Shown piece by piece: positions 1 through 31,228 of a DNA stretch of 31,228 bases. Below the pieces are notes generated by a model. The model had not been told where the DNA came from. It searched no databases and saw only the letters and a list, made by a program, of their open reading frames with translations. Location of the stretch: positions 1 to 31,228 of IMG/VR virus record IMGVR_UViG_3300035034_000256; one strand, given 5' to 3'. The number at the start of each line of letters is the position of its first letter. Within the stretch, counting starts at the first letter, position 1. Both the position numbers and the translations under genes were made by a program. This DNA is from a virus.

Positions 1-125
1 CAATTATGACTGGCAAGCGAGGTGGTATTGTTTTAATCGGCGATGATAGACGTTACACAGACAGAGCAATCAATATCATAGAAGTATATTCTCTGCCAAT
101 AGACTTGTGGATAATATCAGAATAA
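1..125 (+). CDS. 3' end of an unidentified gene (partial)
   Basis: An open frame enters from the left edge and stops with TAA at 123-125. The visible tail includes GKRGGIVLIGDDRRYTDRAI and ends in DLWIISE. I do not recognise it. It lies 22 bp upstream of the lipoprotein gene on the same strand, so it may belong to the same late or lysis unit. An ATG at position 6 could also make it a complete 39-residue ORF, but no Shine-Dalgarno site is visible for that start. Confidence 0.4.
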   Translation, partial: IMTGKRGGIVLIGDDRRYTDRAINIIEVYSLPIDLWIISE

Positions 126-147
126 TTTTAAATATAACAGGAAACCT

Positions 148-639
148 ATGAAAAATATAATCGCTTTTATACTAGTCGCTTTTATACTAGCCTCATGCAG
201 CTTGGCCAAGCCGCTCAATCAGGCGGTTACCGCCGCCGAGCAACTTGCCACGTTTTATGATCAAGATATATCAAGTCTTCTTAGTACTGCCTCTCTAACA
301 CAGCAGGAAATGGAGGTTATCGGTAATTCTTTGCAGACTGCTAATAGAATTCGCGCTCGTTTAGACACCTTCAAGGGAGATCCTAGCGTAAACCTAGTAT
401 TAGTAGAGATGGAGTACGGCCGCCTAAACTCTGCTTATAAAGAAGTTAGAGAGATAGCACTAGCTAATCGAGACGAGTATGACGCAGATACTTGGCGTAA
501 ATTTGAGACTTTCGATACTTTCGCGTTGCTACTAGATGCAGAGTTTGCTAATCTTCTAGAAGCTACTAAAGTTAATGAAGCAATTGTGAATACTATCAGT
601 CTTGCCAATAGTATTATAAGAATAGCTGCTCTACTATGA
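148..639 (+). CDS. small phage lipoprotein, possible outer-membrane spanin or lysis accessory protein
   Basis: The 163-residue product starts with a lipoprotein signal peptide: a charged MK, a hydrophobic stretch, then the lipobox L-A-S-C with Cys17 as the lipidated residue. It should therefore be exported and anchored to a membrane by Cys17. The rest is mostly alpha-helical in character, with no enzyme motif that I recognise. The start is preceded by a good Shine-Dalgarno site (AGGAAA). The stop overlaps the next start (ATGA), and an endolysin follows two genes later. That context suggests a lysis role such as an o-spanin, or a receptor-blocking lipoprotein like T5 Llp. No partner inner-membrane spanin is visible, so the function is an inference. 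Confidence 0.7.
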   Translation: MKNIIAFILVAFILASCSLAKPLNQAVTAAEQLATFYDQDISSLLSTASLTQQEMEVIGNSLQTANRIRARLDTFKGDPSVNLVLVEMEYGRLNSAYKEVREIALANRDEYDADTWRKFETFDTFALLLDAEFANLLEATKVNEAIVNTISLANSIIRIAALL

Positions 640-1082
640 AGATAAGGTATTATAAAGAGCATACTAAGTATGTAGTAGTAGATAGCTGGGAATACCAGCT
701 AAAACTACGGTACGGCTCCTTAACGCCTTTTGATAATGGATTCTTCTATCTAAAGACCAGCGGGGGTAAGTGGTTTATAGGCTGTTATCCTGGATTTAGA
801 ACTGATGGAGTTACTGGCTGGTTTGACCATTACTTTCTACTTAAAGCTTCCTTCGGGCATGATATACTACTCAGACTTATAGAATCAGGAATAATATCTA
901 CAGCTTATAACTTCACTGCTGACGTAGAGTTTGAGCTTATGATTCTAGAGAACAATGAGGACTACCCTTGGTGGAAGGGGGGCCCACTAGTGAAAATTCT
1001 AAGAGCTAGGCTAGCCCGAAGGGGCACTAATCTAGCTAATTCAAGGGCACGTAATGAACAGAAAGTATTCGAGCTACTTTAA
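636..1082 (+). CDS. DUF1353-like protein in lysis cassette
   Basis: The 148-residue product contains GFRTDGVTGWFD at about residues 53-64, followed by GHDILL. This resembles the GFxTD...HD pattern of DUF1353 proteins, which are common beside phage endolysins and have no settled function. No signal peptide or membrane segment is apparent. Its start overlaps the lipoprotein stop by ATGA and its last 29 bp overlap the endolysin start, so the three genes are translationally coupled. The C-terminus is strongly basic (KILRARLARR). The family assignment rests on short motifs only. Confidence 0.6.
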   Translation: MKIRYYKEHTKYVVVDSWEYQLKLRYGSLTPFDNGFFYLKTSGGKWFIGCYPGFRTDGVTGWFDHYFLLKASFGHDILLRLIESGIISTAYNFTADVEFELMILENNEDYPWWKGGPLVKILRARLARRGTNLANSRARNEQKVFELL

Positions 1083-1593
1083 TACTGCCTTCTCTAGGGT
1101 AGGAGTATCAGAAGGAGGCTTCCAGGATGATAAGCACGACAGGGGCAACTGGACTTCTGGTAAGATTGGTGTAGGAGAGCTAAAGGGTACTAATTGTGGT
1201 ATCTCAGCAATGTCCTACCCTCACTTGGATATTGAGAATCTCTCTACTGGCGAGATCAAGGAAATATATCATGAAGATTTCTGGAAGCCAGTAGGCGGGG
1301 ATAGATACCCTCCAGAACTAACTTACCAGTTCTTTGACGCCTGTATTCACCACGGAATTTTTAATTCTAAGGTTATGCTACAGCGATCTGCTGATGTTAC
1401 AGACGACGGCATTATAGGGCCAATCTCCCTAGAAGCTCTATCTGATATCCCTCTCTCCGACTTGCTAAAGCTATTTTTAGCGGAGAGGTTAGTTTTTATG
1501 ACTAATACTAGAGTATGGCATCTTTACGGAAAAGGTTGGGCCAGACGAATAGCTGCTAACTTAAGGTACGCGGCAGAAGATACGATAGAGTAA
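1054..1593 (+). CDS. endolysin, GH108-type N-acetylmuramidase with C-terminal peptidoglycan-binding domain
   Basis: The 179-residue product begins with the GH108 signature: EGGFQDD followed by DRGNWTSG (residues 20-36), with Glu20 in the position of the catalytic glutamate. The C-terminal half carries a DVTDDGIIGPISLEAL segment typical of the PG_binding_3 domain that accompanies GH108. The enzyme should cleave the glycan backbone of peptidoglycan during lysis. T5 itself uses an unrelated M15 peptidase, so this is a module exchange relative to T5. It has no signal peptide and would need a holin for access, and none is visible in the window. It is the last gene of the plus-strand unit. Confidence 0.9.
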   Translation: MNRKYSSYFNTAFSRVGVSEGGFQDDKHDRGNWTSGKIGVGELKGTNCGISAMSYPHLDIENLSTGEIKEIYHEDFWKPVGGDRYPPELTYQFFDACIHHGIFNSKVMLQRSADVTDDGIIGPISLEALSDIPLSDLLKLFLAERLVFMTNTRVWHLYGKGWARRIAANLRYAAEDTIE

Positions 1594-1594
1594 T

Positions 1595-1634
1595 AAAAAA
1601 CCCGCTATAGTGAATAACTATAGCGGGTTTTTTA
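1595..1634. terminator. bidirectional rho-independent terminator
   Basis: A perfect 10-bp stem, CCCGCTATAG (1601-1610) with CTATAGCGGG (1618-1627), has a 7-nt loop, an A-run on the left and a T-run on the right. It therefore works in both directions between the convergent endolysin and nrdB genes. Confidence 0.95.
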
Positions 1635-1638
1635 TTTA

Positions 1639-2595
1639 TTAAGTAACGAAAATGTCTTTCCAGTTTCCGGTAGTAGAGGCTTTGGAGTACTCAGTAGGCC
1701 TATTCTCAAAGAAGTTTACATGCTCTGTGGCATTCAGCATATAGTCTAACCAAGGCAAGGGGTTTATAGTAGACTTAAAAATATTCTTAAGCCCTAGACC
1801 TGCTAACCTTCTATCCGCTATATATCTAATGTACTCCTTTACCTGTAGAGGAGTTAAGTCCTCAATCTCCGCTCCAGCAAAGCAAGCATCAATAAAAGCA
1901 TCTTCTAGGCTTACGCTTCTCTCCGCAGCGGAGTATATTTCATACTTTAGGCTGTCATTCCATATGCTAGGGTTTTCTTGAATGAAGGTACGAAATAGCT
2001 TACTCATTCCTTCGACGTGCAGAGACTCGTCTCTTACTGACCAAGTTACGATCTGTCCCATGCCCTTCATAAGATTATGTCTGGGGAAGTTTAGCATAAT
2101 AGCAAAGCTAGAAAACAGCTGTACTCCCTCAGTAAATCCAGAGTACACCGCTACTGTTTTAGCAATATTCTCTGTAGTGTCCATCCCGAAGTTACCCAAG
2201 AATTCATGCTTATCTAGCATAGCTTTAATATTCATGAATTTAGAGTACTCATCATCACTAAAACCTAAGGTCTCTAGGAGTAGTGAATAGGCATCTTGGT
2301 GGACTGCTTCCATACTAGCAAAGGAAGCTAACATCATCCTAACCTCAGGGGCCTTGAAGGTAGGTAAGTATTGTTCCGCGTACCCTGCACAAACATCAAC
2401 GTCTGCTTGGGTAAAAAATCGAAACAACTGAGTCAGCAGATTCTTATTTCCTTCCGATAAATTACGGAAGTCTTTTAGGTCGTCAGCTAGGTTTACTTCC
2501 TCTGGAAGCCAGTGCATTTGCTGCTGTGACTTATAGTACTCAAAAGCCCAAGGGTAATCAAAAGGCTTGTAATAATTTCTTTCATCTGTTAACAT
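1639..2595 (-). CDS. nrdB: ribonucleotide reductase class I, small (radical) subunit
   Basis: The 318-residue product has the R2 ferritin-like fold signatures. These are an Asp ligand in FFTQADVDV (residues 61-68), E96 and H99 with the radical tyrosine Y103 in EAVHQDAY, E156 in FTEG, and E190/H193 in RDESLH. With the diiron ligands and the tyrosine present it should be a Y-radical enzyme. The C-terminal tail (NWKDIFVT) would dock onto NrdA. Together they make dNDPs for phage DNA synthesis. The gene follows nrdA with an 11-bp gap and has a GGAG ribosome site. It is the last gene of the minus-strand unit before the terminator. Confidence 0.96.
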   Translation of the reverse strand: MLTDERNYYKPFDYPWAFEYYKSQQQMHWLPEEVNLADDLKDFRNLSEGNKNLLTQLFRFFTQADVDVCAGYAEQYLPTFKAPEVRMMLASFASMEAVHQDAYSLLLETLGFSDDEYSKFMNIKAMLDKHEFLGNFGMDTTENIAKTVAVYSGFTEGVQLFSSFAIMLNFPRHNLMKGMGQIVTWSVRDESLHVEGMSKLFRTFIQENPSIWNDSLKYEIYSAAERSVSLEDAFIDACFAGAEIEDLTPLQVKEYIRYIADRRLAGLGLKNIFKSTINPLPWLDYMLNATEHVNFFENRPTEYSKASTTGNWKDIFVT

Positions 2596-2606
2596 TTCTT
2601 CTCCGT

Positions 2607-4376
2607 TTATCCTTCACATGCCAAGCAAGCGTCATCTGATATTGTTTCCATAATGTACTGTCTAGTAGCTTCTTCAGACACGTTATCCGCCTTCCGTACT
2701 GAAGTACTTCTTAAGTAATACAGAGTCTTAACTTTCTTCTTCCAAGCCATAAAATGAACAGAGTGCAGGACTGCTTTTGATACATTAGCCGGGAAGAATA
2801 AATTTAGTGACTGACTCTGGCAAATGTACTCTTGTCTATCAGCAGCAAACTCTACGGGCCAGCGTTGGTCCATTTCTCTAGCGGTTTTGAATACGTCCTT
2901 GGTATACTGGTCCAAGAAGTCCAATTGTTGTACAGAACCATCGTTAGTAGTAATGCTTCTCCATACTTCTTCCGTGTTTCTTCCCATTTCATCTAGAATG
3001 TGTTCTAGGTACTCATTCTTTAGTAATGAAGTGCCTGACTTAGTTTTCTGAGAAAAAGCGTTAGATAGATAAGGTTCTATACTAGGACTAGTGTCGCCGC
3101 AAACAATGCTTGAGGACGCGTTGGGCGCAATCGCTAGTAGGTGCATATTACGAACCTTAGACTCTCCTGCGTCTGGACAAGGTCCGCGCTCCTCAGCAAG
3201 TTTAGCAGAAGCTTCTACAGCTCTTTGCTTTATAAGACGGAACATTTGAATATTTCTGCCCTTTGCCATAGCTGACTCAAAAGGAATACCGTGTCTCTGT
3301 AAATGAGCATGAAAGCCCATAGCACCTAATCCTATACTACGCTCTCTATATGCAGAGAATTTTGCCTTTGCTAATTCATCAGGAGCATTAGCTATAAAGA
3401 AGTCTAAGACGTTGTCTAGCATACGTACCAAGTCTTCAATAAAACGAGGGTCATTGGACCAAGAGTCGTACTCTTCCAAATTTACTGATGAAAGACAGCA
3501 GACTGCTGTACGTTCTGCGCTAGTTGCTAGCGTAATTTCCGAACAAAGGTTAGACTGATGAATTTTTAAACCTAAGTCTTTTTGTGCCTGAGGTAGAGCA
3601 GCATTAACGGTGTCCCCAAACATAATGTAAGGCTCGCCAGTTTCCATTCTGTTTTGTAGTATTTTTATCCACAAAACCTTAGCAGGTACAGTTTTAATCG
3701 TTTCCCCAGAATGCGGGTCAATTAGAGGCCAAGAATCGTCAAAGCCAGGAACTAGCGTGCCTTGTTCTATTAGCTCCATAAAAGCGTCAGGTATCACCAC
3801 TCCATGATGCAGGTTTATAGACTTTCGATTTATGTCTCCACCGGTGGGCTTTCTAATGTCCAGGAACTCCTCTATCTCTGGATGCCCAATATCTAAGTAC
3901 GCAGCGTAGCTCCCTCGTCTTGTGACACCTTGGGAGAATGCTAGCATTTCTGCGTCTACTACTTTAATAAACGGAATGATGCCAGTAGATTCTGACCCTC
4001 TAGAGGTCTTCTGCCCTACAGACCTTAAGGCGCTCCAAGAGCCCCCTACTCCACCTCCTACCGAGGACAGAAATGCATTCTCAGTGAAATGGTTAGTGAT
4101 ACCAAATCTACTATCTTCCACGTAGTTTAAGAAACAACTGATTGGAAGTCCTCTGTCCGTCCCTCCATTACTGAGAATTGGAGTAGAGAACATAAACCAC
4201 ATCTTACTGGCGTAATCATATAGTCTTTGTGCGTGGGCATCATCGTCAGCGAAAGCGGTAGCAGCTCTAGAAAAAGCATCTTGGGGGGACTTCTCGTCAC
4301 CCACTAAGTATCTGTCTTGTAACGTTTTTTTACCGAACTCAGACAAGTAATTGTCTCGTTTATAATCAATCTTCAT
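2607..4376 (-). CDS. nrdA: ribonucleotide reductase class I, large (catalytic) subunit, short form
   Basis: The 589-residue product carries the R1 active site. C81 is in ISCFLN, N276-x-C278-x-E280 is in NLCSEI, C293/C294 follow in the CCLSSVNLEEY strand, a tyrosine pair lies in KTLYYLRS, and the C-terminal CxxC is C584/C587. All residues for thiyl-radical catalysis and re-reduction are present. It is shorter than bacterial NrdA and shows no N-terminal ATP-cone, so dATP overall inhibition is probably absent, as expected for a phage that needs high dNTP levels. Its start overlaps the flap exonuclease stop by 11 bp, with AAGGA upstream. Confidence 0.95.
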   Translation of the reverse strand: MKIDYKRDNYLSEFGKKTLQDRYLVGDEKSPQDAFSRAATAFADDDAHAQRLYDYASKMWFMFSTPILSNGGTDRGLPISCFLNYVEDSRFGITNHFTENAFLSSVGGGVGGSWSALRSVGQKTSRGSESTGIIPFIKVVDAEMLAFSQGVTRRGSYAAYLDIGHPEIEEFLDIRKPTGGDINRKSINLHHGVVIPDAFMELIEQGTLVPGFDDSWPLIDPHSGETIKTVPAKVLWIKILQNRMETGEPYIMFGDTVNAALPQAQKDLGLKIHQSNLCSEITLATSAERTAVCCLSSVNLEEYDSWSNDPRFIEDLVRMLDNVLDFFIANAPDELAKAKFSAYRERSIGLGAMGFHAHLQRHGIPFESAMAKGRNIQMFRLIKQRAVEASAKLAEERGPCPDAGESKVRNMHLLAIAPNASSSIVCGDTSPSIEPYLSNAFSQKTKSGTSLLKNEYLEHILDEMGRNTEEVWRSITTNDGSVQQLDFLDQYTKDVFKTAREMDQRWPVEFAADRQEYICQSQSLNLFFPANVSKAVLHSVHFMAWKKKVKTLYYLRSTSVRKADNVSEEATRQYIMETISDDACLACEG

Positions 4377-5205
4377 TAAGCATCCTTGAATCTATTACAG
4401 CGGTATTCTCCGCTCCTATCGCTACTTCGCAATATGTTACTAGGTCCATAAGCTCATAATTAAGGGGCAGTCTATCTGCCCACTGATTTAGCTTTTTAAT
4501 ATATGCGTATTTTCCTGGGAGAGGTACGGAATCAAATATATCTAAGGCGGACCCATGTTCTTTTATTAAGGAGACGGCCCTTTTTGGCCCCACTCCTGGG
4601 ATTCCCATAACGTCGTCCCCCTTATCCCCCATCAAGCATTTGTAACTAATAAAGTGCTCCATGGGAACGTCATAGTGGTCTGACCAGTTTCTAGCAGTGA
4701 ACTCTTTTCTACTCACGTAAGAAAACCTACTGACTTTATCGTCTACTAGTAAGTCCCAGTCCCCATCTGAGGATATTAACCAAATTTGGTCGTTTTTATA
4801 CTTTAGTCGGTTTTGTACTACGTAGGCAGCTATGTCGTCTGCTTCTACTCCCTGAAAGCGAAACACTGCATATCGTTCTGCAAGTGCTACTAGAACTCGT
4901 TCGAATTCTTCCATAAACTTCTTAAAGCTCTCTTTTTCCTCCTCAGTTTGGTTCTTATACTTCTCTTTCCTACTGCACTTATAGTCTGGGTCTAGGTTGA
5001 GTCTATAACTAGAAGAACCTTGGTCCGCTGCTATAACAATCTGGCTGCACTCGTAAGAAGCAGCTAAAGAGGCTACAGTAGCCAGGTACTCATCTACAAA
5101 CTTTAGCTTACCTGAATGCTTCCACCTAAACGCTAAGTTCAGGGCATCCACAATCATAAGGTTATTCTTGGATCGTTCCATCTTCTCAGCGAAGGTAAAA
5201 GACAC
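4366..5205 (-). CDS. 5'-3' exonuclease / flap endonuclease (T5 D15-like)
   Basis: The 279-residue product matches T5 D15 along its length as I recall that sequence: NLMIVDALNLAFRWKH, GVEADDIAAY, WLISSDGDWDLL, CLMGDKGDDVMGIPGVGPKRA and LPLPGKYAYI. The acidic clusters EADD and DGDWD are the metal-binding sites, and GIPGVGPKRA is the helix-hairpin-helix. The enzyme removes 5' flaps and RNA primers during replication, complementing the phage DNA polymerase, which lacks this domain. The start is a GTG at 5203-5205 with AGGAG upstream. A later ATG (codon 9) has a poorer ribosome site. Confidence 0.93.
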   Translation of the reverse strand: MSFTFAEKMERSKNNLMIVDALNLAFRWKHSGKLKFVDEYLATVASLAASYECSQIVIAADQGSSSYRLNLDPDYKCSRKEKYKNQTEEEKESFKKFMEEFERVLVALAERYAVFRFQGVEADDIAAYVVQNRLKYKNDQIWLISSDGDWDLLVDDKVSRFSYVSRKEFTARNWSDHYDVPMEHFISYKCLMGDKGDDVMGIPGVGPKRAVSLIKEHGSALDIFDSVPLPGKYAYIKKLNQWADRLPLNYELMDLVTYCEVAIGAENTAVIDSRMLNED

Positions 5206-5208
5206 TAT

Positions 5209-5649
5209 TTAAACTCCTATAAATTCTATTTCTTCTGTTTTTAGCCATACCTCTGCAAGAGAGACATAACAGTCAAGCCAGCTAATATACATGTAATCTG
5301 TAGTTACTGGCTTATCCGCCGTCACTACATAGAACTTGGAACGATCATATTTAAAGAATAGGAGGGGCTCTTGTCCACCTCCCTCAGCTTGTAAAAGTAG
5401 TTTCCGCCACCAAGTTATTAAGTTATTAGTCTTGGGCTGTGTGAACATTTTATCCGACAAGGGACTGTCTGCATAATTCTTAACTTCTATACAGTATTTA
5501 TTTTTCGCATGGGGCACATATAAGTCTCCTTTAAGATACTCTAGTGCTCCCGAGTTAGGGACTCTTTCAAACTGTAGTCCTGTCACCTCTCTAAGTATGT
5601 CTCTACAGAGGTATTCTCCTCTATTTCCTTTCTGTCTGCTATCTACCAT
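5209..5649 (-). CDS. PD-(D/E)XK nuclease, probable Holliday-junction resolvase (D14-like)
   Basis: The 146-residue product shows the nuclease core E12 ... G41-D42 ... E55-V-K57 (NRGEY, KGDLYV, IEVKNY), the layout of Hjc/VRR-type PD-(D/E)XK enzymes. It sits between the flap exonuclease and the SbcC/SbcD genes, the same place T5 has D14, which is annotated as a resolvase. It would act on branched recombination or replication intermediates. The start has no clear Shine-Dalgarno site, so translation may be coupled to the gene upstream. Substrate specificity is inferred from family and context. Confidence 0.75.
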   Translation of the reverse strand: MVDSRQKGNRGEYLCRDILREVTGLQFERVPNSGALEYLKGDLYVPHAKNKYCIEVKNYADSPLSDKMFTQPKTNNLITWWRKLLLQAEGGGQEPLLFFKYDRSKFYVVTADKPVTTDYMYISWLDCYVSLAEVWLKTEEIEFIGV

Positions 5650-5652
5650 AGG

Positions 5653-5841
5653 TTAAAATAATACGCTAAGTGGCAATATCACAAAGGAAATAACCACTGC
5701 TGAGAGAATCAATAGAAAAATATTTAAGCCATAGTACGTGTGAAACTTTTTGCTTAAATCTTGCTGCAATACGGCAATAAACCCTATCAGCAAGGAAGTA
5801 AAGATCCATAGTATCCACCAGTAGGCTAGCGTTGCAATCAT
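5653..5841 (-). CDS. small membrane protein, two transmembrane segments
   Basis: The 62-residue product is almost entirely hydrophobic apart from a short polar middle (QQDLSKKFHTYYG). It predicts two membrane helices, at about residues 4-25 and 39-60. The ATG overlaps the stop of the SbcC-like gene (ATGA), so it is translationally coupled. Its role is unknown. A short two-helix protein inside a recombination operon could be a membrane anchor or an exclusion-type protein, but nothing in the sequence decides this. Confidence 0.65.
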   Translation of the reverse strand: MIATLAYWWILWIFTSLLIGFIAVLQQDLSKKFHTYYGLNIFLLILSAVVISFVILPLSVLF

Positions 5842-7634
5842 TCTATTTTACTCAAGTTGTTCTCTCTTATAATTGAGAGCTTGTCTAGCAGTGGATGCTG
5901 CCAGCCGTGTGATACCAAGAAAGTGTTCAATCCATCTTCTTGGAGTAATACTTCTACTAATTTTTCTTTACCGAAGTCATCCAAAGTGCTGATAACTTCG
6001 TCTAGGAACAATATGTTTATTCTAGACTTAGAGATACTAGACATTAGTTTTCTAATAGATAAAAGGGAAGCAGTAGTAACTCTCGCTAACTCTCCACTGG
6101 ATAGGGACTCGATCTCGATCTTATACCCATTGTCGGTTACTGATACATTCAGCTTATCATTAACAATAACAAATTCTAGTGTAAACCTACCTTCCGAAAA
6201 CTCTGCTAGATACTCGTTTGTAATGTTCTCTAGCTCTTCTACCATGTTCTCCAACTTGTACGCTACTAATCCATTAGTGCTAAATGCTTTCTTAAGCACT
6301 TCAAGTCTACTGCAAACTTCTGAGATACTGTCTAGGTCAGCTTGGCTCTCTCTTAGCTTTTCCAAGAACCCCTCAGTTTGTTCTAGTATTACCTGAATCC
6401 TAGTATTACTTTTACTAATTTCATCGTTGGCTTTTATAGTACTCTGTATTTCGCTTCTCTTTTCAGAAAGTCGTTTTTGTACTATACGTAGCTTTTGGTC
6501 AAGATCATTCTTTTCCAAGACTGTGCTGCTTAGATTTTGGTCTACTCTACCCCACAGGTCCTCCCATTGCCTCTGCTTCTCAGCTTTAGCTTTGAACTTA
6601 GAGTTCTCTGTTTTTATATCCGAGATCTCTTCGGTAAGCTGGGATATTTTCACCTTAGCACTAGCAGCAGTGCCCTTCTCTTTCTGCAATAATGAGTCCT
6701 TGAAGCTAGGCTCTATAGACTGTAGGCAAGTGGGACACTGTGTGTCTAACGAAGATATTTTCTTAAAGGCAGCACCCGCCGAAGTTACAGTCTGTGTAAG
6801 TTTACCCACTTCTGACTGTAAGTCATCGTATGATCTTATCTCTGATACTTCAATAGAGTTTACTGCGTTAATATCAATTGCGCCTAACAGCTTCTTGTAT
6901 TGATTATTTTGCTCAATTTTTTTGTTTTTTTGTGAGATATTTTCAATTTCGCTGCGTAGAAAGGCTATTTCCTTCTCTTCTTTTTCCGTCGAAACTTCCA
7001 AAGTTAGGGGTTCTTGTAGGGTAGTATCGGTTACTTTATTACTATCCAACCAATCTTGAATCGTTGAAATGCGGGATTCTACCTCTGTAAGTTTCGTCCC
7101 GTGCATCCTGGCAGCGGACTTGAACACTTCAAATAATTCGGTATACTTACCAAGGTGGAGTAAGTCTATCAAAAACTTTTTACGGCTTGTATCTGTAGCT
7201 GTTAAGAATTGCAAGCTAGAGTTAGTATTCTGAAATATAAGCTGCGAGAAAGTCTTGAAGTCCATACCCATAATTTCTTCTACAGTCTTATAGGTATTAG
7301 TAGCTGTATGGCTTGATATGTCTTCCCCATTCTTTTTCAGTGTTACTTTTGAAGTGCTCTTGCGATGAACTTCTAGCTCATACCTATCAGAGTCTTTTGT
7401 AAAAGTTCCTTTAATATGGTAGGAGCCATCAAGGTGTCTATTAGGTATGGATGCTTTCTTAACATTTTTGCTGTTCTTATTGTAGAATAGTTCTTCGATA
7501 ATAAGGGGTATCGAGGACTTACCATTACCGTTAGCTCCAATTATCTGAGTTACGGTAGCTTTTGTTAAGTCCAGGATATTGTCACCCCCATAGCTGAAGC
7601 AATTATCCCACTCTAGAGTCTCTAGAATAATCAT
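5838..7634 (-). CDS. recombination nuclease ATPase subunit, SbcC/Rad50-like (T5 D13, T4 gp46 type)
   Basis: The 598-residue product has the full Rad50 layout: Walker A GANGNGKSS (33-41), a first coiled coil, a zinc hook CPTC (300-303), a second coiled coil, the signature LSSGE (511-515), Walker B ILFLDE (541-546) and an H-loop LVSHG (574-577). With the SbcD-like partner it should form an ATP-regulated exo/endonuclease that processes DNA ends for recombination-dependent replication. Its 5' end overlaps the partner gene by 32 bp. It is short for a Rad50 protein, as expected for phage versions. Confidence 0.95.
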   Translation of the reverse strand: MIILETLEWDNCFSYGGDNILDLTKATVTQIIGANGNGKSSIPLIIEELFYNKNSKNVKKASIPNRHLDGSYHIKGTFTKDSDRYELEVHRKSTSKVTLKKNGEDISSHTATNTYKTVEEIMGMDFKTFSQLIFQNTNSSLQFLTATDTSRKKFLIDLLHLGKYTELFEVFKSAARMHGTKLTEVESRISTIQDWLDSNKVTDTTLQEPLTLEVSTEKEEKEIAFLRSEIENISQKNKKIEQNNQYKKLLGAIDINAVNSIEVSEIRSYDDLQSEVGKLTQTVTSAGAAFKKISSLDTQCPTCLQSIEPSFKDSLLQKEKGTAASAKVKISQLTEEISDIKTENSKFKAKAEKQRQWEDLWGRVDQNLSSTVLEKNDLDQKLRIVQKRLSEKRSEIQSTIKANDEISKSNTRIQVILEQTEGFLEKLRESQADLDSISEVCSRLEVLKKAFSTNGLVAYKLENMVEELENITNEYLAEFSEGRFTLEFVIVNDKLNVSVTDNGYKIEIESLSSGELARVTTASLLSIRKLMSSISKSRINILFLDEVISTLDDFGKEKLVEVLLQEDGLNTFLVSHGWQHPLLDKLSIIRENNLSKIE

Positions 7635-8559
7635 TGAAGGTTCCTAATATTGAGGGGATCTTTTCGGAGGGAATTTCTAGAATATAAGTCAGGTACTCTG
7701 TTAGCTCGTCCTCAATAGTCATTTCCTTAGCAAGTACTAGGGTTGCTTCTGAACTTCGCTTTATTACCTTTTTATCTAGCAAATCTGAGTTTCCTACCTT
7801 AGCCAAGTCTTCCATGTCTCCCTCTATCTCGTAGATAGTATGGTGAAACTTAGTTGGAATCATTTCAGCTTCGGAGGTAACAGTTTTTCTTATCAATTGT
7901 GGCAGGTCTAGTCTTATCCATTCGTACTCCCAGATATCTGAATCTATAATCATTACTCCAGTCTCTACCTCAGAGCGGTGAAAAGAAGTTGTCATAGGAC
8001 TACCAGGATAATGAATATTTCTCTGGCAATTAGAATGTGAGTGTAGGTCGCCTGCAAATACTAGTGGAAAGTGGTCAAACCTGCTCAAGTCTACTTCTGG
8101 TTTCACGTGAGGCGGTATCTCACCTCTGACATGAGTAAATAGAGGTTTTTTGTCATTCAGCTTCTCTATACTACCCTTTTTATGGAGGTCAGTATAAGGT
8201 AACACGCTAAACTCATCAAACTCTTGGCTGGTAGTTACTATCTGTACTAGCGGGTTGATCTTTGAGGATACTTCCGTTAAGAAGGAAAAGAATGTATGTC
8301 CTTTCTTTGTGGCCTCATGGTTCCCGTCATATATAATAGTAGGCTTTGTAACAGTAGAAATAAAACTGAAGTACAGCTTCAATTCTTCCATAGTAGGTAT
8401 TCGGTCGAATAAATCGCCTCCTATAATGTGCAAATCGCACTGGGTCTCTAACTGAGACACCAGTGCGAAGAATTGCTCATAGCGATTTATAGCCCAATCA
8501 ACTGGAACGTTTTTCTGCCCCAGCTTTATGTGCCAATCTGCGCTAAAGAGTATTTTCAC
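7603..8559 (-). CDS. recombination nuclease subunit, SbcD/Mre11-like (T5 D12, T4 gp47 type)
   Basis: The 318-residue product has the calcineurin-like phosphoesterase motifs: D8-x-H10 (SADWHIKLG), D49 (IGGDLFDR), N80-H81 (DGNHE), a histidine in FTHVRGE and the closing GDLHSH. These bind the two metals that cut DNA. It is the nuclease partner of the SbcC-like protein encoded just downstream. The start is GTG at 8557-8559, overlapping the SSB-like gene stop (GTGA), so it is translated by coupling. Confidence 0.94.
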   Translation of the reverse strand: MKILFSADWHIKLGQKNVPVDWAINRYEQFFALVSQLETQCDLHIIGGDLFDRIPTMEELKLYFSFISTVTKPTIIYDGNHEATKKGHTFFSFLTEVSSKINPLVQIVTTSQEFDEFSVLPYTDLHKKGSIEKLNDKKPLFTHVRGEIPPHVKPEVDLSRFDHFPLVFAGDLHSHSNCQRNIHYPGSPMTTSFHRSEVETGVMIIDSDIWEYEWIRLDLPQLIRKTVTSEAEMIPTKFHHTIYEIEGDMEDLAKVGNSDLLDKKVIKRSSEATLVLAKEMTIEDELTEYLTYILEIPSEKIPSILGTFNDYSRDSRVG

Positions 8560-9200
8560 GCAATATCAAACTCTTTATCTACAGAAGCATCGTTAGACTC
8601 GTCAGACTCTTCGTTGAAGTCGCCTTTCAGTTTGTCTAGCTGCGCTTTCTGCTTTTCAGGGCTTGGGCGTGGCACAACTTCATCCATAGACTTCAGATCG
8701 GCAATAGCTTCTCTATCTTCTGCGGTCAGAGGGCGAGACTTACAGCGAAGAACTTGTAGAGTATACTCTACATTGTAGGGCAGAGGGCCAGTTTTAGCTC
8801 GTTTTACTACTACGTCCCAGCCGGTTTCTTGATCAGTTGGGTCGCCTAGGTCTTCTGCAGCAGTACAAATCTGCTCCCAAAGTTTCTTTTTCAAGTTAAG
8901 AAGCTTAAGGGTTCCGTCTTTCGGGTCAATTACTTGACAGTCATATGCCCAACTACATCTAAGATCAGGGTACATCTCTTGTACGTAGTCACGTTCGGCA
9001 TTGTTAAATTCTTCTAAGTTTCGGTCAAAAGCAAGGCACTCAAAAGGTATGTTCTTACCATTGCTACCATTCACCCAGTACACATACTTAGGCAGAATAT
9101 CACCTACAATACGGAACCTGTTCTCGCCATCTTTAAACTCGAACCGGGGTGCTTGGTTCTTCTGTGCTTTACCTTTTTGCTTGCTAAATGCTAACGCCAT
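8556..9200 (-). CDS. single-stranded DNA-binding protein, gp32-like OB-fold type
   Basis: The 214-residue product starts with a basic, glutamine-rich segment. A core follows (RFRIVGDILPKYVYWVNG, then CLAFDR and CSWAYDCQV), which reads like phage gp32-type SSBs, including paired Cys residues. The last 30 residues are acidic (DFNEESDESNDASVDKEFDIA), the usual protein-interaction tail of SSBs. Position upstream of the SbcCD-like pair and below the D10-like helicase corresponds to D11 in T5. A strong AAGGA site precedes the ATG, and the preceding small gene overlaps it by 17 bp. The identity is by pattern, not by a decisive motif. Confidence 0.7.
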   Translation of the reverse strand: MALAFSKQKGKAQKNQAPRFEFKDGENRFRIVGDILPKYVYWVNGSNGKNIPFECLAFDRNLEEFNNAERDYVQEMYPDLRCSWAYDCQVIDPKDGTLKLLNLKKKLWEQICTAAEDLGDPTDQETGWDVVVKRAKTGPLPYNVEYTLQVLRCKSRPLTAEDREAIADLKSMDEVVPRPSPEKQKAQLDKLKGDFNEESDESNDASVDKEFDIA

Positions 9201-9597
9201 TTCGTTTTTCCTTTTTCAATTCTTCATATAAAAAGAACAATCTATTGTCTCTTACATAAAGTAGTCTGTTGTTAAAATATTTTTCATGTGCAATATTAAG
9301 CTGGATTAAGTCTAGGTGAGTATGCCCAAAACCTAAGTAATCAGCTAAGTTTCTTCTAGCCGCCAGAGCTATATACTCAACTATCTCTCTACTAGAGAAT
9401 CTACGTCTATTAGAGAGTAGCTGCTCTGGATTATACAGATAACAGTCACCTACAAAATTAATGTTAGAATATTTATAGAGCTTATCTTTTCTATTACGGG
9501 GTATTTTCTTGTAGGTCATGCTGTCAATTATTCGCAGCACCTCTATCAAGTTTCCGTCCGTAGCTCTGTAAATATTATGCCAGTCATATAAAATCAT
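9184..9597 (-). CDS. hypothetical protein, possibly translated from a leaderless mRNA
   Basis: The 137-residue product (YDWHNIYRATDGNLIEVLRI, then RNRKDKLYKYSN and REIVEYIALAARRNLADYLG) is not recognised. It is basic and rich in Tyr, Asn and Arg, without membrane segments. Its ATG lies only 8 bp downstream of the -10 box of a consensus promoter and no Shine-Dalgarno site is present, so the transcript would start at or 1-2 nt before the ATG. The gene opens the unit that continues into the SSB-like and SbcD/SbcC-like genes. Confidence 0.7.
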   Translation of the reverse strand: MILYDWHNIYRATDGNLIEVLRIIDSMTYKKIPRNRKDKLYKYSNINFVGDCYLYNPEQLLSNRRRFSSREIVEYIALAARRNLADYLGFGHTHLDLIQLNIAHEKYFNNRLLYVRDNRLFFLYEELKKEKRNGVSI

Positions 9598-9605
9598 AGG
9601 TAACT

Positions 9606-9634
9606 ATTATACTATAAATTAGTGCTCCTGTCAA
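9606..9634 (-). promoter_or_regulatory. consensus sigma70 promoter
   Basis: On the minus strand TTGACA (9629-9634) and TATAAT (9606-9611) are separated by exactly 17 bp. Both hexamers match the consensus fully. It should drive the 137-residue gene and the recombination genes below it. Confidence 0.92.
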
Positions 9635-9645
9635 GCAGTATTTTT

Positions 9646-10932
9646 TCACATGTATGCTACTTCGTAGCCCTCCCGCATATAGAAGCCGAGCCTCATCTTT
9701 CCCTGTCTTTGAGCTGTGACCCCTTTCAAGTTAATATCAAAAACTACAGGCTGTATCTTATCCTCTCGTACACGAACAATACGACCTATAAGCTGCTCTA
9801 GCAGAGGCTCATTGTTTATGGGAGTAGCTAGTACTAGACAGCTTAAAATACTAACGGAGATACCCTCAGAAAATATTGATCTAGTACCAAAGAGCATGTC
9901 GCAATCATCGTACAAACGATCTATAACCTCCTTTCGTGTCTTATTTACTCCGGTCACATACGTACCCGTAACACACACGGCTCGCGGGCCACTTAGCTCG
10001 GCGCAAGCTCTTAAAAACTCAACTCTGTCCCCCACTATTAGTACTTTGTGCCCTTTAGAGGCTAGTCCCATTGCTATCTGAGACACCAGTAATCTGTAAT
10101 CTGGACTCTCACACAAAGCGGTAATCTTTTTAGTCCAATGTTGGGAAGCAGGGAGAGCTATAGGAGCTTTGTAGATTACAACCCTAGGTTCTAAGCTGTT
10201 CTCTTTAGGGGGCCGAAATACAACGTCCCCGAAGTAATCTTCAAAAATTATATGCTTACCATCTTTTCGACGCAGCGTACCGGATAACCCTATTTTATTT
10301 CTAGCGTGACTAGAGTGCAGTAGCTTAGTAAAAGTAGAGGCTGCTGTTCGGTGACACTCGTCAACAATAATAGTACCAAACATTTTACTCAGCTTTTCCG
10401 AGTGTTTATGTAATGTTTGGATATTCCCCAGAACTATGGGAGAATCGGTATTAAAGTCTCCATCCCCTACAGCGCCAGGCTCTATATTAAATACCTTTCT
10501 TACTTCTTCCGCCCACTGGTTCTTAAGATCCACCGTATGAACTACTACTAGAGTCTTCTGCCCTAGTTTAGCTGCAATTGCTAGAGCTGTGAAAGTTTTG
10601 CCCCAACTAACCTTGGCGTTAACCATACAGGAACCTGTAACAGCCTCATATACGTCTTGCTGAGACTGCCTCAAGGTCATAGTAAACTTTGGGAACTCTG
10701 CTGGTACATCTATCCGTTTGTCTACTATCTCATAGTCCTCTGGTATAAGGTCTAGCCTACCAGAGGGTATGGACACAAGGTTGTCTCTAACTATACCCAT
10801 ATTTTTAATAATTACAGGGGGCGCGTCTTCCGGGTAAGATTCAATAGTGTAGGTGAGAGTTTCATCTAGCCTTTTCTTCATTTCTTCATCAACTGCTAGA
10901 TATATTTTATTACTTATAACTGCTTTTTTCAT
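9646..10932 (-). CDS. superfamily 2 DNA helicase (T5 D10 / UvsW-like)
   Basis: The 428-residue product has SF2 motifs in order: a Q-like motif (TLRQSQQDVYEAV), a P-loop ending in SWGKT (109-113), DECH (191-194), LSGT (216-219) and the C-terminal arginine-finger motif QLIGRIVR. The P-loop lacks the first glycine of the usual GxxxxGKT (here NAKVSWGKT). It probably unwinds or branch-migrates recombination and replication intermediates, like T5 D10 and T4 UvsW. It overlaps the PhoH-like gene stop by 23 bp and has GGAAAG upstream of its ATG. Confidence 0.9.
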   Translation of the reverse strand: MKKAVISNKIYLAVDEEMKKRLDETLTYTIESYPEDAPPVIIKNMGIVRDNLVSIPSGRLDLIPEDYEIVDKRIDVPAEFPKFTMTLRQSQQDVYEAVTGSCMVNAKVSWGKTFTALAIAAKLGQKTLVVVHTVDLKNQWAEEVRKVFNIEPGAVGDGDFNTDSPIVLGNIQTLHKHSEKLSKMFGTIIVDECHRTAASTFTKLLHSSHARNKIGLSGTLRRKDGKHIIFEDYFGDVVFRPPKENSLEPRVVIYKAPIALPASQHWTKKITALCESPDYRLLVSQIAMGLASKGHKVLIVGDRVEFLRACAELSGPRAVCVTGTYVTGVNKTRKEVIDRLYDDCDMLFGTRSIFSEGISVSILSCLVLATPINNEPLLEQLIGRIVRVREDKIQPVVFDINLKGVTAQRQGKMRLGFYMREGYEVAYM

Positions 10933-11590
10933 CGTCTAATCTTTCCTTAGTCATGATGTAGTCTTTTACAAACTCATCCCTAACTATGTCCAGAGAGGTA
11001 AAGTTTATGTAGTCAATCTTACTTTTCATCCTTAGGAGAATATTGAGAAACTGTTTCAACCCGTTTTTATGTAGATCAGCTTGGGTATAGTCTCCACATA
11101 GAATAAACCGTGACCCAGGGCCTAGTCTAGTTATAACGGTGTCCAACTCGTGAAAGGTCAGGTTCTGAGCTTCATCCAATACTACACAAGTTTTATCCAG
11201 TGTTATGCCTCGAATGTATGAAGTAGAAGCAAATTCTAATACTTTATGGGCCTTCATAATCTCATAAGCGTCACCCCTGCCAAAAAGCTCACAAACTATT
11301 TGTTTATAGGGCAGTTCATACACAGCGCACTTCTCTGCTTCATTCCCCTTAAGAAATCCTATGTCTCTAGTAGCAACCGCGCTTCTTATTATTATTACTC
11401 GTTCAAATATTTTGTCCTCTAACCCCTGCAGTGCCTTATTCAGGGCTAAGAAAGTTTTACCCGTACCTGCCGAGCCACTTAATATCATGTGACTCTCACT
11501 ATCTAGTGCTATAGCTTGATTTTCAGTTAGGGGGAATATAGCTTTCTTTATGAGACCTGAGTTTGTAGGAGATTTTTTCTTCTTTGACAT
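10910..11590 (-). CDS. phoH: PhoH-like ATPase
   Basis: The 226-residue product has Walker A GSAGTGKT (39-46), a Walker B VVLDEAQN and the ILCGD motif, which are the signatures of PhoH/RNA helicase-like P-loop ATPases. PhoH homologues are frequent in phages. Their role, possibly in RNA or phosphate metabolism, is not settled. The N-terminus is a lysine-rich run (MSKKKK). The ATG has AAGGAAG upstream. It is co-directional and tightly packed with the helicase gene, which suggests use during early or middle infection. Confidence 0.92.
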   Translation of the reverse strand: MSKKKKSPTNSGLIKKAIFPLTENQAIALDSESHMILSGSAGTGKTFLALNKALQGLEDKIFERVIIIRSAVATRDIGFLKGNEAEKCAVYELPYKQIVCELFGRGDAYEIMKAHKVLEFASTSYIRGITLDKTCVVLDEAQNLTFHELDTVITRLGPGSRFILCGDYTQADLHKNGLKQFLNILLRMKSKIDYINFTSLDIVRDEFVKDYIMTKERLDDEKSSYK

Positions 11591-11593
11591 AAA

Positions 11594-12091
11594 TTATATC
11601 TTCCTTATGAAGTCTAGTTCCTTTATACTAGAGTAACCATAAATCATCCACGGCAACCCGTCTAGATGTAGTACGAGGGCCCAGAACTGTCCTTGTTCTG
11701 GAGGTCTAGGTATAGTGAAAGGTCTCTTAACTCCTTCTACTGATAGTAGGGAAGCTACACCTTTTAACTCTATTTTGTCAATTCTTAGGTATTTCACCTC
11801 ACAAAACTTTGTCTTCTGGTACCTGAATAAAGTACCTTCATAGTCTATGAAGTTTTTATACTTATTCTTAATTATTCCTACTACGTTGGCTACGCCCTTC
11901 CTCAAGGGCTGTAGCTTATCATTAAAAGGAGATTGAAGCCTCCTAATTCCTAAGGAGCTACCTTTCATGTTTAAGTCGTCTACTACTTTTCCATGTAGTA
12001 GAATAAGTCCGTCTTTTATCTCTAAATTGTCAATATCAATAGGGTAAATGGGAAAAGTAATCTTAGGTAAGTTTTTATATGTTAACGCCAT
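11594..12091 (-). CDS. hypothetical protein between DNA polymerase and phoH
   Basis: The product from the preferred ATG is 165 residues (starting MALTYKNLPKITFPIYP). An upstream ATG at 12122-12124 would add 11 residues, but its AGGAG touches the start codon, whereas the ATG at 12089-12091 has GAGAA at normal distance. The sequence is rich in beta-strand-like segments (GLILLHGKVVDDL, FCEVKYLRIDKIELKG, FWALVLHLDGLPWMIYG). I do not recognise it. Overlap with the polymerase stop by 17 bp indicates coupled translation, so a replication-related role is likely but unproven. Confidence 0.75.
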   Translation of the reverse strand: MALTYKNLPKITFPIYPIDIDNLEIKDGLILLHGKVVDDLNMKGSSLGIRRLQSPFNDKLQPLRKGVANVVGIIKNKYKNFIDYEGTLFRYQKTKFCEVKYLRIDKIELKGVASLLSVEGVKRPFTIPRPPEQGQFWALVLHLDGLPWMIYGYSSIKELDFIRKI

Positions 12092-14354
12092 ATAGTTTCT
12101 CGTACTTGCCCATAGAGTAATCATCTCCTATGTCAATATCTACCCCTATAGGGCAGCCTGGAATACTTAAGCCACGATCCTTTTGTATTGAAGTAGTTAG
12201 TAAGTCTAGGTACGGGTCAATATGCTCCTCTAAGACTTCTGCTAATACAGAGTCATGTACTAGTGCGAATATCCTAGCGTCCAGTTTAGATGCCTTTACA
12301 AGAGCATTGGTATCAATAGCTCCCAGCAAATTAACATCACTAGCAGGAGACTGCACCACAAAATTAAGACCTGACCTAACCGCATGACTTTTATTCGCTC
12401 TATCAGTCGAGAAAACATCTGGCAACCTTCTTTTTCGTCCGAAGTGGCTGTAAATAAAGCCATTCGCTGTAACAAAACTTTTTGTTTCTTCGAGCCAGTT
12501 TTTTAATACACTGAACTCACGGAAGTAATCATCAATGGTTTCCTGAGCTTCACTAGGGCTAAAGAAAGTGCCAGAGTCTTTTGTGACTTGCTGAGATATC
12601 TTGTTAGCGCCTGCTCCGTACATAATACCGAAGGTTACTGCTTTAGCCATTTGTCTCTGTAGGCTAAATTTAGCTGCTACTTCATCAATTTCGCAGGGTA
12701 GCTTAAAGACCTTATGGGCAATAGTGGAGTGAAAGTTTCCTCCAGATTTAAATACATTCTGTAGCGCCTTATCCCCGCTGAGCACAGCAGCTACGTAGAC
12801 CTCAGCTGTTGTTAAGTCCATCGCTACGATCTTATACCCTGGCCTAGCTTGTATACTACCTTTTACCGCAGGGTTATCCCTAGGGAGCTGCTGCATGTTT
12901 AGCTTACCACTACTAGATAGTCTTCCTGAGGTGGTACCATGTAGGTTGAAGTTAGTACGAAGTCTACTATCAGAGTCTAACTGGGGAATAATCTTATCAA
13001 GATAAGTATTCTTAATCTTTGATTTTCTGCGTATCTCTAAAATATGCAGAGGTACGGCATGTACTTCTGCTAACTCAGTAAGAACTTCAGCATCTGTACT
13101 ATTAGCACCTGTCCCTGTCTTCTTTCCGGTTGGCTCTAGCCCTATGTAGTCAAACAGTAGCCCTCTTAGCTGAACAACACTGTTAGGATTAAATGCTTTA
13201 CCTTGGGACTGCTCAAATTCTTTAATCTCTTGGAAAGTGTACAGTTCTTTAACTGCTTCATCAATATCATGCTGCATTAAGCCTTGAGAGTGCTTCAACC
13301 TACTCAAGCTAAAGGGTACACCGTTATCTTGAATATCCACTAGGAATCTGGTTCCCGCGATAAGCAGATTATCATATACCCACAACATTTTCTTGTTTTT
13401 CTTTAGCACTTTAAACTGATGGTACAGGTCTAGCGTAGCAATAGCATCAATAGAGGCATAAGGCATCATTACATCAAACGGAATCGACTCCCACTGAAAC
13501 TGAGATTTTAAACAGTTATTTTTCTTGCAGTAGTCAGCAATCCAGTCGTACATAGGCTTTTCGTAGTCACCATACTTAGTGTAACGTACTGCTAGCTGCT
13601 TTAGACCGTGCCCGCCAGGATTTTCATCTAGTATATAATGCAGCAGCATTGTATCTTCGAATACTGGAAAAACAAAGCCAAAATTATACTGAAAGAACGC
13701 TATGTCAAACTTAGCATTGTGAAATACTACCGCTTTCTTATTGAATAGCTCTTGTAGCAATTGCTCAGCTTCTTCATCAATACACTCGGTATCAATGTAT
13801 GCACCACCTACTTCTTCATCATAGCAGATAGAGATACCTAACATATGCCCGTTCCGTGGGTACAGAGCAGCAGTCTCGGAGTCTAGTGCAATAATATCGC
13901 TAGGATGGGTGATAGCGGCTCTAATAAAGGTGTGCAAAACGCTGCTATCTTGAATGCCCCGTACTTTAGTCTCAGATACATCAAAGTCTTCTTTTCCATC
14001 TATGATATACTCCTTAATGCTTTGAACAGACCTTTCCCAAGTGCTACGCATTTCTGGCTTGAAACTTAGCATAGCTGGGTTGATAATAGGAATAAACTTA
14101 TCATCAACTAATTTTCCGCTGTAGTCTGTAACTGATGTTAGTTTAGTAAAATACTTGAGAGACTCTGAGCCTACTAGAATGATATAATCATATAAGTCAA
14201 CATCAATATCAATGTCACAGTCTCGTTTTAATACTTTCTTTATTGCCGGATCAGAACATAGCTGGAACTGGTCAAACTCGAAGAGTCTGTCGAATTCCTG
14301 AGCAAAATTTGTTCTGCTGGGCTTGGTCTCTATTATGGCGACCATTTTAGCCAT
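12075..14354 (-). CDS. DNA polymerase, family A with 3'-5' exonuclease (T5 D9 type)
   Basis: The 759-residue product has the proofreading domain: D158-x-E160 in LDSET, N213/D217 in FHNAKFD and Y299...D303. The polymerase domain has motif A with D513 in MDLTTAEVY, motif B R567-K571-F575-YG580, and motif C HDS (700-702). The 5' nuclease domain is absent and supplied by the separate flap exonuclease gene. Motif A departs from the usual DYSQIELR of bacterial Pol I. I recall a similar DLTTAEVY in T5 polymerase. The gene overlaps the primase stop by 8 bp and has AAGGAAAA upstream. About 150 N-terminal residues before the exonuclease domain are not recognised. Confidence 0.95.
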   Translation of the reverse strand: MAKMVAIIETKPSRTNFAQEFDRLFEFDQFQLCSDPAIKKVLKRDCDIDIDVDLYDYIILVGSESLKYFTKLTSVTDYSGKLVDDKFIPIINPAMLSFKPEMRSTWERSVQSIKEYIIDGKEDFDVSETKVRGIQDSSVLHTFIRAAITHPSDIIALDSETAALYPRNGHMLGISICYDEEVGGAYIDTECIDEEAEQLLQELFNKKAVVFHNAKFDIAFFQYNFGFVFPVFEDTMLLHYILDENPGGHGLKQLAVRYTKYGDYEKPMYDWIADYCKKNNCLKSQFQWESIPFDVMMPYASIDAIATLDLYHQFKVLKKNKKMLWVYDNLLIAGTRFLVDIQDNGVPFSLSRLKHSQGLMQHDIDEAVKELYTFQEIKEFEQSQGKAFNPNSVVQLRGLLFDYIGLEPTGKKTGTGANSTDAEVLTELAEVHAVPLHILEIRRKSKIKNTYLDKIIPQLDSDSRLRTNFNLHGTTSGRLSSSGKLNMQQLPRDNPAVKGSIQARPGYKIVAMDLTTAEVYVAAVLSGDKALQNVFKSGGNFHSTIAHKVFKLPCEIDEVAAKFSLQRQMAKAVTFGIMYGAGANKISQQVTKDSGTFFSPSEAQETIDDYFREFSVLKNWLEETKSFVTANGFIYSHFGRKRRLPDVFSTDRANKSHAVRSGLNFVVQSPASDVNLLGAIDTNALVKASKLDARIFALVHDSVLAEVLEEHIDPYLDLLTTSIQKDRGLSIPGCPIGVDIDIGDDYSMGKYEKLYGVNI

Positions 14355-15180
14355 ACAATTTTCCTTTTAAGTTTTGTACTTGTTGAGAAGATAGCCCACC
14401 GGGATCTTCTCCTTTTATATGTATGTTTCGTACTTCAAACTCTAATTTTTCTGCTACTTCTTTTATCTCGGCAGCAGCAATTTGTCCTGCTTCGTCCCCG
14501 TCAAAGAATATATGTATCTGAGTTACACCTCGTATTCTAAGGAGCCTTAGCTTACTCTCACTAACCATTCTAGTGCCAAAGCAGCATAAGACATTGGTAA
14601 GTCCCTTATCATATAAGTTGAGGAAGTCATACATGCCTTCTACTAGCAAGGCAGCTCCTTGAATAGGAGTAAATTGATGTAGTGGAAAAAGAGGAAGTTT
14701 AGCGTTAGCGGGCAGTATTCTATACTTCGGCAAACCGTCACCAGTATGCCTACCGATGAACGCATTTATACGGCCAGATATATCGCATATGGGTATGTTC
14801 ACCCTAGACCTAAAGTCAGGGTCAGCGTGCTCAAATGCGTTAAACTTGGCGTAAGTTTTAGGGCTGATACCTCTCCAAGAACCCGTATATGGAATGTGGC
14901 CTACTGGCATGTTCATTCCTATGGACTCCCTGCGCTTATTTATGATTTTCTCTTTTAGCGCGTTTCTTCTATTATCAATACCCTTAGGAGATTCTCCATA
15001 AAATGTAAAAATACTCCCCTTAAACCCGCAGGACAAGCAGTTGTACACTCCTAGAACCTTATCTATTCTCATAGAAGGATCGGAATCATCATGTTCGGGG
15101 TTAAAACAGCGCACTAGAAAGTCTCTGCCACTCTCCCTGTAGTCTACATTATTTTTTGCTAGAAGTTCTTGAGGTGTCAT
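14347..15180 (-). CDS. DNA primase (CHC2 zinc finger plus TOPRIM)
   Basis: The 277-residue product has an N-terminal CHC2 zinc finger (C25, H30, C48, C51 in RCFNPEH ... YNCLSC) and a TOPRIM domain with E181 (LLVEGMYD) and D227/D229 (FFDGDEAG). It should make RNA primers for lagging-strand synthesis with the DnaB-type helicase encoded upstream. It is short compared with DnaG and lacks the helicase-binding C-terminal domain. The region just upstream of its start is a duplicated segment, and the first 10 codons are repeated in degenerate form at 15261-15289. Confidence 0.9.
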   Translation of the reverse strand: MTPQELLAKNNVDYRESGRDFLVRCFNPEHDDSDPSMRIDKVLGVYNCLSCGFKGSIFTFYGESPKGIDNRRNALKEKIINKRRESIGMNMPVGHIPYTGSWRGISPKTYAKFNAFEHADPDFRSRVNIPICDISGRINAFIGRHTGDGLPKYRILPANAKLPLFPLHQFTPIQGAALLVEGMYDFLNLYDKGLTNVLCCFGTRMVSESKLRLLRIRGVTQIHIFFDGDEAGQIAAAEIKEVAEKLEFEVRNIHIKGEDPGGLSSQQVQNLKGKLYG

Positions 15181-15314
15181 AGATTATTGACCAATATGTT
15201 TAATATCGAGTTTTAAACCAAATTGGTTTAATATGCAAAATTAAACCAATTTGGTTTAATATTTTTTGTTAGAAGTTCTTGAGGTGTCGTAGATTATTGA
15301 CCAATATGTTTAAT
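15151..15314. repeat. 54-bp direct repeats (15151-15204 and 15261-15314) around a palindromic core
   Basis: The two copies differ at only 2 positions (15159/15269 and 15179/15289). Copy 1 contains the primase start. Copy 2 contains the 3' end of the upstream small gene and a dead copy of the primase start, with ATG changed to ACG. The junction between the two genes has evidently been duplicated, with a palindromic element now between the copies. Confidence 0.95.
15213..15259. repeat. perfect 20-bp inverted repeat with self-palindromic arms
   Basis: Arm TTAAACCAAATTGGTTTAAT (15213-15232) and its exact reverse complement (15240-15259) are separated by 7 bp. Each arm is itself a near-palindrome, giving four AAACCAA/TTGGTTT half-sites. 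It could be a paired operator or a cruciform. It lies in the 5' leader of the primase-polymerase genes. Confidence 0.9.
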
Positions 15315-15578
15315 GTCTTCTTTGCTAATAACTTGGTACGCCCCTTTATTATACGCAGGAGCTACAGTAAACTTACTAGAAATTTCTGCCTGCTCCGTGG
15401 TATCCTTCTTTAGGGCCCCATAGCTGCCACCCTCCAAGGAAGGATAGTCTTTAGTCTCCCTTCGGTAAGGAGTGCTTGGGACGTAAGCCCCTGTTCTTTT
15501 CTTAGTCATTTTTCTACTCTTTGTTACACCGCGCTTTCTACCGGAAAAACTATGGTTTACTGAGCCTTGTACTATCAT
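15294..15578 (-). CDS. small basic hypothetical protein
   Basis: The 94-residue product (MIVQGSVNHSFSGRKRGVTK ... KHIGQ) starts at the ATG at 15576-15578, which has a textbook GGAGG at proper spacing. A longer frame to 15626 would run through the promoter and lacks a ribosome site. The N-terminal half is rich in Lys and Arg (RKRGVTKSRKMTKKR), which suggests nucleic-acid binding. I do not recognise the family. It lies between the DnaB-type helicase and the primase and has its own promoter. Confidence 0.75.
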   Translation of the reverse strand: MIVQGSVNHSFSGRKRGVTKSRKMTKKRTGAYVPSTPYRRETKDYPSLEGGSYGALKKDTTEQAEISSKFTVAPAYNKGAYQVISKEDIKHIGQ

Positions 15579-15596
15579 AAACGCCTCCAAAAGTAT

Positions 15597-15626
15597 ATTA
15601 TACCGCGTTTTGATAGCTAAAGTCAA
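15597..15626 (-). promoter_or_regulatory. sigma70 promoter overlapping the helicase stop codon
   Basis: TTGACT (15621-15626) and TATAAT (15597-15602) lie 18 bp apart on the minus strand. The TGA inside TTGACT is the stop codon of the DnaB-type helicase gene. The predicted start site is near 15590, leaving a leader of about 12 nt that is just long enough to hold the GGAGG site. Confidence 0.88.
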
Positions 15627-16969
15627 ATATCATTTATATCTTCACCTGTTTTCTTTCCTTTGCCCTCTTTCTCAGGGAGCTCTGCGGATTCTGGCCCTAT
15701 TTTCAGAGTATCCCAAGCCATTACAGAAGTAAAGTCTTTTACAGGATTGTTGCGTATTTTCACACACTTAAATGTTATACAGTTATCTTCCGGTTCATGG
15801 GCGTCCAAGGTGTACGCCACATCAGCAGCGTCCAATATACCCTTAGCAAACCGGGCCTCTCCGCTAGCGTCAATCTGGTACGGAGAAACTACGGGTATAC
15901 CGTAGGCCTGGGCTAAGTCTTTCAGAGACTTACTAACTTCAATTTGTTCTGTCCAGTCGTACTGACCTGATCTAGAGTTACTTACGCCTCTCTTAACTTG
16001 GTTTAGATAGTCAACTATGATTACCCCTACGTTCATTGACTTAGCTTTTTTATTTACTTCAGCTTCAATCCTTGCTACTGTTAGCTTGGGGTCATAAATT
16101 ATGTCTAATTGCTTAACTGGGTTTAGAGAGCATTCACTAGAGAGTACGGCGTGTAGCTTGTCAAAACTACGATGCTGTAGGTAATCCTCGTATGGCGGTT
16201 TCCCTTCTAGATAGCGGTTGCTCCACCACTTAGCTAGCTTATCCCACTCAGTTATTGTAAGATTCTTAGACCTTAGCCTACCGAAGGGTATACCACAGGC
16301 TACAGATGCGCATCTTTGTAGCGTTTGCTTTGTGTTCATTTCTATTGTGAAATACATAGCAGACTTACCGCTATCATATATGTTTGTCACAATATTAGCG
16401 CAAGTAATAGATTTACCTGCCCCTCTTTTTCCGCCTATCAAAATAAGATCAATAGGAGAAAACTTAATATCTACGTCGTAGTCTGTATTTAACCCTAGAC
16501 CTACGTATTTTTCTAGTTCTTCATCATCTTCGAATAGAGCTACCTTCTGCATACTTTCAGCAGGGTCTTCTAGGTCCACTCGTCCTTCTACATCTAGAAC
16601 TATCTGATGTAGGTTATCAACTGATTCATCCGCGCTCTCGAAAGAGACACAGTTTTCTACATATTTTTCTAACTCGTCCAGGATCTCTCTCTGGGTATAC
16701 TCGTTTTTTAAGTATTCCAGAAGCATATGAGCATCAACTTCTACTTCTATGCTTTCAATAGCTAAGAGCTTCTCTCTTGTAGCACTATCACGAACTGAGA
16801 ATTTTAAATCCTCAAAAGTAGGTAGGACATGATACTTCTGACTGTGTTTCTCAATACAACTAAAAATAGTTTGGTATTCTGTCGGCAAATAATGCTTACG
16901 CAGGCTGCTCCAGGTATCGAAATCCTGAGCCATTATCACTTGCTTTATCAACGCACTTGCAAGATTCAA
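15623..16969 (-). CDS. replicative DNA helicase, DnaB/RecA-fold
   Basis: The 448-residue product has Walker A GGKRGAGKS (179-187), Walker B VGVIIVDYLNQVKRG, and further DnaB-type motifs (VVSPYQIDASGEARFAKGIL, then FKCVKIRNN). It would form the hexameric helicase that opens the fork and recruits the primase encoded downstream. The C-terminus is charged and disordered in character. The start used is TTG at 16967-16969 with a strong AGGGGG site 6 nt upstream. An ATG at codon 13 (MAQDFDTW) is the alternative. Confidence 0.92.
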   Translation of the reverse strand: MNLASALIKQVIMAQDFDTWSSLRKHYLPTEYQTIFSCIEKHSQKYHVLPTFEDLKFSVRDSATREKLLAIESIEVEVDAHMLLEYLKNEYTQREILDELEKYVENCVSFESADESVDNLHQIVLDVEGRVDLEDPAESMQKVALFEDDEELEKYVGLGLNTDYDVDIKFSPIDLILIGGKRGAGKSITCANIVTNIYDSGKSAMYFTIEMNTKQTLQRCASVACGIPFGRLRSKNLTITEWDKLAKWWSNRYLEGKPPYEDYLQHRSFDKLHAVLSSECSLNPVKQLDIIYDPKLTVARIEAEVNKKAKSMNVGVIIVDYLNQVKRGVSNSRSGQYDWTEQIEVSKSLKDLAQAYGIPVVSPYQIDASGEARFAKGILDAADVAYTLDAHEPEDNCITFKCVKIRNNPVKDFTSVMAWDTLKIGPESAELPEKEGKGKKTGEDINDI

Positions 16970-16985
16970 TGAAACCCCCTGACGT

Positions 16986-17022
16986 AAAAAAACGCAACTG
17001 CTAGACAGTCTAACAGTTGCGT
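16986..17022 (-). terminator. rho-independent terminator after the D5-like gene
   Basis: In the minus-strand sense ACGCAACTG (17022-17014) pairs with CAGTTGCGT (17000-16992). The hairpin extends inward by TTAGAC/GTCTAG with one mismatch, and is followed by a run of seven T. Confidence 0.9.
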
Positions 17023-17035
17023 TTGTATATTTAAC

Positions 17036-17058
17036 TTAGCTTAGCTTAGCTTAGCTTA
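17036..17058. repeat. TTAGC pentanucleotide microsatellite
   Basis: Four full TTAGC units plus a partial one lie between the D5-like stop codon and its terminator. Such short tandem tracts expand by slippage. They have no coding effect here, since the gene ends at 17063. Confidence 0.9.
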
Positions 17059-17062
17059 CTTC

Positions 17063-17794
17063 TCACTCAGCTTCTGTTTTAGAAGCAGCTTTTGCAGCTT
17101 TTGCAGCTCCATCATAGTCAGAAGCTACCAGTTCACGGCGAGTAAGCATAGTTTTTACACCACGAGTACTTTTACCAAGTGCCTCAGCAATAGCTTCAAC
17201 AGTCATAACAGAGATATCACCCAGCTCTTCAAAAGGATCAACTTTTGCTTTTGCTGTTGATACAGACTGCTTAGGGATAGAGGCAATGTCGCCACTGCGA
17301 AGCAAGCTAAGAGCCTTACCACGTACAGAAGGAAGCTCACGTCCTAGTGCAGCAGCGATATCTTCGATGCTGGCATTATCATTAGCCATTTTAACGAATT
17401 TAACTTCGTCAGCATCAGTGAAAGAACGCACTACTTCTGCTTTAGGAGTAGGCTTGACGTGGGCAGTAAGTTCCATAGAAAGAATCTTACCTTGAATAGA
17501 TTTTGCACTTACTCCGAAGGCTTCTCCGATCTGAGCGTAAGTGTAGTCTCCACTAGCATCAGTTACAAAAGTACGGATAGCTTCTTCTTGCTCAGGGGTA
17601 TACTTAGAAGAATGAGCTTGAGCAGCAGATTGTACTTCAAAACCCATTTTTCGCAGCTTGGAAGCTACTGAACGAGTTGATGTTTCTAGGTCTACGGCGG
17701 CTGTCTCAACTGTTTCAGTTGTAACGGGGGATACTGATCCTGCTAGTGAAACCAACAGGTTAGTACGTTCTTCAGTCCATTTAGGTGTTGCCAT
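17063..17794 (-). CDS. multi-HTH DNA-binding protein (T5 D5-like)
   Basis: The 243-residue product is built of about four similar HTH/Myb-like segments. They begin near KWTEERTNLL, KYTPEQEEAI, SFTDADEVKF and MTVEAIAEAL, and each ends in a recognition-helix-like TRSVASKL, AKSIQGKI, PSVRGKAL or TRGVKTML. The C-terminus is Ala/Lys rich. This resembles the abundant T5 D5 protein, a DNA-binding transcription and replication factor. It has its own strong terminator, consistent with high expression. The ATG overlaps the preceding ligase-subunit stop by one base (TAATG). Confidence 0.8.
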   Translation of the reverse strand: MATPKWTEERTNLLVSLAGSVSPVTTETVETAAVDLETSTRSVASKLRKMGFEVQSAAQAHSSKYTPEQEEAIRTFVTDASGDYTYAQIGEAFGVSAKSIQGKILSMELTAHVKPTPKAEVVRSFTDADEVKFVKMANDNASIEDIAAALGRELPSVRGKALSLLRSGDIASIPKQSVSTAKAKVDPFEELGDISVMTVEAIAEALGKSTRGVKTMLTRRELVASDYDGAAKAAKAASKTEAE

Positions 17795-18534
17795 TATAAA
17801 ATTTCTCCAATATTATTAACGATTGTTATGCCAAGTTGTTTGGCTTTTTCGGTCTTTGAGGACTCTAGTCCTCCTTCATTTACTAGAATAGTAACCTCTT
17901 TGGTCACTGAATCCTTTATCTTGTAACCAGCAGCAACTAAGACTTTAGTTGCTTCGGCTTTTGTTTTATAGCTTTTCAGTTTTCCAGTAATACAAACTAC
18001 ACCTTTATCCTGCTTTGAAAGACTTTTGTCAAACTCGAAGTTAAAAGGTAAGCTCTTGTACTTAGGAAACTCTAATTCAATCCAGCTAATCAAGTTATCA
18101 GAAGCCTTTTGCCCTAGTCCTGCTTTTTTACAGTTATCTATACTTATATCCTCTATGGAGGAACATACCTGTGCTAGCTTAGAAGCTGCTGTGGTACCGA
18201 TCAGTGGTATAGAAAATCCTGCTAGAAGCAAGTTTAAAGCGGAATGCTTACTGTACTCAATTTCTTCATGAAGTTTTTCAGCTATTTTACTAGAGCCTAC
18301 AGAATCCGTTAACTGTTCACTTGAGAAACTATATATATCATTGATAGATGTTAGTTCTAGTTTACTAATAGTCGACGGGCCCAGCCCTTTGATCTTGAGA
18401 GTCTTAGCAAAATGTTGAATCTTTTTATCCATTACGGAGGAGCATTCGTCATTTTGACAGTAGAGAGTGTCATTTATCCATACTAATTTTACGCCGCACG
18501 AGGGGCAATTTACAGGTGGCTTAATGCTTTTCAT
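17794..18534 (-). CDS. ligB: NAD-dependent DNA ligase, C-terminal subunit (zinc finger, HhH, BRCT)
   Basis: The 246-residue product holds a four-cysteine zinc finger (CPSC ... CQNDEC, residues 14-35). Helix-hairpin-helix segments follow (KIKGLGPSTISKLEL, then GLGQKASDNL), with a C-terminal BRCT domain (GVVCITGKLKSYKTKAEATK). These are the C-terminal domains of bacterial LigA, and the N-terminal half is encoded just upstream as a separate protein, as in T5. It must pair with that half to ligate nicks. It has its own promoter at 18560-18588. Confidence 0.92.
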   Translation of the reverse strand: MKSIKPPVNCPSCGVKLVWINDTLYCQNDECSSVMDKKIQHFAKTLKIKGLGPSTISKLELTSINDIYSFSSEQLTDSVGSSKIAEKLHEEIEYSKHSALNLLLAGFSIPLIGTTAASKLAQVCSSIEDISIDNCKKAGLGQKASDNLISWIELEFPKYKSLPFNFEFDKSLSKQDKGVVCITGKLKSYKTKAEATKVLVAAGYKIKDSVTKEVTILVNEGGLESSKTEKAKQLGITIVNNIGEIL

Positions 18535-18559
18535 CTACTTTTCCCAAATCAATAACTAT

Positions 18560-19799
<1,240 letters not shown>

Positions 19800-19807
<8 letters not shown>

Positions 19808-20072
19808 TCCTATTGTTCCTGAGCATAGAGCTTAGAGGTAGGACGCTGGTAACATTAGAATACTTTACCATCTTAAACGAGTCTGAGTCCCAACAAAATA
19901 CTAGCAGAGTTCCGATAGCCTCTCTAGACTTATTTTTCTTATCTTGAATATAAGGAGTAGAAAAATCTAAGGTACAAATGTTATACTTAAGCTTCCTAGA
20001 GTTTTCACTACGATAATTGACTATCGCGTCCCCATACTCTGTTATCAGTTTGACTAACTCTTGCTTTATCAT
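19800..20072 (-). CDS. small conserved phage protein, SH3/WYL-like fold likely
   Basis: The 90-residue product has the pattern KYNICTLDFSTPYI ... GTLLVFCWDSDSFKMVKYSNVTSVLPLSSMLRN. I know this from small phage proteins with a beta-barrel (SH3/WYL-like) fold and unknown role. Its stop overlaps the PC4-like start by 8 bp. The start is preceded by AGGAG. No catalytic residues are evident. Confidence 0.6.
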
Positions 20073-20131
20073 TTCTTACTCCTGTAGCAGTTTAGCAAAG
20101 AATCCTTTACGTAGCTAGCTTTTAGGAGACG

Positions 20132-20161
20132 AAAAAAGGCACTGCAATAAATTACAGTGCC
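20132..20161 (-). terminator. rho-independent terminator after the 119-residue HTH gene
   Basis: In the minus-strand sense GGCACTG pairs with CAGTGCC across a 10-nt interior and is followed by TTTTTT. It lies 12 bp past the stop codon. Confidence 0.9.
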
Positions 20162-20173
20162 TCGCTTAATCAA

Positions 20174-20533
20174 TCAGTTACCAGTGCTGGAGACAATAGC
20201 AGCAAAGTAAACAGCAGCTTTAGCTGTTAGTTTATCAATGATTTCGTCGTCAACTGGTTGGCCAGCAGCCTTCAAAGCTGCTTTAAGTTCTGCTAAAGAG
20301 TCAGCTTTACTGACACGCTTAGGCTTTTCTGAGGTGTCGCCAGAATCTTTACTAGCAGCAGCTTCTTTCTTAACATATACTTGTGCTTTGCTAAGAATCA
20401 ATCTCAGGCCGTTTGGAGATTCACCAAACTTCTCTGCAATTTCTTTAACAATTTCCATTGAATTAGCTGGAGTAGGTTCACTCTCAACGTAAGCATCAAT
20501 AGCGTCTTGCTTAGTTGCGTCTGTCCATGCCAT
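20174..20533 (-). CDS. small HTH-type DNA-binding protein
   Basis: The 119-residue product has an N-terminal helical domain (IVKEIAEKFGESPNGLRLILSKAQ) that reads as a helix-turn-helix like one repeat of the D5-like protein. A polar Lys/Ser linker (residues 57-80) and a C-terminal helical domain follow. It has its own consensus promoter and terminator, so it is a monocistronic, probably abundant protein. A structural or regulatory DNA-binding role is inferred. The AAAGG ribosome site supports the start. Confidence 0.7.
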   Translation of the reverse strand: MAWTDATKQDAIDAYVESEPTPANSMEIVKEIAEKFGESPNGLRLILSKAQVYVKKEAAASKDSGDTSEKPKRVSKADSLAELKAALKAAGQPVDDEIIDKLTAKAAVYFAAIVSSTGN

Positions 20534-20566
20534 AAAACATTTACCTTTAAATTAAATTGAACAATT

Positions 20567-20596
20567 ATTATAAGACATTTTCAACGTCCTTGTCAA
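20567..20596 (-). promoter_or_regulatory. consensus sigma70 promoter
   Basis: TTGACA (20591-20596) and TATAAT (20567-20572) are 18 bp apart on the minus strand, giving a leader of about 27 nt before the 119-residue HTH gene. Confidence 0.9.
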
Positions 20597-20613
20597 GATA
20601 TATTTTTTCATTC

Positions 20614-21312
20614 TTATACCTTTGTTAAGTCTATTCCATACTCCTTTAGGTGCTCTAGACTGCCTAGTTCACTTGCTAGAGAATAAGCAGAGAAGCCTCC
20701 CTGAGTAACATTAGGAAATAATGACCCTTCCACTTCGGTTACTGGCTCACTAACATAAACCTTATATGCCCTGCACCCGTACTTCTCTTCGTAGTCTACT
20801 TGGGCTACGCCCTTCCTAGACTTCTGAAACTCCAGTGACATTTCATGTACAACAGTAACTAGAGTGTGGTAGGTAGCAGACCAGGCTAGTTGCCCCTCAC
20901 TAAAAACTTCACTTACGCACTCATCCGGTAATACATCAATGCCATTTATCTCCTCTTGGTCTCGTTTTGGTACTCCAACCTTGTCTACAATACCTTTCAC
21001 GAAGCCAGAGCTTCTAAATAGCTGGTTAGCGATATGGGATATGCTAGAACCTTGTAGATATTCCATTACTACAAGCTGTATCTCTTCCTTACTAGCAGGC
21101 TTGCCCTTGTTCCGCGCTCTTCGAGCCTGAGCGTACTGCTCTACCTCGTCGAACTCAGCGATGATGTTTTGAAGCCGGGTAGTGTTGTAAGAAATGTTCA
21201 ATATACCACATGCTTCTTTCTTGCTGATAGGTTTCTCAGCCTCTAGAAGACCCTTTACTTTGAGTATATTCTCTCTTGATAAGTTCTCATAACTTTTCTT
21301 CTTCGTAGCCAT
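20614..21312 (-). CDS. HTH-containing phage protein, probable transcription regulator
   Basis: The 232-residue product begins with two HTH-like segments (SKKEACGILNISYNTTRLQNI, then QGSSISHIANQLFRSSGFVKGIV). A C-terminal domain follows, with a YEEKYGCRAYKVYV strand. Two HTHs on an N-terminal basic region suggest DNA binding. I know of similar unnamed proteins in T5-like and other large phages but no function. The start overlaps the thyX stop by 26 bp and has GGAG upstream. Confidence 0.6.
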   Translation of the reverse strand: MATKKKSYENLSRENILKVKGLLEAEKPISKKEACGILNISYNTTRLQNIIAEFDEVEQYAQARRARNKGKPASKEEIQLVVMEYLQGSSISHIANQLFRSSGFVKGIVDKVGVPKRDQEEINGIDVLPDECVSEVFSEGQLAWSATYHTLVTVVHEMSLEFQKSRKGVAQVDYEEKYGCRAYKVYVSEPVTEVEGSLFPNVTQGGFSAYSLASELGSLEHLKEYGIDLTKV

Positions 21313-21955
21313 CTACAAACTCCATAATCATAGGAAAGTGTTGCTTAATTGCTTCAGCGCACATTAGAGCTATTTCTTTATGCTCTTTCTGCGTACCGTT
21401 ACCTGTTCTAAGTTGAATATAGTGAATCCAGCTTCTAAGAGTCCCATTCATATACATAGTGCTCTTAGTCATACCTTCTGGAAGTACTGCCCTAGCTTGT
21501 TCTTTGGCTATCCCCAGCGTCAGTGCTGTGGAGTATGCTTCCTCTGCAATTTGCTGCACTAGATGTTGCATGTCTTCCCACTCGCTAACTACAGAATCAT
21601 TGGTAGTTTCTGTACTATTCTGGCGGTTTTTAGTATCTTGCATCCTGGCCTCCCTTAACTGGAAGTCCCCTAGAACAGAAGCGTCTGCATACCTTTGGGA
21701 GAACTCTTGAAAACTGAAGCTACGGTGACGCAGGATCTGTCTACCGATATCTCTAGTAGTCTTGATCTCTAGGCATATAGATACCATTTCAAAAGGCGAC
21801 CAATGGTTATTTTTAATTAAGTAACCTACTAGACGCTGGTTGGTTTCCACGTTGAGCTGGTTGGCCGGGTTGCTCACTCTGGCCGCGAATGCGACCTCGT
21901 CGAGCAAGTTGGCCGAATTGCCAACTGACTTGCTCACTAATCTTACACTTTGCAT
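21287..21955 (-). CDS. thyX: flavin-dependent thymidylate synthase
   Basis: The 222-residue product has the ThyX motif RHRSFSFQEFSQRY (76-89), the upstream HWSPFE (51-56) and the C-terminal RTGNGTQKEH ... AEAIKQHFP. It makes dTMP from dUMP using FAD and methylene-tetrahydrofolate. It complements the ribonucleotide reductase in supplying thymidine nucleotides. As I recall, T5 uses the unrelated ThyA type. No dihydrofolate reductase gene is visible here, as expected since ThyX leaves tetrahydrofolate. Confidence 0.96.
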   Translation of the reverse strand: MQSVRLVSKSVGNSANLLDEVAFAARVSNPANQLNVETNQRLVGYLIKNNHWSPFEMVSICLEIKTTRDIGRQILRHRSFSFQEFSQRYADASVLGDFQLREARMQDTKNRQNSTETTNDSVVSEWEDMQHLVQQIAEEAYSTALTLGIAKEQARAVLPEGMTKSTMYMNGTLRSWIHYIQLRTGNGTQKEHKEIALMCAEAIKQHFPMIMEFVDGYEEEKL

Positions 21956-21956
21956 A

Positions 21957-22511
21957 TTATAACTCTTTAAGTTGTTGAAAGAACCATTTTGGTACTTCTC
22001 GGGTCTTCCAAGAAGCTATATGAGATTTATCTCCTACGTAGTAATCACGGTAGGCTTGTACAGGATCGTCGTTTTTATACTTGTCTGGCATAGCTAGGGC
22101 GAAAGGACTAAGTTCTTCTGCGGGTGGTATTTTCGAAGGGAATCCTAGTAAGGATACTTGCTCCACTGACTTATGGTACTTACCGTACCTATGCGTGTAC
22201 TCGTCCCCTAAAGCGAATAAGTAACCTAAAACCCAATCAAAGTTTTTGATGTTTGTTCTAGTCCACACAACACAAGGGTGATTAGGATGTGTGGGCTTAT
22301 ATGGTATGCCAGTTGTATTTACACGCGAGGCTGCACGTAACTCTTTCAATTCATTTGAATTTAGGGGTCTCGGCGCAGAGCCGATAATCTCAGAAATCCA
22401 ATGAGTAGTACAAAGTACTTGTGCGGCTTCTAAAGGCATTTTTACCACATGCTTGTCTACATGATACTCAGCATTTTTCTGGTGGTCGTGGTCTAGTACG
22501 AACAGGTTCAT
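21957..22511 (-). CDS. conserved phage protein of the MNxFVLD...DKHVVKM family, function unknown
   Basis: The 184-residue product from the ATG at 22509-22511 begins MNLFVLDHDHQKNAEYHVDK and has HVVKMPLEAAQVL, YKPTHPNHPCVVW, YTHRYGK and PFALAMPD. I recognise it as a family widespread in phages and marine viruses, without a firmly known activity. The conserved His, Asp and Cys residues suggest an enzyme. A TTG four codons upstream is possible but gives a non-family N-terminus. It is transcribed from the promoter embedded in the terminator just upstream. Confidence 0.75.
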   Translation of the reverse strand: MNLFVLDHDHQKNAEYHVDKHVVKMPLEAAQVLCTTHWISEIIGSAPRPLNSNELKELRAASRVNTTGIPYKPTHPNHPCVVWTRTNIKNFDWVLGYLFALGDEYTHRYGKYHKSVEQVSLLGFPSKIPPAEELSPFALAMPDKYKNDDPVQAYRDYYVGDKSHIASWKTREVPKWFFQQLKEL

Positions 22512-22525
22512 TTCTTTATCCAAAT

Positions 22526-22564
22526 AAAAAACTCCATATAATTATAACATTATATGGAGTTTTT
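22526..22564. terminator. bidirectional terminator containing a promoter -10
   Basis: AAAAACTCCATATAAT pairs perfectly with ATTATATGGAGTTTTT (16 bp, 6-nt loop) and has A/T runs on both sides. It should end transcripts arriving from the gene at 22566. The minus-strand promoter at 22541-22569 lies across the same bases. Confidence 0.85.
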
Positions 22565-22569
22565 GTCAA
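22541..22569 (-). promoter_or_regulatory. consensus sigma70 promoter inside a terminator hairpin
   Basis: TTGACA (22564-22569) and TATAAT (22541-22546) are 17 bp apart on the minus strand. The TGA in the -35 box is the stop codon of the DUF2693-like gene. A transcript begun near 22534 lacks one arm of the hairpin, so it escapes the terminator that stops read-through. Confidence 0.88.
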
Positions 22570-22814
22570 GAGTTTTTTGCCTCAAAATCAATAATAGACT
22601 CAATCTTAAACTGCCTCCAGGCAGACTTCTCTAAGTCCCATACCGTAATGCGCTCTTCGCTAGGTTGCGGGTTAGAAGAGAAAGTTTCCGGCACACCTTG
22701 TACATTATCCAGGTCTAGAGTGCACAGCATTTCTCTAATAGAATTATCGGCTTTAACAAAGGTAACTTTACAAGTGTTGTGGTGAAGCGCCTGTAGCATT
22801 TCTTCTCTGGTCAT
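22566..22814 (-). CDS. DUF2693-like small protein (SH3-type fold)
   Basis: The 82-residue product has CKVTFVKADNSIREMLCTLD and ITVWDLEKSAWRQFKIESII, the pattern of small phage proteins assigned to DUF2693 with an SH3-like barrel and no known activity. The preferred ATG (22812-22814) overlaps the kinase stop (ATGA) and has GGGAG 9 nt upstream. An ATG five codons earlier lacks a ribosome site. Confidence 0.7.
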   Translation of the reverse strand: MTREEMLQALHHNTCKVTFVKADNSIREMLCTLDLDNVQGVPETFSSNPQPSEERITVWDLEKSAWRQFKIESIIDFEAKNS

Positions 22815-23305
22815 AGCTCGTGCTCCCATAGTGTTGCTAGTCGTACAGCTTTCTGTTTTAGTGCTTTAGAACAACCGTTATTATCTATAAAAATCATTTG
22901 GTGTGGGTTATACTCAATTGACATTGAGGGATCGTTCTTCTTTACTCTGTCACTAGCGTCAACCCAAACAACCTTATCAAATAAACTCCTGGACGCTTCA
23001 TACTCTAAGTGACAACGCATTCCTACATAAAAGTCATGTTCTTCTAGCATTTCTTTAGCTAGCCTGGCCTTGTCAGGGGAGTTATACGCACTAATTAGTG
23101 CTTTCCATTCTTCTCGGTGGTTTACCCTATCCACAAAACACTCATCAGGGCCGGAGTATCCATATCTCTCTTTGAGAGCAGGATAAACGGCCCGAGCGTT
23201 GCAGAATTCGGAGCTAGAGATAAAACTGAGGCCGGTAAGTTCCGCTAGTAATAGTGCAAAGGTATCTTTACCGTGCCTAGCTTTGCCAATAATCAGTGCT
23301 GTCAT
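22811..23305 (-). CDS. P-loop deoxynucleoside monophosphate kinase-like protein
   Basis: The 164-residue product starts with a P-loop GKARHGKDT (7-15), followed by a layout common to phage dNMP kinases. That includes a helix after the loop, FVDRVNHREEW with acidic and basic residues for the nucleotide, and KVVWVDASDR. It would phosphorylate dNMPs or a related small substrate, fitting the nucleotide-metabolism genes in the window. The P-loop is of the GxxxxGKD type seen in dNMP and adenylate kinase-like proteins. It starts 14 bp after the tRNA-Val gene. Confidence 0.65.
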   Translation of the reverse strand: MTALIIGKARHGKDTFALLLAELTGLSFISSSEFCNARAVYPALKERYGYSGPDECFVDRVNHREEWKALISAYNSPDKARLAKEMLEEHDFYVGMRCHLEYEASRSLFDKVVWVDASDRVKKNDPSMSIEYNPHQMIFIDNNGCSKALKQKAVRLATLWEHEL

Positions 23306-23318
23306 AACTGCCCATGTT

Positions 23319-23395
23319 TGGTACTCGAAAAAGGATTTGAACCTTTCGTCTGTAGTGTGTAAAACTACCGCTTTACCCTAGTAAGCTATTCGAGT
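23319..23395 (-). tRNA. tRNA-Val (anticodon UAC)
   Basis: The acceptor arms are ACTCGAA/TTCGAGT, discriminator A, with CCA encoded. The anticodon loop TTTACAC is on a GTAGT/ACTAC stem, and the T-arm is AAAGG-TTCAAAT-CCTTT. It is the last tRNA of its unit before the kinase gene. Confidence 0.95.
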
Positions 23396-23402
23396 GTTAA
23401 TT

Positions 23403-23477
23403 TGGAACTGGGGACAGGACTCGAACCTGCATGGATCGGTGTTGCAAACCGCTACCTAACCTCTCAGTCACCCCAGC
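23403..23477 (-). tRNA. tRNA-Cys (anticodon GCA)
   Basis: The acceptor is GCTGGGG/CCCCAGT (G1-U72 wobble), U73 fits Cys identity, and CCA is encoded. The anticodon loop is TTGCAAC and the T-loop TTCGAGT. A sigma70 promoter lies 11 bp upstream. Confidence 0.93.
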
Positions 23478-23487
23478 GTTAATATAT

Positions 23488-23517
23488 ATTATACCGCATA
23501 GAGCGGGTTGAAGTCAA
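23488..23517 (-). promoter_or_regulatory. sigma70 promoter for the Cys-Val-kinase unit
   Basis: TTGACT (23512-23517) and TATAAT (23488-23493) are 18 bp apart on the minus strand, just upstream of tRNA-Cys. Confidence 0.88.
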
Positions 23518-23528
23518 GATGTTTTTAT

Positions 23529-23605
23529 TGGTACTCCGACTAGGATTCGAACCTAGACTATACCCCCTTCGTAGGGAGGTTGACTGTCCAGTTGCCGACC
23601 GGAGT
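23529..23605 (-). tRNA. tRNA-Arg (anticodon ACG)
   Basis: The acceptor is ACTCCGG/TCGGAGT, discriminator A, with CCA encoded. The anticodon loop CTACGAA is on a CCTCC/GGGGG stem. A34 would need deamination to inosine by the host enzyme TadA to read all CGN codons except CGG. Confidence 0.93.
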
Positions 23606-23743
23606 GTTAAAAGGTTGAACTTGAACTACACTGGCCCTAGCCAGCGGAAGTAACTCTCAATTCTTCATCTCCAGGGTTTCAGCCCCAGTGTTCTTCTTAC
23701 CTGCAACAGTAGAGAGTTTGTTCCAGCGGTTGCACGCTGTTTT
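23606..23743 (-). ncRNA. structured inter-tRNA spacer, possible small RNA
   Basis: These 138 nt hold no convincing ORF. In the minus sense AACTCTC pairs with GAGAGTT about 60 nt further on, enclosing GGGGCTGAAACCCT, and a CTGGC-TAGG-GCCAG hairpin follows. CCGCTGG occurs twice. It could be a small structured RNA or processed spacer. Strand and ends are inferred from the neighbouring tRNAs. Confidence 0.3.
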
Positions 23744-23819
23744 TGGAGCCGGAAACAGGGATCGAACCTGCTATCTTCTCATTACAAGTGAGTTGCATAA
23801 CCAATTATGCTTTTCCGGC
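23744..23819 (-). tRNA. tRNA-Thr (anticodon UGU)
   Basis: The acceptor is GCCGGAA/TTCCGGC, discriminator T, with CCA encoded. The D-stem is GCAT/ATGC, the anticodon loop CTTGTAA and the T-arm GCAGG-TTCGATC-CCTGT. It lies 1 bp downstream of the Ntn-hydrolase stop codon. Confidence 0.93.
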
Positions 23820-23820
23820 G

Positions 23821-24357
23821 TTAAACTTTTACTATATTTATATGCCCACCGCACCCTGCGGAGAACTTAATAGCTGCTTTGATTGCTTTCTTTACTACTT
23901 TCTTGGGTGTGCTGTCTGGGTTAGAATACAGGTAGCCTAGGGAATAGGAGAAACCGCACCCTACAGCATCGTATCCATTCCTGCTCTCCCCAACTTGAAA
24001 ATCAGAGTCGATGTTGAATAAGCGTCCATCAATACCTACTAGAAAGTTGCCTCCTGTTTCCTCGCCTCCATTAGTGTATAGTACCCCATGTTTCTCCATA
24101 ATCTTACGCCACATAGGTACTAAGCGTTTAACGATGTAGGCGGGCAGATCATTTGTACGGTCGGTATGTACGATCTTTTTAGAGTGGTAACGCAAAATTT
24201 GTCCCATTCTGTATGATGAAGTAAATCCATACGCAATACTATGAGCCACAAATACCTTCTCGTCCAGCCGGACTACTGAGTCGTATCCTGCTGAACCCTG
24301 GGAGTCTCCTCCTAGATACACGTTGCCTTCATGTTTGTACCCAACTATGATAGTCAT
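23821..24357 (-). CDS. Ntn-hydrolase resembling a proteasome beta / HslV subunit
   Basis: The 178-residue product starts MTIIVGYKHEGNVYLGGDS. If Met1 is removed, the N-terminal Thr, Asp17 (GGDS) and Lys33 (LDEKVF) fall at the numbering of the proteasome beta-subunit catalytic residues T1, D17 and K33. A late GYDAVGCGFSYSLGYLYS segment fits the S129-G region of that fold. It would be a self-compartmentalising threonine protease or a related amidohydrolase. No cognate ATPase is in the window. It lies among tRNA genes and has GGGAG before its ATG. Confidence 0.75.
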   Translation of the reverse strand: MTIIVGYKHEGNVYLGGDSQGSAGYDSVVRLDEKVFVAHSIAYGFTSSYRMGQILRYHSKKIVHTDRTNDLPAYIVKRLVPMWRKIMEKHGVLYTNGGEETGGNFLVGIDGRLFNIDSDFQVGESRNGYDAVGCGFSYSLGYLYSNPDSTPKKVVKKAIKAAIKFSAGCGGHINIVKV

Positions 24358-24403
24358 GGTTGCTCCCTTATTATTAAATTAGGTTACGCCCTTTTACAGG
24401 AAT

Positions 24404-24422
24404 GAGTACCTTTGTGGTACTC
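24404..24422. other. perfect 7-bp hairpin upstream of the Ntn-hydrolase gene
   Basis: GAGTACC and GGTACTC are separated by TTTGT in the leader between the tRNA at 24464 and the Ntn-hydrolase start. There is no T-run, so it is more likely an RNA processing signal or stability hairpin than a terminator. Confidence 0.5.
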
Positions 24423-24463
24423 TGTAAGGAGGACGATTTTATGCTTCCGGTTAGCACTTTGTT

Positions 24464-24540
24464 TGGTAGTCACAGCTGGATTTGAACCAGCGATCTTCTC
24501 CGTATGAAGGAGCTGCATTGAGCCTCTATGCTATATGACT
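24464..24540 (-). tRNA. tRNA with CAU anticodon (possibly Ile2, lysidine type)
   Basis: The acceptor is AGTCATA/TGTGACT, discriminator A, with CCA encoded. The anticodon loop TTCATAC is on GCTCC/GGAGA. The T-arm GCTGG-TTCAAAT-CCAGC and the preceding AAGATC resemble E. coli tRNA-Ile2 more than tRNA-Met, so C34 may be modified to lysidine. This is a tentative choice among the three CAU tRNAs. Confidence 0.85.
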
Positions 24541-24541
24541 T

Positions 24542-24617
24542 TGGTGCAGCGGGTGGGACTCGAACCCACATGATACGGCTTAGAAGGCCGTTGCCTGTCC
24601 AGTTAGACTACCGCTGC
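24542..24617 (-). tRNA. tRNA-Arg (anticodon UCU)
   Basis: The acceptor is GCAGCGG/CCGCTGC, discriminator A, with CCA encoded. The anticodon loop CTTCTAA is on ACGGC/GCCGT, and the T-arm is GTGGG-TTCGAGT-CCCAC. It reads AGA/AGG codons, which are common in AT-rich phages. Confidence 0.95.
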
Positions 24618-24643
24618 TTTACTTTGAAGACTATCTCTCTAAA

Positions 24644-24718
24644 TGGTGGGTCTAACTGGACTTGAACCAATAATCTACAAATTATGAGTTTGCTGCTTTG
24701 CCATTAAGCTATAGACCC
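24644..24718 (-). tRNA. tRNA with CAU anticodon (probably elongator Met)
   Basis: The acceptor is GGGTCTA/TAGACCC, discriminator A, with CCA encoded. The anticodon loop CTCATAA is on GCAAA/TTTGT, and the T-arm is ATTGG-TTCAAGT-CCAGT. The G1-C72 pair argues against an initiator. Confidence 0.9.
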
Positions 24719-24728
24719 TTAAGATTTA

Positions 24729-25394
24729 TCAAGCACGCGAATCAAGCTCTTTCACTACCTTTCGCTCTGCTTTGTACAGCTCGTCTAGCTGCTTGTCAAC
24801 ATAAGTTGAGTTAACATCTAGCTCTAGAAGAGTATTTACTTCTGCGCCGGTTCGCTTGATCAAAGACATCAGCTCTGTTGGTGTAGCAGTGAAAATGTTA
24901 GTGCCAAATACTAGAACTTGTTTTTCTATAACTTTACTCATGTTCGTTTCCTTATTAGTGTTTGTAAAATCTGTGTCATATTCACCTTCCCATTTAGCGA
25001 GTTTAGCGAGTTTAGCGAGTTTAACGCAGTCAGGGGGAAAGTAGGAGGAGTCCTCAGCAAGAGTTTTCTGTAGCGTCTCTAGAGCTCCTTCGGGGCTGGC
25101 CCCGTACTGTAGAAAGTTTAATAAAAGATTAGCTTTTTTAGAAGCTTTTCTGTGAACTTCTACCATATGCTCAGGTAGTTTACAATAGTTAGTAGTAACG
25201 GAAAGTGAGCCGTCAGATTTCACCAGAATGTAGTTATGAAACTGGTATAAAGAAGAAAAGCGTAAAGAACTTCCGTCTGTAAATACAACACTATCATGTG
25301 TCATAGAACGGATAATTTTCTCGTAGGAAGCAGTTACAATAAAGTCACCCTTCTCTACGGTGGTGGCACCACTCCCTTTTAATTTATGTGTCAT
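24729..25394 (-). CDS. hypothetical two-module protein with LAK repeats and an internal start
   Basis: The 221-residue product is not recognised. Residues 1-122 form one module. A KLAKLAKLAKW repeat (about 124-134) from a 9-bp tandem (forward TTTAGCGAG) and a polar linker follow. Residues 152-221 then form a separate helical module (VIEKQVLVFGTNIFTATPTE ... ERKVVKELDSRA). An in-frame ATG at 24939-24941 has AAGGA upstream, so a 70-residue protein may also be made alone. It could be a fusion of two once separate genes. It lies 10 bp upstream of a tRNA. Confidence 0.6.
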   Translation of the reverse strand: MTHKLKGSGATTVEKGDFIVTASYEKIIRSMTHDSVVFTDGSSLRFSSLYQFHNYILVKSDGSLSVTTNYCKLPEHMVEVHRKASKKANLLLNFLQYGASPEGALETLQKTLAEDSSYFPPDCVKLAKLAKLAKWEGEYDTDFTNTNKETNMSKVIEKQVLVFGTNIFTATPTELMSLIKRTGAEVNTLLELDVNSTYVDKQLDELYKAERKVVKELDSRA

Positions 25395-25409
25395 TTACTT
25401 CTCCACTAA

Positions 25410-25940
25410 TTATGGATTTCTATACTTTATCCCTAGAAGGGCACACCTTTCTCTTACTTTCTTAAGCTGAGTGTCTGTACTTCGGCTTGGCCATACCTTA
25501 CACTCCTTGAGTTCTAGCACTGTGCGTCTTGAGTCAATTAAAGCATCTAGTGATGGTTCTGATAGCATATCTTTTGAATAGTCAATTTTATACTGAATAC
25601 CAGCAAAGCTAGAGCCAAGGCTTTCTCGTACCGACTCTTGCCTAATGAAGATTATGTCAAATTCTACACCCCGGTGACTACAACGATAATACCAATATTG
25701 ACCCTTAATTTTGTACTCGCTGTCAGGCCCGAGACCTACTTTAATTATATCAAACACCGATAATAACAATCTGTCCATTATCCACTTTTCACATGGGCGA
25801 GGCCCGTAATAGAAGAAGTCCATGTCTTTGGGTGTAATAAACTCTGTGTTAAAGAAAAACTTCTTTAAAGCCCAACTTCCTCCAAGGTAAATTTTACCTG
25901 GAAATATAGCACGCATAGTCCTAATAACATCTTTATTCAC
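25410..25940 (-). CDS. minimal nucleotidyltransferase-fold protein
   Basis: The 176-residue product, starting from GTG at 25938-25940 (AAGG 10 nt upstream), has YLGGSWALKKF (residues 18-28), KDMDFF (38-43) and a later VEFDIIF. This is the GGS...DxD...D layout of nucleotidyltransferases. An ATG at 25914-25916 is an alternative start. The frame continues upstream through two tRNA genes, so the longer version is an artefact. Its position 18 bp downstream of tRNA-His invites a role on tRNA ends, or a MNT-like toxin or antitoxin role. Both are inference. Confidence 0.65.
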   Translation of the reverse strand: MNKDVIRTMRAIFPGKIYLGGSWALKKFFFNTEFITPKDMDFFYYGPRPCEKWIMDRLLLSVFDIIKVGLGPDSEYKIKGQYWYYRCSHRGVEFDIIFIRQESVRESLGSSFAGIQYKIDYSKDMLSEPSLDALIDSRRTVLELKECKVWPSRSTDTQLKKVRERCALLGIKYRNP

Positions 25941-25957
25941 AATTGCTACCTTGGATT

Positions 25958-26034
25958 TGGGGTAAGGGACGGGCATCGAACCCGCAACGATCAGCTTCAC
26001 AAACTGAGGCTCTACCAATTGAGCTACCCATACC
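25958..26034 (-). tRNA. tRNA-His (anticodon GUG)
   Basis: The anticodon loop TTGTGAA is on TCAGT/GCTGA. It has the extra G-1 opposite C73 typical of tRNA-His, and CCA is encoded. There is one acceptor mismatch (U4-U69) in GTATGGG/CCCTTAC. The T-arm is GCGGG-TTCGATG-CCCGT. Confidence 0.94.
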
Positions 26035-26041
26035 ATCAATT

Positions 26042-26115
26042 TGGTAGATCCGGTGGGAATCGAACCCACGTATTCTGGTTAAAAGCCAGATGCTAATCCC
26101 CTCAGCTACGAATCT
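26042..26115 (-). tRNA. tRNA-Lys (anticodon UUU)
   Basis: The acceptor is AGATTCG/CGGATCT, discriminator A, with CCA encoded. The anticodon loop CTTTTAA is on TCTGG/CCAGA, and the T-arm is GTGGG-TTCGATT-CCCAC. Confidence 0.95.
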
Positions 26116-26324
26116 ATTATTTGGCTGCCCCTCTAGCGTAGGCTAAAGAGGGCTTTATACATACTATAGCGATGTACTTGCTGGGTCTGTTTTTTGTTAA
26201 TGTGAAAACAAGAATTGTATTCTTGGAAGGGCTTGAGTATACGGCTCTAAACCCTAGGCACAGACACCCTGGAAAAACACATCTAGACTTTTTAGTGCGT
26301 CCTCTAGATAAACGCTTCCGTATA
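26116..26324 (-). ncRNA. hairpin-rich inter-tRNA spacer, possible structured RNA
   Basis: These 209 nt have no ORF with a ribosome site. Visible helices include CAAGAAT-TGT-ATTCTTG (26209-26225, perfect 7 bp), GGGTCTGT (26183-26190) with ACAGACACCC (26260-26269, two-base bulge), and GCCCCTCTAGC with GCTAAAGAGGGC (26127-26153). A nested arrangement suggests a folded RNA between tRNA-Ile and tRNA-Lys. Confidence 0.4.
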
Positions 26325-26399
26325 TGGTAGTCGGAGTTAGAATTGAACTAACACTCTCTCGGTTATCAACCAAGTGCTTTACCATTAAGCTACCCGACC
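26325..26399 (-). tRNA. tRNA-Ile (anticodon GAU)
   Basis: The acceptor is GGTCGGG/TCCGACT (G-U pairs at both ends), discriminator A, with CCA encoded. The anticodon loop TTGATAA is on CTTGG/CCGAG, and the T-arm is GTTAG-TTCAATT-CTAAC. Confidence 0.94.
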
Positions 26400-26411
26400 T
26401 TTATCTTTATT

Positions 26412-26490
26412 TGGTCGGAGTGGTAGGATTTGAACCTACGACCTCTCAGTTCCAAACCGAGCCGTCTGACCTGACTGACATTACACTCCG
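26412..26490 (-). tRNA. tRNA-Pro (anticodon UGG)
   Basis: The acceptor is CGGAGTG/CACTCCG, discriminator A, with CCA encoded. The anticodon loop TTTGGAA is on CTCGG/CTGAG, and the T-arm is GTAGG-TTCAAAT-CCTAC. Confidence 0.94.
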
Positions 26491-26494
26491 TTAT

Positions 26495-26566
26495 TGGTTG
26501 CGGGCTCTGGTAACGATCCAGCTTTTTGGCTTATGAGACCAACGTGACCCTGTTCACTTACCCGCA
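26495..26566 (-). tRNA. tRNA with CAU anticodon (possible initiator-like Met)
   Basis: The acceptor is TGCGGGT/GCCCGCA with a weak U1-A72 pair, discriminator A, CCA encoded. The anticodon loop CTCATAA is on TTGGT/GCCAA. The 3' end CCCGCAACCA equals that of E. coli fMet tRNA. The weak 1-72 pair favours formylation, but the three G-C pairs of initiators are not complete, and the T-loop is ATCGTTA. Confidence 0.8.
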
Positions 26567-26568
26567 TT

Positions 26569-26606
26569 AAAAAACGTAAGCCTGTGTGCTTTAGGCTTCT
26601 ACTTAC
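26569..26606 (-). terminator. rho-independent terminator after the 57-residue gene
   Basis: In the minus sense AAGCCT pairs with AGGCTT, with outer GTAAG/CTTAC support, followed by TTTTTT at 26574-26569. A second hairpin, ACTGGT/ACCAGT (26619-26648), precedes it. Confidence 0.7.
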
Positions 26607-26654
26607 ATTCTATATTTTACTGGTTTTAGCACCAACACACAGACCAGTAATTCT

Positions 26655-26828
26655 TTACTCCCAGAACTTCTTGATTTCCTTAAATTCATTCTTAGAATGC
26701 TTTAAAAACTCTGAGTAGTGCTCTTGTACTGTAATCATATCTTTGTGTTCAAAATAAACTACACCTACTGTATCTGCGAACCAATTGCTGACATCATTGC
26801 AAATCTGCACTTTCTTATCGTATGTCAT
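26655..26828 (-). CDS. small hypothetical protein, 57 residues
   Basis: The sequence starts MTYDKKVQICNDVSNWF and ends FKEIKKFWE. It has a strong AGGAG site 6 nt before the ATG, its own consensus promoter 32 bp upstream and a terminator after it. It is soluble, with mixed charge and no recognised motif. The complete expression signals make it a real gene although it is short. Confidence 0.7.
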   Translation of the reverse strand: MTYDKKVQICNDVSNWFADTVGVVYFEHKDMITVQEHYSEFLKHSKNEFKEIKKFWE

Positions 26829-26836
26829 TTACTAGC

Positions 26837-26911
26837 TCCTTTATCCAATCTATGAAACTATTATACAGTATCATTAAGCAATTGTCAAGGACTTTCTTTA
26901 TTTGGTGGGCC
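26837..26911. repeat. 75-bp direct repeat, copy 1 (promoter plus tRNA-Leu 3' end)
   Basis: It is identical to 27282-27356 except at one base (26900 A, 27345 G). Each copy contains a full sigma70 promoter and the 3' end of a tRNA-Leu gene, so a promoter-tRNA module has been duplicated or converted. Confidence 0.95.
26860..26888 (-). promoter_or_regulatory. consensus sigma70 promoter (repeat copy 1)
   Basis: TTGACA (26883-26888) and TATAAT (26860-26865) are 17 bp apart on the minus strand, upstream of the 57-residue gene. Confidence 0.92.
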
Positions 26912-26979
26912 TAGTGGGATTCGAACCCACACTGTGGAACTTTTAAGGCTCCTGCCTCTACCAATTGCGCTATAGGCCC
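26903..26979 (-). tRNA. tRNA-Leu (anticodon UAA) with a short variable loop
   Basis: The acceptor is GGGCCTA/TAGGCCC, A73 fits Leu, and CCA is encoded. The anticodon loop CTTAAAA is on GGAGC/GTTCC. The variable region is only ACAGT, where bacterial tRNA-Leu has a long arm. The D-stem is imperfect (GCGC against AGGC). The T-arm is GTGGG-TTCGAAT-CCCAC. Confidence 0.85.
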
Positions 26980-27187
26980 GTAATTTGTGGAGAGCGTGTT
27001 AACGCTATCGGGTCCCCAGACCGGCTCTATTTCACGAGGATAGAACAATACGACTTCCCTATTTTAAGTGTAGGGAAAGCAAAAACACTAGCATCTGACG
27101 AGGCTAACGACACATTTGTTTACCAAGAACGTGTAATAGGGCTGGAATCTGGCTACCAGCAGCCTTTCTGCATTAACATACAGAATT
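26980..27187 (-). ncRNA. hairpin-rich inter-tRNA spacer, possible structured RNA
   Basis: These 208 nt show TTCCCTA/TAGGGAA (27055-27077, perfect 7 bp), TCTAT/ATAGA (27026-27044), GGTC-CCCA-GACC near 27011-27022, GCGT-GTTA-ACGC just before it, and CTGG-CTA-CCAG near 27152. A plus-strand open frame crosses the spacer but starts and ends inside tRNA genes. A folded RNA is more likely. Confidence 0.4.
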
Positions 27188-27264
27188 TGGTACTCTAGAG
27201 GGGATTCGAACCCCTGATATCCACCTTGAAAGGGTGGGGACTTAGACCGCTTGTCCACTAGAGC
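27188..27264 (-). tRNA. tRNA-Glu (anticodon UUC)
   Basis: The acceptor is GCTCTAG/CTAGAGT, discriminator A, with CCA encoded. The anticodon loop CTTTCAA is on CCACC/GGTGG, and the T-arm is AGGGG-TTCGAAT-CCCCT, much like E. coli tRNA-Glu. It is driven by the promoter at 27305-27333. Confidence 0.94.
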
Positions 27265-27281
27265 ATTGAAACTATGCTATT

Positions 27282-27356
27282 TCCTTTATCCAATCTATGA
27301 AACTATTATACAGTATCATTAAGCAATTGTCAAGGACTTTCTTTGTTTGGTGGGCC
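27282..27356. repeat. 75-bp direct repeat, copy 2 (promoter plus tRNA-Leu 3' end)
   Basis: It matches 26837-26911 at 74 of 75 bases. The copies lie 445 bp apart and each abuts a tRNA-Leu gene. Confidence 0.95.
27305..27333 (-). promoter_or_regulatory. consensus sigma70 promoter (repeat copy 2)
   Basis: TTGACA (27328-27333) and TATAAT (27305-27310) are 17 bp apart on the minus strand. It transcribes tRNA-Glu, the spacer and tRNA-Leu(UAA). Confidence 0.92.
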
Positions 27357-27430
27357 AGGAGGGACTCGAACCCTCAAAGACCTTCGGTCTAAACGAAGTA
27401 GCTGTGCCAATTTGCATTAGTCACCGGCCC
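27348..27430 (-). tRNA. tRNA-Leu (anticodon UAG), unusual arms
   Basis: The acceptor is GGGCCGG/CTGGCCC, A73, with CCA encoded. The anticodon loop TTTAGAC is on CTTCG/CGAAG, and the T-arm is GAGGG-TTCGAGT-CCCTC. The variable region is about 6 nt (GTCTTT), not a class II arm. The extra length lies in the D-arm region (ACTAATGCAAATTGGCACAG). Confidence 0.85.
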
Positions 27431-27735
27431 TAATTAGTTCCACTGGATGCTAATCCTACAAGCGTGTGGAGACACTTATGTTAATTCAACGCATTAACAC
27501 ATTCGCCTATGTTGCATTCGATTAAGAGTGTTATGAAGACCCACGAGTAAAGAACATAAGAAAAAACTCAGCTAGTAATGATAGCCAACACCTTCACTAT
27601 TTTTATAAGCGATTGAAGGAACCCCCATTGCGGCGACGTAAGGTTTAGCAGACCCATGTAACCGAATTAGTTTCCCGACACTATCTCGGGGAGCAAAGCT
27701 CTACTAGTATTATTTTAGGGTCTAGTCTCCCTAAT
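27431..27735 (-). ncRNA. 305-nt structured inter-tRNA spacer, possible non-coding RNA
   Basis: No ORF with a ribosome site is seen. Helices readable in the sequence include CTTATGTT (27475-27482) with AACATAAG (27553-27560), TAACAC (27495-27500) with GTGTTA (27528-27533), CCTTCA (27591-27596) with TGAAGG (27614-27619), CCCGA/TCGGG (27674-27690) and GAGC-AAA-GCTC (27691-27701). The first two are nested. It would be transcribed from the promoter at 28760 together with the larger RNA and the tRNAs. Confidence 0.45.
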
Positions 27736-27811
27736 TGGCGATCCGTAGGGGCTTCGATCCCCTTGCCTCTAGCGTGACAAGCTAGCGCTCTCCCGATTGA
27801 GCTAACGAACC
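27736..27811 (-). tRNA. tRNA-Asp (anticodon GUC)
   Basis: The acceptor is GGTTCGT/ACGGATC, G73 fits Asp, and CCA is encoded. The anticodon loop TTGTCAC is on CTAGC/GCTAG. The T-loop ATCGAAG lacks T54. Confidence 0.92.
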
Positions 27812-27817
27812 TTTATT

Positions 27818-27902
27818 TGGTGGAGAGAGTAGGATTCGAACCTACAGTATATCTTCGTGACGGGTTTACAATCCGCTTGCTTCTCCATTTGCATATCTCT
27901 CC
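27818..27902 (-). tRNA. tRNA-Tyr (anticodon GUA), class II
   Basis: The acceptor is GGAGAGA/TCTCTCC, A73, with CCA encoded. The anticodon loop is TTGTAAA. A long variable arm (about 14 nt, CACGAAGATATACT) is present as expected for bacterial tRNA-Tyr. It follows the large non-coding RNA directly. Confidence 0.94.
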
Positions 27903-28753
27903 AAAACCTTAAAATATACTTAGTACAAATACACTTTAAGCTTCCCTCTAGTAACCACTGAATGGCTGCATCTATACTTTGGGCTAGAAGGCTCCCGTAC
28001 TAAAGATTCGATCTACTATTCGGGGGTTGCTGCCCCTTTTCGCTCACTACTACTACTATAGTACTTATGACGGTTAGGTATCGTCCGCCTACAGAGGAAG
28101 GGTAGTGACCTCTGTACCTTGACTCATTTCTACTACCAATATCCAATTTAAATAAGAAATTGGAAACTTTACTACTAGGCTGCGTTGCCTTGTATCACTG
28201 ATCCCTAATCTAAGAACTCGCCAGCTCTATATCCAACAAGGGACAGCCGCAGGACACCATGCCCGCTAGTACATCCCGCTAAAGATGTACTAATATAAGT
28301 ATTTGAGGGGAGCTCTCCAAGCACTATTTCTAGCGGCGACTCTCTACTCCAACTCTCGGAATTAGGGGCTTCCTAAGACTGTGGTTGACAAGTTTTTACA
28401 TCAAATACTTATATTAGTAAACCTTAAAAGATGCCTCCCAATTTGAAAGTTCGGCACAGGGGAGGCCGTTTCAATACCTAATAACGATTTAGTCTCTAGG
28501 AGCTAGTATTTATAACGACTTGAGGAGTACATATAATACTAGCAGGCCATACTATTCGGGCCTATCGTTAATCATTCCTGCAACCGATTAGTTAACGAAC
28601 TTCGGTATAGTCCGATAAAGAAGCAAGAGTTAAACTTCCAGTTACCCTCTTGTCTTACTTTATAATAACCCGCACGATTTGAGCATAGAAACTTCCATAG
28701 GCTTGGCGAGTATATCTAAGCAGTTGCGCTTTTTTTCCTTTTTCTCGATTTGA
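27903..28753 (-). ncRNA. large structured non-coding RNA candidate, about 850 nt (GOLLD/ROOL-like in size and setting)
   Basis: The region has no supported ORF and lies between a strong promoter and tRNA-Tyr. Perfect inverted repeats are dense: TACTAATATAAGTATTTGA (28288-28306) with its complement at 28401-28419 (19 bp), GCTAGTATT/AATACTAGC (28502-28543), TACAGAGG/CCTCTGTA (28090-28116), TAGTACATC/GATGTACTA (28267-28292), CCAATTT/AAATTGG (28143-28163), GCCTCCC/GGGAGGC (28433-28466), TCGTTAA/TTAACGA (28565-28598) and CAAGAG/CTCTTG (28624-28652). GGTAGT in the 28098-28108 loop can pair with ACTACC (28132-28137), a pseudoknot. The motif TACTATTCGGG occurs twice (28014, 28550). Giant RNAs of this size next to phage tRNAs are known as GOLLD and ROOL. 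Membership of either class is not shown here. The predicted RNA 5' end is near 28753 and may be processed at tRNA-Tyr. Confidence 0.65.
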
Positions 28754-28759
28754 AAGACT

Positions 28760-28788
28760 ATTATACGCCTTTCAAAGGGAAAAGTCAA
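28760..28788 (-). promoter_or_regulatory. sigma70 promoter of the large RNA
   Basis: TTGACT (28783-28788) and TATAAT (28760-28765) are 17 bp apart on the minus strand. The sequence around it (AGACTATTATACGCCTTTCA) is repeated at the SprT-gene promoter. No gene start follows for 850 nt, so its direct product is RNA. Confidence 0.9.
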
Positions 28789-28795
28789 GAACTTT

Positions 28796-28981
28796 TTAAA
28801 TCTCTACATAACCCCAGTCCATTCGATCCCAAGCTATAGACCTCATTATTTCGTCCTTATACTCTTCTTCCATTCCATTCCATTCTTCGTCAGTAAGACC
28901 CAAGTCTTCTTTAGTGTCTACTACTTGCTCGTACTGAGACTGGGAGTTAGCTCCAGAGTCTAGCCATACTTTAATTTTCAT
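28796..28981 (-). CDS. small conserved acidic phage protein (DUF7167-like)
   Basis: The 61-residue product has KVWLDSGANSQSQYEQVVDT, LGLTDEEWNGMEEEYKDEIM and DWGYVEI. I recognise this pattern from small phage proteins of unknown role grouped as DUF7167. The ATG follows the SprT-like stop with AAGG upstream, so the two genes form one unit under the promoter at 29506. Confidence 0.7.
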   Translation of the reverse strand: MKIKVWLDSGANSQSQYEQVVDTKEDLGLTDEEWNGMEEEYKDEIMRSIAWDRMDWGYVEI

Positions 28982-28986
28982 TTTAG

Positions 28987-29475
28987 TTACCTTACTTGCT
29001 TCAATACCAGTTTACCCAGTGTTTCTTTGTTTCCTGGAATGTATGCGCGGCTCCAGTCTCTGCGAGGCTTTCTCAGGTACTTATACGCTACGCTACCATC
29101 TAAAGTGTTGATTACGTGCCACTTGTACTTACTATCTAGCAAAGCTTTCTGGTTATCGCAGTAGTTTCCAAGTCTAGAGCCTGTTCCACCCATAGCTTTG
29201 TGTAGCTTGACCCAATTAGGCCCGTGGCTCTCTGCTTCTTTGGTTAGTGCGTGTGCCACTTCGTGGGTAATGGTCTCCATAACGTCTTTAATAGAGGATG
29301 CGCTGGCAAGAGGCTCGGATAATACTATTGTCTTTGTAGCGTGGGTACACATACCGAAACAAGCCAAAGCTCTGCTATACTTGAATACCCAACCATCTGC
29401 TATAAGGTCTTTACCAGTTAATTTCTTGCCTATTTTTACAGCTTCTTGGAACATATCTAAGTGTAGTTGCTTCAT
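28987..29475 (-). CDS. SprT-like zinc metalloprotease
   Basis: The 162-residue product has the zinc motif H71-E72-V-A-H75 in ETITHEVAHAL. The surrounding layout (ATKTIVLSEPL before it; HGPNWVKLHKAMGG after it) is that of SprT/Spartan family proteases. In eukaryotes Spartan cleaves DNA-protein crosslinks. Phage roles are unknown. It has a strong promoter and stands alone with one small gene inside the tRNA region. The C-terminus is basic (KPRRDWSRAYIPG), consistent with nucleic-acid contact. Confidence 0.88.
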   Translation of the reverse strand: MKQLHLDMFQEAVKIGKKLTGKDLIADGWVFKYSRALACFGMCTHATKTIVLSEPLASASSIKDVMETITHEVAHALTKEAESHGPNWVKLHKAMGGTGSRLGNYCDNQKALLDSKYKWHVINTLDGSVAYKYLRKPRRDWSRAYIPGNKETLGKLVLKQVR

Positions 29476-29505
29476 TGTTTTCCCCTTTATCCAATCTATA
29501 AGACT

Positions 29506-29534
29506 ATTATACGCCTTTCAAAGGGGAAAGTCAA
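29506..29534 (-). promoter_or_regulatory. sigma70 promoter of the SprT-like unit
   Basis: TTGACT (29529-29534) and TATAAT (29506-29511) are 17 bp apart on the minus strand. It is nearly identical to the promoter of the large RNA and shares CTTTATCCAATCTAT with the 75-bp repeats. Confidence 0.9.
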
Positions 29535-29546
29535 GAACTACTTTAT

Positions 29547-29624
29547 TGGGCTGAGTGCCTAGGATTCGAACCTAGATTGAACCATATTTATTTAAGGTCC
29601 GCGAAAACCCTCGTTATCACTCAA
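29547..29624 (-). pseudogene. aberrant tRNA-like gene with a 12-nt anticodon-arm loop
   Basis: A canonical T-arm (CTAGG-TTCGAAT-CCTAG) and acceptor TTGAGTG/CACTCAG followed by C and CCA are present. The anticodon arm reads GGACC-TTAAATAAATAT-GGTTC, a 12-nt loop instead of 7, and the D-arm is poor. The acceptor register is also off by one relative to the T-stem. It may be a decayed tRNA or an odd functional one. It resembles the anticodon arm of the Leu(UAA) gene with an insertion. No amino acid can be assigned. Confidence 0.5.
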
Positions 29625-29629
29625 TTGTT

Positions 29630-29704
29630 TGGCTCCAGTACTAGGAATCGAACCTAGCTATGGCAAGTTAACAGCTTGCTCCCACACCTTGCGGGTCCAC
29701 TGGA
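29630..29704 (-). tRNA. tRNA-Asn (anticodon GUU)
   Basis: The acceptor is TCCAGTG/TACTGGA, G73 fits Asn, and CCA is encoded. The anticodon loop CTGTTAA is on GCAAG/CTTGC, and the T-arm is CTAGG-TTCGATT-CCTAG. Confidence 0.95.
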
Positions 29705-29711
29705 ATTAAAT

Positions 29712-29786
29712 TGGTGCATTCTGATGGTATCGAACCACCCTCTCGTGCTCTTCAGGCACACGCTAATCCGTCTCAGCTAAGAATGC
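29712..29786 (-). tRNA. tRNA-Phe (anticodon GAA)
   Basis: The acceptor is GCATTCT/AGAATGC, discriminator A, with CCA encoded. The anticodon loop CTGAAGA is on TGTGC/GCACG. It starts 4 nt after the last hairpin of the tmRNA coding piece. Confidence 0.95.
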
Positions 29787-29848
29787 TTAGTTCCAGGGTG
29801 TTAACCCTGGAATGACTGGTTCTGTTGCCAAGTCCAGTCAAACTCCGA

Positions 29849-29890
29849 TCAGGCTGCTATAGCCACATCATATTCAGCGTCATTGGCTGC
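29849..29890 (-). CDS. tmRNA tag reading frame, AANDAEYDVAIAA-stop
   Basis: From the likely resume codon GCA (29890-29888) the frame reads AANDAEYDVAIAA and ends at TGA (29851-29849). It starts with the conserved A-N-D and ends with small hydrophobic residues, as ClpXP/ClpAP-recognised tags do. It differs from the E. coli tag ANDENYALAA and has the AAND start I recall from alphaproteobacterial two-piece tmRNAs. Whether GCA or the next GCC is the resume codon is uncertain by one residue. Confidence 0.88.
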   Translation of the reverse strand, partial: AANDAEYDVAIAA

Positions 29891-29966
29891 ATTTACATTT
29901 TTAGTCATTGAGTGACTAGCTATTCTCCACAATGCTATCTTCGGCTGTCGAATCCATATCAGCCCC

Positions 29967-29996
29967 CTCAAAAGTAGCCTACTACTAAGTTACTTT
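29967..29996 (-). other. intervening segment joining tmRNA acceptor and coding pieces
   Basis: Thirty nt lie between the CCA of the acceptor piece and G1 of the coding piece. AAAGTA at its start can pair with TACTTT near its end, so it would loop out and be removed by tRNA-processing enzymes, leaving two chains. Confidence 0.8.
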
Positions 29997-30043
29997 TGGT
30001 GGAGCTGGCGGGAGTTGAACCCGCGTCCATCCGCTCTTTACAT

Positions 30044-30057
30044 TGCTTCATCGAATT
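30044..30057. repeat. 14-bp direct repeat, copy at the tmRNA acceptor boundary
   Basis: TGCTTCATCG AATT (forward) here equals 30237-30250. The two copies bracket the 55-residue gene exactly. They may mark an insertion or a duplicated processing site. Confidence 0.85.
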
Positions 30058-30223
30058 ACGTATAGCCACTGAAAAGGCAGCTATTGATCTTAAATACTAC
30101 TTCTGCAAGTGTAGCATCAATACATTTGCCTGTTGAATCAAAGGCTCTCTTAGCTAATTCGTCACGTAAGTGCTTTAGATCATATGGTAGATTACTATTA
30201 ATTATCTTTGCATTACCCATCAT
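30056..30223 (-). CDS. small hypothetical protein between tRNA-Ala and tmRNA
   Basis: The 55-residue product starts MMGNAKIINSNLPYDLKHLR with AAGGAG 4 nt before the ATG. A longer frame to 30244 lacks a ribosome site. It is soluble, with Lys and Asp residues and no recognised motif. It lies between 14-bp direct repeats, and its stop codon overlaps the repeat at the start of the tmRNA acceptor region. It might be an insertion into the RNA gene unit or a regulator of it. Confidence 0.6.
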   Translation of the reverse strand: MMGNAKIINSNLPYDLKHLRDELAKRAFDSTGKCIDATLAEVVFKINSCLFSGYT

Positions 30224-30236
30224 TATACTCCTTAGC

Positions 30237-30250
30237 TGCTTCATCGAATT
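30237..30250. repeat. 14-bp direct repeat, copy next to tRNA-Ala
   Basis: It is identical to 30044-30057 and ends 1 bp from the CCA end of tRNA-Ala. Confidence 0.85.
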
Positions 30251-30251
30251 T

Positions 30252-30326
30252 TGGTGGACACGCAGGGACTTGAACCCTATCCTTCTCCTTGCAAGGGAGA
30301 CGCATTCCCAGTTATGCTAGCGGCCC
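30252..30326 (-). tRNA. tRNA-Ala (anticodon UGC) with a disrupted inner acceptor stem
   Basis: The anticodon loop CTTGCAA is on TCTCC/GGAGA, the D-arm is GCAT/ATGC, the T-loop TTCAAGT, A73 is present and CCA is encoded. The acceptor GGGCCGC/CGTGTCC pairs at positions 1-4, with the G3-U70 identity pair intact, but mismatches at 5, 6 and 7. It may be decaying or repaired after transcription. Confidence 0.85.
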
Positions 30327-30352
30327 GGTAAAAACTACTTTATTTTGGAGAC

Positions 30353-30401
30353 AAAAAAGCCCAAGCAGGGATGCTCAGGCTTAATATACTACTATTAAGC
30401 C
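30353..30401 (-). terminator. terminator with a mutually exclusive upstream hairpin (attenuator candidate)
   Basis: The terminator AAGCCTGAGCA (30382-30372) with TGCTTGGGCTT (30367-30357) is followed by TTTTTT. Just upstream GGCTTAAT (30401-30394) pairs perfectly with ATTAAGCC (30385-30378). The AAGCC strand is shared, so the two hairpins cannot form together. It lies between a promoter and tRNA-Ala/tmRNA. Confidence 0.75.
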
Positions 30402-30405
30402 AAAG

Positions 30406-30435
30406 CTACATTATATAGGTATTAAATAAAATCAT
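30406..30435 (-). CDS. possible leader peptide MILFNTYIM
   Basis: A 9-codon frame with AAGGA 8 nt before its ATG starts about 20 nt after the predicted transcription start and ends 4 nt before the antiterminator-type hairpin. Ribosome position on it could choose between the hairpins. With so short a frame, chance is possible. Confidence 0.4.
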   Translation of the reverse strand: MILFNTYIM

Positions 30436-30462
30436 TGGTGGTTTCCTTACTTTTGAATAATT

Positions 30463-30491
30463 ATTATACAGGATTAACAAGCAGTTGTCAA
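30463..30491 (-). promoter_or_regulatory. consensus sigma70 promoter of the tRNA-Ala/tmRNA unit
   Basis: TTGACA (30486-30491) and TATAAT (30463-30468) are 17 bp apart on the minus strand, followed by the leader, the two hairpins and then tRNA-Ala. Confidence 0.92.
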
Positions 30492-30502
30492 GCATTATTT
30501 TT

Positions 30503-30667
30503 CTAGGCTAAGAACACGGGTACCATTAGCTTTCCCAGTGCTATTGCCCAGACTACAGGCCAAGCTACAGAGAGCCATACTCCGTATTCTACTGCAACAT
30601 CAGAAATATAAAATGACGTGATAGTACCTATGAAGCCCAGGATATAAATTATTGAATACTTAACCAT
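30503..30667 (-). CDS. small membrane protein, two transmembrane segments
   Basis: The 54-residue product starts MVKYSIIYILGFIGTITSFY and ends GKLMVPVFLA, with two hydrophobic helices at about residues 4-20 and 30-46 joined by SDVAVEYG. AAGGAAGC precedes the ATG at normal spacing. It is not recognised. A membrane role in lysis control or exclusion is possible but unsupported. Confidence 0.65.
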   Translation of the reverse strand: MVKYSIIYILGFIGTITSFYISDVAVEYGVWLSVAWPVVWAIALGKLMVPVFLA

Positions 30668-30683
30668 TGTTGCTTCCTTTAAT

Positions 30684-30757
30684 TGGCTTCCCCGCAGGGA
30701 ATCGAACCCCGATTAAGGCATTTGGAGGGCCTTACATTACCATTATGTTACAGGGAA
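30684..30757 (-). tRNA. tRNA-Trp (anticodon CCA)
   Basis: The acceptor is TTCCCTG/CGGGGAA, G73 fits Trp, and CCA is encoded. The anticodon loop CTCCAAA is on AGGCC/TGCCT (one mismatch), and the T-arm is CGGGG-TTCGATT-CCCTG. Its first 15 nt are also the last codons of the coiled-coil peptide gene. Confidence 0.92.
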
Positions 30758-30922
30758 ATTTAGTGACTTTCTATTTATCTCTAGTGACTTTCTATTTATC
30801 TCTAGCAGTCTTTCTTTTTCTTCTCTGAGCTTAGCTAACTCTATAGAGGTCAAGAGTTCTTCTTCTAGCAGAGTGTCAATCTGGTTAATACGATTATAAC
30901 GTATTTCATTCATTAAACCCAT
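30743..30922 (-). CDS. small coiled-coil peptide overlapping tRNA-Trp
   Basis: The 59-residue product starts MGLMNEIRYNRINQIDTLLE, continues with a charged helix (ELAKLREEKERL) and repeats LEINRKS twice. GGAG lies 5 nt before the ATG. The stop is 15 nt inside the mature tRNA-Trp sequence, so processing of the tRNA would cut the message near its stop codon. The C-terminus (LNFPVT) is made from tRNA sequence. Confidence 0.65.
   Translation of the reverse strand: MGLMNEIRYNRINQIDTLLEEELLTSIELAKLREEKERLLEINRKSLEINRKSLNFPVT
30761..30802. repeat. two perfect 21-bp tandem repeats inside the coiled-coil gene
   Basis: TAGTGACTTTCTATTTATCTC occurs twice in tandem (30761-30781, 30782-30802), encoding the duplicated heptad LEINRKS in frame. 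Confidence 0.95.
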
Positions 30923-30957
30923 GCTATCTCCTAATTGGAAGGCTCACATCTTACCAT

Positions 30958-31137
30958 CTACTCTAGATCAATTTCAGTATATTCAGCACCATAGTGGCTT
31001 CTACACTCCCTGTTACTAATATCAAATTCTTTCTCATACTCGGCCACCATTTTTGCAGCTGTTGCTTCGGACAAAGTGGCCTTAGTTACTACAAGTCCCT
31101 CATAGTAGTTGCCGCTGCTTACTACATATACTTTCAT
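30958..31137 (-). CDS. small hypothetical protein, 59 residues
   Basis: The sequence starts MKVYVVSSGNYYEGLVVTKA and ends EYTEIDLE. It has AGGAAA upstream of the ATG. Its short beta-strand start, TLSEATAAKMVAEYEKEF helix and acidic end resemble small phage proteins of unknown role. It lies between tRNA-Gln and the coiled-coil gene. Confidence 0.65.
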   Translation of the reverse strand: MKVYVVSSGNYYEGLVVTKATLSEATAAKMVAEYEKEFDISNRECRSHYGAEYTEIDLE

Positions 31138-31158
31138 AATTACTTTCCTGTATTTAAT

Positions 31159-31228
31159 TGGAAGGCGTACTAGGAATCGAACCTAGGTACCCTGATTCAA
31201 AGTCAGGTGCTCTACCATTGAGCTATAC
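31159..31228 (-). tRNA. tRNA-Gln (anticodon UUG), 5' end beyond the window
   Basis: The anticodon loop CTTTGAA is on CCTGA/TCAGG, the D-arm is GCTC/GAGC and the T-arm CTAGG-TTCGATT-CCTAG, with a 3' acceptor TACGCCT, U73 and CCA. Four 5' acceptor bases lie past the right edge, so the tRNA region continues. Confidence 0.92.

Follow-up and report, generated by a model that had tools for sequence, protein, structure and literature searches.

Results

Genomic context and structure of the tmRNA gene

The stretch of DNA analysed here (the window) is a virus record of 31,228 bases, i.e. a 31-kb fragment. Its genes correspond to the T5 replication block, with a D5-like regulator, a split NAD ligase, a DnaB-like helicase, a primase and a polymerase in order; an SbcC/D-like nuclease and ribonucleotide reductase are also encoded. 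The polymerase is 45% identical to those of Aeromonas and Proteus Demerecviridae and 66-69% identical to those of a large contig set in the viral collection, where the gene order is kept. Judged on the replication block of this 31-kb record, the window is a fragment of a T5-like phage.

On the minus strand, which also carries the tRNAs, the tRNA-like elements, the small ORF, the candidate promoter and the 13-mer described below, a permuted tmRNA (ssrA) gene is assigned to 29787..30075 by ARAGORN, RF04321 and RF01850, the 5' end of the acceptor RNA being approximate. The initial annotation had put this gene at 29791-30050; the location holds, and the extent is slightly larger, about 30075 to 29787. 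ARAGORN predicts tRNA-Ala (UGC) upstream in the same direction (30256..30326), tRNA-Phe abutting the tmRNA (29712..29786) and tRNA-Asn downstream (29630..29704). With T5-like replication genes in the window and tRNAs on both sides, the proposed setting, a T5-like tRNA cluster, is borne out. A small ORF of 62 aa (30056..30244) has its stop within the tmRNA acceptor region, and the family search gave no match for it. Upstream of tRNA-Ala and the tmRNA there is a candidate sigma-70-like promoter, TTGACA-17-TATAAT (30463..30491), recognised by consensus match only (12/12), and a terminator-like stem (30382-30357) lies between it and tRNA-Ala.

Some further elements of the cluster were noticed. A promoter-like block is repeated at 26856-26899, 27301-27344, 28756-28799 and 30459-30502, ahead of tRNA-cluster genes, and two of the copies are identical. 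The region 27350-27430 is tRNA-like and, judging by its anticodon UAG, specific for Leu; it has an acceptor, a T-arm and CCA, its D-arm is odd, and both ARAGORN and RF00005 miss it. At 29545-29624 there is a degenerate tRNA-like element whose acceptor and T-arm are good and whose anticodon loop has 12 nt; it has no Rfam match. The 13-mer AATTCGATGAAGC occurs twice, at 30045-30057 in the acceptor piece and at 30238-30250 just past the 3' end of tRNA-Ala, and is perhaps a trace of recombination between two alanine-accepting genes.

The acceptor piece comes first in the gene (29997..30075; RF04321, fold). It contains the 5' strands of helix 2, the T-arm, the 3' strand of the acceptor stem, A73 and the encoded CCA that ends at 29997. 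It is followed by the intervening segment and then by the coding piece (29791..29966; RF04321, fold), which starts with G1 at 29966 and carries the 5' strand of the acceptor stem, the D-loop-like motif UGGAUUCGAC, the 3' strands of helix 2, the tag frame and the 3' stems. The intervening segment (29967..29996) is exactly 30 nt long, as initially described, and has the hairpin AAAGUAacuuaguaguaggcUACUUU with UGAG at its end, directly before G1; folding of the segment with its flanks gives a hairpin at -10.2 kcal/mol. Similarly built intervening segments, AAAGYA...UGCUUUUGAU, are present in permuted tmRNAs of viral contigs. The acceptor stem GGGGCUG/CAGCUCC, read directly from the sequence, contains the predicted G3-U70 pair and is followed by A73, so that the alanine identity set (G3-U70, A73, CCA) is complete. 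The T-loop is UUCAACU (TTCAACT in DNA) and the D-loop-like part is UGGAUUCGAC. The UUCGAC motif, the T-loop, the inter-piece helix and the tag frame are each found.

The tag frame (29849..29890; ARAGORN, fold analysis) is open, in line with the initial proposal, and reads GCA GCC AAU GAC GCU GAA UAU GAU GUG GCU AUA GCA GCC UGA, i.e. AANDAEYDVAIAA*. Before it stands UAAAU, a feature shared with the Rfam consensus of both the permuted and the beta family. There are 13 codons as against the usual 10, and an extra GCA leads; translation may resume at the second codon of the tag. The tag ends AIAA, and both the AAND..Y motif and the terminal AA are kept. In E. coli these are the parts of the tag that are read by SspB and ClpX. 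After the tag follow a stem-loop GACUGG..UUGGCAACAGAA..CCAGUC (29814..29839; sequence and fold analysis), whose motif TTGGCAACAGAA is also found in eight viral-contig tmRNAs and one bacterial tmRNA, and a last hairpin of 9 pairs (29791..29812) with no U-run after it. The terminator scan found no terminator at this hairpin (29812-29791). The end of the coding piece is separated from the first base of tRNA-Phe by 4 nt (CUAA).

Model and fold support for a permuted tmRNA

ARAGORN calls a permuted tmRNA (tmRNA*) at 29758-30089 on the minus strand with the tag AANDAEYDVAIAA*. The initial annotation had named in advance a covariance-model search in the permuted order as the check that could overturn its reading. 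This search gave a significant hit to RF04321 tmRNA_permuted at 29849-30057 (103.2 bits, E 2.5e-19, model positions 1-213 complete), the curated cut-off being 47 bits. The full-length hit and the ARAGORN call agree with the suggested reversed order of the tmRNA 3' and 5' ends. The window gene shares with RF04321 the piece order, the G3-U70 acceptor stem, the T-arm, UUCGAC, helix 2 and the tag frame after UAAAU. The other family models gave a mixed picture: alpha_tmRNA RF01849 scores 62.3 bits, over its curated cut-off of 50, and beta_tmRNA RF01850 (29787-30134) scores 73.8 bits, under its curated cut-off of 84. It is important to note that the alpha-type loops (G55/A18) are absent from the window despite the score over the alpha cut-off; the T-loop TTCAACT and the D-loop TGGATTCGAC are of the non-alpha kind.

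When 150 Pseudomonadota genomes were sampled, the RF04321 matches fell into two score groups, 113-162 bits and up to 65 bits. The upper group is taken as permuted genes and the lower one as probable cross-matches to ordinary one-piece tmRNAs. The 103.2 bits of the window lie between the two groups, closer to the upper.

The two pieces were also folded as separate strands, with no covariance model and with 200 shuffles as control. The fold energy is -82.7 kcal/mol as compared to -68.8 +/- 4.4 for the shuffles, none of the 200 being as low. The tRNA-like domain is recovered, with acceptor stem, T-arm and an inter-piece helix of seven pairs (30046-30040/29935-29929). Specifically, the 5' strand of this helix 2 is GCAAUGU (30040..30046) and the 3' strand is GCAUUGU (29929..29935), and the claimed pairing between the pieces is thus obtained independently of the family models. 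The association energy of the two pieces alone is not unusual as compared to shuffles (z -0.9). Since two independent programs, the model-free fold and the comparison with relatives agree, sequence and modelling support the presence of a permuted (two-piece-type) tmRNA gene in the tRNA cluster of a T5-like phage.

Relatives of the window and of its tmRNA

Among 49 viral records related by polymerase, permuted tmRNA is found in two, which is a lower bound as most of these records are fragments. The two are IMGVR_UViG_3300034374_009254 (G015, 101 kb) and IMGVR_UViG_3300030104_006971 (G034, 48.6 kb). Both resemble the window in replication-gene order and in the signature ATTCG[AT]TGAAG (acceptor piece) plus TGGAGAAT (coding piece), which also occurs in L107, L111, L114, L128, L150, L155 and L173 of the viral collection. 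They differ from it in a G55/A18-type elbow, long intervening segments and the tags ANDDIYALAA (G015) and ANDDVYSLAA (G034). The long intervening segment of the G015 tmRNA (rows L085 / L214) contains a Shine-Dalgarno-like AAGGAG and an ORF, extending into the 5' tRNA-like part, for a short, strongly basic peptide.

The scarcity of the gene, together with the gain and loss of genes in tRNA clusters, could mean that the tmRNA is a neutral, unused passenger acquired with the tRNA cluster. We regard this as quite unlikely: every identity element is intact despite deep divergence, and the 101-kb relative G015 has the tmRNA yet no tRNA matched by the tRNA model. The window tmRNA is at most 64% identical to every other tmRNA collected, and with all identity elements intact at such a distance, selection rather than a decaying copy is indicated.

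No permuted tmRNA over the cut-off was found in 11 Demerecviridae genomes, and one-piece tmRNA gave there only weak matches, none above cut-off. Of these weak matches, the one that was inspected is the tRNA-Ala-like 71-nt element of Vibrio phages described below, and another coincides with a tRNA-Ala of ARAGORN. Pseudomonas phage pf16, which has SspB, was matched by neither the permuted nor the one-piece model. The neighbour gene 28987-29475 led to no relatives in the viral contigs.

The question of bacterial origin was addressed by pattern scans and a tree. An initial scan of bacterial genomes with an exact pattern had no hit, and a looser one found 10, nine in Gallionellaceae or Nitrosomonadales and one in Herbaspirillum. 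Betaproteobacteria (Gallionellaceae, Herbaspirillum) have the bacterial forms closest to the window, in which the intervening segment is short and CCA is encoded, as would be expected if a bacterial tmRNA had been captured recently or bacterial DNA had been joined during assembly. Phage tRNAs flank the tmRNA on both sides on the same strand, however, and the window has the signature ATTCG.TGAAG / GTGGAGAAT in common with the viral rows L128, L107 and L111, which are also its nearest rows in the tree. Recent capture was rejected because these scans and the tree showed no close bacterial relative, and we consider an origin by capture or misassembly highly improbable. In the tree of 125 permuted tmRNAs the window groups with L128, L107, L111 and kin (SH-aLRT 94), the nearest rows by path being viral contigs; as deep branches are weak and end branches long, this placement is a lead only.

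The elbow of the tRNA-like domain is U55/G18 in the window. In G015, G034, Brevundimonas phage Bajun and Pelagibacter phage Mosig, position 55 is G and position 18 is changed; the tmRNAs of alphaproteobacteria combine A18 with a T-loop that reads GGCGGTA or close to it. Comparison of these sequences suggests that the elbow differences may reflect hosts of different classes.

A separate observation concerns a 71-nt element in Vibrio phages, at 1501-1571 of both L293 (vB_ValS_X1, MT442039.1 42890-42960) and L294 (D120, OZ195707.1). Neither ARAGORN nor RF00005 calls it a tRNA. Its match to the one-piece tmRNA model reaches both ends of the model (30.2 bits, E 6e-11), and a hairpin stands in place of the 312-nt middle; the 7-nt loop of this hairpin holds UGC (Ala). 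It has G3-U70 and A73, lacks a D-stem, and differs between L293 and L294 by one compensatory change. Judged by its sequence, it may be a D-armless tRNA-Ala or a hybrid between tmRNA and tRNA-Ala. About 290 Vibrio phage records contain the element, which is unannotated or a hypothetical protein among the matches listed.

Discussion

Phage-encoded permuted tmRNAs as such are not new. In the 2022 survey that describes phage Melnitz, 402 tmRNA-bearing phages were found among 18,146 genomes; of 133 unique structures, 53 were two-piece according to ARAGORN, with 50 originating in marine or aquatic samples (PMC9004378). The tmRNA database holds 79 phage sequences (PMC11915505). From viral contigs, our two pattern scans collected 35 + 77 = 112 stretches, nearly all of them tmRNA* according to ARAGORN. 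Cultured carriers are BUCT628 (Acinetobacter), Marzo and relatives (Stenotrophomonas, Menderavirus), X1 (Xanthomonas) and Bajun (Brevundimonas). The initial annotation, which listed alphaproteobacteria, cyanobacteria and some betaproteobacteria as carriers, was therefore incomplete, as marine and aquatic phages (PMC9004378) and cultured phages belong there too. Against this background, a T5-like carrier is less surprising.

The cultured carriers just named have the same gene form as the window (RF04321 76.6-123.9 bits), and in Marzo the tmRNA likewise lies in a tRNA cluster, immediately ahead of a tRNA. BUCT628, Marzo, X1 and Bajun belong to other phage groups and have differing tags and intervening segments. 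Mosig (MT647606) also encodes a permuted tmRNA (ARAGORN tmRNA*), but with a G55/A18-type elbow and the ARAGORN tag GEDNFALAA, and Melnitz, unlike the window, was reported with a glutamine riboswitch; both represent another phage group and another gene neighbourhood. In a limited literature search we found no report of tmRNA in a T5-like phage or in Demerecviridae. The novelty here lies mainly in the T5-like carrier.

We think it likely that the window encodes an intact permuted tmRNA of a T5-like phage that works in ribosome rescue with host RNase P, AlaRS and SmpB. The open tag frame with conserved ends, the tRNAs on both sides, the T5-like genes in conserved order and the occurrence of such an RNA in G015 and G034, both T5-like relatives, all speak for a working tmRNA. 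The gene probably shares a transcript with the tRNA genes next to it, given their order and strand and the lack of a terminator. Bacterial two-piece tmRNAs serve as the model for cutting, alanine charging and use of SmpB alike. On this analogy, host RNase P would make two cuts, one at G1, where the coding piece starts, and one where the abutting tRNA-Phe has its 5' end; the acceptor piece would be trimmed back to the encoded CCA by tRNA 3' processing of the host. The position of tRNA-Phe, 4 nt past the last hairpin, suggests that the same RNase P cut that matures tRNA-Phe also creates the 3' end of the coding piece. Acinetobacter, Stenotrophomonas and Xanthomonas are genera with one-piece tmRNA. 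Permuted tmRNAs in phages of such genera make processing by ordinary host tRNA enzymes plausible.

According to pairing in silico, the two pieces would be held together via the acceptor stem and helix 2. Host AlaRS would charge the acceptor piece via G3-U70, and host SmpB would bring the charged tmRNA to ribosomes stalled on broken mRNA, where translation would resume at GCA and the tag be added. Tagged products should go to ClpXP, as the tag ends AIAA and keeps the AAND..Y that is read by SspB. The likely benefit for the phage is that ribosomes are recycled in an infected cell with cut mRNA.

The tag, which is unlike all others collected in this comparison, could also fit a different role, namely that of a charged, SmpB-binding competitor of host tmRNA that lowers or redirects host quality control, as proposed for mycobacteriophage DS6A. 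The DS6A tmRNA consists of the tRNA-like domain alone, and in E. coli such molecules act as inhibitors of the endogenous tmRNA (PMC11915505, PMC4131195). The DS6A form has no coding domain, whereas that of the window is complete, with an open tag frame and degron ends that a pure decoy would not need. This completeness speaks against a decoy role, which we consider improbable here.

A more speculative reading goes beyond ribosome rescue as such. In an uncultured T5-like lineage, the elbow of the permuted tmRNA may vary as if fitted or exchanged per host class, and the 3' end of the window coding piece may come from tRNA-Phe processing; we offer this combination tentatively and hold it to be rather doubtful.

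Based on these results, T5-like phages join the carriers of permuted tmRNA. The window has the full identity elements and a distinct degradation tag beside a large tRNA set, and the phage may supply decoding and rescue tools together. If this is true, the system would provide a test of why lytic phages have their own rescue RNA. BUCT628 and Marzo, which are cultured in laboratory hosts and have permuted genes, make this question testable without culturing the window virus.
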